Positions 1 to 64,000 of a DNA stretch of 64,000 nucleotides are shown piece by piece (position 1 is the stretch's first letter; the number at the start of each line of letters is the position of its first letter). The translations under genes were made by a program, and so were the position numbers. The stretch spans positions 1 through 64,000 of the forward strand of contig MEED01000015.1 in assembly GCA_001724855.1 (NCBI GenBank), given 5' to 3'. The notes beneath the pieces were generated by a model. That model did no database searches. It was given only the letters and a program-made list of their open reading frames with translations, and was not told where the DNA came from. The DNA is from Lautropia sp. SCN 69-89. Its GTDB lineage: Bacteria; Pseudomonadota; Gammaproteobacteria; Burkholderiales; Burkholderiaceae_E.

Positions 1-267
1 GCCGCCTGCCCTCTGCCTGCGCCCCCCGCCGCTCGCCGTCGCCGCACCTGGCCGGCCGGCACGCCCGAGCCGCACTCCGCCCAACCCGGCACCCCGCCCT
101 CGAAGACGGCAGACTGCGCGCCGTCACTTGGCATCGCGCACATGCACCGGCGCTGCTTCGGCTTCGATGCACAGATCCTGGCTGTCGATGGCGGACGACG
201 GCGCGCGTGTCAACGCCGAACGAAAATTGCGTAGAAGTGGCGCTCGAACGCCACCGCGTCGGCATGA
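1..267. other. Non-coding or undetermined left edge
   Basis: No convincing gene is seen here. Open frames on both strands have compositions expected from random GC-rich DNA, are rich in Arg, Ala and Pro, and match no family I recognise. The first 60 bases are C-rich low-complexity sequence. The 3' end of a gene whose body lies left of the window cannot be excluded. Confidence 0.4.
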
Positions 268-599
268 GGCCGTGGGGCTTTGGCGGCGTCCGCATGCGGG
301 TGGCCGAGGGGTCGGTGCCCGTGGCGCAACGGTCGCGGCAGCGCCGCCTGCTCGGGGATGCGTAGGCGCTGGCGCGGGAGCGAAGCGGAGACCGGACGCG
401 CGCAGCGCGAGTCGGCCCCTGTCTGAGGGAGCGAAGCGACCGAGTTGGGGCCGACGGCCCGGGCTCCGCGCGAGCGACCAAGCGTTTCCGTAGGACAGCG
501 CCTTCGCATCCCCGAGCAGGCGGCGCTGCCGCGACCGTTGCGCCACGGGCACCGACCCCTCGGCCACCCGCATGCGGACGCCGCCAAAGCCCCACGGCC
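268..599. repeat. 104-bp near-perfect inverted repeat with 124-bp centre
   Basis: Bases 268-371 are the reverse complement of 496-599 with a single mismatch (363/504). The 124-bp centre contains GGGAGCGAAGCG twice (376-387 and 427-438). The element lies downstream of the gspE-like stop at 620. No recognisable protein is encoded and no flanking target duplication is evident. It could be a miniature mobile element, a recombined pair of extragenic repeats, or a large cruciform or terminator. The arms were checked base by base; the role is unknown. Confidence 0.85.
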
Positions 600-619
600 G
601 ACCGCGCTCAGGGGCGTGG

Positions 620-2440
620 TCAGAGGCCTTGATCGCCGATCGGCGGGGCTGCGCGCAGGACTTCCTCGCAGGTGGTCAGGCCGGCGGCGATCTTCTGCGC
701 GCCGGCCAGCCGCAGCGGCTTCAGGCCGCTGCGAATCGCGCGGCGGCGGATGGCACCGAGGTCGGGCTTCTCGTCGATCAGCTGTCGCAGCCCGGCATCG
801 AGGACGAGCAGTTCGTAGAGGCCGGTGCGTCCGCGATAGCCGGTCATCCGGCATTCCAGGCAGCCGACCGGCCGGTAGATGCGCTTCGGCCTCGCCGATC
901 GAAACGGCGCGATCAGCGCGCTCCACTCCTCCTCGGCCAGCGCTTCGGCCTCCTGCTTGCACGACTCGCACAGCGTGCGCACCAGCCGCTGCGCCATCAC
1001 GCCGATCAGCGTGGCGTTCAGCAGGTACGGCGGCACTCCGAGATCGAGCAGGCGCGTGACCGCCGACGGCGCGTCGTTGGTGTGCAGCGTCGAGAGCACC
1101 AGGTGGCCGGTGAGCGCCGCCTGCACCGCCATCTCCGCGGTCTGCAGGTCGCGGATCTCGCCCACCATGATGATGTCGGGATCCTGGCGCATCAGCGCGC
1201 GGATGCCGTCGGCGAAGCTCAGGTCGATGCCGTGCTGCACCTGCATCTGGTTGAAGCGCGGCTCGACCATTTCGATCGGATCCTCGACGGTGCAGACGTT
1301 GACCTCGTCGGTGGCCAGTTGCCTGAGCGTCGAGTACAGCGTGGTGGTCTTGCCCGAGCCGGTCGGGCCGGTGACCAGAACGATGCCGTTGGGCCGCGCG
1401 GTCATCGATTCCCAGGTCTCCAGGTCGTCGTCGCCGAAGCCCAGCTCGGCAAAATCGCGCACCAGCACTTCGGGGTCGAAGACGCGCATCACCAGCTTTT
1501 CGCCGAACGCGGTCGGCAGCGTCGACAGGCGCAGCTCGATCTCGCGGCCGTCGGCGTTGCGCGTCTTGATGCGGCCGTCCTGCGGGCGTCGCTTCTCGAT
1601 CACGTCCATGCGCCCGAGCAGCTTGATGCGGCTGGTCATCGCGGCGAAAACCGACGCGGGCACCTGGTAGACGTTGTGCAGCACCCCGTCGATGCGGAAG
1701 CGGATCGAGCCGGTGTCGCGCCGCGGCTCCATGTGGATGTCGCTCGCGCGCTGCTCGAACGCGTATTGCCAGAGCCAGTCGACGATGGTGACCACGTGCT
1801 GGTCGTTGGCGTCCAGGCTGCGGCCCGAGCGGCCCAGCTCGACCAGCTGCTCGAAGTTGTTCTGGTGCGCGGCTGCCCCGCTCTTCTGCGCGCCGCGAAT
1901 GGTGCGCGCGAGCGTGAAGAACTCGACGATGTAGCGCGTGATGTCCTGCGGATTGGCGACCACCCGCCGGATTTCGCGCTTGAGCAGCCCGCGCAGCTCG
2001 TCGACCCAGTCGGTGACGAAGGGCTCGGCAGTGGCGATCGTGATCTCGCCGGCCTTGACTTCCAGCGGCAGGATCTTGAAGCGCGTGGCGTACTGGCTCG
2101 ACATCACCTCGGCCACGCGCGACAGGTCGACCTTGAGCGGATCGATGTGCACGTACGGCAGGCCCACGCGCTGGGCGAACCACGGGCAAAGCACGTCCAG
2201 GTCGAGCAGCCGGTGCGTGCCCGGCGACTTCAGCTTGCGCCGCGCAAGTGCCACCAGCGCATGCTGGTCGGCGCTGGAGAGCCGCGCGTAGCGGCCCACC
2301 GCCTCGGCATCGGCCGGTGCGAGCAGCCCATCGGCGACCAGCGCCGGCAGCAGGTCCTCGACGGCGACGCGCCGCCCGGGCTGGCCGATTGGCGGCAAGG
2401 CGGCGGCCAGGGCAGTGCCCGGATCGGTGCGCGCATTCAT
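620..2440 (-). CDS. GspE/PilB-type secretion ATPase, orphan
   Basis: Predicted hexameric ATPase of the type II secretion / type IV pilus family (606 aa), which would energise pseudopilus or pilus assembly at the inner membrane. An N-terminal GspE-II-like domain (about residues 25-190) precedes the ATPase core. Visible motifs are Walker A GPTGSGKTTT (about 355-365), the Asp box region CTVEDPIE, Walker B DPDIIMVGEIRD, and the His box TGHLVLSTLHTNDA. A zinc-binding pair follows, CESC (about 490) and CLEC (about 525). Length is normal for GspE/PilB. No other secretion or pilus gene is nearby, so its partner machine must be encoded elsewhere. It is the last gene of the parE-to-gspE minus-strand train, 98 bp after the spermidine-synthase-like gene, which leaves room for its own promoter. 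Confidence 0.85.
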   Translation of the reverse strand: MNARTDPGTALAAALPPIGQPGRRVAVEDLLPALVADGLLAPADAEAVGRYARLSSADQHALVALARRKLKSPGTHRLLDLDVLCPWFAQRVGLPYVHIDPLKVDLSRVAEVMSSQYATRFKILPLEVKAGEITIATAEPFVTDWVDELRGLLKREIRRVVANPQDITRYIVEFFTLARTIRGAQKSGAAAHQNNFEQLVELGRSGRSLDANDQHVVTIVDWLWQYAFEQRASDIHMEPRRDTGSIRFRIDGVLHNVYQVPASVFAAMTSRIKLLGRMDVIEKRRPQDGRIKTRNADGREIELRLSTLPTAFGEKLVMRVFDPEVLVRDFAELGFGDDDLETWESMTARPNGIVLVTGPTGSGKTTTLYSTLRQLATDEVNVCTVEDPIEMVEPRFNQMQVQHGIDLSFADGIRALMRQDPDIIMVGEIRDLQTAEMAVQAALTGHLVLSTLHTNDAPSAVTRLLDLGVPPYLLNATLIGVMAQRLVRTLCESCKQEAEALAEEEWSALIAPFRSARPKRIYRPVGCLECRMTGYRGRTGLYELLVLDAGLRQLIDEKPDLGAIRRRAIRSGLKPLRLAGAQKIAAGLTTCEEVLRAAPPIGDQGL

Positions 2441-2538
2441 GCAGGCAGGCTAGCAGCGGGGCCGCCCGCGGGCAGACCGCGACGGACGAACGGTCGAAAC
2501 GGACGGTCGGCGCGCGACCTGCGGCCGTTCGTGCCATC

Positions 2539-3333
2539 TCAGATCATGAACTGCGCGAACCGCCCCTGCTGTCCGCGCAGCGCATCGAACCAGGCGCGCG
2601 CCGGCAGTCCCGTCCGGTCGAGCTCGCCGGCGCGCCGCCGCAGCGCCTGCCAGTCGACACGCAACGGCGGGCCCTTGAACGCGAGCAGCACGACGTTGCC
2701 CGCGGGCACCGGCGGCAGCGCGAGCAGCCGCCCGTCGAAGACTTCGGCCACGCGATCGGTGCTGCGCCGATACGATTCGTGTTCGCCGAAGAGGTTCACC
2801 GCCAGCACGCCCGATGCGGCGAGCGCGCCACGGCAGCGCCGGTAGAACGCCAGGCTGTCGATCACCGGCCCCCGCGCCTGGCGGTCGTACAGGTCGACCT
2901 GGACCACGCCGTAGCGGCCCCGCTCCGACGGCCGCGCAACGAACTCGCCGGCGTCGGCGTGCACCACCCGCAGCCGCGCATCGTCGGCGGGAAGCGCGAA
3001 GTCGCGGCGCGCGCTGGCGATCACTGCCGCGCTGCGTTCCACCGCGGTGACCGTCGAGCCGGGGAAGCGGCGCCAGCAGTATTTCGTGAGCGCGGCCGCA
3101 CCCAGCCCCAGCTGCAGGATGCGCGCGGGCGGCGCGAGGAACAGCAGCCAGGCCATCATGTCGCGCACGTAGTCGATCTCGAGCGCGTAGGGGTGCGCAA
3201 TGCGCATCGCCCCCTGCACCCACGGCGAGCCGAAGTGCAGGTAGCGCACGCCGGCCTCCTCGGACAGCGTGATCGCGGTGTCGTGGCGCTCGCGCCGTCC
3301 GGTGCCCGCTCCCGGCGTGGACCTTGCACTCAT
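2539..3333 (-). CDS. Spermidine-synthase-like methyltransferase-fold protein
   Basis: 264 aa with the Rossmann-type fold of spermidine synthases and related methyltransferases. The nucleotide-binding glycine motif ILQLGLGAAALTKY lies near residue 93, the acidic end of strand 2 is TAVERS, and DAGEF and VQVDLYDRQ correspond to the active-site loop. It is shorter than SpeE and lacks an obvious N-terminal beta domain, so an aminopropyltransferase activity is not assured. The start ATG overlaps the stop of the upstream glycosylase gene (ATGA at 3330-3333), indicating translational coupling. The family (SpeE/PMT-like) is a confident call; the substrate is unknown. Confidence 0.7.
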   Translation of the reverse strand: MSARSTPGAGTGRRERHDTAITLSEEAGVRYLHFGSPWVQGAMRIAHPYALEIDYVRDMMAWLLFLAPPARILQLGLGAAALTKYCWRRFPGSTVTAVERSAAVIASARRDFALPADDARLRVVHADAGEFVARPSERGRYGVVQVDLYDRQARGPVIDSLAFYRRCRGALAASGVLAVNLFGEHESYRRSTDRVAEVFDGRLLALPPVPAGNVVLLAFKGPPLRVDWQALRRRAGELDRTGLPARAWFDALRGQQGRFAQFMI

Positions 3334-3812
3334 CGAAGCGACTCGATCGCCTCGAGCCAGCGTTCGAGCTTTTGCGCCGCGCTCATGCCGGCGAAGGCCG
3401 GGCTGGTCGAGGGCAGCACCCGCGTGGCCAGGCCGCGGCCGGCGAACCAGTCTTCGTAGCGCCCGGCGGTGCGGCCGTTGAAAAGCACCGCACGCAGGCC
3501 CGGCGCGCGCCGCAGCAGGGCCTCGAAATCGTTGGCCGCCGGATCGCGGATGCTGCTGTCGAGGCTGCCCTCGCGGCGGCAGCCCGCGTAGACGTCCCAG
3601 ATCGCCAGTCTTGCCTCGAGCACCGCGCGATAGCGCCGCTCGAAAGGCCAGTCGGCAAGCGGCAGGCCGAGTGCGCGCCCGAGGATCGGCCAGAACTGGT
3701 TGCGCGGATGCGCGTAATAGCTCCCGGCCGCCAGCGACGCCTCGCCCGGGAAACTGCCCAGCACCAGCAGCCGCGAGGCGCGATCGACGACCGGGGCGAG
3801 CCCGCGCAGCAC
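3330..3812 (-). CDS. DNA-deoxyinosine (hypoxanthine) glycosylase, UDG superfamily
   Basis: About 160 aa, resembling the hypoxanthine-DNA glycosylase branch of the uracil-DNA glycosylase superfamily, which removes deaminated adenine from DNA. The N-terminal motif LLVLGSFPGEASL is followed by SYYAHPRNQFWPIL, which holds the family's catalytic-loop Asn. Near the C-terminus LPSTSPAFAG corresponds to the second active-site loop. I chose the GTG at 3812, four bases after the htpG stop, because a longer reading to 3926 would run back through the htpG tail with Arg-rich non-homologous sequence. It sits between htpG and the SpeE-like gene in an apparent operon. Family call good; start moderate. Confidence 0.75.
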   Translation of the reverse strand: MLRGLAPVVDRASRLLVLGSFPGEASLAAGSYYAHPRNQFWPILGRALGLPLADWPFERRYRAVLEARLAIWDVYAGCRREGSLDSSIRDPAANDFEALLRRAPGLRAVLFNGRTAGRYEDWFAGRGLATRVLPSTSPAFAGMSAAQKLERWLEAIESLR

Positions 3813-3816
3813 GCGT

Positions 3817-5844
3817 TCAGTCCGATGCCGCCGGCGAGTCAGGCGCTTCCCGCGCTGCAGGCGCTGCGGCTGCGGGTTGCGCCGCGGGCGCTCCCGGTGC
3901 TGCGGGTGCCGCAACCAGCATCGCATTCATCCGCCGCACGAACGCCACCGGATCGTCCAGCTGTCCGCCCTCGGCCAGCACCGCCTGGTCGAGCAGCAGG
4001 CGTGACCAGTCGCCAATGCGCTCGCTGTCGGCGCGTGCACGCTCGAGCAGCGGATGCTGCGGATTGATCTCGAGGATCGGCTTGCGGGGCGGCGCCTTCT
4101 GGCCGGCCTGCTTGAGCAGGCGCTCCAGATGGCCGCTGATCTCGCCTTCGTCCGACACCACGCAGGCGGCGGAGTCGGTCAGCCGGTGGGTGATGCGCAC
4201 GTCCTTCACCGCATCGCCGAGCGCATCGCGGATGCTCTGGACCAGCGCGGCGAATTCCTCCGCAGCCTGCTTCGATGCGGCCTTCTCGGCCTCGTCCTCG
4301 AGCGCGTCGAGGTCAAGCCCGCCGCGCGCCACCGACGCGAGTTCATGACCGTCGAACTCGGTGAGGAACGAAAGCATCCACTCGTCGACGCGGTCGGTGA
4401 GCAGCAGCACCTCCACGCCCTTCTTGCCGAAGACCTCGAGGTGCGGGCTGCTGCGCGCGGCCGCCGGCGTGTCGGCGGTGATGTACCAGATCTTCTTCTG
4501 GCCCTCCTTCATCCGGCCCACGTAGTCGGCCAGCGAGGTCGACTGCGCGTCGTCGCCCGAGCCGGTGGACGCGAAACGCAGGAGTCTGGCGAGGCGTTCG
4601 CGGTTGCCGTGATCTTCGCCGATGCCCTCCTTGACCACCTGGCCGAATTCGCTCCAGAACTTCGCGTAGTCGTCGGCACGCGTACCCGCCATGTCCTCGA
4701 GCAGCGACAGCACCCGCTTCGTGCAGCCTTCGCGGATCGCGCGCACGTCGCGGCTTTCCTGCAGGATCTCGCGCGAGACGTTCAGCGGCAGGTCGTTGGA
4801 ATCGATCACGCCGCGCACGAAGCGCAGCCACGTCGGCAACAGCTGCTCGGCGTCCTCCATGATGAACACCCGCCGAACGTAGAGGCGCACCCCGCTGCGG
4901 CGCTGGCGGTCCCACAGGTCGAAGGGCGCGCGCGACGGCAGGTACAGCAGTTGCGTGTACTCGGTGCGGCCCTCGACGCGGTTGTGCGTCCACGCGAGCG
5001 GCTCGTCGTCGCCGTGCGACAGGTGCCTGTAGAACGCCCGGTACTGCTCGTCGTCGATCTCCGACCTGGGCCGTGCCCACAGCGCGCTCGCCTGGTTGAC
5101 CGTTTCCCACTCGTCGGTCGCGCGCATCTCTTTCGATGCGTCGTCCCACTGCTCCTTGCGCATCCGGATCGGCAGCGAGATATGGTCGGAGTAGCGGCGC
5201 ACGATCGACTCGAGGGTCCACGGCGACAGCAGGTCGTCGAAGCCGTGTTCTTCACCCTCTGCGCCGCCCTCGTCCTCCCCGGTGCCGGCCTGCCGGCCGC
5301 GCAGGTGCAGGATGACGTCGGTGCCGCGCCCGGCCTTCTCGACCGTCTCCACCGAGAACTCGCCGCTGCCGTCGGACTCCCAGCGCACCGCCTCGCCGGC
5401 GGCAAGACCGGCGCGGCGCGAGACGACGGTGACGCGGTCGGCGACGATGAACGCGGAATAGAAGCCCACGCCGAACTGCCCGATCAGCTGCGCGTCCTTC
5501 GCCTGGTCGCCCGAGAGCCTGCCGAAGAACTCGCGCGTGCCCGAGCGCGCGATCGTGCCCAGGTGCTCGATCGCCTCGTCGCGCGACAGCCCGATGCCGT
5601 TGTCCGAGACGGTGATCGTGCGCGCGGCCGCGTCGATGTCGATACGGATGCCCAGCTCCGCGTCGCCCTCGTAGAGCTCGGGCCGGTCGAGCGCCTCGAA
5701 GCGCAGCTTGTCGCATGCGTCGGAGGCATTGGAAATCAGCTCCCGCAGGAAGATCTCGCGGTTGCTGTACAGCGAATGGATCATCAGCTGAAGCAGCTGC
5801 CTGACCTCGGCCTGGAATCCCAGCGTTTCCTTCATCGCACCCAT
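3817..5844 (-). CDS. htpG: Chaperone protein HtpG (Hsp90)
   Basis: Cytosolic bacterial Hsp90, an ATP-dependent dimeric chaperone. About 675 aa from the chosen ATG. The N-terminal GHKL ATPase domain shows [16 protein letters not shown], the metal/nucleotide loop [13 protein letters not shown], and the lid segment [15 protein letters not shown]. The middle domain carries [20 protein letters not shown] followed by NVSREILQ. The C-terminal dimerisation part ends in an Ala/Pro-rich tail ([18 protein letters not shown]), longer than usual. The ATG at 5844 is preceded by AGGAGCGAG and falls 17 bp after the parC stop; an upstream in-frame start would overlap parC. It lies in a parE-parC-htpG train. 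Confidence 0.95.
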
Positions 5845-5861
5845 TTCTCGCTCCTGCTCCT

Positions 5862-8176
5862 TCAGTTCCCGCACTCGAGCACGGCGTCCTTCACGCGCGG
5901 CTCGAGGTAGCGTCCCTTGCGCGCGCGCGCTCCGGCCCAGGCTTCGAGCGCGCCGGCGCCGAACATCCGGTCGACCGCCTTGCCGCCGCGCCCTTCACCA
6001 CGCACCCGCACGCCGGTGGCGCCGAAAACGATCGCCTGGCGCAACGTGTCCTTCGCATCGAGGCCCATCAGGATCACGCCGCGGCCGCCGTTCTTCAGCA
6101 CCTTCACCTCGTGCAGGCCGATCACCAGCGCCCTGCCCTCCCGCGACATGCACAGCACCCGCGCCATTCCCGGCACGAACAGCGCCGGCCGCAACGGAAC
6201 CTGCCCGTCCTCGACCGACACGAAGGCCTTGCCCTGGCGGGTGCGGCCCACCAGGTCGGCAGCCTGGCACAGCAGGCCGTTGCCGCCGCTGGTGGCGAGC
6301 AGCACCCCGGTCTCGAGCGGCGCGGCAAACGCGTGGTCGATCCGCGAGCCGGGCTCGAGTTCGACGAAGCTGGTGATCGGTGCGCCGTCGCCGCGCGCCG
6401 ACGGCAATTGCGACACCGGCACCGAGTAGACGCGGCCGTTGGTCGCGATCGCGAACAGCTGGTCGGTGGTCATCACCTCGAACGCACCGTAAGGCCCGTC
6501 GCCCGCCTTGTAGCCGAACTGCGACGCGTCGTGGCCGTGGCCCTGGCGCGCGCGCACCCAACCCTTCTCCGACACGATGACGGTGACCGGTTCCTCGGGC
6601 ACCCGCAGCTCGACCGCGGTGCGCTCGGCCGCCTCGATCAGCGTACGCCGCGCGTCGCCATACTGCTTCGCGTCGGCCTCGATCTCCCGGATCACCTGGC
6701 GGCGCATCGCGGCCGGGTTGGCGAGCAGGGCCTCGAGCGCTTCGCGCTCGGCGCGCAGTTCGGCGAGTTCGCGTTCGATGCGGATCGCCTCGAGCCGCGC
6801 CAGCTGGCGCAGGCGGATCTCGAGGATGTCTTCGGCCTGCCGGTCGCTCAGCCCGAACGCGGCAATCAGCGCGGGCTTCGGTTCGTCGGACTCGCGGATG
6901 ATGCGGATCACCTGGTCGATGTGCAGCAGCACCAGCTGCCGCCCTTCGAGGATGTGGATGCGCTCGCCGACCTTGCCCAGCCGGTGCTCGCTGCGCCGCG
7001 TGACGGTGCGCACGCGAAACTCGCACCATTCGGCCAGGATCGCGACCAGCCCCTTCTGGCGCGGACGGCCGTCGACGCCGATCATCACCAGGTTCATCGG
7101 CACGCCGGTCTCGAGGCTGGTGTGCGCGCGCAGCACGCGCAGCAGCTCGTCCTGGTCGATGCGCGAGGTCTTCGGTTCGAACACCAGCCGCACCGGCGCG
7201 TCCTTGCCGGATTCGTCGCGCACCGCGTCGAGCACCGCAAGCACCGTCTGCTTCAGCTGCAGCTGCTCGGAGCTGAGCGACTTCTTGCCGGGGCGCAGTT
7301 TCGGGTTGGTGAGCTCCTCGATCTCCTCGAGCACCTTCTGCGCCGACACGCCGTGCGGCAGCTCGTTGACCACCAGCTGCCACTGGCCGCGCGCCAGCTC
7401 CTCGATCGCGTGGCGCGCGCGCACCTTGAGCGAACCGCGGCCGCTCGCATAGATCTCGCGAATGTCGACGGAGGTCGAGATCACCTGCCCGCCGCCGGGA
7501 AAGTCGGGTCCGGGCATCGATGCGAGCAGCGCGTCGACGTCGGACTTCGGGTTCTTCAGCATCGCCACCGCCGCGGCGGCGACCTCGCGCAGGTTGTGCG
7601 GCGGAATCTCGGTGGCCATGCCGACCGCGATGCCGGAGGCGCCGTTCAGCAGCACCATCGGCAGACGCGCCGGCAGCAGCACCGGCTCCTCGGTGGAACC
7701 GTCGTAGTTCGCGATGAAGTCGACCGTGCCCTGGTCGATCTCGTCGAGGAGCAGCTTCGCGTACGGGGTCAGGCGCGCCTCGGTGTAGCGCATCGCCGCC
7801 GCGCCGTCGCCGTCGCGCGATCCGAAGTTGCCCTGCCCGTCGACGAGCGGATAGCGCAGCGTGAACGACTGCGCCATGCGCACCAGCGCATCGTAGGCAG
7901 CGACGTCCCCGTGCGGGTGAAAGCGCCCCAGCACGTCGCCGACCACGCGCGCCGACTTGACCGGCTTCGCGGCGGGGCCGAGGCCCATCTCGTTCATCGC
8001 GTACAGGATGCGCCGCTGCACCGGCTTCTGGCCGTCGCAGACGTCGGGCAGCGCGCGCCCCTTGACCACCGAGACCGCGTAGTCGAGATAGGCGCGCTCG
8101 GCGTACAGCGCCAGCGTGAGCGCGTCGTCGGCGCCATCGCCGCCCCCGCCGGCCGGGAACAATTCGAGCTCTTCCA

Positions 8177-8177
<1 letters not shown>
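5862..8177 (-). CDS. parC: DNA topoisomerase IV subunit A
   Basis: Breakage-reunion subunit of topoisomerase IV, which decatenates daughter chromosomes with ParE. About 771 aa beginning MEELELF. The catalytic tyrosine is in [12 protein letters not shown], and the quinolone-determining region around [24 protein letters not shown] is intact. The C-terminal beta-pinwheel repeats are visible ([46 protein letters not shown]). The Ala-rich extension readable upstream is parE antisense and was excluded. The ATG shares one base with the parE stop (TGATG at 8179-8175), so translation is coupled, as expected for two subunits of one enzyme. Confidence 0.95.
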
Positions 8178-10156
<1,979 letters not shown>

Positions 10157-10182
10157 GTCGGAAAAGGGAGAGAGGAAACGCT

Positions 10183-10335
10183 TCAGCGGGCCAGCGTGAT
10201 GCCGCAACTCTGCAGCAAGGCGGCGAAGTCGTAGACCATGTCGGGATTCAGGTAGGCGAGGAACGCCCAGGTCGCGGCGAATCCGAGCGCCAGCGCGCCC
10301 GAAACGAAGAGGAGGATGCGCGCGCCCTGGTTCAT
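10183..10335 (-). CDS. Small single-span membrane protein, unknown function
   Basis: A 50-residue frame starting MNQGARILLFVSGALALG with one strong hydrophobic segment (about residues 7-30, rich in Leu, Phe and Ala) and a polar C-terminus YDFAALLQSCGITLAR. It ends 26 bp upstream of parE on the same strand and would be read from the divergent region shared with the PLP-enzyme gene. The initiation region has no obvious Shine-Dalgarno. The composition (membrane segment, few Arg/Pro) differs from the neighbouring shadow frames, which is why I accept it. I do not recognise the family. Confidence 0.5.
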   Translation of the reverse strand: MNQGARILLFVSGALALGFAATWAFLAYLNPDMVYDFAALLQSCGITLAR

Positions 10336-10404
10336 CGGGAATCGGGTACACCCGCCGCACGAGCTAGAATCGGGGTCGGCGAACGCCGCAAGGTCGCTGG
10401 GTTC

Positions 10405-11631
10405 ATGGCGCCATTCTACTTGCCGGCCCGAGAGCCCTCCGAAACCGTGACCGCCCCGACCCGACGCCCCGACACCCTGCTGATCCATGCCGATCGCGAC
10501 GACGCGACCGACCTGGCCGATACTGCGCTCGCGCCGGCGATCCATCCGTCGGTCACCTACGCGGCCGGCGACGCCGCCGAGTTCGCCGAAATGGCCACCC
10601 GGCCGCGCCATCCGCGCTTCTACACGCGCTACGGCAACCCCACGCACGAGCGGGCCGCGCGGCTGATCGCCCGCCTCGAGGGCGGCGAGGCCGCGCTGAT
10701 GACCGCCAGCGGCATGGGGGCCATCTCGGCGGTGCTGCTCGGCCTGCTCGGCGCCGGCGACCTCGCCGTCGCCCAGACGACCCATTACATGGGCACCACG
10801 CGGCTGTTCACCGAGCTGCTGCCGCGCTTCGGCGTGCGCGTCGAACTGGTCGATCAATCGGACACGGCCGCGCTGGTCGCGGCAATCGGGCGCGGCGCGC
10901 GGCTGGTGATGGTCGAGACGCCGTCGAACCCGACGATGACGCTGACCGACCTGCACGCGGTGGCCGCCGCAGCGCGCGCGGCCGGCGCCATCAGCGTGGC
11001 CGACAACACGTTCGCCAGCCCGCTGAACCAGCAGCCACTGTCGTTCGGCATCGACGTCGTCGTGCACAGCGCGACCAAGTATCTCGGCGGGCATCACGAC
11101 CTGATCGCCGGCGCCGTGGTGTCGCGCGAGGACCTCCTCGACCGCATCTGGCAGAGCGCGATCGCGCTGGGCAGCACGCTCGGCGCCTTCGACGCCTGGC
11201 TGCTGCTGCGCGGGATGCGCACGCTGTCGCTGCGCGTGGCGCGGGCCAACGACAACGCCATGGCAGTGGCGCGCTTTCTCGAAGGCCATCCGCAGGTCGA
11301 GGCGGTCCACTACCCGGGGCTGCCGGCCCACCCGCAGCACGCGCTGGCGCGCGCACAGATGCGTGGCTTCGGCGGCGTGCTGTCGGTGCGCCTGCGCGGC
11401 GGCTACGAGCGCACCCAGCGCTTCGTCTCGAAGCTGCGCCTGTTCACGCAGGCGGTCAGCCTCGGCGGAGTCGAATCGCTGGTGGTGCACGCCGCGGCGA
11501 TGGTGCGCGGCACGCTCGACGATGAGCAGATGCAGGCGGCCGGCATCGCGCCGAACCTGGTGCGCCTGGCCTGCGGCGTCGAAGCCGCCGACGACCTGCT
11601 GGCCGATCTCGCGCAGGCGCTGGAAGGCTGA
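10405..11631 (+). CDS. Cys/Met-metabolism PLP-dependent enzyme (cystathionine lyase/synthase type)
   Basis: PLP enzyme of fold type I, the MetB/MetC/MetZ superfamily, acting in methionine-cysteine interconversion. About 408 aa. The PLP-binding lysine lies in VVHSATKYLGGHHDL (about residue 225). The aspartate that holds the pyridine nitrogen is in AISVADNTFASPLNQQPL, and the cofactor-site segment is TASGMGAISAVLLGLLGAGD. The C-terminal SLGGVESLVVHAA is conserved in lyases of this group. The ATG at 10405 lies about 28 bp after a possible -10 TAGAAT (10365-10370); the GTG at 10447 is an alternative. Whether it is a beta-lyase, gamma-synthase or sulfhydrylase cannot be decided from motifs. Confidence 0.85.
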   Translation: MAPFYLPAREPSETVTAPTRRPDTLLIHADRDDATDLADTALAPAIHPSVTYAAGDAAEFAEMATRPRHPRFYTRYGNPTHERAARLIARLEGGEAALMTASGMGAISAVLLGLLGAGDLAVAQTTHYMGTTRLFTELLPRFGVRVELVDQSDTAALVAAIGRGARLVMVETPSNPTMTLTDLHAVAAAARAAGAISVADNTFASPLNQQPLSFGIDVVVHSATKYLGGHHDLIAGAVVSREDLLDRIWQSAIALGSTLGAFDAWLLLRGMRTLSLRVARANDNAMAVARFLEGHPQVEAVHYPGLPAHPQHALARAQMRGFGGVLSVRLRGGYERTQRFVSKLRLFTQAVSLGGVESLVVHAAAMVRGTLDDEQMQAAGIAPNLVRLACGVEAADDLLADLAQALEG

Positions 11632-11676
11632 ACGGCGCAGCCCGCGCACTGGCCCCTCCCCGCGGCCCAGCCGGCC

Positions 11677-13548
11677 TCAGATCCCGACCTGCGTGCCCAG
11701 TTCGACCACCCGGTCGGGCGGCAACTCGAAGTAATTCGCCACGCTGGTGCTGTTCTGCAGCATCCAGCCGAACAGCGAACGCCGCCACCCGAACAGCCCG
11801 CGCCTGCTCACCGAGATCAGCGTCGGCTTGCTGGTGAAGAACGAAGTCTCGCCGACCGGGCAGGCCACGCCCTTGCGCGCCGCCAGGCGCAGCACGCGAT
11901 CGACGTCGGGCTGCTCGCGATAGCCGAAGTGCGCCATGATCCGGACGATGCCGTTGGCGCCGCGCATCACCTCGATGCGCTCGTCGTCGGGCACGCGCGG
12001 GGCCTCGTCGAATTGCACCGTGAGGAACACGGTCTGCTCATGCACGATCTTGTTGTGCTTCAGGTTGTGCAGGAACGCACTCGGGCAGCCGCCGGACGCC
12101 GACGAGAAGAACACCGCGGCGCCGGGCACGCGCGGCACGTCGGCGATGTCCAGGCTCAGTCCGTCGCGCGTGGCGTTCGGCGCCGCTTCCTTGCGTGCAC
12201 GCATGATCTCGATGCCGCGCCGCCAGGTGGTCAGCACGGTGAACACGACCAGCGCCAGCGCCACCGGGAACCAGCCGCCGTGCAGCAGCTTGGCGGCGTT
12301 GGCCGCGAAGAACGACGCCTCGAGCGCGGCGAACAGCAGGAACAGCGGCCACAGCCAGCGCAGCCGCGCGTCGACGGCCAGTGGCAGCACGAGCAGCATC
12401 ATCAGGCTGGTGATCAGCAGGTCGCCCGCGACCGCGATGCCGTAGGCCGAGGCCAGCGCCCCGGAGCTGCGAAAGCCCAGCACCAGGCCGAGCACCAGCG
12501 CCAGCAGCAGCCAGTTCACCACCGGGATGTAGATCTGCCCCTGGGCGACGTCGGAGGTGTGCAGCACACGCAGGCGCGGCAGGAAGTTCAGGCGCGACGC
12601 CTGCTGCGTCGCCGAGAACGCCCCCGAGATCGTCGCCTGCGAAGCAATCACCGTGGCCGCGGTGGCCAGCACGATCAGCGGCAGCAGCAGCGGCTCGGGG
12701 GCGAGCATGTAGAACGGGTTGCGTGCCGCCTCGGAGTCGCGCAGCACCAGGGCACCCTGGCCGAAGTAGTTGAGCGTGAGCGACGGCAGCACCAGCGCGA
12801 ACCACGCCATCTGGACCGGGCGACGCCCGAAATGGCCCATGTCGGCATACAGCGCCTCGGCGCCGGTCATGCACAGGAAGACCGCGCTCGCGGCCAGGAA
12901 GGCCAGCGTCGGCTGCTCGACGATCAGCTTCAGCGCGTAGCGCGGATCGAGTGCCTGCAGCACCGCCGGGTTCTGGGCGATGCTCGCGACGCCCAGCCCG
13001 GCGATCGCGACGAACCAGCCCAGCATGATCGGCCCGAAGAAGGCTCCGACCGCCGCGGTGCCGCGGCGCTGGATGAGGAAGATCCCGAGGATGATGCCCA
13101 GTGCGATCGGCACCACCAGCACGTCCAGTGCCGGTGCGAGAACGACGAGCCCCTCGACTGCCGAGAGCACCGAAATCGCCGGCGTGATGACCGCGTCGCC
13201 GTAGAAGAGCGACACCGCGAAGGCGCCGAGGATCGTGACGAGCCACAGCAGTCGCGGGCGCTCGCGCACCTGCTGCGCGCAATACGACAGCAGCGCGAGC
13301 ACCCCGCCGTCGCCGCGGTTGTCGAAGCGCAGCATGATCGACACGTACTTCAGCGAGACGATGATCGTCACCGCCCAGAAGATCATCGACAGCACCGCGT
13401 AGACGTTGGCCGCGGTGAGCGGCAGCGCGTGCGTGCCGCTGAAGGCCTCCTTGAACGCATACAGGGGGCTCGTGCCGATGTCGCCATAGACGACGCCGAG
13501 CGCGGCGAGCGTCACCGCGGGCAGGCCGGAGCGCGAGCTTTCGGACAT
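11677..13548 (-). CDS. kup: KUP-family potassium uptake protein
   Basis: Potassium/proton symporter of the inner membrane, 623 aa, the usual size. The N-terminal signature LAALGVVYGDIGTSPLYAFKEAF is diagnostic of KUP/HAK/KT. About twelve membrane segments follow, including GDAVITPAISVLSAVEGL and GAEALYADMGHFGRRPVQMAW. The hydrophilic C-terminal domain (about residues 460-623) ends with FFTSKPTLISVSRRGLFGWRR and LPPDRVVELGTQVGI. It is convergent with the PLP-enzyme gene and divergent from the SMR-type transporter gene, with only 33 bp between the two starts. Confidence 0.95.
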   Translation of the reverse strand: MSESSRSGLPAVTLAALGVVYGDIGTSPLYAFKEAFSGTHALPLTAANVYAVLSMIFWAVTIIVSLKYVSIMLRFDNRGDGGVLALLSYCAQQVRERPRLLWLVTILGAFAVSLFYGDAVITPAISVLSAVEGLVVLAPALDVLVVPIALGIILGIFLIQRRGTAAVGAFFGPIMLGWFVAIAGLGVASIAQNPAVLQALDPRYALKLIVEQPTLAFLAASAVFLCMTGAEALYADMGHFGRRPVQMAWFALVLPSLTLNYFGQGALVLRDSEAARNPFYMLAPEPLLLPLIVLATAATVIASQATISGAFSATQQASRLNFLPRLRVLHTSDVAQGQIYIPVVNWLLLALVLGLVLGFRSSGALASAYGIAVAGDLLITSLMMLLVLPLAVDARLRWLWPLFLLFAALEASFFAANAAKLLHGGWFPVALALVVFTVLTTWRRGIEIMRARKEAAPNATRDGLSLDIADVPRVPGAAVFFSSASGGCPSAFLHNLKHNKIVHEQTVFLTVQFDEAPRVPDDERIEVMRGANGIVRIMAHFGYREQPDVDRVLRLAARKGVACPVGETSFFTSKPTLISVSRRGLFGWRRSLFGWMLQNSTSVANYFELPPDRVVELGTQVGI

Positions 13549-13581
13549 GGCGGCGCAGTTTAGCAGCTAAGATGTGCGCCG

Positions 13582-13959
13582 ATGAACCCGCTCAGTCTCG
13601 CGCTCGTGCTCACCGGCGTCGTGCTCAACGCGGTGGCGCAGACGCTGCTCAAGCATGGCACCAACCGGCTGGGTCCGGTGGAGTTCTCGCTGTCGCAGGC
13701 GCTGCCGCTCGGTTTTCGCATCCTGAGCGACTGGCCGTTCCTGCTCGGCCTGGCCTGCTACGGCGTGAGCCTGGTCGTCTGGATCGCGGCGCTCACGCGC
13801 GTGCCGGTTACGGTCGCCTACCCGATGCTGTCGATCGGCTACATCATCAACGCGCTGATCGCCCGCTACTGGCTCGGCGAAACGATGGGGCTCGGCGGGT
13901 GGCTGGGCATCGGATTCATCGTGCTCGGCGTGACGCTGATCGCGCGCCAGGGCGCCTGA
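13582..13959 (+). CDS. Small DMT/SMR-type transporter (EmrE/ArnE-like)
   Basis: 125 aa with four predicted transmembrane helices, the size and layout of small multidrug resistance proteins and the ArnE/ArnF flippase subunits in the drug/metabolite transporter superfamily. Helix 1 carries LNAVAQTLLKHG. Helix 3 has VPVTVAYPMLSIGYIINALIA and helix 4 begins WLGETMGLGGWLGIGFIVLGV; this VTVAYP...GE pattern is typical of EamA/SMR half-size proteins. The membrane Glu of EmrE helix 1 is not evident, so drug efflux is doubtful. A possible -10 (TAAGAT, 13567-13572) precedes the ATG. Confidence 0.75.
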   Translation: MNPLSLALVLTGVVLNAVAQTLLKHGTNRLGPVEFSLSQALPLGFRILSDWPFLLGLACYGVSLVVWIAALTRVPVTVAYPMLSIGYIINALIARYWLGETMGLGGWLGIGFIVLGVTLIARQGA

Positions 13960-13966
13960 GTTCGAC

Positions 13967-14057
13967 TGGCGGAGGGAGGGGGATTCGAACCCCCGAGGGG
14001 CTGTTGACCCCTACACGCTTTCCAGGCGTGCGACTTAAACCACTCATCCATCCCTCC
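13967..14057 (-). tRNA. tRNA-Ser (GGA)
   Basis: Complete class II tRNA on the minus strand including an encoded CCA (13969-13967). The acceptor stem GGAGGGA/TCCCTCC, anticodon stem-loop CACGC-CTGGAAA-GCGTG with anticodon GGA (reads UCC), a long serine variable arm, and a T-arm with GGTTCGAATCC are all visible. A TATACT -10-like element lies just upstream (14073-14068). Confidence 0.97.
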
Positions 14058-14115
14058 GAGGGCGCGCAGTATACCGCACCGGCGCACGCGGCGCGTCGCA
14101 CAAGATCCTGATAAC

Positions 14116-14149
14116 AAAAGAAAAAGGGGGCGATCCGAAGATCGCCCCC
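14116..14149 (-). terminator. Rho-independent terminator of the acetate transport operon
   Basis: A perfect 10-bp stem (GGGGGCGATC at 14126-14135 with its complement at 14140-14149) and a four-base loop are followed, on the minus strand, by a T-rich tract (complement of 14116-14125). It lies about 80 bp after the symporter stop at 14229. Confidence 0.9.
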
Positions 14150-14228
14150 GATGGGCCGCGGCCAGGCAGGCCGGGGCTTGGCGGGAGGGCCGAAGCGCCG
14201 TGGGCGCCGCGGCCGCCGCGCGCGGCGC

Positions 14229-16298
14229 TCAGGCCGCCTTCAGGTTCGGATAGCGCACGCTCTCCACGAGCTCCTGCGTGGTGCGGTCGGGCATCGGGGT
14301 GATCAGCGACACGACGATCATCACGAGGAAGCCCAGCGGCACGCCGAACATGCCGGCCGAGATCGGCTGGATGTCCCACCACAGGTTCGTGATCGGCACC
14401 GGGCGCGGGATGCCGTAGAACATCTCGCGCAGCCAGGGCTGGTTCAGCGTCATGTAGTAGAACGTGATGCCGATACCCGCGATCATGCCCAGCGTCGCGG
14501 CGATGCCGGTGGCGCGCTTCCAGAAGATGCCGAGCACCAGCGCCGGGAAGAACCCGGCCGCGGCAAACGAGAAGGCCGCCGACACCAGGAACAGGATGTC
14601 GGCAGGCTTCTGCGCTGCAGTGAGTGCCGCCAGGACGGCGACCACCAGCAGCAGCATCTTCGAGAGCAGCACGCGGCGCTGCGTCGACACGGTCGGGTCG
14701 ATCATCTTGTAGTAGAGATCGTGCGACAGCGCGTTGGCGATCGTGAGCAGCAGGCCGTCGGCGGTCGACAGCGCGGCCGCGAGGCCGCCCGCGGCAACGA
14801 GGCCCGAGATCACGTAGGGCAGGCCCGCGATTTCCGGCGTGGCCAGCACGACGATGTCACCGCCGATCGCGATCTCGGCAGCCTGCACGATGCCGTCGCC
14901 GTTGACGTCAGTGATCGACAACAACCCCGGATCGACCGCCGCCCACGACTGCACCCACGCCGGCAGGCTCGCGAACGGCAGGCCCACCACGTCGTGATAC
15001 ATGTCGTACTTCACCAGTACCGCAAGCGCCGGCGCCGTCAGGTAAAGCAGCAGGATGAAGAACAGCGACCATCCCACCGATACCCGGGCCTCACGCACCG
15101 ACGGCGTGGTGTAGTAGCGCATCAGGATGTGCGGCAGCGAGGCCGTGCCGATCATCAGGCAGAACACCAGCGCGAGGAAGTTCTTGCGCGAGACATCACG
15201 CGCGGCGTCGTCCTTGCCCGGGTAGGGTTCCGCATGCCGCAGCAGCGGTCCACCGCGGGCCGCCAGCGCCCGCTCCTTCGCCCATGCGGTGCGTGCATCC
15301 TCGACCGTCTTCGGATATTTGGCGAGGTCGTCCTGCGCCTTCTTCAGCGCAGCAGCGTCGCCCGACGCCGTCGCGTCGGCCACCGCCTTCTCGAGCGCTG
15401 CCTTGCCGGCGGTGAACGATCCCTGCAGGTCCTTCAGCTTCTCGACGGCAACCGCCGCACGTTCGTTGAAGATCTTCTTGACTTCGATCTCCTTCGGATC
15501 GGCAATCAGCTTCTCTTCCTGCGCGGTGACTTGCTGCAGTTGCTGGCCGTAGACCAGCTGCGGGATCGGGAAGCCGGTCTGCTGCACCGACAGCCACACC
15601 ACCGGGATCAGGTAGGCCACGATCAGGATGATGTACTGCGCCACCTGCGTCCAGGTGACCGCGCGCATGCCCCCGAGGAACGAGCAGACCAGGATGCCGG
15701 CCAGCCCGAGGAACACGCCGATCTCGAACGCCACGCCGGTCAGGCGCGTGGTGATGATGCCCACGCCGTAGATCTGCGCCACCACGTAGGTGAACGAGCA
15801 CAGGATCGCGATCACGATGCCGATGAAGCGCGGGATGTTGCCGCCGTAGCGCGCGCCCAGGAAATCGGGAATCGTGAACTGCCCGAACTTGCGCAGGTAC
15901 GGGGCGAGGAACATCGCGGTCAGCACGTAACCGCCGGTCCAGCCCATCGCGAACGCCAGGCCGTTGTAGCCGGCCAGGTAGAACGTGCCCGCGAGGCCGA
16001 GGAACGAGGCGGCCGACATCCAGTCGGCACCCACCGCCATGCCGTTGAACAGCGCCGGCACCCTGCGACCCGCCACGTAATACTCGGCGGCCTCGTTGGT
16101 GCGGCTGATGATGCCGATGCCGGCGTACAGCAGGATCGTGGCCATCAGGAACACGTAGCCGATCGTCTGCCGCGGCAACCCCATCTGCTCGAGGATCGCC
16201 AGCACGACCACGAAGGCGATGAAGCCGCCGGTGTAGAAGGCGTAGACCTTCTTCAGCTGCTGCGTGAAGGACTTCTGCGACTGTGTTGCGGTGCTCAT
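14229..16298 (-). CDS. Sodium:solute symporter, VC_2705-type (acetate permease-like)
   Basis: 689-aa SSS-family transporter, likely importing acetate or another small monocarboxylate with Na+. About thirteen membrane segments are visible, with SSS signatures GMAVGADWMSAASFLGLAGTFY and AAGGLAAALSTADGLLLTIANALSHD. Two soluble insertions stand out. One of about 100 residues (roughly 245-345) is rich in Lys, Glu and Ala and probably helical/coiled-coil. The second carries a canonical EF-hand loop, DVNGDGIVQAAE, with Asp1, Asn3, Asp5, Gly6, Ile8 and Glu12. The start overlaps the stop of the small-subunit gene (ATGA 16298-16295). Acs, encoded upstream on the same strand, supports acetate as substrate. 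Confidence 0.88.
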   Translation of the reverse strand: MSTATQSQKSFTQQLKKVYAFYTGGFIAFVVVLAILEQMGLPRQTIGYVFLMATILLYAGIGIISRTNEAAEYYVAGRRVPALFNGMAVGADWMSAASFLGLAGTFYLAGYNGLAFAMGWTGGYVLTAMFLAPYLRKFGQFTIPDFLGARYGGNIPRFIGIVIAILCSFTYVVAQIYGVGIITTRLTGVAFEIGVFLGLAGILVCSFLGGMRAVTWTQVAQYIILIVAYLIPVVWLSVQQTGFPIPQLVYGQQLQQVTAQEEKLIADPKEIEVKKIFNERAAVAVEKLKDLQGSFTAGKAALEKAVADATASGDAAALKKAQDDLAKYPKTVEDARTAWAKERALAARGGPLLRHAEPYPGKDDAARDVSRKNFLALVFCLMIGTASLPHILMRYYTTPSVREARVSVGWSLFFILLLYLTAPALAVLVKYDMYHDVVGLPFASLPAWVQSWAAVDPGLLSITDVNGDGIVQAAEIAIGGDIVVLATPEIAGLPYVISGLVAAGGLAAALSTADGLLLTIANALSHDLYYKMIDPTVSTQRRVLLSKMLLLVVAVLAALTAAQKPADILFLVSAAFSFAAAGFFPALVLGIFWKRATGIAATLGMIAGIGITFYYMTLNQPWLREMFYGIPRPVPITNLWWDIQPISAGMFGVPLGFLVMIVVSLITPMPDRTTQELVESVRYPNLKAA

Positions 16299-16558
16299 TC
16301 GAGATCTCCTTCCGCCACGCCGAACTCTTCGTCGAGCCTGTTCATGTAGCGCGCGTAGTAGACGATCAGCAGCAGGTAGATGACGAGCGCCCCCTGCGCA
16401 GCCATCCAGAACGAGAACGGCCAGCCGAAGAAATTGAAGGTCAGCGATCGTGCGAAATACGCGACGACGAAAGTGACGACGAACCAGATCGCGAGCAGTA
16501 TCGACGCGATGCGCAGGTTTCGCCGCCAGTACTCATGGTGCTTGGCGGTCAGTTGCAT
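16295..16558 (-). CDS. DUF4212 small membrane subunit of the symporter
   Basis: 87 aa, DUF4212-type sodium/substrate symporter small subunit. It has a short basic N-terminus (MQLTAKHHEYWRRNLRI), two transmembrane helices (about 17-38 and 48-70), the conserved FFGWPFSFWMAAQGALVIYLLLIVYYARYMNRLD between and within them, and an acidic tail. The ATG at 16558 is preceded by GGAGGGG. The stop overlaps the symporter start by four bases, so the two are translated together. The role is presumed assembly or regulation of the transporter. Confidence 0.9.
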   Translation of the reverse strand: MQLTAKHHEYWRRNLRIASILLAIWFVVTFVVAYFARSLTFNFFGWPFSFWMAAQGALVIYLLLIVYYARYMNRLDEEFGVAEGDLE

Positions 16559-16632
16559 GGCCCCTCCAGTCGGGTTGTCTTCCTCATTGGTCCACTCCTC
16601 TCCCTCTCCTCGTCGGGTGCTCGTCACCCGTG

Positions 16633-17262
16633 TCAAGAACCTTTGCGGGCCGCGCGCGCGCCCGGCCGGAACGGATCCTCGATGTCGGCGTCCACGCCGG
16701 TTTCGCGCTCGAGCTGAAGCGCCACCTTCGGCTCGAACTTCGAGAGCCGGCGGATCGTGGCCACGACGCGCTCGGTGTCGCCGAGCCGGTGCCAGGCGTG
16801 CGCGAGCTGGTAGTAGCCGTACGGCGACATCGGCTGCAGCTCGATCACCTTCTTCAGCGCCGTGACCGCGTCTTCCACGCGGCCGAGCTTGACCAGCGAC
16901 AGCCCCTTGCCGTACCAGGCGCGGTCGAGCTTCGGATCGAGCGCGATCGCGCTGTCGAACGCTTCGCACGCAGCCTCGTGCTCGCCCAACTCCTGCCGCA
17001 GGAAGCCGAGGTTGAACCAGGCGTGTGCGACGCCGGGGTCGACCTGCACCGAATGTTCGAGCACCGCGATCGCGCCGCGCTTGTCGCCCTGCGCCGCCCG
17101 CCGGTTGGCGATCGCCACCAGCGTGCCGGTGTCGCGCGGGCGCAGCGCGCGCACGCGCTCCCAGTATTCGAGCTCGAGCTCGCTGCGCTTGAACAGCCCC
17201 GCCCAGAGGGCCATCTGGCGGTAGTACCAGACGTTGAGGAAGTTGAGTGCGGTAGCGCCCAT
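16633..17262 (-). CDS. Tetratricopeptide-repeat protein
   Basis: 209 aa with four to five TPR units (about residues 38-175). Recognisable motifs are AWFNLGFLRQELGEHEAACEAFDSAIALDP, AWYGKGLSLVKLGRVEDAVTALKKVIELQP and YGYYQLAHAWHRLGD. The N-terminus GATALNFLNVWYYRQMALWAGLF is weakly hydrophobic and may associate with the membrane. It lies five bases after the YggT-like gene and upstream of the symporter pair, in the same strand train as acs. Probably a protein-interaction scaffold; partner unknown. Confidence 0.8.
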   Translation of the reverse strand: MGATALNFLNVWYYRQMALWAGLFKRSELELEYWERVRALRPRDTGTLVAIANRRAAQGDKRGAIAVLEHSVQVDPGVAHAWFNLGFLRQELGEHEAACEAFDSAIALDPKLDRAWYGKGLSLVKLGRVEDAVTALKKVIELQPMSPYGYYQLAHAWHRLGDTERVVATIRRLSKFEPKVALQLERETGVDADIEDPFRPGARAARKGS

Positions 17263-17266
17263 CGGT

Positions 17267-17548
17267 TCAGCTCACCGGCATCTGGAGCCTGAGCTTGGCC
17301 ACCGTCAGGGCCACCCAGATCCAGAACAACAGGATGAACGCGAGCGCCGGAACGTGGCGGTCGACGACGAAGCGCGGCGCGACGAGCCGCACGAGCCGGG
17401 TGACCGGAGAGGTGAGGAAGCGCAACAGCCGATAGACCGGATTGGACTCGTGCCGGCCGAAGCTCATCAGGAAGACGAGGGCCTGTCCGAGCAGCAGCAG
17501 GCCGACGAATTCGACCAGCCCCTTGAGAAGGATCACGACATCCAGCAC
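17267..17548 (-). CDS. YggT-like integral membrane protein
   Basis: 93 aa with two predicted transmembrane helices (about 3-30 and 68-88) separated by a basic amphipathic stretch, NPVYRLLRFLTSPVTRLVRLVAPRFV, which resembles the YggT family. The family is usually linked to membrane or osmotic stress functions, but no mechanism can be read here. It is followed after four bases by the TPR gene and preceded by acs with an 84-bp gap holding a stem-loop. Confidence 0.65.
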   Translation of the reverse strand: MLDVVILLKGLVEFVGLLLLGQALVFLMSFGRHESNPVYRLLRFLTSPVTRLVRLVAPRFVVDRHVPALAFILLFWIWVALTVAKLRLQMPVS

Positions 17549-17566
17549 GCTACGCGTCTCCTCGTG

Positions 17567-17591
17567 GCGGGCGGATCCATCGTCCGCCCGC
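17567..17591. other. Intergenic stem-loop between acs and the YggT-like gene
   Basis: GCGGGCGGA (17567-17575) is the exact complement of 17583-17591 with a seven-base loop. There is no T tract on either strand, so it is more likely an mRNA processing or stability element, or a weak attenuator, than an intrinsic terminator. Confidence 0.5.
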
Positions 17592-17632
17592 TCCTGATGC
17601 GGACCGCCTGGAGGCGGCCCGGTCTGCCTACC

Positions 17633-19618
<1,986 letters not shown>

Positions 19619-19834
19619 CGCTCACCCTCCTGTTCGCACTTCCTGCCTTTGTCGACTGCGGGCACATTACGAGCGATGCCTTACGACTCGCTTACATCGG
19701 CCGCTTCCGGCCGAACCCCCGTGCGCCGCCCCCTGCGCTTGATGCGCCGCAATAGGATAGTCCCGATGCGGGCCGCGAACGCGCCATATCCACGTTCCGC
19801 TAGAATCGACGCCCGGTTCCAGCAAGGACACGCC

Positions 19835-21358
19835 ATGGCCATCATCAGGCAGGACGATCTGATCGAATCGGTGGCTGCTGCACTGCAGTTCATCAGCTAC
19901 TACCATCCGCGCGACTACATCGAGCACCTGGCGCGGGCCTACCAGGGCGAACAGAGCCCGGCCGCGAAGGACGCGATCGCCCAGATCCTGACCAACTCGC
20001 GGATGTGCGCGGAAGGGCACCGCCCGCTTTGCCAGGACACCGGCATCGTCAACGTGTTCCTGAAGGTCGGCATGGGGGTGCGCTTCGAGGGCTTCGGCGG
20101 CTCGCTGGCCGACGCGATCGACGAGGGCGTGCGCCGCGGCTACCTCGACCCGTCGAACACGCTGCGCGCCTCGGTGGTCGCCGACCCGCAGTTCGAGCGC
20201 AAGAACACCCGCGACAACACCCCGGCGGTGGTCAACGTCGAACTGGTGCCGGGCGAGACGGTCGAAGTGACGGTGGCGGCCAAGGGTGGCGGTTCGGAGA
20301 ACAAGTCGAAACTGGCGATGCTCAACCCGTCGGACTCGGTCGTCGACTGGGTCCTGAAGACCGTTCCGACGATGGGCGCCGGCTGGTGTCCGCCGGGCAT
20401 GCTCGGCATCGGCATCGGCGGCACCGCCGAGAAGGCGATGCTGCTGGCCAAGGAATCGCTGATGGAGCCGCTCGACATGTTCGACCTGCTCGCACGCGGA
20501 CCGTCGAACAGGCTCGAGGAGTTGCGCATCGAGCTGTACGAGAAGGTCAACGCGCTGGGCATCGGCGCGCAGGGGCTCGGCGGCCTGAGCACGGTGCTCG
20601 ACGTGAAGATCGCGATGTACCCGACGCACGCGGCCTCGAAGCCGGTCGCGATGATCCCGAACTGCGCCGCCACCCGCCACGCGCACTTCGTGCTCGACGG
20701 CTCGGGGCCCGCGTTCTGCGAACCCCCGCCGCTGTCGGCCTGGCCCGACGTGCACTGGATGCCGAACGTGCGCACCTCGAAGCGGGTGAACCTGGATACG
20801 CTGACGCGCGAGGAAGTGGCCTCCTGGAACCCGGGTCAGACGCTGCTGCTGTCGGGCCGGATGCTCACCGGCCGCGACGCGGCCCACAAGCGCATCCAGG
20901 ACATGCTGGCGCGCGGCGAGAAGTTGCCGGTGGACTTCGCCGGCCGCGTGATCTACTACGTCGGGCCGGTCGATCCGGTGCGCGACGAGGTCGTCGGCCC
21001 GGCGGGGCCGACCACCTCGACGCGGATGGACAAGTTCACCGACATGATGCTGTCGCAGACCGGGCTGCTGGCGATGATCGGCAAGGCCGAGCGGGGCCCG
21101 GCGGCGATCGACGCGATCCGCCGGCACAAGGCCGCCTACCTGATGGCGGTGGGCGGCGCGGCCTACCTGGTCTCGAAGTCGATCCGCAAGGCCCGCGTGG
21201 CGGGCTTCGCTGACCTGGGCATGGAAGCGATCTACGAATTCGAGGTGCAGGACATGCCTGTGACGGTGGCGGTCGACGCGACCGGCACCTCGGTGCACCG
21301 GACAGGCCCGCGCGAATGGCAGGCGCGCATCGGCAAGATCCCGGTCAGTGCCGAATGA
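19835..21358 (+). CDS. Fumarate hydratase, class I (iron-sulfur)
   Basis: TCA-cycle enzyme interconverting fumarate and malate, 507 aa, the single-chain class I type with N-terminal [4Fe-4S] domain and C-terminal domain. Conserved features include TNSRMCAEGHRPLCQDTGIVNVFLKVG (cluster Cys), AKGGGSENKSKLAML, a GIGIGGTAEKA turn, IPNCAATRHAHFVLDGSG and, near the C-terminus, GPTTSTRMDKFTDMMLSQTGLLAMIGKAERG. A TAGAAT -10-like hexamer lies at 19801-19806, 28 bases before the ATG. The stop overlaps the coaX start (ATGA). Confidence 0.95.
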   Translation: MAIIRQDDLIESVAAALQFISYYHPRDYIEHLARAYQGEQSPAAKDAIAQILTNSRMCAEGHRPLCQDTGIVNVFLKVGMGVRFEGFGGSLADAIDEGVRRGYLDPSNTLRASVVADPQFERKNTRDNTPAVVNVELVPGETVEVTVAAKGGGSENKSKLAMLNPSDSVVDWVLKTVPTMGAGWCPPGMLGIGIGGTAEKAMLLAKESLMEPLDMFDLLARGPSNRLEELRIELYEKVNALGIGAQGLGGLSTVLDVKIAMYPTHAASKPVAMIPNCAATRHAHFVLDGSGPAFCEPPPLSAWPDVHWMPNVRTSKRVNLDTLTREEVASWNPGQTLLLSGRMLTGRDAAHKRIQDMLARGEKLPVDFAGRVIYYVGPVDPVRDEVVGPAGPTTSTRMDKFTDMMLSQTGLLAMIGKAERGPAAIDAIRRHKAAYLMAVGGAAYLVSKSIRKARVAGFADLGMEAIYEFEVQDMPVTVAVDATGTSVHRTGPREWQARIGKIPVSAE

Positions 21359-22125
21359 GCTACCTGCTGATCGACATCGGCAACACGTTCCTCAAGTGGG
21401 GAACGTACTCTCCGCCGTCGTCCGCCGGCCGCTCGCTCGCGCAGGACAAGCAGCTCGCGTTCGGCCGCGTGCTGCTCGAGGAAGTCTCGATGGTGACCAA
21501 GGAGTGGCGCCGGCAGCCGACTCCGGGCGCCATCGTGATCTCCAACGTCGCCGGCACCGGCGTCGTCAACCCGACGCTGCGCTCGCTCGAGATCTGGCCG
21601 GACGCGCCCGAGCCGCACTGGATCACCTCGCGCCCCGAGCAGTGCGGCGTGAAGAACGGCTACCTGAACCCGGCCGCGCTCGGCTGCGACCGCTGGGCGG
21701 CGATGATCGGCGCGCGCGCGCTGGTGGGCGAGCGCCCGGCGCTGGTGGTGGTGTGCGGCACCGCGACCACGATGGACCTGCTCACCGGCGACGGCCAGTT
21801 CCTGGGCGGCGGCATCATGCCGGGGCTGGGGTTGATGGTGCGCGCGCTGCACCAGAACACGGCCACCCTGCCGGACGCGCAGGGCGAGTATGTCGACTAC
21901 CCGCGCCAGACGGTGGATGCGATCGCCTCGGGCTGCGCGCATGCGCAGGCCGGCGCGGTCGAGCGGCTCTATTTCCTTCACAAGCGCAACCATCCCGACC
22001 TGCGCTGCATCCTGTCGGGGGGCGCGGCGCGCACGCTCGGCCCGCGCCTGACCATCGAGTTCACCTACCACGAGAACCTGGTGCTCGAGGGTCTGTACCA
22101 GATCGCGGCCTCGCTCGGCCAGTAG
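21355..22125 (+). CDS. coaX: Type III pantothenate kinase
   Basis: First step of coenzyme A synthesis, phosphorylating pantothenate. 256 aa of the acetate/sugar kinase/Hsp70 fold. The N-terminal phosphate-1 motif is LLIDIGNTFLKWG. Middle motifs are NPAALGCDRWAAMIGAR and VVVCGTATTMDLL with the catalytic-region Asp, followed by GGGIMPGLGLMVRALHQNTATLP. It is coupled to the fumarase gene by a four-base overlap rather than to birA, the common partner in relatives. Confidence 0.92.
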   Translation: MSYLLIDIGNTFLKWGTYSPPSSAGRSLAQDKQLAFGRVLLEEVSMVTKEWRRQPTPGAIVISNVAGTGVVNPTLRSLEIWPDAPEPHWITSRPEQCGVKNGYLNPAALGCDRWAAMIGARALVGERPALVVVCGTATTMDLLTGDGQFLGGGIMPGLGLMVRALHQNTATLPDAQGEYVDYPRQTVDAIASGCAHAQAGAVERLYFLHKRNHPDLRCILSGGAARTLGPRLTIEFTYHENLVLEGLYQIAASLGQ

Positions 22126-22149
22126 GGCCTGCCGAAGTTGGAGGCCGGC

Positions 22150-22563
22150 TCAGCCGGTCGTCAGCGCGGCAATGCCGGCCCGGGCGATCTGCGCGTCGTC
22201 CGAAGATTTCACGCCGGAGACGCCCACCGCGCCGACGCAGTGCCCGTCCACGATGATCGGCACGCCGCCCTCGAGCATGCCTTCGAGCGCCGGCGCCGAC
22301 AGGAACGCGGTGCGGCCGCCGTTGATCATCTCCTCGTAGACGCGCGACTCGCGCCGCCCGAGCGCGGCGGTGCGCGCCTTCGCCTCGCAGATCTGCGCCG
22401 AGATCGGCGCCGCGCCGTCGAGTCGTTGAAGCCACAACAGGTGGCCGCCGTCGTCGACGATCGCGATCGACACCGCCCAGTGGTTGCGCAGCGCCTCGGC
22501 CTCGGCCGCCGCCGCGATCGACCTGGCATCGTCCACGCCGAGCATGGGCCTGGAGTTCATCAC
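22150..22563 (-). CDS. GlcG/HbpS family protein
   Basis: 137 aa, the DUF336 family (GlcG, HbpS-like). Signatures are VSIAIVDDGGHLLWLQRLDGA, KARTAALGRRES and GGVPIIVDGHCVGAVGVSGVKSSDDAQIARAGIAAL. HbpS binds haem and links to redox sensing in actinobacteria; GlcG sits in glycolate operons; neither role can be assigned here. It is convergent with coaX (24-bp gap) and follows the YdcF-like gene on the same strand after 19 bp. Confidence 0.85.
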   Translation of the reverse strand: MMNSRPMLGVDDARSIAAAAEAEALRNHWAVSIAIVDDGGHLLWLQRLDGAAPISAQICEAKARTAALGRRESRVYEEMINGGRTAFLSAPALEGMLEGGVPIIVDGHCVGAVGVSGVKSSDDAQIARAGIAALTTG

Positions 22564-22582
22564 ATCTCCGGAAGAAAAAGGG

Positions 22583-23398
22583 TCAGACGGACTCGCGCAG
22601 ACGGTACCACAGCCGTCCGGCGATTTCGTGCAACGCCACCCAGTTCATCGCGGCGCCGTCGGCGCTGGGCAGCCATTCGAGCCAGTCACTGTGCACCGGC
22701 GTGCCGAAGAACCCGGTGGGTGCAGGCACCGGTTCGAGCCCGGCCTTCTCGAAGGCGGCGCGCGCGCGCCGCATGTGCACTGCGTGGGTCACGAGCAGTA
22801 CGCGGCGACGCTTGTCGGCGCGCAGCAGTTCGGCCGAGCGCTGTGCGTTCTCGCCGGTGTCGAGCGAGCGGTCTTCGGCCCAGCGCACGCGCGTGGCGAG
22901 CTGTGTCTCGAGCACCCGCTTCATGACCGCGGCCTCGCTGACCTCGTGGCCGGAAGGAGCGCCGCCGCTCACCAGCACCGGCAGCCCGGTGACGCGCGCG
23001 ACCCATGCGCCGTGGAGCAGCCGTTCGAGCGTGCGCGGATGCGGCCGGTAGCGCTCGGGGCGCGCGTGGCGATCGGAGCGCACCCCCCCGCCGAGGATCA
23101 CGATGGCCTGCGGGGCATCGCTGCGGGCCATCAGCGCGCGCAACGATGCCTCGTCGAGGGCCGGCCCGGCCTCGCGCTCGAGTGGCGCGGCCAGCCGGCG
23201 TCCGACCCCTTGCGTGGACAGCGCCACTGCGAGCGCCACGCCGAGCACCGCGATCGCACGACCCGTCGCGGCGCGGCTGCGCCCGATCCACAGCCCCAGC
23301 AGCACCAGCCACAGCGGGCCGGCCGGCGGGAGCAGCAGCAGCTCGAGAGTGCGCTTGAGCGCGAGCGCGAGTTCGGGCGACACCAATTCGGGCGACAC
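22583..23398 (-). CDS. YdcF/ElyC-like DUF218 membrane protein
   Basis: 271 aa with two N-terminal membrane helices (about 12-40 and 47-64) and a periplasmic-facing DUF218 domain: APQAIVILGGGVRSD, VLVSGGAPSGHEVSEAAVMKRVL, RWAEDRSLDTGENAQRSAELL and VLLVTHAVHMRRARAAFEKAGL. ElyC-type members affect envelope and peptidoglycan-precursor metabolism. The GTG start at 23398 is three bases after the prpE stop. A tandem duplication places a second GTG with the same context 15 bases later (N-terminus VSPELVSPEL), so either may be used. Confidence 0.85.
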   Translation of the reverse strand: MSPELVSPELALALKRTLELLLLPPAGPLWLVLLGLWIGRSRAATGRAIAVLGVALAVALSTQGVGRRLAAPLEREAGPALDEASLRALMARSDAPQAIVILGGGVRSDRHARPERYRPHPRTLERLLHGAWVARVTGLPVLVSGGAPSGHEVSEAAVMKRVLETQLATRVRWAEDRSLDTGENAQRSAELLRADKRRRVLLVTHAVHMRRARAAFEKAGLEPVPAPTGFFGTPVHSDWLEWLPSADGAAMNWVALHEIAGRLWYRLRESV

Positions 23399-23401
23399 CG
23401 C

Positions 23402-25324
23402 TCAGCCGCGCGCGCCCACGGCCTGGCGCAGCTGGTCGAGCGCGCCCGGATCCTCGATCGTGGTGAGGTCGCCCGGATCGCGCGCCTCGCAGATCGCCTG
23501 GATCGAGCGGCGCAGCACCTTGCCCGAGCGGGTCTTGGGCAGCAGCGTCACGAAATGCACGCGCGAGGGCCGTGCGACCGCGCCGAGCTGCTTGTCGACC
23601 GTGGCCATCAGCTCGCCCTCGAGCGACATCCGTGCATCGGGGGTGGCCGTCCGGGAGGGGTCTTTCAGCACCACGAAGGCCATTGCGACCTGGCCCTTGA
23701 GCGAATCGGCCACGCCGACCACCGCGCATTCGGCCACCGCCGGATGGCTCGACAGGCTCTCCTCGATCTCGCGGGTGCCCAGCCGGTGGCCGGCCACGTT
23801 GATCACGTCGTCGGTGCGCCCGAGGATGAAGTAGTAGCCGTCCTCGTCGCGGATGCCCCAGTCGAAGGTGGAGTAGACCAGCTTGCCGGGAATCGTCGAG
23901 AAATAGGTCTTCACGAAGCGCTCGTCGTCGCCCCAGACCGTCTGCATGCAGCCCGGCGGCAGTGGCGGAACGATCGCCACTACGCCCTTTTCGTTCACGC
24001 CGACCTCTTCGCCGGTCTGCTCGTGCAGCAGGCGCAGGTCGTAGCCGTACATCGGCATCCCGGGAGAGCCGAGGCGCGTGGGCGTCTTCTCGACCCCGTG
24101 GGCCACGGTGAGGATCGGCCAGCCGGTTTCGGTCTGCCAGTAGTTGTCGACGATCGGCTTGCCCAGCGCCTCGCCGATCCAGCGCGCGGTGGGCTCGTCC
24201 AGCGGCTCGCCGGCCAGGAACAGCGTGCGCAGCGACGACAGGTCGTAGCGGCTGAGCCAGGACGGATCCTGCTTCTTCAGCACGCGGATCGCGGTGGGTG
24301 CCGAGAACATCACGGTGACGCGGTGCTTCTCGACCAGCTTCCAGAGGATGCCGGCATCCGGGCGCAGCGGCGTGCCCTCGTACATGATCGTGGCCATGCC
24401 GGCGATCAGCGGCCCGTAGACGATGTACGAATGACCGACCACCCAGCCGATGTCGCTGGTCGAGAAGTAGGTCTCCCCGGCGTTGCCGCAGAAGATGTAC
24501 TTCATCGACGCGGCCAGCGCGACCGCGTAGCCGCCGACGTCGCGCTGCACGCCCTTGGGCACCCCGGTGGTGCCCGAGGTGTACAGCGTATAGCTCACCT
24601 CGTTCGATTCGAGCCACTCGACCGGCACTTCGGCTTCGAGGTGCCGCTCGCGCAGCACCGCGTAGTCGCGGTCGCGCCCGGCCATGCGCTCGAACGGCGC
24701 GAGGCCGCGATCGACCATCAGCACGTTCGCCGGCTTGTTGCGCGCCATCCCGATCGCCGTATCGAGCAGCGGCTTGTACGGCACGACCTTGCCGGCGCGC
24801 GAGCCGGCGTCGGCGCTGACGATCAGCACCGGGCTTGCGTCGTCGATGCGGCTGGCCAGGCTGTGGGAGGCGAAGCCTCCGAACACCACCGAATGGATCG
24901 CGCCGAGACGCGCGCAGGCGAGCATCGCGAAGGTCGCCTCGGGGATCATCGGCATGTAGATCAGCACCCGGTCGCCGCGGCGCACGCCCAGTTCGCGCAT
25001 GATCGCGGCCATCCGCACCACCTCGCGATGCAGCTCGCCGAAGGTGAAGACGCGCTCGGTGTCGGTCTCGGTCGACACGTAGATCAGCGCCGGCTGGTCG
25101 CGCCGGGCCGCCAGGTGCCGGTCGACCGCGTTGTGGCAGAGGTTGGTGCGCCCGCCGACGTACCAGCGCGTGAAGGGCGGCTTCGAGTAATCGAGCACGC
25201 GCTCGAACGGCGCGTGCCAGTCGATCAGCGCGGCCTGGTCGCGCCAGAAACCCTCCCGATCGGCGATCGAGCGCGCGTGAAACTCGCGCAGCGTGCCCGC
25301 CCCGATAGCGTCGCCAGCACCCAT
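23402..25324 (-). CDS. prpE: Propionyl-CoA synthetase-like acyl-CoA ligase
   Basis: AMP-forming short-chain acyl-CoA synthetase, 640 aa. LYTSGTTGVPKGVQRDVGGYAVAL is the A3 motif, DNYWQTETGWPILT the A5 region, GRTDDVINVAGHRLGTREIEE the A8 hinge, and [18 protein letters not shown] contains the catalytic Lys. The GVQRDVGGYAVAL and NYWQTETGWPI wording fits PrpE rather than Acs, giving propionate activation. No methylcitrate-cycle genes are nearby. It is the second of four AMP-forming acyl-activating enzymes in this window. Confidence 0.88.
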   Translation of the reverse strand: MGAGDAIGAGTLREFHARSIADREGFWRDQAALIDWHAPFERVLDYSKPPFTRWYVGGRTNLCHNAVDRHLAARRDQPALIYVSTETDTERVFTFGELHREVVRMAAIMRELGVRRGDRVLIYMPMIPEATFAMLACARLGAIHSVVFGGFASHSLASRIDDASPVLIVSADAGSRAGKVVPYKPLLDTAIGMARNKPANVLMVDRGLAPFERMAGRDRDYAVLRERHLEAEVPVEWLESNEVSYTLYTSGTTGVPKGVQRDVGGYAVALAASMKYIFCGNAGETYFSTSDIGWVVGHSYIVYGPLIAGMATIMYEGTPLRPDAGILWKLVEKHRVTVMFSAPTAIRVLKKQDPSWLSRYDLSSLRTLFLAGEPLDEPTARWIGEALGKPIVDNYWQTETGWPILTVAHGVEKTPTRLGSPGMPMYGYDLRLLHEQTGEEVGVNEKGVVAIVPPLPPGCMQTVWGDDERFVKTYFSTIPGKLVYSTFDWGIRDEDGYYFILGRTDDVINVAGHRLGTREIEESLSSHPAVAECAVVGVADSLKGQVAMAFVVLKDPSRTATPDARMSLEGELMATVDKQLGAVARPSRVHFVTLLPKTRSGKVLRRSIQAICEARDPGDLTTIEDPGALDQLRQAVGARG

Positions 25325-25379
25325 TCCGACTCCTCCATTCCGTCTGTTGCGGCCTCGTCCCTGCGCGCATTCTACGACC

Positions 25380-25601
25380 AGGGGCCGAGCGTGCGCGCGA
25401 AGGTGCGCGCGAAGCCACGCGTGCCGGCACCGAACTGGTCATCCGCTCTTTGGCCTTGCTCGGCGTGCAGTACAGGTATCCTCGCGCGGCGGGCAGGTTC
25501 GCATCGAGCAGATCGACAGCCGCTACTGGATGAGGCGCTTCGACGGCGCCCGGCGCATCGGCGCGCCCGAGGCCGCAGTGCCTGCCGGCTATCCCTTCTG
25601 A
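25380..25601 (+). pseudogene. NlpC/P60 peptidoglycan hydrolase relic with internal deletion
   Basis: Two pieces of one NlpC/P60-type cell-wall hydrolase are readable in different frames. In one frame (to about 25486) AGTELVIRSLALLGVQYRY matches the stretch just before the catalytic Cys motif of these enzymes. In another frame (from about 25487) GGQVRIEQIDSRYWMRRFDGARRI matches their C-terminal end, running to a stop at 25601. The middle, including the catalytic Cys-His core (about 90 residues), is missing, and the frame changes at the junction. No start codon or signal peptide remains. It lies between prpE and the DUF2325 gene. Confidence 0.7.
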
Positions 25602-25912
25602 CGGGAACAGTCGCGCCGGTGCGGGCAGCACGAGCACGACTCGATGGCGCCGCGCAGGCTGCAGGTCGAGCGCCGGCACGCGAGCACCGGAAGCCCCTGG
25701 CGACGTGCCGCGTCGCGATAGCCGCGCATCACGTTGTGGCCCAGGAAGTCGGTGAACAGGATCAGCAGCTCGGCACCGGCCGGCACGGAGCGGTCGGCGC
25801 GCTGCGCCGACGGATCGCGTCCTGAAACGTGACGCATGATCGAGATGCCGTATTCGGTCAGCACCTGCGGAATGTTGCCGAGCCGGTCGGCGCCCACCAC
25901 CAGAGCCTTCAT
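25589..25912 (-). CDS. DUF2325 domain protein
   Basis: 107 aa beginning MKALVVGADRLGNIPQVLTEYG, typical of DUF2325, a small Rossmann-like domain of unknown function. The C-terminal third is cysteine-rich (CRRSTCSLRGAIESCSCCPHRRDC; six Cys), suggesting metal or redox chemistry. The ATG at 25912 was chosen over an upstream in-frame one that would extend into the promoter region. It diverges from an iron-binding-protein gene across a Fur-like box, so an iron-responsive role is plausible but inferred. Its last 13 bases overlap the 3' end of the NlpC/P60 relic on the other strand. Confidence 0.75.
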   Translation of the reverse strand: MKALVVGADRLGNIPQVLTEYGISIMRHVSGRDPSAQRADRSVPAGAELLILFTDFLGHNVMRGYRDAARRQGLPVLACRRSTCSLRGAIESCSCCPHRRDCSRQKG

Positions 25913-25971
25913 CGTCGTATCCCGTGCGTCGATGCGCCCTGCCGGGCGTCGAGCCGTATCGTAGCCCGCGC

Positions 25972-26000
25972 TTGACAAATGATAGCCATTCCCATTTAAA
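25972..26000 (+). promoter_or_regulatory. Sigma70 promoter with Fur-like box
   Basis: TTGACA (25972-25977), a 17-base spacer and TTTAAA (25995-26000) form a good sigma70 promoter, unusually AT-rich for this DNA. The spacer holds AATGATAGCCATTCCCATT (25978-25996), close to the Fur consensus (TGATA-n-C-n-ATT half-sites). Fur-Fe2+ bound here would block RNA polymerase. It fits the downstream iron-binding protein. Confidence 0.6.
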
Positions 26001-26081
26001 TGTCATGACTATTGAGATTGTGTCTCGTTTCGATTGATCGCTCCCCTCCTCGTTCCCTACCGACCCCGAAAGATCGCCGCA

Positions 26082-27131
26082 ATGCTCCAACCGAAGCTCC
26101 CCGCTCTCGCCGCCGCCCTGGCGCTCGGCGCCGCCCTCGCCGCCACGCCTGCGCAGGCACAGGACAAGGTGCTCAACCTGTATTCGGCCCGCCACTACCA
26201 GACCGACGAGAACCTGTACGCCGAGTTCACGAAGCAGACCGGCATCAGGATCAACCGCATCGAGGCCGGCGACGAGGCGATCCTCGAGCGCTTGCGCAAC
26301 GAAGGCGCCAACAGCCCCGCCGACGTGATCCTGCTGGTCGACGCGGCACGGTTGTGGAAGGCGCAGATCGAGGGCATGTTCCAGCCGCTGAAGTCGCCGC
26401 TGCTGGCGGCACGGATTCCGGCCGCACTGCGCGGCAAGGACGACGGCAAGGGCAGCGAATGGTTCGGCATCTCGACGCGCGCGCGCGTGCTCGTCTACAA
26501 CAAGGCGAAGGTCGATGTCGCGCTGGTACAGAACTACGAAGACCTGGCGCGCCCCGAACTGAAAGGCAAGGTCTGCACCCGCTCGGGCGCGCACCCCTAC
26601 ATGTTGTCGCTGATCGGCGCGATGTCCGAGCACCTGGGCGAGGCGAAGGCCGAACAGTGGGCGAGCGGCGTCGTGGCGAACTTCGCGCGCAAGCCCCGCG
26701 GCGGCGACACCGACCAGATCCGCGCCGTGGCCACCGGCGAATGCGGGGTGGCGCTGACCAACACCTACTACCTGGTGCGGCTGATGCGCTCGGACAAGCC
26801 GGCCGACCGCGAAGTGGTCGAGCGCATCGGCGTCGTCTGGCCGAACCAGAAGAGCTTCGGCACCCACGTCAACGTCTCGGGCGCAGCGCTGGCGCGGCAC
26901 GCACCGCATCGCGAGAACGCGGTGCGCTTCATCGAATACCTGGCCAGCGACGCGGCGCAGGCCTATCTGGCCGACGGCAACAACGAGTGGCCGGTCGTGC
27001 GCACGGTGAAGCTGCACAACCGCGAACTCGAATCGCTGGGACCCTTCAAGGCCGACACGCTGCCGATCGCCTCGATCGGGCGCGCGCAGGTCGCAGCCTC
27101 GAAGATCATCGACCGCACCGGCTGGCGCTGA
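26082..27131 (+). CDS. Periplasmic Fe(III)-binding protein of an ABC importer
   Basis: 349 aa with a signal peptide (about residues 1-25, LAAALALGAALAATPAQAQ, cleaved after AQA) and a class II periplasmic binding fold of the FbpA/FutA type. VLNLYSARHYQTDENLYAEFTKQTGI is the family N-terminus; NTYYLVRLM holds the tandem Tyr that ligates ferric iron, and GVVWPNQKSFGTHVNVSGAAL is conserved. The ATG at 26082 fits the signal peptide; an upstream TTG at 26034 would bury it. No permease or ATPase gene is adjacent, so this is an orphan binding protein. Promoter with Fur-like box upstream. Confidence 0.88.
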   Translation: MLQPKLPALAAALALGAALAATPAQAQDKVLNLYSARHYQTDENLYAEFTKQTGIRINRIEAGDEAILERLRNEGANSPADVILLVDAARLWKAQIEGMFQPLKSPLLAARIPAALRGKDDGKGSEWFGISTRARVLVYNKAKVDVALVQNYEDLARPELKGKVCTRSGAHPYMLSLIGAMSEHLGEAKAEQWASGVVANFARKPRGGDTDQIRAVATGECGVALTNTYYLVRLMRSDKPADREVVERIGVVWPNQKSFGTHVNVSGAALARHAPHRENAVRFIEYLASDAAQAYLADGNNEWPVVRTVKLHNRELESLGPFKADTLPIASIGRAQVAASKIIDRTGWR

Positions 27132-27164
27132 CCCGTCACCGCTCCCGCAAGGTGGCGCGCCGCA

Positions 27165-27515
27165 TCAGGCCTGCGCGGCGATGACCTTGATCTCGACCCG
27201 GTACTGAGGCGCGGCCAGCCGCGCCTCGACCGTGGCGCGCGCCGGCGTGTGCCCCGCCGGCACCCAGGCGTCCCAGACCGCGTTCATCGCCGCAAAATCG
27301 CCGATGTCGGCCAGGAAGACCTGTGCCTGCAAGATGCGGGTGCGATCGCTGCCGGCCTCGGCGAGCAGGCGGTCGATCGCGGCGAGCACCTGGCGCGTCT
27401 GCCCGCCGACGTCGAGCGCCGGATCTTCGGCGACCTGCCCGGCCAGGTAGACCACGCCGTTGTGGATCACCGCCTCGGACATGCGCGCACCGACGTGCAG
27501 CCGCTGGATCGTCAT
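27165..27515 (-). CDS. RidA/YjgF family protein
   Basis: 116 aa of the RidA (Rid/YER057c/UK114) family, which hydrolyses reactive enamine/imine intermediates. It has VIHNGVVYLAGQVAEDP, the loop TRILQAQVFLADIGDFAAMNAVWDAWV, and the conserved C-terminal ARATVEARLAAPQYRVEIKVIAA with the Arg that binds carboxylates (R in PARATVEA). The ATG overlaps the upstream hydrolase stop (27512-27515, ATGA), pairing the two proteins in one transcript. Confidence 0.88.
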   Translation of the reverse strand: MTIQRLHVGARMSEAVIHNGVVYLAGQVAEDPALDVGGQTRQVLAAIDRLLAEAGSDRTRILQAQVFLADIGDFAAMNAVWDAWVPAGHTPARATVEARLAAPQYRVEIKVIAAQA

Positions 27516-28384
27516 TGCAGTTCCTCCGACAGGAAACGTTCGACCGCATCGACCTGGTCGGCGGCGATGAGCGTCGGCGCGTGGCCGACGCCTTCGAATG
27601 CGACGCGCTGCGCCTTCGGCCCACGCCGAGCCATCGCTTCGGCAGTCGCCGCCGACAGGATGTCGGACTGCGCGCCGCGCGTGACCAGCGTCGGGCAGCG
27701 GATCGCGTCGTAGAACGGCCAGAGGTCGAGAACGGGCGCTGCCTGCTGCTCGCGAAACGCCACCGCGATCGCCGGGTCGTAGGCGAAGGTGAAGCCGGTG
27801 CCGCGCGGTACCAGGTAGTGGCGCGTGAGCAGGCGGAACTGGTCGTCGGTGTGCGGGCCGAAGTCGCGCATCAGCTCGCGCAACGCCGCCACGCCCTCGG
27901 CCTCGGAGGCGAACTGCGGATCCTGGCCGACGTAGCCGCCGATGCGCGTGCGGCCGGCTGCGTCGATCTCGGGCCCGATGTCGTTGAGCACCAGGCGTCC
28001 GATCGGCGTGTCCGGCATCGCGGCGAGCAGCATGCCGATCAGTCCGCCCATCGACGTGCCGACCCAGGCCACCCGCTCGACGTCGAGACGCGCCACGAGC
28101 GTGACGCAGTCGGCGATGTATTGCGGCAGTGAGTACAGCTGCGGGTCGGAAGCCCGGTCGGAGCGGCCGCGCCCGACCATGTCGGGGCACACGACCCGCC
28201 AGCGCTGCGACAGCCGCGCGGCGAGCGCGTCGAAGTCGCGCCCGTTGCGCGTGAGGCCGTGCACGCAGACCACGGTGGGCGCGTTGCCGGGCGTCGCGGC
28301 CGGCGGCAGCCACTCCCAGTAGGCGAGCCGATGCAGGCCCTTCGGGCTGGCGCAGGTGACGTGGCGCAATCGGGGTTCGAGCAT
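27512..28384 (-). CDS. Alpha/beta hydrolase
   Basis: About 290 aa. The oxyanion region is VVCVHGLTRNGRDFD, the nucleophile elbow VAWVGTSMGGLIGMLLAAM with catalytic Ser, and the acid/His end GAQSDILSA...FEGVGHAPTL. The substrate cannot be read; relatives include esterases and C-C hydrolases. The start is ATG 28384; the in-frame TTG nine bases upstream is less likely. It is divergent from bdhA, sharing a 71-bp region with a 21-bp palindrome. Coupled to ridA, which suggests removal of a reactive product. Confidence 0.85.
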   Translation of the reverse strand: MLEPRLRHVTCASPKGLHRLAYWEWLPPAATPGNAPTVVCVHGLTRNGRDFDALAARLSQRWRVVCPDMVGRGRSDRASDPQLYSLPQYIADCVTLVARLDVERVAWVGTSMGGLIGMLLAAMPDTPIGRLVLNDIGPEIDAAGRTRIGGYVGQDPQFASEAEGVAALRELMRDFGPHTDDQFRLLTRHYLVPRGTGFTFAYDPAIAVAFREQQAAPVLDLWPFYDAIRCPTLVTRGAQSDILSAATAEAMARRGPKAQRVAFEGVGHAPTLIAADQVDAVERFLSEELQ

Positions 28385-28422
28385 CGAGGGCAACCGCTTC
28401 GGTGAGGTGTGTGCCGAGTCGC

Positions 28423-28443
28423 TACAATTCCGAGGAAATTGTA
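28423..28443. promoter_or_regulatory. Palindromic operator between hydrolase and bdhA
   Basis: TACAATT (28423-28429) and its exact inverse AATTGTA (28437-28443) are separated by seven bases. The left arm also supplies the likely -10 (TACAAT) of bdhA, 12-32 bases upstream of its ATG. This is the layout of a repressor operator that could serve both divergent genes. The regulator is not in the window. Confidence 0.55.
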
Positions 28444-28455
28444 CAGGGAGGGATC

Positions 28456-29238
28456 ATGCTGACAGGCAAGCTCGCGCTCGTCACCGGTTCGACCAGCGGC
28501 ATCGGGCTGGGCATCGCCCGGGCGCTGGCGCGCCAGCGCGCGAACCTGGTGCTCAACGGTTTCGGCGACCCCGCGGAGATCGAGCGCTTGCGTGCCGGAC
28601 TCGCCTCGGAGTTCGGCGTCGAAGTGAGCTACGAAGGCGCCGATCTCTCGAAGCCGACCGAGATCGAGGCGATGTTCGCGCGCCTCGCGGCGCGCGGCGC
28701 TGCGGTCGACATCCTGGTGAACAACGCGGGTATCCAGCACGTCGCGCGGGTCGAGCGCTTCCCCACGGATCGCTGGGATGCGGTGATCGCGATCAACCTG
28801 TCGGCGGCCTTCCATGCCACGCGCTGCGCGCTGCCGGCAATGCAGCAACGCAACTGGGGGCGCATCGTCAACATCGCCTCCGCTCACGGGCTGGTCGCGT
28901 CGGTCGAGAAGTCGGCCTACGTGGCGGCCAAGCACGGCATCGTCGGGCTCACGAAGGTGGTCGCGCTCGAAAACGCGCGCACCGGAATCACCTGCAATGC
29001 GATCTGCCCGGGTTGGGTGCTGACCCCGCTGGTGCAGAGGCAGATCGACGCGCGTGCGGCCCAAGCAGGGCAGACGGTCGAACAGGCGAAGATCGCGCTG
29101 GTGTCGGAGAAGCAGCCCTCGCAGGAGTTCGTCACGACCGAACAGCTCGGCGAGCTCGCGGTGTTCCTGTGCTCGCCGGCAGCCGACCAGGTGCGCGGGG
29201 TGGCCTGGGCGATGGACGGCGGCTGGACGGCGCAGTAG
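28456..29238 (+). CDS. bdhA: 3-hydroxybutyrate dehydrogenase
   Basis: NAD-dependent short-chain dehydrogenase, 260 aa, the standard BdhA size, oxidising D-3-hydroxybutyrate from PHB to acetoacetate. LALVTGSTSGIGLGIARAL is the cofactor motif, VNNAGIQHV the NAG motif, and SAYVAAKHGIVGLTKV the Tyr-x3-Lys catalytic pair. The C-terminal VRGVAWAMDGGWTAQ is typical of BdhA. ATG at 28456 has GGGAGGGATC directly upstream. Its 3' third is antisense to the open comEC frame on the other strand. Confidence 0.93.
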   Translation: MLTGKLALVTGSTSGIGLGIARALARQRANLVLNGFGDPAEIERLRAGLASEFGVEVSYEGADLSKPTEIEAMFARLAARGAAVDILVNNAGIQHVARVERFPTDRWDAVIAINLSAAFHATRCALPAMQQRNWGRIVNIASAHGLVASVEKSAYVAAKHGIVGLTKVVALENARTGITCNAICPGWVLTPLVQRQIDARAAQAGQTVEQAKIALVSEKQPSQEFVTTEQLGELAVFLCSPAADQVRGVAWAMDGGWTAQ

Positions 29239-31766
29239 TGTGAACACGCCCTGGTCGGCTGATCGGCTGGGGTTGCAACCAGGTCGTCGGGCAGCCGCAC
29301 CCGCCAGTAGCGGCGATCGTCGATGCGCGAGCGCTGCAGCCGCGGCGCCTGCTCCCGCGCATAGGTGAGCGTGATCGCGCCGTCGCGGTCGCTGCGCAGC
29401 AGCGCGATGCCGGCCTCGCGATACCGCGCATCCACGCGCGCGGCCGGGTGCCCGAAGCGATTGCGGTAGCCGAGCTGCGCGATCGCGTGCGCGGGCGCCA
29501 CCGCAGCGAGGAATTCCGCGCTCGACGACGTGCCGCTGCCGTGGTGCGGGGCGAGCATGAGATCCGAGCGCAGCGCTGCGGCCCCGTAGGCGGCCACCAG
29601 CGCCCGCTCCTGCGCCGCCTCGATGTCGCCGGTGAGCAGCACGCGCGCCGCGGGAGCGACGATTCGCAGCACGCAGCTCGACGCGTTGGTCGGCGACTTC
29701 GCACCGCGCGCCGCGTCGGGTCCCGGGTGCAGCACTTCGAAAGCAACCTCGCCCCACTGCCAGGCCTGTCCGCGCCTGCAGTCGTGGAACGGACGCCCCG
29801 CCTCGCGCGCCGGATGTTCGATGGGCAGCGAACCCGCGAGCCAGTCGATGCGCAGGTTGCGCAACAGCGTCGGCAGCCCGCCCGAATGATCCGAATCGAG
29901 GTGCGAGACGACCAGAGCGTCGAGCCGGTCGATCCCGCGGGCGCGCAGCCACGGGACGATCACCCGCGCGGCGGCTTCGGAGTCGCCGCCGTACCGGGGA
30001 CCGGCGTCATAGAGCAGGCGCCGTTGCGGCGTCTCGACCAGCACTGCCATCCCCTGCCCGACGTCGAATGCAGTGACCCGCAAGGCGCCGTCGGGCGGCA
30101 GTTCTCCCCCTGGCGTCAGCAGCGGCAGCAGGCCCGCGAACGCTGCGGGGCGCGCCGGCACCGGCACCGGCCACAGCAGCAGCGCCACTGCGGCCGCCGC
30201 GAACAGCATCGCCGGTTCGTCGGGCTGGGCCAGCACCAGGATCGATAGCCGCGACGCGGCCAGCGGCTCGAGCAGGTCGAGCATCGCGCCGGTGGCGAGC
30301 GTGGCGAGTGACAGCAGCACCGAGCCCGCCGCAGGTGCCCACGGAAGGCAGGCAGCACCGAGCATCGCCAGCGGCGTGATCAGCGCCGAGACCAGCGGGA
30401 TCGCGAACGCATTGGCGATCGGCCCGACCAGCGACACCGAGGAGAAGAACAGCGCGCCGAGCGGCACGAGCGCCAGCGTTGCGGCCCATTGCGTGCGCAC
30501 CGCCTCGTGCAGCATCGCTTGCGCACGCGGCCGCCAGCCCGACGGCCGTGCCGCCCTCGCGGTGCGCGCCGAGCCGTGCAGCGTGATCGCGCCGACTGCG
30601 GCGAACGACAGCCAGAACCCGGCCGCCAGCGGCGCCCACGGATCGAGCACCGTGACCACGCCGGCCGCCAGCGCGAGCACGTGCAGCATCGAGCGCGAGC
30701 GCCCCGCCGCCAGCGACACGCCCGCCACCATCAACATCCAGCAGGTGCGCTGCGCCGGGATGCCCCAGCCCGCGAGGCCAGCGTAGAGGAACGCGGTCGC
30801 CACACCGAACAGCCAGGCGATGCGATGCGCGGGCCAGCGCAACAGCACGCCGCTGCGCGCGGCCAGCCGGGTACGCAGCACCCGCCGCGCGAACAGCACC
30901 GACAACCCGGCGAGCATCGTGATGTGCAAGCCGGAAATGCTCATCAGATGGCCGATGCCGGTCTTGTTGAAGATCTCCCACCAGCGGCCCGGGATCGCCG
31001 CCTGGTCGCCGACCACCAGCGCGACCAGCACGCCGGCGGCGTCCTCGCGCGCTCCGGCGAGCGCTTCGCGCATCGCGGCGCGCAGGCGCATTCGCGCGAC
31101 TTCGAAGACGGTGGCGACAGTGGGCCCTTCGTCGAGCCGCTGGTTCGGCAGCGCCAGGCGCCGCGACGAGCGCACGTTGCCGTTGGCTGCGATGCCTTCC
31201 TCGAGCGCGCGCAACTCGGCGTCGAAGACGCCGGGGTTGTGCAGCGCATGCGGGCGCTTGAGCCGCACGTTCAGCTGCCAGCGCTCGCCGGGGGCCGGGC
31301 TCGCCGGCGGTGCCGAGCGACTCGCGTCGCCGGCGTCGCCCGCAGGGCCGAATCCCTGCCAGCTCAAGCGCACGCGCCGGCGCTCCGGGCACGGCGCGGC
31401 CGCCTGCAGGCAACGCTCGATGTCGAACGCGAACCGTGTGCCGCGCTCTGCCTCGATCGGCATCGACGCGACGCGGCCGACGACGACGAAATCGCGTCCT
31501 TCCTGCCCGGGCAGCAGGCGCTCGTCGAGTGCGCGCTCGGCGACCTGCAGGGTCCAGCCGGCAGCGGCCAGGGCCACTGCCAGCCACCGCCATCCGTGAT
31601 GCGACCGGCGGCGCGACGCCGCGCCGAGGATGACGACGCCCGTGCCGAGCAAGCTCAGCGCGACGGTCGGCCCGGGCAGCGCGGGCAGACGATGCACCAG
31701 CAGGGCCGCGAGCACGATGGCCGTGGCCAGGGGCACGGAGCCGACGAGCACGCCGATCGATGGCAT
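28917..31766 (-). CDS. comEC: ComEC/Rec2 DNA-uptake channel protein with antisense C-terminal extension
   Basis: Inner-membrane channel that carries transforming DNA strands into the cytoplasm. An N-terminal DUF4131/OB region is followed by the multi-span Competence domain (about 230-540, including GIGHLMSISGLHITMLAGL) and a metallo-beta-lactamase-like domain with FDVGQGMAVLVETPQRRLLYDAG and SHLDSDHSGG. Recognisable homology ends near residue 830, around RYWRVRLPDDL (codons near 29280). No stop follows, so the frame continues 322 bases into bdhA on the opposite strand, giving 949 aa with about 110 aa of probably non-homologous tail. The usual lolC-lolD-tatD-comEC order is present here. Confidence 0.85.
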   Translation of the reverse strand: MPSIGVLVGSVPLATAIVLAALLVHRLPALPGPTVALSLLGTGVVILGAASRRRSHHGWRWLAVALAAAGWTLQVAERALDERLLPGQEGRDFVVVGRVASMPIEAERGTRFAFDIERCLQAAAPCPERRRVRLSWQGFGPAGDAGDASRSAPPASPAPGERWQLNVRLKRPHALHNPGVFDAELRALEEGIAANGNVRSSRRLALPNQRLDEGPTVATVFEVARMRLRAAMREALAGAREDAAGVLVALVVGDQAAIPGRWWEIFNKTGIGHLMSISGLHITMLAGLSVLFARRVLRTRLAARSGVLLRWPAHRIAWLFGVATAFLYAGLAGWGIPAQRTCWMLMVAGVSLAAGRSRSMLHVLALAAGVVTVLDPWAPLAAGFWLSFAAVGAITLHGSARTARAARPSGWRPRAQAMLHEAVRTQWAATLALVPLGALFFSSVSLVGPIANAFAIPLVSALITPLAMLGAACLPWAPAAGSVLLSLATLATGAMLDLLEPLAASRLSILVLAQPDEPAMLFAAAAVALLLWPVPVPARPAAFAGLLPLLTPGGELPPDGALRVTAFDVGQGMAVLVETPQRRLLYDAGPRYGGDSEAAARVIVPWLRARGIDRLDALVVSHLDSDHSGGLPTLLRNLRIDWLAGSLPIEHPAREAGRPFHDCRRGQAWQWGEVAFEVLHPGPDAARGAKSPTNASSCVLRIVAPAARVLLTGDIEAAQERALVAAYGAAALRSDLMLAPHHGSGTSSSAEFLAAVAPAHAIAQLGYRNRFGHPAARVDARYREAGIALLRSDRDGAITLTYAREQAPRLQRSRIDDRRYWRVRLPDDLVATPADQPTRACSHYCAVQPPSIAQATPRTWSAAGEHRNTASSPSCSVVTNSCEGCFSDTSAIFACSTVCPAWAARASICLCTSGVSTQPGQIALQVIPVRAFSSATTFVSPTMPCLAAT

Positions 31767-31847
31767 TCGCCGATGCTAGGCAGCCGCATCGCGTTCGCCC
31801 ATTGGACGGACGTGCTAGGCCACTTTGTCCGAAGGGAGCTGACGCGA

Positions 31848-32645
31848 TCAGGCCAGCCGCGCCAATAGCGCGGACAGCCGCGGTATCGCGCGACCGGCAT
31901 TGGCGGCCGTGCGCTCGGCGACCAGTCCGGGCGGCTCGCCGCGCAGGTCGGCGAACTCCTGCGCGATCCGCGCCAGCTGCGCAGGCTCGTTGCGGCGTCG
32001 CGCGATCCACGCCGGCGGAATGTCCGGCGCGTCGGTCTCGAGGACGTGCGCCTCGGGGGGCAGCTCGCGCACCAGACGACGCAACTGCAGCGCCCGGTCG
32101 AAGGTCATCGCGCCGCCGAAACCCAGCACCATGCCCAGCCCGAGGTACTGCGCCGCCTGCTGCAGGCTGCCGTTGAACGCATGCGCGATCCCTCCGGGCG
32201 GCCGCACGCTGCGCAGGTGCTTCAGGATCGTGTCCTGCGAGCGCCGCACGTGCATCAGCACCGGTAAACCGAACTCGCGCGCAAGCTCCAGCTGGAAGCG
32301 AAAGTAGTGCTCCTGGCGCGCCCGATCCTGGCCCGGCTCGAAGAAATCGAGGCCGATCTCGCCGATCGCGAGAAACGCCGGATCGTCGAGCGAGGCCTCG
32401 ACCGCGTCGCGCAGGCGCGCGAGATCGCCCTCGCCCGCCCGATCGACATACAGCGGATGGATGCCCAGCGCGTAGCCGATTCGCGGATCGCCCGCGGCCA
32501 GCGCGCGTACCGCGCCGAAGTTCGCCACCTCGACCGCGGGCACCACGATCGCCGCCACGCCCGCGGCGAACGCGCGCTCGCGCACCGCGTCGCGATCCGC
32601 GTCGTACTCGCAGGCATCGAGATGGCAATGCGTGTCGATCAGCAT
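31848..32645 (-). CDS. tatD: TatD-family metal-dependent DNase
   Basis: 265 aa TIM-barrel hydrolase of the amidohydrolase superfamily. Metal ligands are visible as MLIDTHCHLD, IGEIGLDFF, the His of VLMHVRRSQDT, GIAHAFNGS and the late Asp in HVLETDAPDIPP. TatD enzymes are 3'-5' exonucleases linked to DNA repair and quality control. I start at ATG 32645 (MLIDTHCHLD), the family start; an in-frame GTG at 32666 adds seven residues. It is followed by comEC after 81 bp without a strong terminator. Confidence 0.92.
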   Translation of the reverse strand: MLIDTHCHLDACEYDADRDAVRERAFAAGVAAIVVPAVEVANFGAVRALAAGDPRIGYALGIHPLYVDRAGEGDLARLRDAVEASLDDPAFLAIGEIGLDFFEPGQDRARQEHYFRFQLELAREFGLPVLMHVRRSQDTILKHLRSVRPPGGIAHAFNGSLQQAAQYLGLGMVLGFGGAMTFDRALQLRRLVRELPPEAHVLETDAPDIPPAWIARRRNEPAQLARIAQEFADLRGEPPGLVAERTAANAGRAIPRLSALLARLA

Positions 32646-32700
32646 CGTCGTGGGCCCCGTGGCCACGCGAGCGGCCGCCCGCGCGCGTACGACGCGAACC

Positions 32701-33696
32701 TCAGTCGATCGTCGCGCCGCTGCGCCGGATGACGGGCGTCATCACCTCGCGCTCCTTCAGCATGAACCTGCGCAGGTCGTCGGTCGAGCCGCCGATCGGC
32801 TCCATGTACTGCGCGTGCAGCTTCTCGCGCACCTCGGGCATCGCCAGCACTGCGTTGATCTCGCGGTTCATCCGCTCGACGATCGGCGTCGGCGTGGAAG
32901 CCGGCGCCATGAACGCCATCCAGGCCATGCTCTCGATCTCGGGCAGCCCCGCTTCCTTCATCGTCGGGATGTCCGGCATCAGTGCACTGCGCCTGGCGGT
33001 GGACACGGCGAGCGCCCGCAGCTTGCCCGCCTTCACCTGCGGCATCACCGCCACCGCGGGCACGCAGGCGAACTGCACGTCCCCCTGCAGGATCGACATG
33101 ATCGCCTGCGGCGACGACGGATACGGAATGTGCACGGCGAAGGTGCCGGTTCTTGCCTTCAGCAACTCGATGCCCAGGTGCGAGAGGCTGCCCACGCCGA
33201 TCGACGAGAAATTGAACTTGCCCGGATTGGCCTTCATCGCGTCGACCAACCCCTTCAGCGAGGTGATGCCGGAATCGGCACGCACCGCGCAGACGTTGGC
33301 CTGGCCGCCGCCCAGCACCACCGGGCGCAGGTCGACGAAGGGGTCGTACGGCAGTTTCGCGTAGAGCACCGTGTTGTAGACCAGCGGACCGTTCGTACTG
33401 ACCACGAAGGTGTAGCCGTCGCCCGGTGCCTTGGCGACCGCGGCAGTGCCGAGGTTGCCGCCTGCGCCTGCGCGGTTCTCGACCAGCACCGGCTGGCCGA
33501 GTCGCTGCTGCAGCCGCTCGCCGACGATGCGCGCGAACACGTCCGGAGAAGACCCCGAGCCATAGGGGATCACGACCTTCACCGGGCGGCTCGGCCAGGC
33601 CGGATCGGCACCCTGCGCGGCCGCACCGGCGGCCATCGACAGCGCGGCGAAGGCCGCGAGGAAGAAACGCAGCGGGTGCTTCGGGGATCGGCTCAC
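32701..33696 (-). CDS. Bug/TctC-type tripartite tricarboxylate receptor
   Basis: 331 aa periplasmic solute receptor of the Bug family, greatly expanded in Burkholderiales. A signal peptide (SRSPKHPLRFFLAAFAALSM then AAGAAAQGA) precedes the mature start near ADPAWPSRPVKVVIPYGSGSSPDVFARIVGERLQQ. VENRAGAGGNLGTAAVAKAPGDGYTFV and the AVSTARRSALMPDIPTMKEAG stretch are family hallmarks. GTG start at 33696 with AGGAGACGAAC in front. No TctA/TctB permease genes are adjacent. The gene separates lolD from tatD, which are usually close neighbours, so it looks like an insertion into that cluster. Confidence 0.9.
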   Translation of the reverse strand: MSRSPKHPLRFFLAAFAALSMAAGAAAQGADPAWPSRPVKVVIPYGSGSSPDVFARIVGERLQQRLGQPVLVENRAGAGGNLGTAAVAKAPGDGYTFVVSTNGPLVYNTVLYAKLPYDPFVDLRPVVLGGGQANVCAVRADSGITSLKGLVDAMKANPGKFNFSSIGVGSLSHLGIELLKARTGTFAVHIPYPSSPQAIMSILQGDVQFACVPAVAVMPQVKAGKLRALAVSTARRSALMPDIPTMKEAGLPEIESMAWMAFMAPASTPTPIVERMNREINAVLAMPEVREKLHAQYMEPIGGSTDDLRRFMLKEREVMTPVIRRSGATID

Positions 33697-33730
33697 GTTC
33701 GTCTCCTGATACCGGATGCCGCAGAAAGGC

Positions 33731-34476
<746 letters not shown>

Positions 34477-34480
<4 letters not shown>

Positions 34481-35733
34481 TCGTAGCGCAGCGCTTCGGC
34501 CGGCCGCACGCGCGACGCACGCCAGCTCGGGTACAGCGTCGAGCCGAGCGCCAGCACGCAGGCGGTGCCGCCGATCGCCACCACGTCGGGCAGCCGCAGG
34601 TCGCTGGGCAGGTAGTTGATGAAATAGATGCCCTTGGGCAGTACCTGGAAACCGAACACCGATTCGACCCACGCGGTGGCCGGGCCGATGTTCAGCGCGA
34701 GCAGCACACCGAGCACGACGCCGAGCACGGTACCGAGCAGCCCCACCGAGGCACCCTGCACGACGAAGATCCGCATGATGCTCGCCGGTGTGGCGCCGAG
34801 GGTGCGCAGGATCGCGATGTCGGACTGCTTGTCGGTCACCGTCATCACCAGCATCGAGACCAGGTTGAACGCCGCGACCGCCATGATCAGCGTGAGGATG
34901 ATGAACATCATCCGCTTCTCGATCTGCACCGCGGCGAACCAGTTGCGGTTCTCGGCCGACCAGTCGCGGATCATCAGGTCGCCGCTCATCGTGCGAGCCA
35001 GTTCGTTGGCGACCTCGGGCGCCGCGAGCATGTCACGCGTCTTCAGCCTCACGCCGCTCACCCCTTCGACCCGGAACAGTTTCGCTGCGTCCTCGATGTT
35101 CATGAGCAGCAGGCTCGAATCGTATTCGTAGTGCCCCGCCCTGAACACCGCGACGACGGTGAGCTGGCGCAGTCGCGGAACCAGCCCGGCGGGCGTCGCC
35201 GTGCCCTGCGGCGCGATCAGCGTGAGCTTCGAGCCGACGTCGAGCAGCAGCTGGTCGGCGAGTTCGCTGCCGATCGCCACGCCGAATTCGCCCGGGCGCA
35301 GGTCGGCGAGGTTGCCGCGCAGCATCTTGCGCGCGAAATCGGCTACCTGCGGCTCGAGCGCCGGGTCGATGCCCCGCACCAGCACGCCGCGCACGCTGCC
35401 CTCGTGGGTGAGCATCGCCTGCCCGGCGACGTAAGGCGCACCGCCGATGACGGCCGGATTGCGCCGCGCCTGCGCCAGCACCGACTGCCAGTCGGTCATC
35501 GGCGCGCGGCCGGCCAGCACCTCGATGTGCGCGAGCACCGACAGCATCCGGTCGCGCACCTCTTTCTGGAAGCCGTTCATCACCGACAACACGGTGATCA
35601 GCGCGGCCACCCCGAGCGCGATGCCCGCGACCGACAGCGCCGAAATGAACGAGATGAAGCCGTTGCGCCCACCCGCGCGCCTGCTGGCGCGCGTGTAGCG
35701 AAGGCCGATGAAGAGTTCGTAGGGCAATGGCAT
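34477..35733 (-). CDS. lolC: Lipoprotein-releasing permease LolC/LolE
   Basis: 418 aa, the normal size of Lol[18 protein letters not shown] begins the protein; the first membrane helix region is [41 protein letters not shown] large periplasmic domain follows, then three helices with [44 protein letters not shown]. Only one permease gene is present, as in many betaproteobacteria that use a LolC/E hybrid. Divergent from the RpfE-type gene with a 34-bp gap. Confidence 0.92.
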
Positions 35734-35767
35734 CTGGGACCGCGGCAGTTTGCCATAGAATCCACCG

Positions 35768-36844
35768 GTGACCACGACGATCCTGTGCGCCGCGGCGCTC
35801 GCCCGCCCGCGCCCGGCCACGCCGGGCGACGATCCCGGAAACGGCGCCGGCACCCCCGCGCTCGCCGCAAATGGCGCGCTCGCCCGCACGATCCGGCGCG
35901 CGCGCATCGTCGGGCGCAGCCGGCAAACCGCGCTGGTGCCCGAGGAGCTGCCGCACGAAGCCTGGCTGCGCGAACGCTTCGCCGTCGATGGCCCGGTCGC
36001 CGCGTGCGCGCTGCCGGCCGTCGACGACGTTGCCGGCCCCGAGTTGCTGGTGCGCCCGGTGCACCTGCACCTCGCATTGGACCACCTGGTGCTCGCGCCG
36101 CCCGAGTGCCTCGGGCTCGGCCCCGAGGAAGCCGAGCGCTTCGTCGACAGCGCCAACGCGGTGCTCGCCGACGAAGGCTTGCGCGTGCGCGCGCTCGATC
36201 CGGGGCTCTGGCGGCTCGAGGCCGTCGGCGCGGATCGCGCATCCGACGACCTCGCGGCGCTCGCGCAACTGCGGGCCCGCAGCGCCCGAATGGCCGTCGG
36301 CCGCAACGTCGATGCCTACCTGCCGAGCGGTGCGGCGGCGCGTCGCTGGCGACAACTCGCCAACCTGGTGCAGATGAGCTGGTTCGAGCATCCGCTGAAC
36401 CTCGCGCGCGAGGGTGCCGGGCAGCTCCTGGTCAACGGCTTGTGGCTCGAGGGCCGCGCGAGCCGTCCCGCTGCACGTCCCTTCGGGCGCGTGCTGGCGG
36501 CCGACGAAGTCGTCGCGGGCCTGGCGCGGCGCGCCGGCATCGACTCGCGACCGCTCGCGGCCGACGCCGACGCGCTCGCGGATGCGGGCACGCTGCTGCT
36601 CGCACCCGACTTCTGGCGCCAGCCGGTCGGCGACGGCGACACTGACGGCTGGGTGCAGGCCTGGCGGGCCTTCGATCACTGGTTCGAGTCGCTACTGGCT
36701 GCCGCCCCCCGGCTGGCCGCCGGCGGCATGCGGCTGGTGCTCACCGGCGAGCGCAGCACGATCGAGCTGCTCGGCCTGCCCGCCGATCGGTGGAAGCCGT
36801 GGCGCCGACTCGCGCTGGCGGCGCTGCTGCGCGAGGACGCGTGA
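35768..36844 (+). CDS. RpfE-type / phosphoglycerate-mutase-like conserved protein upstream of recJ
   Basis: 358 aa, resembling a Burkholderiales/Xanthomonas conserved protein annotated as RpfE-like regulatory protein or phosphoglycerate-mutase-related. Shared features I recognise are RPVHLHLALDHLVL, the FVDSANAVLADEGL stretch, VGRNVDAYLP, and the helical WRQLANLVQMSWFEHPLN segment. No catalytic motif can be read with confidence. GTG start at 35768. The stop overlaps the recJ start (GTGA 36841-36844). The link to recJ is conserved in relatives; the function is not known. Confidence 0.65.
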   Translation: MTTTILCAAALARPRPATPGDDPGNGAGTPALAANGALARTIRRARIVGRSRQTALVPEELPHEAWLRERFAVDGPVAACALPAVDDVAGPELLVRPVHLHLALDHLVLAPPECLGLGPEEAERFVDSANAVLADEGLRVRALDPGLWRLEAVGADRASDDLAALAQLRARSARMAVGRNVDAYLPSGAAARRWRQLANLVQMSWFEHPLNLAREGAGQLLVNGLWLEGRASRPAARPFGRVLAADEVVAGLARRAGIDSRPLAADADALADAGTLLLAPDFWRQPVGDGDTDGWVQAWRAFDHWFESLLAAAPRLAAGGMRLVLTGERSTIELLGLPADRWKPWRRLALAALLREDA

Positions 36845-38583
36845 TCGTCGTCCGCGAGGTGCCGGAGGCGGCGCTCGGACGGTTGCTGGCCGCCGGCCTG
36901 CATCCGGTGATGGCGCGGCTGCTCGCCGCCCGCGGTGTCGAGGACGCACAGGCTCTGTCGCGCGATCTCGCAGCCCTGGCCGCGCCCGACTCGATGAAGG
37001 GCCTGGACCACGCGGCGAGCCTGCTCGCCGATGCGATCGAGCGCGGCGAGCGGATCTGCGTGGTCGCCGACTACGACTGCGACGGCGCGACCGCCTGCGC
37101 GGTGGCGATCCGCGGCCTGAGGGCGCTCGGCGCCGCGCCGGGACAGGTCGATTTCATCGTGCCGAACCGCTTCGAGCACGGCTACGGCCTCACGCCTCCG
37201 GTGGTGGCGCTCGCGGCACGCCATCCGCGCCTGGGCCGCCCGGACTGGCTGCTCACCGTGGATGCCGGCATCGCCAGCCACGACGGCGTCGCGGCGGCCC
37301 ATGCCGCCGGCATGCGCGTCATCGTCACCGACCATCACCTGCCCGGCGCGACGCTGCCGCCGGCCGAGGCGATCGTCGACCCGAACCAGCCGGGCTGTGC
37401 CTTCCCCAGCAAGCACCTGGCCGGCGTCGGCGTGATGTTCTACCTGCTGCTCGCGCTGCGCGCGCAATGGCGCCGCCGCGACCCGTCCTGCGCGGCCGCG
37501 CGGACGCCGCTGCAGCGACTGCTCGACCTGGTCGCGCTGGGCACCGTGGCCGACCTGGTGCGACTCGACGCGAACAACCGGCTGCTGGTCGCTGCGGGCC
37601 TGCAACGCATCCGCGCCGGCGCTGCCTGTGCCGGCGTGCGCGCGCTTCTGCGGGTGGCCGGCCGCGACGAGCGGCGCGTGGGCACCTCCGATCTCGGCTT
37701 CGCGGTCGGTCCGCGGGTGAACGCCGCCGGTCGCCTCGCCGACATCTCGATCGGCATCGAATGCCTGCTCGCCGACGACGGGGCGCGCGCCGCCGAACTC
37801 GCCGCCGCACTCGATGCGATGAACCGCGAGCGCCGCGGCATCGAGACGGCGATGCGCGAACAGGCGATCGAGGCGCTCGACGCCCTGCCCGGCCTCGGCG
37901 CGGACCGCAAGTCGGTGGTGCTGCATCGCGAGGGCTGGCACGAAGGACTCATCGGCCTGGTCGCCAGTCGCGTGAAGGAGCGCGTGAACCGGCCCGTCTT
38001 CGCGCTGGCGGCCTCGTCGTCCGACCCGTCGCTGCTGCGCGGCTCGGGACGTTCGATCGCCGGCGTGCACCTGCGCGACGTGCTCGATCGGGTCGACAAG
38101 CTCGCGCCCGGCCTGCTGCTGCGCTTTGGCGGCCACGCGATGGCCGCGGGCCTGACGCTGCGCGCCGCGCGGCTCGACGACTTCTCGGCGCTGCTCGAGC
38201 GGGCGGTCGGCGAATTCGCCGATCCGTCGTGTTTTTCGGCCTCGCTCGCGACCGACGGGCCGCTGGCCGCCGTCGAGATCGACCTGCCGCTGGTCGATGC
38301 GATCGAGGCCGAGGCATGGGGACAGGGTTTCGCACCGCCGCTGTTCTGCGGCGAGTTCGCGGTGGCGCGCCAGTCGATCGTCGCCGGGCGCCACCTGCGT
38401 GCGCAGCTGCGCGCCGGCGCGGCGCGGCCGCTCGATGCGATCGCGTTCGGCCGCGTCGAGCCGCTGCCTTCGGCGGCGCGCATCGCCTACCGGCTGATCC
38501 GCGACGAATATCAGGGGCTGGCCGGCGTGCGCCTGGTGGTCGAGGCGGTCGAACCGCTGCCGGGTGCCGCACCGCCGGCCTGA
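36841..38583 (+). CDS. recJ: Single-stranded-DNA exonuclease RecJ
   Basis: 5'-3' ssDNA exonuclease of recombination and mismatch repair, about 580 aa. DHH-superfamily motifs: ICVVADYDCDGATA (motif I), VDAGIASHDGV (II), VIVTDHHLPGATLP (III, DHH) and DLVALGTVADLVRL (IV). DHHA1 motif GHAMAAGLTL follows (about 435). The C-terminal OB domain ends near the stop. Cys replaces the more common Ala in DYDxDG, which is tolerated in the family. GTG start overlapping the upstream stop; a longer reading from 36790 would overlap that gene. Confidence 0.94.
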   Translation: MIVVREVPEAALGRLLAAGLHPVMARLLAARGVEDAQALSRDLAALAAPDSMKGLDHAASLLADAIERGERICVVADYDCDGATACAVAIRGLRALGAAPGQVDFIVPNRFEHGYGLTPPVVALAARHPRLGRPDWLLTVDAGIASHDGVAAAHAAGMRVIVTDHHLPGATLPPAEAIVDPNQPGCAFPSKHLAGVGVMFYLLLALRAQWRRRDPSCAAARTPLQRLLDLVALGTVADLVRLDANNRLLVAAGLQRIRAGAACAGVRALLRVAGRDERRVGTSDLGFAVGPRVNAAGRLADISIGIECLLADDGARAAELAAALDAMNRERRGIETAMREQAIEALDALPGLGADRKSVVLHREGWHEGLIGLVASRVKERVNRPVFALAASSSDPSLLRGSGRSIAGVHLRDVLDRVDKLAPGLLLRFGGHAMAAGLTLRAARLDDFSALLERAVGEFADPSCFSASLATDGPLAAVEIDLPLVDAIEAEAWGQGFAPPLFCGEFAVARQSIVAGRHLRAQLRAGAARPLDAIAFGRVEPLPSAARIAYRLIRDEYQGLAGVRLVVEAVEPLPGAAPPA

Positions 38584-38613
38584 TACGAAGCGCCGGCGAC
38601 ATCGGGCGCCCCG

Positions 38614-38619
38614 TATAAT
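38614..38619 (+). promoter_or_regulatory. -10 element of prfB
   Basis: A perfect TATAAT stands 31 bases before the prfB ATG, in the 66-bp gap after recJ. No good -35 is visible at the right distance (CGCCGG region), so the promoter may depend on an activator or be weak. Confidence 0.55.
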
Positions 38620-38649
38620 GCGCGGTTTGACCGAAGGATCACCGTCCCC

Positions 38650-39754
38650 ATGGAAGCCGAGCGCCTGAACCAACTCGAATCGCTGATCGACGACCTTCGC
38701 CGGCGCGTCGGCGAGCTCCGGGGGTATCTTTGACTACGAGACGAAAAAACTCCGTCTCGAAGTGATCAACCGGGAGCTCGAAACTCCCGACATCTGGAAC
38801 GACGCGAAACACGCGCAGGAGCTCGGCCGCGAGAAGAAGGCGCTCGAAGGCGTGGTCGAGCGCATCGGCGCGATCGACACCGGGCTGGCCGACGTCGCCG
38901 AACTGTTCGCGATGGCCTCGGCCGAAAGCGACGACGACACGCTGGTCGCGGTGGAGGCCGACACGCAGGCGATCGAGTCGCAGGTCGCCGACCTCGAATT
39001 CAGGCGCATGTTCGCCAACCCGGCCGACCCCAACCCCTGCTTCATGGAGATCCAGGCCGGCGCCGGCGGCACCGAGGCGCAGGACTGGGCCGCGATGCTG
39101 CTGCGACAGTACCTGCGCTACTGCGAGCGCAAGGGTTTCGGCACCGAGATCCTCGAGGAATCGCCGGGCGACGTCGCCGGCATCAAGGGGGCGACGGTGC
39201 GCGTCGACGGCGAATACGCGTACGGCTACCTGCGCACCGAGACCGGCATCCACCGGCTGGTGCGCAAGTCGCCGTTCGACTCCAGCGGCGGGCGCCACAC
39301 CTCGTTCGCGTCGGTCTTCGTCTACCCGAAGGTCGACGACTCGATCGAGGTCGAGATCAACCCGGCCGACCTGCGTATCGACGTCTACCGGGCCTCGGGC
39401 GCCGGCGGCCAGCACGTGAACAAGACCGAATCGGCGGTGCGCATCACGCACAACCCGACCGGCATCGTCGTGCAGTGCCAGAACGACCGCTCGCAGCACC
39501 GCAACCGCGACGAGGCGATGAGCATGCTGCGTGCGCGCCTCTACGAGCTCGAGCTGCGCAAGCGCCAGGCCGAGCAGGACAAGGTCGAGGCCGGCAAGAC
39601 CGACATCGGCTGGGGACACCAGATCCGCTCGTACGTGCTCGACCAGTCGCGCATCAAGGACCTGCGCACCAACGTCGAGATCAGCAACACGCGTGCGGTA
39701 CTCGACGGCGACCTCGACGAGTTCATCGTCGCCAGCCTCAAACAGGGAGTCTGA
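38650..39754 (+). CDS. prfB: Peptide chain release factor 2 (programmed +1 frameshift)
   Basis: RF2 terminates translation at UAA and UGA. The gene is split: 27 codons from ATG 38650 end at an in-frame TGA (38731-38733); a +1 shift at CTT continues in the frame that runs to 39754, giving about 367 aa, the family length. The anticodon-recognition loop SPF is present ([15 protein letters not shown]), as is the catalytic GGQ in [20 protein letters not shown]. Frame coordinates were checked across the shift. It is followed by lysS after three bases. Confidence 0.96.
38720..38734 (+). promoter_or_regulatory. RF2 autoregulatory frameshift site
   Basis: CGGGGGTATCTTTGAC: a Shine-Dalgarno-like GGGGG three bases before the slippery CTT (38728-38730), followed by TGA C (38731-38734). 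This is the classical RF2 signal. When RF2 is scarce, the slow UGA favours the +1 slip and full-length RF2 is made. Confidence 0.96.
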
Positions 39755-39757
39755 GCC

Positions 39758-41296
<1,539 letters not shown>

Positions 41297-41327
41297 CACC
41301 TCGCACCGCAAGCCTCGGCGGTCCGGC

Positions 41328-42524
41328 GTGTCGTCCCGGTCGGTCGGCGCCGCGATCGCCGCGCTGGGGGTGACCCAGATCGTCGGCTGGGGCACCACCC
41401 ATTACATGTCGGCGATCCTCGCCAGTTCGATCGCCGACGGGCTCGGCCTGTCCCCGACCACGGTGCTGGGCGGATTCTCCTGGGGCCTTCTGGTGGCCGG
41501 CGCGAGCGCGCGCACGAGCGGCCGGCTGATGGATCGCCACGGCGCCGGACGCGTGATGATGCTCGCATCGATACTGGCCGCGGCCGGCCTGCTGGTGATT
41601 TCGCTGGCGCAGGGCTGGCCGGCCCTGTTCGCGGGCTGGACGCTGATCGGGCTGGCGATGCGCTCGATCCTGTACGACGGCGCCTTCGCCGCGCTGACGG
41701 TGCTGGCCGGCGACGGCGCGCGCCGCGCGATCTCGCTGGTGACACTCTTCGGCGGGTTCGCCTCGAGCGTGTTCTGGCCCATCGGCGCCTGGCTCGACGC
41801 GACGCTGGGCTGGCGCGCCGCCCTGCAGGTCTACGCGCTGGTGAACCTGGTGCCCTGCGCGCTGCTGCACGCGCGCTTCGCCGGCGGCCCACGCCGCCAT
41901 CCGGTCGGTGCCGGCGCAGGCTTCGAGGCGGGCACCGCGCACGCGCGGCTGCCGCCGCACCTCGCGCGTCGCGCGCTGGCGCTGATCGCGCTCGGCTTCA
42001 CGCTGCACGCGTTCATCAACTCTGCCATCGGGGCCCACCTCGTGATGCTGCTGGGCGGCTTCGGCTTCGCGACGGCCGTGGTCGTCTCGACCGCGTCGCT
42101 GATGGGCCCTGCGCAGGTCGTCGCTCGCGTGGCCGAGATGTCGCTTCAGCGCCGCTTCAGTGCGGTCGCCGTCGCACTGCCGTCGATCGCGCTGATGCCC
42201 GTGGCTTTCGTCGCCGCCCTCGCGTTGCCCACGCAGCCTTGGGCGGCGGCCCTGTTCGTGATGCTCTACGGCTGTGCCAACGGCCTGATGACGATCGTGC
42301 GCGGCGTGCTGCCGCTGGCGGTGTTCGGCAGCCGTGGCTATGCGGAGTTGCTGGGACGGATCGCCGGCCCGGGGATGCTCGCCGCGGCGGCCGCGCCGGT
42401 CGCGCTGTCGGCGCTGGTCGAGGCGGCGGGGCCGCGCGCCGGGCTGGTGCTGCTCGCGGCCTGTGCAGTCGGCGCGCTCGCGTCGATCGCGGCGGTCGTG
42501 CGGCTGGTGCGCCGCGCCGCCTAG
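41328..42524 (+). CDS. Major facilitator superfamily transporter
   Basis: 398 aa with about twelve hydrophobic segments and the MFS loop 2-3 motif represented by [16 protein letters not shown]. The first helix region includes [16 protein letters not shown], found in a group of uncharacterised proteobacterial MFS proteins. No substrate clue in sequence or neighbours. GTG start at 41328, 31 bases after lysS. Its stop (TAG 42522-42524) lies within the same CTAG as the convergent iscA stop. Confidence 0.85.
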
Positions 42525-42844
42525 GCCGAGAACGACTCGCCGCAGCCGCAGGTGCCCTTCACGTTGGGGTTGTTGAACCTGAACCCCTCGTTGAGCCCTT
42601 CGCGGACGAAATCGAGCTCGATGCCCTGCAGGTAGGGCAGGCTCTTCGAGTCGATGAACACCTTGATGCCGTGGCTCTCGAACTCGAGGTCGTCGGCGTT
42701 GCGCGCGTCGGCGAACTCGAGCTGGTACGACATGCCGGAACAGCCCGAGGCCTTCACGCCCACGCGCAGTCCCATTCCCTTGCCCCGCTGTTCGATCGAG
42801 CGCGCCACGTAGCGTGCGGCCCTTTCGGTGAGGTTCACGGCCAT
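42521..42844 (-). CDS. iscA: IscA-type iron-sulfur cluster carrier
   Basis: 107 aa A-type carrier that receives and delivers Fe-S clusters. The three cluster cysteines are present: ASGCSGMSY and, at the C-terminus, [11 protein letters not shown] (Cys-Gly-Cys). [17 protein letters not shown] starts as in IscA. It follows iscR after 16 bp on the same strand. iscS and iscU, which usually lie between them, are absent. ErpA is an alternative name that the sequence alone does not exclude. Confidence 0.92.
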
Positions 42845-42860
42845 TCGCGTTCTCCCGGTG

Positions 42861-43391
42861 TCAGACCGTCGTGATGCGGCCCTTTTCGATCTTGATCGGC
42901 TGCAGCGTGGAGGTGGGGAATTCGAGTGCCGCGCGGTGCTCCTTGAGCACCGAAATCTCTTTCGGCTGCGCGCGCGTCTCGCGCCCCTTCTGCTGCTCGA
43001 CCAGGTCGGCCAGCGTGACCGAGTCGAGGTACTCGATCATCCGCTTGTTCAGGTTCGTCCAAAGCTCGTGCGTCATGCACGGGCCGTTTTCGTCCTGGCA
43101 GTTCTCCTTGCCGCCGCATTGCGTCGCGTCGAGCGGCTCGTCGACCGCGAAGATCATGTCGGCGACGGTGATGCCCTTCATCGACCTCGCCAGCGTGTAG
43201 CCGCCGCCCGGGCCGCGCGTGCTCTCGACGAGCTCGTGCCGGCGCAGCTTGCCGAACAGCTGTTCGAGGTACGACAGTGAAATCTTCTGACGCTGGCTGA
43301 TCCCGGCCAGGGTGACCGGCCCCTGGTGCTGGCGCAAGGCCAGGTCGATCATCGCGGTGACCGCGAAGCGCCCTTTGGTAGTCAGTCGCAT
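42861..43391 (-). CDS. iscR: Iron-sulfur cluster regulator IscR
   Basis: 176 aa Rrf2-family repressor that senses [2Fe-2S] status. [19 protein letters not shown] starts the winged helix; [31 protein letters not shown] is the recognition helix and wing. The cluster cysteines are spaced as expected ([22 protein letters not shown]). The 26 codons readable upstream are excluded because the family begins at [11 protein letters not shown] and the -10 lies there. Its own 25-bp box is upstream. Confidence 0.95.
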
Positions 43392-43434
43392 AGTGGCTCC
43401 GTCCGGAAAGACGAGTACCTGACTCGCATGCTCA

Positions 43435-43469
43435 AGTATAGCGGATTTTCCGACTATTTTACTCGGCAT
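43435..43469 (-). promoter_or_regulatory. iscR promoter with type 1 IscR box
   Basis: On the minus strand, TATACT (43440-43435) is a good -10, 44 bases before the iscR ATG. Upstream, 43469-43445 is a 25-bp near-palindrome centred on CCGAGTAAAATAGTCGG, close to the E. coli type 1 IscR consensus, and it covers the -35 region. Autorepression by cluster-loaded IscR is the expected consequence. Confidence 0.75.
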
Positions 43470-43674
43470 TCAGCGCGTGTGGTCTTTTTGCACAAAGCTG
43501 AAAAAAACCGCACTCCGCACGGACAGAGTCGCCAGCAATGGGTACGCCCTTACCGCCGCCGGCGCAGCCGGCCCGAGCTTCGGGCCCCTGTGCAGCGCGA
43601 ACCGGCGCGAACCGAAGCAGCGGGCCCAGCGGGCGCCGGCGCCGGCGCCGGCGCCGCGTGACCCGGCGGCCCGC
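43470..43674. other. GC-rich spacer between LMW-PTP and iscR promoter
   Basis: No gene is seen. It holds a stem-loop (GGCCCGA at 43571-43577 with its complement after GCT) and about four tandem GGCGCC units near 43634-43659. No T tract follows the stem on the minus strand, so termination after the phosphatase gene is uncertain. Confidence 0.4.
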
Positions 43675-44166
43675 TCAGGCTGCCGCAACCTGCGTGGCGC
43701 GGCGCTTGGCCAGTTCGAGCAGGCCGTTGCAGGCGTCCTCGATGTAGTCGAGCGCCTGCTCGAAGCCCTGTGCGTTGCCGTAGTACGGGTCGGCGATGGT
43801 GGCCGTCTCGTGTTCGGTGGCGAAGCGCATCAGCAGCTGCAGCTTGTGGTGCGATGACTTCGGCGCGAGCTGCTGCAGCTGCGCGAGGTTGTCCCAGTCC
43901 ATCGCGAGGACCATGTCGAAATCGTCGAAGTCGCGTTCCTTCACCTTCGTGGCGCGCAGGTCGGCGATGTCGTAGCCGCGCCGCGCGACCGCGGCCTGCG
44001 CGCGCTTGTCGGGGGGCTCACCGACATGGAACGCGTGCGTGCCGGCCGAGGCGACCCGGACGACTTCGTCCAGCCCGGCCTGCCGGACCAGGTGCCGGAA
44101 GACCCCTTCGGCCATCGGCGATCGGCAGATGTTGCCCATGCACACGAAGAGCACACGGGTGTTCAT
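43675..44166 (-). CDS. Low-molecular-weight protein tyrosine phosphatase
   Basis: 163 aa. The P-loop VLFVCMGNICRSPMAEGVF carries the catalytic Cys-x5-Arg close to the N-terminus, and the general-acid DPYYGN is near the C-terminus, as in LMW-PTPs. MNTRVLFVCMGN (44166) is the family-like start; ATG 44196 (MAKREP) is possible. The same gene lies beside iscR in many Burkholderiales, so its place here marks conserved synteny. Substrate unknown. Confidence 0.92.
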   Translation of the reverse strand: MNTRVLFVCMGNICRSPMAEGVFRHLVRQAGLDEVVRVASAGTHAFHVGEPPDKRAQAAVARRGYDIADLRATKVKERDFDDFDMVLAMDWDNLAQLQQLAPKSSHHKLQLLMRFATEHETATIADPYYGNAQGFEQALDYIEDACNGLLELAKRRATQVAAA

Positions 44167-44260
44167 CGCCAGCGAAATCGGTTCTCGTTTTGCCATGTCG
44201 GTATCTGCCTGAGTCACAAAATGTTCGATCGGGGTGCCCGCGCGCGCTTTCCGGCCGGTC

Positions 44261-46348
44261 CTACGCAGCCTCTCCGGCCACCAGCGCAACCACATTGCCA
44301 CCCCCATCCGATCCGAAAAATCGTTCCTTGAGCGCCGCGAGCTGGTCGCGCGCCTGCGCGGCCTTCTCGAACTCCAGGTTCTTCGCGTGCTCGAACATCT
44401 GGCGCTCCAGGCGCCTGATCTCGCGCGCGATCCCCTTCTCGGTCATCGTCTCGTACTGTGTCTGCCGCTGCGCTGCCTGCAACTCCTGGCGCGCCTGCTG
44501 CACGTCGTAGACGCCGTCGATCAGCTCGCGCACCTGCTTGGTGACGCCGCGCGGCACGATGCCGTGCGCGCGGTTGAACGCGATCTGCTTCGTGCGCCGC
44601 CGCTCGGTCTCGCCGATCGCCCGCCGCATCGAATCGGTGACCCGGTCGGCGTACAGGATCGCGCAGCCGTTGAGGTTGCGCGCGGCGCGCCCGATCGTCT
44701 GGATCAGGCTGCGCTCCGATCGCAGGAATCCTTCCTTGTCGGCATCGAGGATCGCCACCAGCGACACTTCCGGGAGATCGAGCCCCTCTCGCAGCAGGTT
44801 GATCCCGACCAGCACGTCGAACACGCCCAGGCGCAGGTCGCGGATGATCTCGACGCGCTCGACGGTGTCGATGTCGGAGTGCAGGTATCGCACCTTCACC
44901 GCCTGGTCGGCGAGGAAATCCGTCAGGTCTTCGGCCATCCGCTTGGTGAGGGTGGTCACCAGCACCCGCTCGGAGCGCTCGACCCGGTCGCGAATCTCAG
45001 ACAGCAGGTCGTCGACCTGGGTCGAGGCCGGACGAACGATCACCTGCGGATCGACCAGCCCGGTGGGTCGCACCACCTGTTCGACCACCTGGCCGGATTG
45101 CCGCGCCTCGTAATCGGCCGGCGTGGCCGACACGAAGATGCACTGGCGCACCTTGGATTCGAACTCCTCGAACCGCAGCGGCCGGTTGTCGAGCGCCGAC
45201 GGCAGCCGGAAGCCGTACTCGACCAGCGTCTCCTTGCGCGAGCGGTCGCCGCGGTACATGCCCCCCAGCTGGCCGATCGTGACGTGGCTCTCGTCGATGA
45301 ACATCAGCGCGTCGGCCGGCAGGTAGTCGACCAGCGTCGGCGGCGGTTCGCCGGGGCGTGCTCCCGACAGGTGGCGCGTGTAGTTCTCGATGCCCTTGCA
45401 GAAGCCGAGCTCCTGCAGCATTTCCATGTCGAAGCGGGTGCGCTGCTCGAGCCGCTGTGCCTCGACCAGCTTGCCCTGCCCGTGGAAATGCTCCAGTCGT
45501 TCGGCGAGCTCCTCGCGGATCGTGCCGAGCGCGCGCATCACCGTCTCGCGCGGCGTCACGTAGTGCGACGACGGGTAGACGGTGAAGCGCGGGATCTTCT
45601 GGCGCACGCGCCCGGTGAGCGGATCGAACAGCTGGATGCTCTCGACCTCGTCGTCGAACAGCTCGACACGCACCGCGAGCTCGGCATGCTCGGCCGGGAA
45701 GATGTCGATCGAGTCGCCGCGCACCCGGAAGGTGCCGCGCACGAACTCGGCGTCGTTGCGCTTGTACTGCATGGCCACCAGCCGCTGCAGCACCTCGCGC
45801 TGCGACAGCCGGTCTTTCGTGCGAAGCACGAGAATCATCTCGTGGTAGTCGCGCGGATTGCCGATGCCGTAGATGCAGGAGACCGTCGCGACGATCACCG
45901 TGTCGCGCCGCTCGAGCAGCGACTTGGTCGCCGACAGCCGCATCTGCTCGATGTGCTCGTTGATCGACGAGTCCTTCTCGATGTACAGGTCGCGCTGCGG
46001 AACGTAGGCCTCGGGCTGGTAGTAGTCGTAATACGAGACGAAGTACTCGACCGCGTTGTTCGGGAAGAACTCGCGCATCTCCGCGTACAGCTGCGCGGCC
46101 AGCGTCTTGTTCGGCGCCAGCACCAGCGCCGGCCGACCGATGCGGGCGATCACGTGGGCCATCGTGTAGGTCTTGCCCGAACCGGTGGCGCCCAGCAGCG
46201 TCTGGAAGCTCAGGCCGTCGCGGATGCCCTCGACCAGGCGCGCGATCGCCTCCGGCTGGTCGCCGGCCGGGGCGAACGGCTGGTGCAGCTGGAACGGGCT
46301 ACCTGGAAAGCTGGCGAACGACGGGCGTTCGAGCGCGGGATCGGTCAT
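44261..46348 (-). CDS. uvrB: Excinuclease ABC subunit B
   Basis: Nucleotide-excision-repair damage-verifying helicase, 695 aa. Walker [20 protein letters not shown] (motif I); the beta-hairpin region [38 protein letters not shown]; motif [14 protein letters not shown]; motif [20 protein letters not shown] and QTIGRAARN. The C-terminal UVR/UvrC-binding helix pair includes [28 protein letters not shown]. No LexA box was seen upstream. Confidence 0.96.
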
Positions 46349-46653
46349 CGTGTGGGTCGGGCGGCGCGGATCGGCGTGCTAAACTCGTTCGGGTTCCGGA
46401 AGGCCTGCCGCGATCGTGATGTTGCGTCGCACAAGTGCGCTGCAACGACCGGATTCGCCGATCTGGCGGCCGGTCGACGAGTCGCCCGCAGGGTATGGAA
46501 ATGTGTCACCGCAAGGCTTTCGCTGGCCTTTCGGACAAACCGCAATTATCGCCGCGCCGCCCCCGAAAATCCAGTGTTCTGCACGGAATTTGTGCATTGC
46601 ACCTAGTCGCCCGACGCTCCCATCCCCGCAAATCAAGGACTTGACCGACCGCC
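46349..46653. promoter_or_regulatory. Divergent uvrB / aminotransferase promoter region
   Basis: 305 bp, less GC-rich than the genes. A TAAACT hexamer (46380-46385) and a TTCGGACA...AATTAT stretch (46530-46549) could be plus-strand promoter parts. TTTAGC on the minus strand lies about 30 bp from uvrB. No CTGT-N8-ACAG LexA site and no riboswitch-like fold was recognised. No credible gene is contained. Confidence 0.4.
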
Positions 46654-47862
46654 ATGAGCCAGTCGATGTTCGCCACCGTCGAGATGGCGCCCCGTGATCC
46701 CATTCTCGGCCTGACAGAAGCTTTCAATGCTGACACACGCACCGGAAAGGTGAACCTCGGCGTCGGCGTCTATTGCGACGACAACGGGCGCATCCCGCTG
46801 CTTGCTGCGGTGCGTGAAGCCGAGCAGGCGCGCATCACCAGCGCGCCGGCACGCGGCTACCTGCCGATCGAAGGCTTCGCGGCCTACAACCAGGCGGTGC
46901 AGCAGCTGCTCTTCGGCGCCGACTCGCCGCTGCTCGCGGCCGGACGCGTGGCGACCTTCGAGGCGCTCGGCGGCACCGGCGGCCTGCGCATCGGCGCCGA
47001 TTTCCTGCGCCGGCTCTATCCGGCCGCGCAGGCCTGGATCAGCGACCCGAGCTGGGAGAACCACCGGGCGCTGTTCGAGGCCGCGGGCTACGAAGTCCGC
47101 GCCTATCCGTATTACGACCCTGCCACGCACGGGGTGAAGTTCGACGCGATGCTCGCGGCGCTGAAGTCGATGCCGGCGCACTCGGTCGTCGTGCTGCACG
47201 CCTGCTGCCACAACCCGACCGGCGTCGACCTCGACGCCGCGCAATGGGATGCGGTGGTCGCCGCGGTGCGCGAGCGCGAACTGGTCGCGTTCCTCGACAT
47301 GGCCTACCAGGGCTTCGGCGAGGGCATCGAGGCCGATGCGCTGGCGCTGCGCAAGTTCGCCGCTTCGGGTCTCGACTTCTTCGTGTCGAGCTCGTTCTCG
47401 AAGTCGTTCTCGCTGTACGGCGAGCGCGTCGGCGCGCTGTCGATCGTCACCGCCGATCGCGACGAGACCGCCCGCGTGATCAGCCAGGTCAAGCGTGTCA
47501 TCCGCACCAGCTACTCGAACCCGCCCACGCACGGCGCCGCGATCGTCGCGGCCGTGCTGTCGACGCCGGCGCTGCGCCAGCTGTGGGAGAAGGAGCTCGC
47601 CGGCATGCGCGAGCGCATCCGCGCGATGCGCGAAGACCTCGTGCGCAAGCTGCGCGAGCACGGCGTCACGGAAGATTTCTCCTTCGTCGCGCGCCAGCGC
47701 GGGATGTTCTCCTACTCGGGGCTGAACCCGGCGCAGGTCGAGCGCCTGCGCAACGAATTCGGCATCTACGCGGTCGGCACCGGGCGCATCTGCCTCGCGG
47801 CACTGAACAGCCGCAACATCGATTACGTCGCGAAAGCGATGGCGGCGGTGATCAAGGGTTAG
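46654..47862 (+). CDS. Aspartate/aromatic amino-acid aminotransferase (class I)
   Basis: 402 aa PLP enzyme of the AspC/TyrB type. MFATVEMAPRDPILGLTEAFNADTRTGKVNLGVGVY is the family N-terminus. HACCHNPTGVDLD holds the Asn/Pro motif, FLDMAYQGFGEG the Asp of the cofactor site, and SSSFSKSFSLYGERVGAL the Schiff-base lysine (about residue 250). YSGLNPAQVERLRNEFGIYAVGTGRICLAALN carries the substrate-carboxylate Arg. The AspC-versus-TyrB choice cannot be made by eye. It lies in the aminotransferase-uvrB-PTP-isc gene order common in relatives. Confidence 0.93.
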   Translation: MSQSMFATVEMAPRDPILGLTEAFNADTRTGKVNLGVGVYCDDNGRIPLLAAVREAEQARITSAPARGYLPIEGFAAYNQAVQQLLFGADSPLLAAGRVATFEALGGTGGLRIGADFLRRLYPAAQAWISDPSWENHRALFEAAGYEVRAYPYYDPATHGVKFDAMLAALKSMPAHSVVVLHACCHNPTGVDLDAAQWDAVVAAVRERELVAFLDMAYQGFGEGIEADALALRKFAASGLDFFVSSSFSKSFSLYGERVGALSIVTADRDETARVISQVKRVIRTSYSNPPTHGAAIVAAVLSTPALRQLWEKELAGMRERIRAMREDLVRKLREHGVTEDFSFVARQRGMFSYSGLNPAQVERLRNEFGIYAVGTGRICLAALNSRNIDYVAKAMAAVIKG

Positions 47863-47864
47863 CG

Positions 47865-47901
47865 TTGCCGGGTCGCCTCGTAACTGTATATATTTACAGT
47901 T
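47865..47901 (+). promoter_or_regulatory. Promoter with consensus LexA (SOS) box for the homing endonuclease
   Basis: AACTGTATATATTTACAGTT (47882-47901) contains CTGT-N8-ACAG, the core of the LexA operator of E. coli and betaproteobacteria, flanked by matching A/T. A TTGCCG (47865-47870) and TATATT (47889-47894) with an 18-base spacer place the -10 inside the operator, so LexA would block it. It lies 15 bases before the endonuclease ATG and just after the aminotransferase stop. Confidence 0.8.
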
Positions 47902-47915
47902 TCTGGGTGGCCCAC

Positions 47916-48359
47916 ATGAATACCAAGTCGATCGGCGAGTTGGGCGTCGCACGAACCTTGTCGCGCCTGCTCGAAAGCGGATACGCGGTCAGCCTACCGT
48001 TCGGCGACAACCTTCGGTACGACCTCGTCGTCGACGATGGGCAGCGACTCATGCGCGTCCAGTGCAAGACCGGTCGGCTCGACGACAAGGGTTCCATCGC
48101 GTTCCCGGTCTGCTCCTCCGCGAACCATCGCGGACTGGGACGGCGCGACTATCGCGGACACATCGACGCGTTCGGTGTCTTCTGCCCGGAAACCGACTCC
48201 GTCTACCTGGTGCCGCTCTGCGCGGTGGAGCACTGTCGGCGCGAGGCCCGCCTTCGAGTCGATCCGGCACGAAACCGACAGGTCAAGGGAACGCGCATGG
48301 CAGCGATGTTCCTCGTCGGCAGTCCTGCCGATTCGACACCGCATTCGATCTCACGCTAG
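47916..48359 (+). CDS. PD-(D/E)XK homing endonuclease, I-Ssp6803I-like, outside the intron
   Basis: 147 aa resembling the group I intron-associated PD-(D/E)XK endonucleases typified by I-Ssp6803I. The catalytic pattern is visible: Glu8 (MNTKSIGELG), Asp36 in LRYDLVV, and Gln49-x-Lys51 in RVQCKTG. The rest of the small alpha/beta core follows, with DAFGVFCPETDSVYLVPL. Predicted to nick and cleave an intronless tRNA-Asn gene to promote intron homing. It is not inside the intron: its stop (TAG 48357-48359) lies 13 bp before the split tRNA-Asn gene. GC content is visibly lower than neighbours, a sign of transfer. ATG 47916 has GGGTGG upstream and a LexA box promoter. Confidence 0.82.
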   Translation: MNTKSIGELGVARTLSRLLESGYAVSLPFGDNLRYDLVVDDGQRLMRVQCKTGRLDDKGSIAFPVCSSANHRGLGRRDYRGHIDAFGVFCPETDSVYLVPLCAVEHCRREARLRVDPARNRQVKGTRMAAMFLVGSPADSTPHSISR

Positions 48360-48362
48360 AAT
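48332..48362 (+). promoter_or_regulatory. tRNA-Asn promoter overlapping the endonuclease 3' end
   Basis: TTCGAC (48332-48337) and TAGAAT (48357-48362) with a 19-base spacer form a plausible sigma70 promoter; the tRNA begins 10 bases after the -10. The TAG stop of the endonuclease is the first half of the -10 hexamer. Read-through from the endonuclease promoter would also transcribe the tRNA. Confidence 0.55.
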
Positions 48363-48372
48363 CGCGGTTTGT

Positions 48373-48681
48373 TCCCCGATAGCTCAGTCGGTAGAGCGAC
48401 GGACTGTTAACTCAATGGCAGCCCACGCGGGAAACCGTGTGGTGAAAACATCCCTAATTCGGGGAACCCTAAGGCGCAACGCGCTAAGGCAATCCCGAGC
48501 AAGCAGGCGCACGTCCCAGACGGACGCCGGGCATGTGTAGAGACTTTACGGGGTGCGCCTACAGCGGACGATGCGCGCAAGCGGATCGTCGGCCAGGGCG
48601 AAGAGAAAGTCCAAGCCGGTTGGAAACTTCCGGGCACTTGTAATCCGCAGGTCCCTGGTTCGAGCCCAGGTCGGGGAGCCA
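48373..48681 (+). tRNA. tRNA-Asn (GUU), split by a group I intron
   Basis: Exon 1 (48373-48407) runs from the acceptor strand TCCCCGA to U35 of the anticodon. Exon 2 (48641-48681) starts with U36 and includes the T-arm (CCTGG-TTCGAGC-CCAGG), the acceptor TCGGGGA, discriminator G and encoded CCA. Joined, they give a standard 76-nt tRNA-Asn with anticodon GUU in loop CUGUUAA. Acceptor, D, anticodon and T stems all pair. The gene cannot make functional tRNA without splicing. No other tRNA-Asn is in the window. Confidence 0.95.
48408..48640 (+). other. Group I intron (Azoarcus/IC3-like) in the tRNA-Asn anticodon
   Basis: 233-nt self-splicing intron between anticodon bases U35 and U36. P1: exon GGACUGU pairs with guide GCAGCCC (48418-48424), with the required U-G at the 5' splice site. 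P2: 48423-48430 with 48435-48442 capped by GAAA. P4: TCGGG (48459-48463) with CCCGA (48494-48498). P7: ACTTT (48543-48547) with AAAGT (48606-48610). P8 and P9 hairpins follow, and the intron ends in G (48640). The AATTCGGGGAACCCTAAG and GTGTAGAGACTTTACGGG stretches match the core of the Azoarcus tRNA-Ile intron. No protein is encoded inside. Confidence 0.93.
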
Positions 48682-48689
48682 AATCCGAA

Positions 48690-48725
48690 GGCCGGTGCGC
48701 GTACAGCGCGCCGGCCTCTTTTTTT
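48690..48725 (+). terminator. Rho-independent terminator after tRNA-Asn
   Basis: An 11-bp stem (GGCCGGTGCGC at 48690-48700 with 48706-48716, one G-T pair), a five-base loop and eight T within TCTTTTTTTTT follow the tRNA CCA by eight bases. Confidence 0.9.
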
Positions 48726-48804
48726 CGACTCTTGCTCGGGCAGCGGGTGTAGGCTGCACGCATCGCAGTGCCCGCGGCAAGGCGATCGCGCGGAGGCCGA
48801 GTCG

Positions 48805-50013
48805 ATGATCACGCTGCTCCCGCCGCGGCCGATGGTCGCCGCATGGCGACCGGCCGCCCTCCTGGCGCTCTGCGCCGTGCCGGCCTGTGCCTCCTTCCAG
48901 TCTCCGTCGGCTGAACAGGCGCCGCTGAACCTCGCCGGCAGCGCAGTCATGGTCAACAGCGTCGACTGCAGTGCCGACGGCACCGTCGTCACCGCCGGCT
49001 GTGTCGAAGGCGCGCGCGGCGTCCAGGGGATCGTGCTGCGTTCGGCGGATCGCGGCACGAGCTGGCAGCGCGTGCCGCTCGATCCCCCGGCGCCGGGCGT
49101 GTCGCTGTCGCTCGTGCGCATTCCGGGCGGCAGCGCACCGGGTGCGCTGTTCGCTTCGGGGTATCGGGTCGGGGCGAGCCTCTTCGACGGACAACTGGCT
49201 TCCTCGTACCCGAACGCCCCATGGTGGATCGCCAAGGACGGCGGGCTCGCCTGGCGCGGCGCCGATGCGCCGATGCCGCTCTACGCGACGCCCGATCCGT
49301 CCCGGCGCATGCCGGCAGTCGTGGTCGGCGACCGAAGCGGCACGCTGGTCTCGGTCCACGATCATCCCGAGCCCGGCATGCTCGGCAGCGATCGCGTCGT
49401 CGTGATCCGCTCGGACGCCGGCGGGCGACACTGGACCGAGCGCGTGCTTCCGCAACTGGCCGGCGATGCGAACATCGTCGGCGACGGCCAAGGACAGCTG
49501 GCCGTCACCGGCCGCGGCCGCGAGGCCGGCGCGATCCTGTGGTCCGGCGACGCGGGGGTGACCTGGGCCGAGGCTCGCGTGCCGCCACCGGTGAGCGCCG
49601 ACCTGCGTCTCTATCGCAATCCCGACGGCACGCTGTTCGCCTGGGACACCACTGGCTTCGAGTGGCACGGGATGAGCACGCACCTGCACCGCTCGGGCGA
49701 CGGCGGCAGGAGCTGGAGCCTGCCGATGACTTTCCGGCTCGGACCGATTCTCGCAATGACCGGCTCCGGCGATGGCCGCGTGCTGGCGCTGACCGCATCG
49801 GGCGTCGTGCTCGTCTCCGACGATCGCGGACTGCACTGGCACGGATCGGCGCGGCGCCTGGTGCCGCGCGACGACATCGACGAAGCGACGATGATCGCCT
49901 CGGGCGACGGCGTGGTCGTCGCGACGCTCGATCGCGGCAGGATCATTCGCTCGACCGACTGGGGCGAGAGCTGGAGCGCGGCCCGCATGCAGGCTGCCGT
50001 CGCAGGTCCGTAA
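48805..50013 (+). CDS. Exported BNR/Asp-box beta-propeller protein
   Basis: 402 aa. The N-terminus has a hydrophobic segment (AAWRPAALLALCAVPACASF) that reads as a signal peptide or weak lipobox at Cys28. The mature part has at least six Asp-box (S-x-D-x-G-x-[ST/H]-W) repeats: SADRGTSW, SDAGGRHW, SGDAGVTW, SGDGGRSW, SDDRGLHW, STDWGESW, spaced about 45-60 residues apart, as in sialidase/BNR and photosystem-assembly-factor propellers. No sialidase Arg triad was seen, so a catalytic role is unlikely. ATG 48805; the frame is open farther upstream only across tRNA sequence. Confidence 0.8.
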   Translation: MITLLPPRPMVAAWRPAALLALCAVPACASFQSPSAEQAPLNLAGSAVMVNSVDCSADGTVVTAGCVEGARGVQGIVLRSADRGTSWQRVPLDPPAPGVSLSLVRIPGGSAPGALFASGYRVGASLFDGQLASSYPNAPWWIAKDGGLAWRGADAPMPLYATPDPSRRMPAVVVGDRSGTLVSVHDHPEPGMLGSDRVVVIRSDAGGRHWTERVLPQLAGDANIVGDGQGQLAVTGRGREAGAILWSGDAGVTWAEARVPPPVSADLRLYRNPDGTLFAWDTTGFEWHGMSTHLHRSGDGGRSWSLPMTFRLGPILAMTGSGDGRVLALTASGVVLVSDDRGLHWHGSARRLVPRDDIDEATMIASGDGVVVATLDRGRIIRSTDWGESWSAARMQAAVAGP

Positions 50014-50026
50014 AAGCCGACCGGCA

Positions 50027-50040
50027 TTGATCAGGCGCAA
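50027..50040 (+). promoter_or_regulatory. FNR/Anr-like half-conserved box
   Basis: TTGATCAGGCGCAA: the left half TTGAT is perfect; the right half has CAA in place. Its centre (50033.5) is 41.5 bases upstream of about 50075, and GATAGC (50062-50067) sits at a -10 position. This is the class II FNR promoter layout. With that start point, ATG 50092 (preceded by GAGG) is the better start for the next gene. Confidence 0.35.
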
Positions 50041-50076
50041 TGCCGCCCCCGCGCCGGCGGCGATAGCCTGCGAAGC

Positions 50077-51845
<1,769 letters not shown>

Positions 51846-51849
<4 letters not shown>

Positions 51850-52835
51850 GCGCGGGGCCCGACGAGGCGCGCCGGCTGCTGTGGCAGATGCTGCGGATCC
51901 GGCGCTTCGAGGAAAAATGCGCCGAGCTCTACAGCGCCGGCAGCATCCGCGGCTTCCTGCACCTGTACATCGGCGAAGAGGCGGTCGCTACCGGGGCGAT
52001 GCCCGAGCTGCGTGCCGACGACAGCATCCTCGCCACCTACCGCGAGCACGGCCACGCGCTGGCACGCGGCGTGCCGGCCGGCGCGATCATGGCCGAGATG
52101 TTCGGCAAGCGCGAAGGCTGCAGCGGCGGTCGCGGCGGATCGATGCACCTGTTCGACGTGTCGCGGCGCTTCTTCGGCGGCAACGCGATCGTCGGCGGCG
52201 CGCTGCCCGTGGCGGCCGGTTTCGCGCTGGCCGAGCGGATGTGCGGTACCGACCGCGTCGTGGCCTGCTTCTTCGGCGAAGGCGCGATGGCCGAAGGCGA
52301 GTTCCACGAGGCCGCCAACCTCGCGGCGCTGTGGAGGCTGCCGGTGCTGTTCCTGTGCGAGAACAACCTGTACGCGATGGGCACTGCGCTCGGCCGCTCG
52401 GAGTCCAACGTCGAACTGTGCGAGAAGGCGCACGGCTACCGCATGCACGCGCTGTCGGTCGACGGCATGGACGTGCTCGCGGTGCGCGATGCGATGCGGC
52501 GCGCGACGGCCTCGGTGCGCGCCGGCGAAGGGCCGATCTTCGTCGAGTTCCGCACCTATCGGTTCCGCGCCCATTCGATGTTCGACCCGGAGCTGTACCG
52601 CGACAAGGCCGAGGTGGCCGAATGGCGCAGGCGCTGCCCGATCGACCGTTTCGTGCGCACTGCGTTCGAGCGGCAGTGGGTCGACGAAGCGGGCGTCGCG
52701 GCGATCGAGCGCGAAGTCGCCGAGGAGATCGACGCCGCGGTCGCGTTCGCGCAGGCCGGCACCTGGGAGCCGGTCGAGGAACTGGACCGCAACGTCTACG
52801 CGCGCGCCGTGCCGGCGCCGGGAGCGCGGGCGTGA
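51846..52835 (+). CDS. 2-oxo-acid (pyruvate/acetoin) dehydrogenase E1 alpha subunit
   Basis: 329 aa thiamine-diphosphate-binding subunit. [15 protein letters not shown] begins the core; the TPP motif GDG-N pattern is [39 protein letters not shown]; the phosphorylation-loop-like [15 protein letters not shown] follows. The size fits PdhA of alpha2beta2 PDHs and AcoA of acetoin dehydrogenase; the two cannot be separated here. GTG start inside the ligase stop, GTGA; ends in GTGA with E1beta. Confidence 0.9.
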
Positions 52836-53818
52836 GCCCGACGATCCGCACCACCTATCGCGAGGCGCTGCGGGCGGGCCTGCGCGACGCGCTCGCGCGC
52901 GACGAGCGGGTCTTCCTGATGGGCGAGGACGTCGGCCGCTACGGCGGCACCTATGCCGTGAGCAAGGGGCTGCTCGAGGAATTCGGCGAGGAACGGGTTC
53001 GCGACACGCCGCTGTCGGAATCGGGTTTCGTCGGCGCGGGCATCGGCTCGGCGATGAACGGCATGCGACCGATCGTCGAGGTGATGACGGTCAACTTCAG
53101 CCTGCTGGCGCTCGACCAGATCGTCAACAACGCGGCGACGCTGCGTCACATGTCGGGTGGGCAGATCGAGGTACCGGTCGTGATCCGCATGACCACCGGC
53201 GCCGGCCGCCAGCTGGCTGCGCAGCACTCGCACAGTCTCGAGGTCTGGTATGCGCACGTGCCGGGCCTGCGGGTCGTGGCGCCGGCCACCCTTGCCGACG
53301 CACGCGGCATGCTGTGGACCGCGCTGCAGGATCCCGACCCGGTGATCGTCTTCGAGCACGCGATGCTGCTGCCGATGGAGGGTGAACTCGACGCCGACGC
53401 CGGTGCGGTCGACATCGACCGTGCAGCGGTGCGGCGCCCGGGCACGCAGCTGTCGCTGATCACCTACGGCGGATCGCTGCACAAGTGCCTCGAAGCGGCC
53501 GAGGCGCTCGCGCGCGACGGCATCGACGCCGAGGTGCTCGATCTGCGCACGCTGCGCCCGCTCGACGTGGACGCGATCGTGGCCAGCGTGGCGAAGACGC
53601 GCCGCGCGGTCGTGGTCGACGAGGGATGGAAGACCTGCAGCCTCGCTGCGGAGATCATGGCCCTCGTCGTGGAGCACGCGTTCTACGACCTCGACGCGCC
53701 GCTCGCGCGGGTGTGCAGCGCCGAGGTGCCGATCCCGTATCCGAAGCATCTCGAGGATGCCGCATTGCCGCAGGTGGGGCGCATCATCGCCGTCGCGCGC
53801 GAGGTGGTCGGCCGATGA
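52832..53818 (+). CDS. 2-oxo-acid dehydrogenase E1 beta subunit
   Basis: 328 aa. [40 protein letters not shown] is the family N-terminus. [38 protein letters not shown] follows, and the C-terminal transketolase domain has [19 protein letters not shown] and [15 protein letters not shown]. It forms the alpha2beta2 E1 with the upstream gene product. GTG start overlapping the E1alpha stop; stop overlaps the E2 start (ATGA 53815-53818). Confidence 0.93.
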
Positions 53819-55143
53819 TCGAATTCCGCATGCCCTCGCTGGGCGCCGACATGGAAGACGGCGTGTTCGTCGAATGGCGCGTCGCCCCCGGAGAGCCGGT
53901 GACGCGCGGACAGGTGGCCTGCGTGGTCGAAACCCAGAAGGGCGCGATCGAGGTCGAGATCTGGGACACCGGCACCGTGGCGCGGTTGCTCGCGCAGCCC
54001 GGCCAGAGGATCCCGGTCGGGGGTGCGATGGCGATCGTCGCGTCGGCCGAGGAAGACTGGCGTGCGGTGGCGTCCTCCACCGCGGGTCTGGCCGCGATGG
54101 CGGCTGCGCCCTCGCCTGCTGCTGCGCCCTCGCCTGCTGCTGCGCCCTCGCCGCAGGCAGCGGCCGCAGCGACGGCGCCCGCGACGGGCTTGCCGCCCCA
54201 GCCGACAGTCGCGCTTCCGACGAGCCTCGGCGCGCCGCCCCGCCCGTCCCTGCCGCCGCGCGCATCGCCCGCAGCGCGCCGCCGCGCCGCCGAGTTGGGC
54301 GTGGACCTCGATGCGCTCGCGGCCGCGACCGCCGGCGCCCCGATCAACGTCGCCGACGTCGAGCGCGCAGCCGCGGCAGGCGCCGCGCCGACCGCAGCCG
54401 TCCCCCTGGCCGCCCAGGCAGCCGCCCCGATAGCCGCCCCTCCGGCTGCCCCCACCGCCGCTCCAGCACCTGCGAGCCCCGAAGCGGCGATGCGCGCAGC
54501 GATCGCGGCCGCGATGACCCGCTCGAAGCGCGAGATTCCCCACTACTACCTGGGCAGCGAGATCGAGGTCGAGCACGCGCTGCAATGGCTCGAGAACTTC
54601 AATGCCTCGCGCCCGCTCGCCGATCGGGTGCTGTTCGCGGCGCTGGCCTTGCGCGCCGTCGCGCTGGCACTGCGCGCAGTGCCCGACCTGAACGGCCAGT
54701 TCGTCGACGGCCGCTTTCGCCGCTCGGAGGCGATCCACATCGGCGTGGTCACCTCGCTGCGAGGCGGCGGCGTCGTCGTGCCGGCGGTGCACGACGCCGA
54801 CCGGCTGACGCTGCCGGAGCTGATGGCCTCGCTGCGCGACGTGATCGCGCGAGCCCGCAGCGGCCGCCTGCGCAGCTCCGACCTCGCCGATTCGACGATC
54901 ACGCTCACCAATCTCGGCGACCTGGGCGTCGAGACGGTCTACGGCGTGATCTATCCCCCGCAGGTTGCGCTGGTCGGGCTGGGCCGCGTGTTCCCCCGCG
55001 CGACGGTGCGCGACGGCGCGATCGTGGCGACGCGCGTGGTGAACGCCACGCTCTCGGGCGACCACCGCGTCACCGACGGTCTCGCCGGTGCGCGCTTCCT
55101 GGCGGCGTTGCGCGCGCGATTCGACGATCCGGAGGCTCCGTGA
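53815..55143 (+). CDS. 2-oxo-acid dehydrogenase E2 acyltransferase
   Basis: 442 aa. One lipoyl domain (about 1-80) with the lipoylated Lys in [17 protein letters not shown] low-complexity Ala/Pro linker (about 95-150) contains APSPAA repeats encoded by an 18-bp tandem DNA repeat. A peripheral subunit-binding domain follows ([33 protein letters not shown]), then a second Ala/Pro linker and the catalytic domain with [16 protein letters not shown] (His and Asp of the active site). No E3 (dihydrolipoamide dehydrogenase) gene is in the window. Stop overlaps the acp start. Confidence 0.92.
54103..54152 (+). repeat. 18-bp tandem repeat in the E2 linker
   Basis: GCTGCGCCCTCGCCTGCT occurs at 54103-54120 and 54121-54138, then a partial third copy to 54152, encoding APSPAA units. 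In-frame slippage would lengthen or shorten the flexible linker without breaking the protein. Confidence 0.9.
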
Positions 55144-55397
55144 GCGCAACGCCGGAAGCCATCATGCAGGCGGTGATCGACAGCGTCCGGGCGATCGCGC
55201 CCGAAGCCGACTTCGCCGCGCTCGACCCGCGCCGTCCGTTTCGCGAGGAGCTCGACCTCGATTCGTTCGATTTCCTGAACGTGCTGATCGAACTGCACGC
55301 GCGACTCGGCGTCGAGATTCCCGAAGCCGACTACGGCAGACTGGGCACTCTCGATGCGCTGCTCGGCTATCTCGCCGCGCGGCTGGAGTCGGCATGA
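55140..55397 (+). CDS. Acyl carrier protein-like protein
   Basis: 85 aa four-helix carrier. The phosphopantetheine serine is in LDLDSFDFLNVLIEL (Asp-Ser-Phe-Asp); the acidic helix 2 and VEIPEADYGRLGTLDALLGYLAARL fit the ACP fold. It is not the fatty-acid AcpP and is not beside fab genes; it stands between an E2 acyltransferase and NAPRTase. GTG start overlaps the E2 stop; stop overlaps the next start (ATGA). It could carry the acyl group activated by one of the nearby AMP-ligases, which is inference. Confidence 0.85.
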   Translation: MSATPEAIMQAVIDSVRAIAPEADFAALDPRRPFREELDLDSFDFLNVLIELHARLGVEIPEADYGRLGTLDALLGYLAARLESA

Positions 55398-56722
55398 CGG
55401 CGCTTCTCACCGACCTGTACCAGCTCACGATGCTGCAGGCCTACCTGCATCGGGGGATGATCGAGCCCGCGGTATTCGAGTTGTTCGTGCGCAAGCTGCC
55501 CGGGGAGCGCAATTTCCTGGTTGCGGCAGGGCTGGAGCAGGCGCTCGAGTTCCTGGAAACGCTCGGGTTCACCGAACGGGAAATCGACTGGCTGGAGCGC
55601 CAGGGCGGCTTCTCCGCCGACCTGCTGGCACAGCTGCGCGAGTTCCGCTTCACCGGCGACGTGGACGCGATGCCCGAAGGCACCGTGTTTTTCCCCGACG
55701 AGCCGATCCTTCGCGTCACCGCGCCCCTGCCCCAGGCACAGCTGGTGGAGAGCCGCCTGCTGAACATCGTTCACCTGCAGACGCTGATCGCCTCGAAGGC
55801 GGCGCGCATCGTGATCGCCGGCAGCGGGCACCAGCTGGTCGATTTCGGCATGCGTCGCGCGCATGGCGCCGAGGCCGCGCTGTTCGCGTCGCGCGCATCG
55901 TGGCTGGCCGGCTTCGACGGCACCGCGACCGCGGAGGCCGGCCTGCGCTACGGCATTCCGGTCTTCGGCACGATGGCACATTCCTTCGTCCAGGCGCATC
56001 GCAGCGAGCGCGAGGCGTTCGAGAACTTCGCCCGCGCGCGGCCGAAGCGGGCCGTGATGCTCGTGGACACCTACGACACCGAGGCGGCGGTAACGAAGGT
56101 GATCGAGCTGTACCCGCTACTGGCTGCCGACGGCATCCGGATCGCCGGTGTGCGGCTCGACAGCGGCGATCTCGGCGCGCACGCGAAAGCGGTGCGCGCG
56201 ATGCTCGATGCCGCCGGCCTGAAGGAGATGATCGTCTTCGCCAGCGGCAATCTCGACGAGCACCGGATCCGGCGCCTGCTCGCCGACGGCGCGCCGATCG
56301 ACGGCTTCGGGGTCGGTACCGCGCTCGACACTTCCAGCGACGTGCCCACGATCGACGCGGTCTACAAGCTGCAGTGGTACGCCGGCGTTGCGCGCCGCAA
56401 GCGCTCCGAAGGCAAGGCGACCTGGCCCGGCATCAAGCAGGTCTGGCGGCGTCACGACGAGCACGGCCGCATCGCCGGCGACCGGGTCGGGCTGGCCGAC
56501 GAGGCGCCCGACGGCGAGCCGCTGCTGCAGCCGTGCATGCGCGCCGGGCGCCGGTTGCCGACGATGCCCACGCTGGACGAGGCGCGCGCGCATTGCCGCG
56601 CCCAGCTGGCGCACCTGCCCGAGGCGCTGCGTGCGCTCGAGCCGGCACCGGTGGCCTATCCGGTCGAGATTTCCGGGCGGCTTCGCGAACTGGCACGCGA
56701 GGTCGACGCCGCCACTTCCTGA
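55394..56722 (+). CDS. Nicotinate phosphoribosyltransferase
   Basis: 442 aa. NAPRTase of NAD salvage, joining nicotinate and PRPP. MTALLTDLYQLTMLQAYLHRGM is diagnostic. FGMRRAHGAEAALFASRASWLAGFDGTATAEAGLRYGIPVFGTMAHSFVQA carries the catalytic His region, and RLDSGDLGAHAKAVR and DGFGVGTALDTSSD the PRPP/phosphate sites. The facing operon supplies a PRPP synthetase, a neat metabolic match. Translationally coupled to the acp gene. Confidence 0.94.
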   Translation: MTALLTDLYQLTMLQAYLHRGMIEPAVFELFVRKLPGERNFLVAAGLEQALEFLETLGFTEREIDWLERQGGFSADLLAQLREFRFTGDVDAMPEGTVFFPDEPILRVTAPLPQAQLVESRLLNIVHLQTLIASKAARIVIAGSGHQLVDFGMRRAHGAEAALFASRASWLAGFDGTATAEAGLRYGIPVFGTMAHSFVQAHRSEREAFENFARARPKRAVMLVDTYDTEAAVTKVIELYPLLAADGIRIAGVRLDSGDLGAHAKAVRAMLDAAGLKEMIVFASGNLDEHRIRRLLADGAPIDGFGVGTALDTSSDVPTIDAVYKLQWYAGVARRKRSEGKATWPGIKQVWRRHDEHGRIAGDRVGLADEAPDGEPLLQPCMRAGRRLPTMPTLDEARAHCRAQLAHLPEALRALEPAPVAYPVEISGRLRELAREVDAATS

Positions 56723-56737
56723 GCCCGGGCACGAGCG

Positions 56738-57799
56738 ATGCGCGATTCCGGCGCAGCCAGGTTCGAGGATCCGGGCACCGAGGCGCGGCTCGGTTTCCTG
56801 ATGTCGCGCGCCGCGCACGGCGCCGACCCGGCCGCCGCGCAACTGATCGAGACGCACATGTCGTGGGTCATCGTCGCCGGCGAGCGCGTGCTGAAGATGA
56901 AGAAGGCGGTGCGCTACCCGTTCCTCGATTTCTCCACGCCGCAACTGCGCGAGCGCAACTGCCGCGAGGAGCTGCGACTGAACCGCCGTCTCGCGCCCGA
57001 GGTCTACCTGGGGCTGCTCGCGCTGCAGTGGGACGAGGGCCGCTTCGCGCTGCTGCCCGAGGAGCGGCTGCCTGCCCCGGGGACCACGATCGACTGGCTG
57101 GTGCTGATGCGCCGGCTGCCCGCCGAACGGATGCTCGACCGCGTGATCGCGGCCGGCGCATTGCGGGCCGACGCCATCGACGCGGTGATCGCCCTGCTTG
57201 CCCGCTTCTATCGCGACGCCGCGCGCACTACGCTGGGTCCGGACGCCTACCTCGCGCGCTTTCGCCGCGAGCAGGCGATCAATCGCGCGTTGCTGCTGCA
57301 ACCGCGCTTTGCCGGCCTGGACGCGGGCCCGGCGCTCGATCGGCTCGATGCGGCGATCGAAGCGCGGGCCGACGTGCTGCGCGGGCGCGTGGCGGGCGGC
57401 CACGTGGTCGACGGCCACGGCGACCTGCGGCCCGAGCATGTCTGCCTGAACGATCCCCCGGTGGTCATCGACTGCCTGGAGTTCAGCGCCGAGTTGCGGC
57501 AGGTCGATCCCTTCGACGAACTGGCCTACCTCGGGCTCGAATGCGCAGTCGCAGGCGCGTCGTGGGTCGCGCAACGACTGGTCGACGGCGTCGCCGCGGC
57601 CCTCGGCGAGCGCCCTCCCGATGCGCTGATCCACCTCTACACCGCCAACCGGGCGGCATTGCGCGCACGACTGGCCGTCGCGCACCTGCTCGATCCCCAA
57701 CCGCGCGCGCCCGATCGATGGCTGCCGCTCGGCGAGCGCTACCTGGGGCAGGCGGCGTCGGCGCTCGACGCGCTCGATCGCGCCGGCGACGCGCCGTAG
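56738..57799 (+). CDS. APH-fold kinase-like protein (COG2187-type)
   Basis: 353 aa with the aminoglycoside-phosphotransferase/choline-kinase fold. WVIVAGERVLKMKKAVRYPFLDFSTPQLRERNCREELRLNRRLAPEVYLGL is typical of the COG2187 group. The Brenner-type catalytic motif is VVDGHGDLRPEHVCL, and VIDCLEFSAELRQVDPFDELAYL holds the metal-binding Asp. The substrate is not known; relatives are often fused to an AAA kinase, which is absent here. Last gene of the acs-like-to-kinase operon, 15 bases after NAPRTase; convergent with the PRPP synthetase gene. Confidence 0.8.
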   Translation: MRDSGAARFEDPGTEARLGFLMSRAAHGADPAAAQLIETHMSWVIVAGERVLKMKKAVRYPFLDFSTPQLRERNCREELRLNRRLAPEVYLGLLALQWDEGRFALLPEERLPAPGTTIDWLVLMRRLPAERMLDRVIAAGALRADAIDAVIALLARFYRDAARTTLGPDAYLARFRREQAINRALLLQPRFAGLDAGPALDRLDAAIEARADVLRGRVAGGHVVDGHGDLRPEHVCLNDPPVVIDCLEFSAELRQVDPFDELAYLGLECAVAGASWVAQRLVDGVAAALGERPPDALIHLYTANRAALRARLAVAHLLDPQPRAPDRWLPLGERYLGQAASALDALDRAGDAP

Positions 57800-57863
57800 C
57801 CGGACGCAAACGTCGTAGCCCGTGGCGCCGGGCCGGCTGCGTCGCCCCCCCGGCGGCGCGCCT

Positions 57864-58814
57864 TCAGCCGGCCGCGTGCAGCCGCCTGATCGCCTGCGCG
57901 AACAGCGGCGCGCACGAGACGATGCGCAGCTTGCCGCGCACCGCTGCGTCGGGCGGCAGCCGGAAGGCGGGGACGCTGTCGGTCACGGCCAGTCGCGCGA
58001 TCGCTTCGTCGGCCAGCACGTCGGCAGCCTGCTCGATGAACAGGCCGTGGCCCGCGCAGGCCACGATCGACGCGGCGCCGGCGCCGCGCAGCGCAAGCGC
58101 CGCCTGCCGCATCGTCTCGCCGCTGCCGATCAGGTCGTCGAGCAGCAGCACGGTGGAGCCGGCGACATCGCCGGCCACCAGGCCGCGCGTGGACATCACG
58201 CCGGCGCTGCGACGCTTGTCGACCATCGCGAAACCGACCGGCGCCCCCAGCTGCTCCTCCAGCGCTTCACGCCACAGTTGCGCGCGCTTGACTCCGCCCG
58301 GATCGGGCGAGGCGACCGCCAGCGGGCCGCCGTCGGCGAGTTCCGCGATCAGCGGGCCGAAGGAGCGATGCGCTTCGAGGCTGATTACCGGAATCCGGAA
58401 GGCGTTCTCGAACGCAGCGACGTTGTGCGCCTCGAGCACGATCAGCGCGCCGGTGCCGACCGCCTCGAACAGCTGCGCCACGTAGCGCAGGCCGACCGGA
58501 TCGTGCGGCTTCGTCCGACGGTCCTTGCGCGCATAGGCGAGGTACGGCGCGACCGCGGTCACCCGCCGCGCGCCGTGGTCGCGCAACGTGGCGACGAAGG
58601 CCAGCAGGCGCCAGAGCTTGTCGTGCGGGCTGTCGAGCGGCCCTCCGTGCAGCCCGAGCACCACGCAGGCGTCGGCGCCGCCGACGTCGACCAGCGGGCG
58701 CAACTTGCACTCCTCGTCGGCAAACCGCCGCTCCTCGTGCGCGGCGATCTCCACACCCAGTTCGCTCGCCAGCGCGGCCGCGAATGCGCTGCCCGGCTCG
58801 AGGGAGAAGAGCAT
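57864..58814 (-). CDS. prs: Ribose-phosphate pyrophosphokinase-like PRPP synthetase
   Basis: 316 aa, two phosphoribosyltransferase-type domains. N-terminal MLFSLEPGSAFAAALASELGVEIAAHEERRFADEE; catalytic stretch VAPYLAYARKDRRTKPHDPVGLRYVAQLFEAVG with the RxKDRR-like flexible loop; PRPP-binding VLLLDDLIGSGETMRQAALALRGAGA. It is divergent from housekeeping Prs (fewer canonical Asp and His residues), so it is likely a second, stress-linked enzyme. The ATG shares one base with the DHH-gene stop (TGATG). Confidence 0.88.
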   Translation of the reverse strand: MLFSLEPGSAFAAALASELGVEIAAHEERRFADEECKLRPLVDVGGADACVVLGLHGGPLDSPHDKLWRLLAFVATLRDHGARRVTAVAPYLAYARKDRRTKPHDPVGLRYVAQLFEAVGTGALIVLEAHNVAAFENAFRIPVISLEAHRSFGPLIAELADGGPLAVASPDPGGVKRAQLWREALEEQLGAPVGFAMVDKRRSAGVMSTRGLVAGDVAGSTVLLLDDLIGSGETMRQAALALRGAGAASIVACAGHGLFIEQAADVLADEAIARLAVTDSVPAFRLPPDAAVRGKLRIVSCAPLFAQAIRRLHAAG

Positions 58815-59860
58815 CACTTCGGATCCCCTCCCGTGACGACTGCCCGTGCGCCGGCCCGCGCCTGCGTGCCCCAGCGCATCCGGGCGAATTCCTGCACGAA
58901 CGCCTCGAAGCGATCGGCAGGCATCCGGTCGATTCCGCCGGCCCGCTCGCGCCCGGCTCCTCCGAAGCGCCGGCACAGTTCGTGCGCGCCGCCCGGTGCT
59001 TCGATCGGCGCGCGCACGCTGACCGTCAGCGTGCCGTCGGCGCAGTGCCTGGCGACCGCGTGCGCGCGGGCGGGCGCTGCGCCGGCCAGTTCGTTGGCGA
59101 GGCTGCCGATCACGCGCCGGCTCCATGGCGCATCGGGCAGCAGGAACACCGCCCCGGCATCTCCCTGCCACCACGGCGCCTGTTCCATCGCCCGGGCGAG
59201 GTCCGCGCGCCGCAGAGCGTCGATCTCGTGCGCGACCGGCTCGCGCTCGATGAATTCGCGCGGATCGCGATAGCGCGCCAGCAGCGGATACAAGCGCGCC
59301 GGCGCGATGTGCACGTCGCGCTCGTCGTCGCCATACGCGTTGTAGTTGATCGCCTCGCCGAGCCTGCGCAGGCGCTCGCGCTCGCCGGAATCCAGGCCGA
59401 TCTCCGTAGCGAGCCGCTCGGCGGCGCTGCGCAGGTTGTCGCCGAAGGCACCGACCACCGCCCAGGCGCGGAACCGGCCGCGCAGGCTGCGGTCGACCAG
59501 CATGCTGGTGCAGACCCCGCTGGCCAGGTCGATGTGGGCCTCCAGCCCCGGGTGGTCGGGCACCTCGCCGGCCGCATGGTGGTCGAAGTAGCGCACCCGC
59601 ACGCCGCGATCGAGCAGGCGCACCAGTGCGTCCCGGTTGCGATCCATCGACAGGTCGCAGACGAGCACCTCGTCGCCGGCCTGCGCCGGCACGCGCTCGA
59701 GCAGCGCGATCTCGCGCTTGAGTCCGGTGACCAGCGTCGCGGCCGACGGTTCGTGCAGGCGCCATTGCACGACCGCGCACAGCCCGTCGGCATCGCCGTT
59801 GCAGACGTCGAAGCGCTGCCCGGTGCGTCGGCTCTGCGCGCTCATGACCGTCGAGTCCAT
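58814..59860 (-). CDS. DHH-family phosphoesterase
   Basis: About 348 aa. FDVCNGDADGLCAVVQWRL is DHH motif I (DxDG), VLVCDLSMDRN motif II, RYFDHHAAGEVPDHPGLEAHID motif III (DHH), and VVGAFGDNL motif IV. A C-terminal DHHA1-like part has GAHELCRRFGGAGRERAGG. Relatives hydrolyse oligoribonucleotides, cyclic dinucleotides or pAp; the substrate here is unknown. ATG 59860 or 59845 (MSAQSRRTG). Co-directional and overlapped with the PRPP synthetase gene, and 28 bp after the ligase gene. Confidence 0.82.
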   Translation of the reverse strand: MDSTVMSAQSRRTGQRFDVCNGDADGLCAVVQWRLHEPSAATLVTGLKREIALLERVPAQAGDEVLVCDLSMDRNRDALVRLLDRGVRVRYFDHHAAGEVPDHPGLEAHIDLASGVCTSMLVDRSLRGRFRAWAVVGAFGDNLRSAAERLATEIGLDSGERERLRRLGEAINYNAYGDDERDVHIAPARLYPLLARYRDPREFIEREPVAHEIDALRRADLARAMEQAPWWQGDAGAVFLLPDAPWSRRVIGSLANELAGAAPARAHAVARHCADGTLTVSVRAPIEAPGGAHELCRRFGGAGRERAGGIDRMPADRFEAFVQEFARMRWGTQARAGARAVVTGGDPK

Positions 59861-59888
59861 GCTCGCATTGTGCACGCCTGGGGCCTGT

Positions 59889-62657
59889 TCAGACCACGGA
59901 CGGCGCCTCGCCCAGGTCGGGCTCTGCGCACGCCGAGGCGATCCTCTGGCGCGCGGCGTCGCGCAATGCCAGGGCGTCGGACCAGCTGCTGCCTTGCGGT
60001 CGAAGCGGCGCATCGATGCGCACCGCCAGCGGGTGGCGGCGCGGCCACCAGGACCCGTCACGCAGCAGCGAGCGGGTGCCGCGCAGCGTGACGGGCACGA
60101 GCGGCGCTCCGGTCTGCGCACTGACGACGAACGCGCCCAGATGGAATGGCTGCAGGCCCGGCGCGCGGCTCAGCGTGCCTTCCGGGAAGAACACCAGCGA
60201 CTCGCCGGCGCGTACCGCCTGCACCAGTCGGCGAGAGTCTTCCGTCGCCCGCCGCGATTCGCCGCGCTCGACGAACCGGGTTCCCACGCGCCCGAGCAGC
60301 CAGGCGAGCGCGCGCCGCTCGCCCAGCTCGCGCTTGGCGACGAACGCGACCTCGGCGGGCAGGACCGCGACCAGCAGCAGCCAGTCGGCGTAGCTGGCGT
60401 GGTTCGAGACGAAGACGCTCGGGCCTGCGCCGGCCAGATGCCCGGCGCCTTCGACCTGCAGCGGCAACATCGATGCGGCCCGCATCGTACGCGCCAAGGC
60501 ACGGGCCGCCCGCCTGCGCCATCGCAGGGCAGGCAGGCCCGCAAGCGCCACTGCGCCGGAGAGCGCGAGCAGGCCGAACAGCGTCCACAACGCGGCGGCA
60601 TCGAGGGCCGCCGCGCAGCGCCCGGCGAGCGTGCGCGCCCTGCCCGCGAGCGAGGACATCCAGAGCCGCCCCCACTGCAACCACGTCGGCAAGGCGCGAT
60701 GCGCTCCGCGCAGCAGGCCGCGCTCGTAGAGCTCGCGGCACGCGGCGCGGCGGATCTTTCCGCTCGAGGGAACCCCGAGCAGCTCGATCGAGAGCTCGCG
60801 GATCCGTTCACGCAGGCGCGGGTCGCGCCCGAGCGCGCCGTTGCGAATCTCGGCCAGCACGACGACGCGCTCGGTCGCGTCGGCCGGGTCGCTGGCGCCG
60901 AACACGGCGACGCAGCCTTTGCGCACGCCCGCGAGCTTGCCGACCGCCTCCTCGAGATCGTACGGATGGATGTTGTGTCCGCCGCGAATGATCAGGTCCT
61001 TGACGCGGCTGGTCGGATACAGCTCGCCCTGCGCCACGTATCCGACGTCGCCGGTATCGAGCCAGTCGCCATCGAACAGCGCGCGGGTCGCCTGCGGATT
61101 GCGGAAGTAGCCCGAGGTGGCCGAGGGCCCGCGAAACTCGATGCGCCCCTCGGTGCGTTCGGGCAGCTCACGGCCGCTCGCGTCGACCACGCGGATCTCG
61201 TGGCCCGCGAGCGGCATGCCGCACGAGACCACTCGCATCGAACCCTCGTCCTCGCAAGGCACTGGCCGCGCGCTCGCGGCGCCCTGCAGCGCAGTCCGCG
61301 AAATGCAGTCGATCCGCGGCCCGCGCCGAAGCGGCGGAAAGGCGAGCCCGACCCCGCTCTCGGCGAGCCCGTAGACCGGCGTGATCGCGCGCGGATCGAA
61401 GCCATACCGCGCGAATCGCGACGCGAAGCGCTCGAGCGTCGTCGCAGCTACCGGCTCGGCGCCATTGAAGGCAATGCGCCAGCTGCTCAGGTCCAGGCCC
61501 TCGAGCTCCACGTCGGGGACCCGCGTCGCCAGCATCTCGTAGGCGAAGTTCGGGGCCGCCGAGAGCGTCGCCCGATGGCGATGGATGACCCATGGCCAGC
61601 GCGACGGGCGTGCGAGGAACGCCTGCGGCGGCATCAGCACGAGCGGCAGGCCGTGGTAGAGGCTGCCCATCCACGCGCCGATCAGGCCCATGTCGTGGTA
61701 GAGCGGCAGCCAGCTGACGAAGAGATCGTCGGGGCCGGCTTCGACCGCCGCACCCATCGCACGGATGTTGGCCAGCAGGTTGGCGTGACTGAGCACGACG
61801 CCCTTGGGCTGTCCCGTGCTGCCCGAGGTGTACTGCAGCAGCGCGGTATCGTGCGCGCCGGCCCGCACGACCTCGGGGCTGCCGTGCCCGGCCGCCAGTG
61901 GCTCGACCGTCACGATCGAGCGCAGCGACGGCGCGGCTCCGCGCAGCAGCCTGGCCAGCGGCTGCGCCCGGGCATCGGTGACGAGCACCACGGCGCGCGC
62001 GTTGTCGAGGATGCGTGCCTGGCGGCGCAGGTGGTCCTCGATCTGCGAAGCGCGAAACGGCGGATAGATCGGCACGGGCACGGCGCCGGCCAGCATGATC
62101 GCGACGAAGGCCTCGAAGAACGCGAGGCTGGTGGGCAACATCAGCGCGACCGACTCTCCCGGCGCGAGCCCGTGCGCCTGCAGGCCCGCCGCCACGCGTG
62201 CGGCGCGCTCGAGCAGCGCCCGGTGCGTCAGCGTCGTCGCCGGCGCCGGATCGTCGAGCAGCGTCAGGTGGACGTGCTCCGGATCGTCGCGCGCACGCGC
62301 CTCGAGGACGTCGATCATCGTCGCCGCCGCGCGCGGCTCGGCGCACCGGCCTTCCCGTTTCCGGATCACCGGAACGCGCACCGCCGCGTCGATGGCGCCG
62401 GGCGGAGCCGCGCTCGCGAGCGCGCGCAGCAGGTCGCGCGGCGTGGCTGCCTCGTGGACCGCGGCCTCGTTCAGCCGGACGCCGAACTCGCGCTCGAGCC
62501 GCAGCATCAGTTCGGTTCGCGCGAGGCTGTCGATGCCCAGGCCGCGCTCGAGCTCGTCGTCGAGCGAGATCGCGGCAGGCGCGCGCCGGCGCAGCTCGGC
62601 CAGCAGCTCGCCCAGCACCGACAGAAGGCGCGCCGCGGCGTCGCGAGCGTGGTTCAC
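59889..62657 (-). CDS. ACP-acyl-AMP ligase-PlsC acyltransferase fusion
   Basis: 922 aa in three parts. Residues about 1-85: carrier domain with phosphopantetheine Ser in LGIDSLARTEL. Residues about 110-640: AMP-forming ligase with LLQYTSGSTGQPKGVVLSHANLLAN, LPLYHDMGLIGAWMG (FAAL-like), VYGLAESGVGLAFPP, GDWLDTGDVGYV and KDLIIRGGHNIHPYDLEEAV. Residues about 660-922: two hydrophobic helices then a PlsC-type domain with SNHASYADWLLL (HX4D), FVAKRELGE and FFPEGTLSRAPG. It probably activates a fatty acid, loads it on its own ACP and transfers it to a lyso-lipid at the membrane, like a self-contained Aas. Confidence 0.88.
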   Translation of the reverse strand: MNHARDAAARLLSVLGELLAELRRRAPAAISLDDELERGLGIDSLARTELMLRLEREFGVRLNEAAVHEAATPRDLLRALASAAPPGAIDAAVRVPVIRKREGRCAEPRAAATMIDVLEARARDDPEHVHLTLLDDPAPATTLTHRALLERAARVAAGLQAHGLAPGESVALMLPTSLAFFEAFVAIMLAGAVPVPIYPPFRASQIEDHLRRQARILDNARAVVLVTDARAQPLARLLRGAAPSLRSIVTVEPLAAGHGSPEVVRAGAHDTALLQYTSGSTGQPKGVVLSHANLLANIRAMGAAVEAGPDDLFVSWLPLYHDMGLIGAWMGSLYHGLPLVLMPPQAFLARPSRWPWVIHRHRATLSAAPNFAYEMLATRVPDVELEGLDLSSWRIAFNGAEPVAATTLERFASRFARYGFDPRAITPVYGLAESGVGLAFPPLRRGPRIDCISRTALQGAASARPVPCEDEGSMRVVSCGMPLAGHEIRVVDASGRELPERTEGRIEFRGPSATSGYFRNPQATRALFDGDWLDTGDVGYVAQGELYPTSRVKDLIIRGGHNIHPYDLEEAVGKLAGVRKGCVAVFGASDPADATERVVVLAEIRNGALGRDPRLRERIRELSIELLGVPSSGKIRRAACRELYERGLLRGAHRALPTWLQWGRLWMSSLAGRARTLAGRCAAALDAAALWTLFGLLALSGAVALAGLPALRWRRRAARALARTMRAASMLPLQVEGAGHLAGAGPSVFVSNHASYADWLLLVAVLPAEVAFVAKRELGERRALAWLLGRVGTRFVERGESRRATEDSRRLVQAVRAGESLVFFPEGTLSRAPGLQPFHLGAFVVSAQTGAPLVPVTLRGTRSLLRDGSWWPRRHPLAVRIDAPLRPQGSSWSDALALRDAARQRIASACAEPDLGEAPSVV

Positions 62658-62896
62658 GACGCCTTGCCGCGACCGTCACTGGCATCGAACACGGCCATCG
62701 GCCCTCCTGCTCTCCTGCCCTCCTGCCTGCCGCCGGCCGCTCGGCGGCCACGGGCAGCACCCGCGCCGCCGCCACCGTCGGTACAACCATAGCCGCCGTA
62801 TCCGGCTCCGGGTTGCGGCCGATCAACACGCCGGCGGACTTCGGGGGCGATAACTCCATGGTGGGCCGGGAGCCGGCCGCGGGGCGAGCACGGGTC
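62658..62896. promoter_or_regulatory. Divergent promoter region with FNR/Anr-like box
   Basis: 239 bp. TTGCGGCCGATCAA (62813-62826) has a perfect right half GATCAA. Its centre is 41.5 bases before 62861, and GATAAC (62849-62854) then falls at -12 to -7, the class II FNR layout for the archease-rtcB unit. On the minus strand TATGGT (62792-62787) is a possible -10 for the ligase operon, close to the same spacing. No gene is contained except the possible early archease start at 62858. Confidence 0.4.
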
Positions 62897-63316
62897 ATGC
62901 AGGAGCATTGGGAGCACTACGAACACGGCGCCGACATCGGCGTGCGCGGCATCGGCGCGACGATGGCCGGCGCCTTCGAGCAGGCGGCACTGGCGCTGAC
63001 CGCCGTCATCACCGATCCGGCGGCCGTCGCGGCCCGCGATGCGGTGGACATCGCCTGCGAGGCGCCGGACCCGGAACTGTTGCTCGCCGAGTGGCTGAAC
63101 GCGCTCGTCTACGAAATGGCCGTGCGGCGGATGCTGTTCGGCCGCTACCGGGTCGAGATCGACGGCACGCGGCTACGCGGCCAGGCGTTCGGCGAGCCGA
63201 CCTCGGTGGAGCGGCATCGACCGGCTGTCGAGGTCAAGGGCGCCACCTACACCAGCCTGCGCGTCGCGCCGACCGAAGACGGCGGCTGGCTGGCGCAGAC
63301 CGTGGTCGACGTCTAG
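62897..63316 (+). CDS. Archease, RtcB activator
   Basis: 139 aa from MQEHWEHYEHGADIGVRG, which carries the metal-site His/Asp. MAGAFEQAALALTAVITDP and LLLAEWLNALVYEMAVRRMLFGRYRVEI are family conserved, and VKGATYTSLRVAPTEDGGWLAQTVVDV ends the protein. Archease promotes multiple turnover and guanylylation of RtcB. ATG 62858 would add 13 residues but would lie at the proposed transcription start. Followed by rtcB after 11 bases. Confidence 0.9.
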   Translation: MQEHWEHYEHGADIGVRGIGATMAGAFEQAALALTAVITDPAAVAARDAVDIACEAPDPELLLAEWLNALVYEMAVRRMLFGRYRVEIDGTRLRGQAFGEPTSVERHRPAVEVKGATYTSLRVAPTEDGGWLAQTVVDV

Positions 63317-63327
63317 GGAGTCGAGCG

Positions 63328-64000
63328 ATGAACCTCGGGGAACTGCTCCGACGCGGACCCTGCGAATGGGAAGTGCCGATGCGCGGCGACATGCGCGTGC
63401 CGGCGATCGTCTACGGCAGCGAGGCGCTCATCGCCGAAATGGACGACAAGGTGCTCGAGCAGGCGAGCAACGTCGCGAAGCTGCCGGGCATCGTGCGCGC
63501 GTCGTATGCGATGCCCGATGCGCACTGGGGCTACGGCTTTCCGATCGGCGGCGTCGCGGCGTTCGATCCCGATCTCGGCGGCGTCGTCTCGGCCGGCGGC
63601 GTCGGCTTCGACGTCTCGTGCGGCGTGCGCTGCCTGTTCACCGGCCTGCGGTTCGAGGACATCCTCGCGGTGCAGCGGCCGCTGGCCGAGGCGCTGTTCG
63701 CACGCATCCCGGCCGGGGTCGGCAGCACCGGTGCGATCCGCCTGGACGCCGCGCGGATGGACGCGATGCTCGCCGGCGGCGCGAAATGGGCGGTCGACCA
63801 GGGCTGGGGTACGCCGGCCGACCTCGAACGGATCGAGGAGCGCGGCCAGATGCCGCATGCGAAACCCGACAAGGTGTCCGCATTGGCCAAGAAGCGCCAG
63901 CGCGACGAGATGGGGACCCTCGGCAGCGGCAACCACTATCTCGAGGTGCAGCGCGTCGCCGAGGTCTTCGACGAGGCGATCGCCGGCGCCTTCGGGCTGC
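63328..64000 (+). CDS. rtcB: RNA-splicing ligase RtcB (partial, runs off the window)
   Basis: The first 224 codons of RtcB, which joins 2',3'-cyclic phosphate or 3'-phosphate RNA ends to 5'-OH ends with GTP and Mn2+. Visible are MPDAHWGYGFPIGGVAAFD, VSAGGVGFDVSCGVR with the metal-binding Asp/Cys, and GTLGSGNHYLEVQ with the metal-binding His. GGAG is nine bases before ATG 63328. The GMP-linked His would lie beyond the window. Coupled to archease. Confidence 0.95.
   Translation, partial: MNLGELLRRGPCEWEVPMRGDMRVPAIVYGSEALIAEMDDKVLEQASNVAKLPGIVRASYAMPDAHWGYGFPIGGVAAFDPDLGGVVSAGGVGFDVSCGVRCLFTGLRFEDILAVQRPLAEALFARIPAGVGSTGAIRLDAARMDAMLAGGAKWAVDQGWGTPADLERIEERGQMPHAKPDKVSALAKKRQRDEMGTLGSGNHYLEVQRVAEVFDEAIAGAFGL

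Follow-up and report, generated by a model that had tools for sequence, protein, structure and literature searches.

The window (the whole 64-kb stretch of DNA analysed here) carries a homing-endonuclease-like gene of the PDDEXK_5 family immediately upstream of a tRNA-Asn gene that is interrupted by a group I intron, and the operator before the nuclease gene matches the host LexA motif at its promoter (Table 1). Control of the gene by LexA is well supported computationally, with LexA expected to bind the site. We consider it probable that the locus encodes a free-standing, LexA-repressed, tRNA-Asn-directed homing endonuclease whose partner is the ORF-less intron occupying that site.

Table 1. 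Features of the nuclease–tRNA-Asn locus, in positions of the window.
Feature	Coordinates	Strand	Detected by
Aminotransferase-like gene (name by reading), upstream neighbour	46654..47862	+	ORF
Predicted sigma-70 promoter, -35 TTGCCG (47865-47870), -10 TATATT (47889-47894)	47865..47894	+	promoter scan
Predicted LexA operator CTGTATATATTTACAG	47884..47899	+	pattern and host-matrix scan
PDDEXK_5 (PF11645) homing-endonuclease-like gene, 147 aa	47916..48359	+	Pfam, phmmer
Predicted tRNA-Asn promoter TCGACA-18-TAGAAT, overlapping the nuclease gene end and stop codon	48333..48362	+	promoter scan
tRNA-Asn(GUU) 5' exon, last base = anticodon base 35	48373..48407	+	
ORF-less group I intron, 233 nt, final base G	48408..48640	+	
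tRNA-Asn(GUU) 3' exon, CCA encoded	48641..48681	+	
Terminator-like hairpin, 3' of tRNA	48689..48717	+	

The operator, CTGTATATATTTACAG, is the sole exact CTGT-N8-ACAG palindrome in the window, and the promoter scan places the -10 element of the nuclease gene inside it. According to the accessible text of PMC3323433, LexA recognises CTGT-N8-ACAG in most beta- and gammaproteobacteria, and NCBI places Zeimonas in Betaproteobacteria. On its own, the bare pattern is weak evidence, because 0.26 exact occurrences are expected by chance per window and at least one is present in 23 of 100 shuffled windows; it also carries little weight genome-wide, since 11 exact boxes in the own genome compare with 17 matches to the reversed control pattern, that is, no enrichment. 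A host SOS matrix of 20 positions is more telling: built from 13 boxes of the host genus (five from lexA, six from recA, one from dnaE2 and one from a PA0069 radical SAM gene, weighted as four genes) with the nuclease box excluded, it assigns the nuclease box 29.7 bits against 4.2 bits for the runner-up site in the 64 kb, a margin of 25 bits over all other window sites. None of 639,810 positions of the Markov-resampled window reaches the score of the nuclease box.

The AT-rich exact boxes of the own genome precede lexA (CTGTATTTTTATACAG), dnaE2, which encodes an error-prone DNA polymerase (CTGTATGTACATACAG), a PA0069-family radical SAM gene (CTGTATGGATCTACAG) and the nuclease gene. Within the genus, which is represented in public records by Zeimonas arvi and by metagenome assemblies labelled Burkholderiaceae or Lautropia (several of the compared genomes are metagenome assemblies), CTGTAT-N4-ATACAG precedes lexA in all five genomes in which lexA was found, out of seven searched, and the recA box CTGATTGTTTATACAG is present in six of six loci, two partial recA pieces of G013 having been left out. 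The host matrix finds no SOS-like box at a uvrB-like gene near the locus (44261-46348, name by reading), although in E. coli uvrB belongs to the SOS genes.

The predicted nuclease, for which GTG at 47907 is an alternative start, matches PF11645 with E=4.3e-36 (124.4 bits versus a curated cut-off of 26.1), and NCBIfam returned no family for it. Its closest solved relative by phmmer is PDB 2ost_A (E=5.7e-8), an entry named 'Putative endonuclease' that we take to be I-Ssp6803I. The protein contains D36 and Q49-C-K51, a D...QxK pattern which presumably comprises the catalytic residues of PDDEXK_5, or I-Ssp6803I-like, nucleases. Both D36 and Q49 are invariant in all eight aligned sequences, and K51 is replaced by R in Zeimonas arvi (QCR versus QCK of the window), so that the Zeimonas arvi copy, altered at the presumed catalytic lysine, may be inactive; the reading frame of this copy (L024) continues into the tRNA. 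The first-pass annotation had postulated a LexA operator covering the -10 of a homing-endonuclease-like PD-(D/E)XK gene, and both the operator and the family assignment are borne out by these scores.

The tRNA-Asn(GUU) gene (48373-48681) starts 13 nt after the nuclease stop, with no terminator predicted in between, and the group I intron that it contains is real. The intron is inserted between bases 35 and 36 of the anticodon, with T as the base before it and G as its last base; the joined exons are recognised as tRNA-Asn(gtt), and the intron-split gene was missed by the ARAGORN run on the window. Its match to RF00028 has 40.1 bits, less than the gathering score of 50, at E=1.7e-8 for a search of 1.2 kb, and across 13 aligned loci 12 of the 84 predicted pairs show a compensatory change in one sequence or more (11 in the intron and one in the tRNA) in a consensus predicted without pseudoknots, which does not represent the full group I fold. 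That the endonuclease might be intron-encoded was considered and ruled out by the coordinates: the gene is free-standing and located 5' of the tRNA, and no ORF is present in the intron. Of the first-pass description of the gene as a group I homing endonuclease, the family assignment holds, but the gene lies outside the intron; the intron-split tRNA-Asn gene downstream goes unmentioned there. No second, intronless tRNA-Asn was found in the own genome, which is 95.6% complete. The aminotransferase-like gene is also located upstream of tRNA-Asn in the compared same-genus loci, with or without the intron.

Homologues of the nuclease were identified in eight of 200 relatives, namely, five intact copies from the same genus (the own genome, G000; G004, locus L023; G006, L022; Zeimonas arvi, G008, L024; and G016, L025), two same-genus remnants (G013 and G014, the latter locus L026) and G135; a search of 74 genomes of the family returned the seven same-genus homologues and none further. 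All five intact genes, the window counted, are preceded by the box, four of them by an exact match (CTGTATATATTTACAG in two copies, CTGTATATACACACAG and CTGTTGATATGTACAG) and one by a match with a single mismatch (CTGTATGCATTTTCAG), and in each case the box is the top-scoring site of the locus (29.7, 25.0, 32.6, 29.9 and 19.3 bits). The first-pass annotation had also considered that the box might be absent from all homologous loci; this did not prove to be the case. The box lies directly before the gene within flanks so diverged as to be barely alignable, and its arms are kept while the core varies, as expected of a LexA site. The intact nuclease genes are under purifying selection (dN/dS 0.09-0.20 at dS 0.9-2.4 in nine of ten pairs, dS being saturated in the tenth), and the box has been kept even though synonymous sites are near saturation and the four other proteins differ from the window protein by 17-29%. 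The order box, nuclease, intron-bearing tRNA-Asn is common to all five loci, and the five genes form one clade in the nuclease tree (100/97), the deeper branches of which are poorly resolved. In the four relatives an in-frame ATG is located 1 or 4 nt behind the box, which makes it likely that the nuclease message is leaderless or nearly so; in the window, the start codon is 7 nt (GTG) or 16 nt (ATG) behind the box.

None of the five decayed or scarred copies of the genus (G013, G014, G005, G007 and G009) has the box. The full-length intron is present in 13 of the 200 relatives: the own genome, 11 of the 17 further genomes of the genus, and G062, which belongs to another genus. Three of the 18 same-genus genomes (G001, G002 and G003) have an intronless tRNA-Asn, and no tRNA-Asn match was found in same-genus G010, G011 and G015. 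Among the 13 intron carriers, the nuclease is intact in five, a remnant in two and reduced to a promoter scar in three; in the other three (G012, G017 and G062) no nuclease trace was found, indicating that the intron can exist, and in G062 has perhaps spread, without the nuclease. G062 (L120) carries the same tRNA-Asn intron, 83% identical, in another neighbourhood and without the nuclease; comparison of its exons by eye for co-conversion gave a mosaic. The tRNA promoter element CGATTCGACA is kept at a fixed place in all five decayed or scarred loci, four of them exact (G005 and G007 included) and one, G009, with one mismatch. The same element is retained by the intronless G003, which suggests that an ancestor of G003 had the nuclease. 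In the tree of the aminotransferase segment, intronless and intron-bearing genomes alternate, with G001 beside G016, and G003 beside G007 and G008; the intron tree is weakly supported, too weakly for dating transfers, and the two trees do not prove recent transfer. Overall, the pattern looks like a gain-and-decay cycle, although loss alone could explain much of it.

Outside the genus, no SOS-like box was detected in any of 55 loci (G135, six loci of other orders of the class and 48 viral loci). Conservation of the box is therefore confined to one genus, as far as examined, and SOS control is not general to the nuclease family; the best reading appears to be that a free-standing endonuclease came under LexA in the host genus. 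Weak partial PF11645 matches in G296, G434, G453, G076, G597 and G501 were left out of this count; neither a tRNA nor, at E<=0.01, a group I intron was detected in their loci. G135, which belongs to another family of the order, has a 46% identical gene 5' of a tRNA-Asn gene whose group I intron, 254 nt long and scoring 64 bits against RF00028, is a different one but occupies the same insertion position. No box is present upstream of the G135 nuclease, although the lexA promoter of this genome contains CTGTAATTTCATTCAG, of the type CTGT-N8-TCAG, so that G135 probably uses a similar motif. In the other orders, the closest approach to the box is a match to seven of eight arm letters in L107, about 130 nt upstream. 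The host matrix scores a site at locus position 115 of L106 with 18.7 bits and finds weaker ones in other loci, all away from gene starts.

The viral set comprises 48 loci (L144-L191), near-duplicates among them. PF11645-type genes are dispersed through the tRNA clusters of these contigs, next to tRNAs of several isotypes. In 14 loci the gene overlaps a tRNA-Asn(gtt) gene of the same strand or is at most 16 nt away from it, and in 17 it overlaps a tRNA of other or undetermined isotype or is at most 47 nt away; for the further 17, with which the fragment L189, 34 nt before a tRNA-Asn, is counted, no same-strand tRNA is that close. In several cases the viral reading frame covers roughly the first 10-40 nt of the tRNA; in L148 the frame concerned is longer than the homologous part. 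Members of the PF11645 nuclease family commonly abut a tRNA gene, on the 5' side in most cases, and the viral members possibly each target the neighbouring tRNA isotype. No SOS-like box was found within 160 nt upstream of the viral genes (one locus has CTG-N10-CAG at -156, and L171 extends only 6 nt upstream), and the anticodon stems of viral tRNA-Asn genes beside the nuclease show no sign of self-protection that is absent from other viral tRNA-Asn genes. The nuclease tree includes 30 of the viral loci, 17 near-duplicates, fragments or broken frames as well as L185 having been left out. Homologues occur in 44 named phage records, all at less than 60% identity, and no plasmid homologue was found in PLSDB at E<=1e-3.

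The arrangement of a free-standing nuclease with an ORF-less intron, found in the five genus loci and in G135, lends itself to the following model, in which LexA binding, the cleavage target, cutting, homing and the advantage of SOS timing are the parts that we infer. As long as the cell is undamaged, LexA would sit on the -10 element and keep the nuclease silent; with the site reaching nearly to the start codon in relatives, repression should be tight. Upon activation of RecA by damage, by entry of single-stranded DNA or by the cut itself, LexA would be cleaved and the nuclease made, which would then cut the anticodon-arm DNA of an intronless tRNA-Asn allele, the likely target because different introns share the insertion site in two families. 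Recombination with the donor copy would import the intron and the nuclease gene together, since about 50-490 bp separate the gene from the insertion point, a distance that co-conversion can span. With the nuclease target split by the intron, the carrier would be protected, and it should be safe given that its own genome has no further, uninterrupted copy of the gene. A more elaborate version, possible but doubtful, is a damage-licensed homing circuit that amplifies itself. Where the recipient lacks the intron, the first cut in its tRNA-Asn gene would activate RecA, leading to cleavage of LexA and production of more nuclease until the allele is converted, whereupon the intron would remove the target, the break signal would stop and LexA would silence the gene again. 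If so, the intron and LexA would jointly restrict homing to cells in which target and repair coexist, and turn it off upon success.

Several other explanations were weighed against this model. LexA control could be real and the nuclease could serve the host, as an SOS-induced interference against the intronless tRNA-Asn genes of phages or plasmids, with the intron immunising the host. The presence of tRNA-Asn genes and related nucleases on viral contigs, the exclusively intron-bearing tRNA-Asn of the own genome and the purifying selection on the nuclease are all consistent with such a role; however, we regard it as unlikely, because the repeated loss of the nuclease (five of ten intron carriers with traces are decayed or scarred) better fits a selfish cycle, and the bacterial anticodon stem is unlike those observed in viral tRNA-Asn genes. 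It is very unlikely that the palindrome is instead an operator through which the endonuclease regulates its own gene. There is a precedent in I-TevI, which represses its own promoter according to the accessible text of PMC3943268, and ACTGT is common to the box and the presumed target, but the same type of palindrome stands before lexA and dnaE2 of the own genome, and its recA variant is also found in the nuclease-free relatives G002 and G003. SOS induction of tRNA-Asn by read-through from the box, with the nuclease as a passenger, would accord with the position of the only predicted terminator, after the tRNA rather than before it, but is highly improbable, as a separate promoter is predicted for the tRNA, and the box is missing from all five loci with a lost or truncated nuclease, which keep the promoter element. 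Finally, a chance AT-rich promoter palindrome or an inert relic, an option dropped only after the matrix score and conservation tests had been obtained, is likewise highly improbable in view of these tests and of the purifying selection, notwithstanding the frequency of the bare pattern in shuffled windows and its lack of genome-wide enrichment.

To our knowledge, how homing endonucleases avoid cutting chromosomes when repair is unavailable has been little explored. Among regulated homing endonucleases, the accessible part of the review PMC3943268 provides the example of I-TevI autorepression, and the term SOS is absent from the accessible text of this review and of PMC3984707. In line with the first-pass annotation, which knew of no described LexA-controlled group I homing endonuclease, a full-text literature search judged by titles and the beginnings of abstracts, with subscription journals mostly outside its coverage, returned no SOS-controlled homing endonuclease; nor did any title among the matches listed concern a group I intron in bacterial tRNA-Asn. 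What appears to be new is the predicted LexA regulation of a known arrangement, a free-standing homing endonuclease with an ORF-less intron, in one genus as far as seen. With a conserved host LexA operator before its nuclease gene, a selfish element that depends on DNA breaks would be coupled to the repair state of the host, as integron integrases are through LexA, suggesting that the element awaits active DNA repair before moving; such an operator would also offer a simple, testable system. In addition, the locus points to a path leading from tRNA-adjacent phage nucleases to the tRNA introns of bacteria.

The locus resembles several known systems, each in part. I-Ssp6803I is the intron-encoded nuclease of the cyanobacterial tRNA-fMet group I intron; it is of the same family by Pfam and phmmer and likewise tied to a tRNA group I intron, but here the gene is outside the intron, is associated with another tRNA and has its own promoter with a LexA box. 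In the collaborative (trans) homing of phages, as described in the accessible text of PMC3984707, a free-standing homing endonuclease and an ORF-less group I intron share the same site. Common to both is a free-standing nuclease encoded close to an ORF-less intron that occupies the presumed cut site, whereas our case, with cleavage as its predicted step, concerns a bacterial chromosome, a tRNA gene, a PD-(D/E)XK nuclease and an SOS operator. SegB also has a free-standing nuclease gene near tRNA genes, but is phage-borne and belongs to a nuclease family other than PF11645, and we know of no LexA box associated with it; the accessible part of PMC13096335 presents it as a phage homing endonuclease linked to tRNA genes. 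LexA gating of a recombination enzyme of a mobile element is seen in integron integrases, which are SOS-controlled according to the accessible text of PMC3323433; those enzymes are site-specific recombinases, in contrast to a double-strand-break endonuclease that would rely on host repair.

A further comparison is offered by tRNA-Arg-like introns in other orders of the class, which combine the same nuclease family with an intron in the anticodon loop of a tRNA; there, however, the gene is inside the intron and has no CTG-N10-CAG within 160 nt upstream. Intron-internal PF11645 genes in tRNA-Arg-like genes were observed in L106, L107, L108 and L114. Both tRNA-Arg-like exons are visible in L106 and L108, and the intron motifs of L107 and of a broken copy in G791 are similar to those of these two loci. 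RF00028 did not report the introns of L106, L107, L108 and L114 at E<=0.01 (L111 stood in for L114), so that their assignment to group I follows from core motifs as we read them. No intron was detected next to the PF11645 gene of G768. In G546 (L110), a free-standing PF11645 gene is located immediately 5' of an intronless tRNA-Arg(tct), within a Pro-Arg-His-Lys tRNA cluster like those in which relatives hold the PF11645 gene inside the intron.
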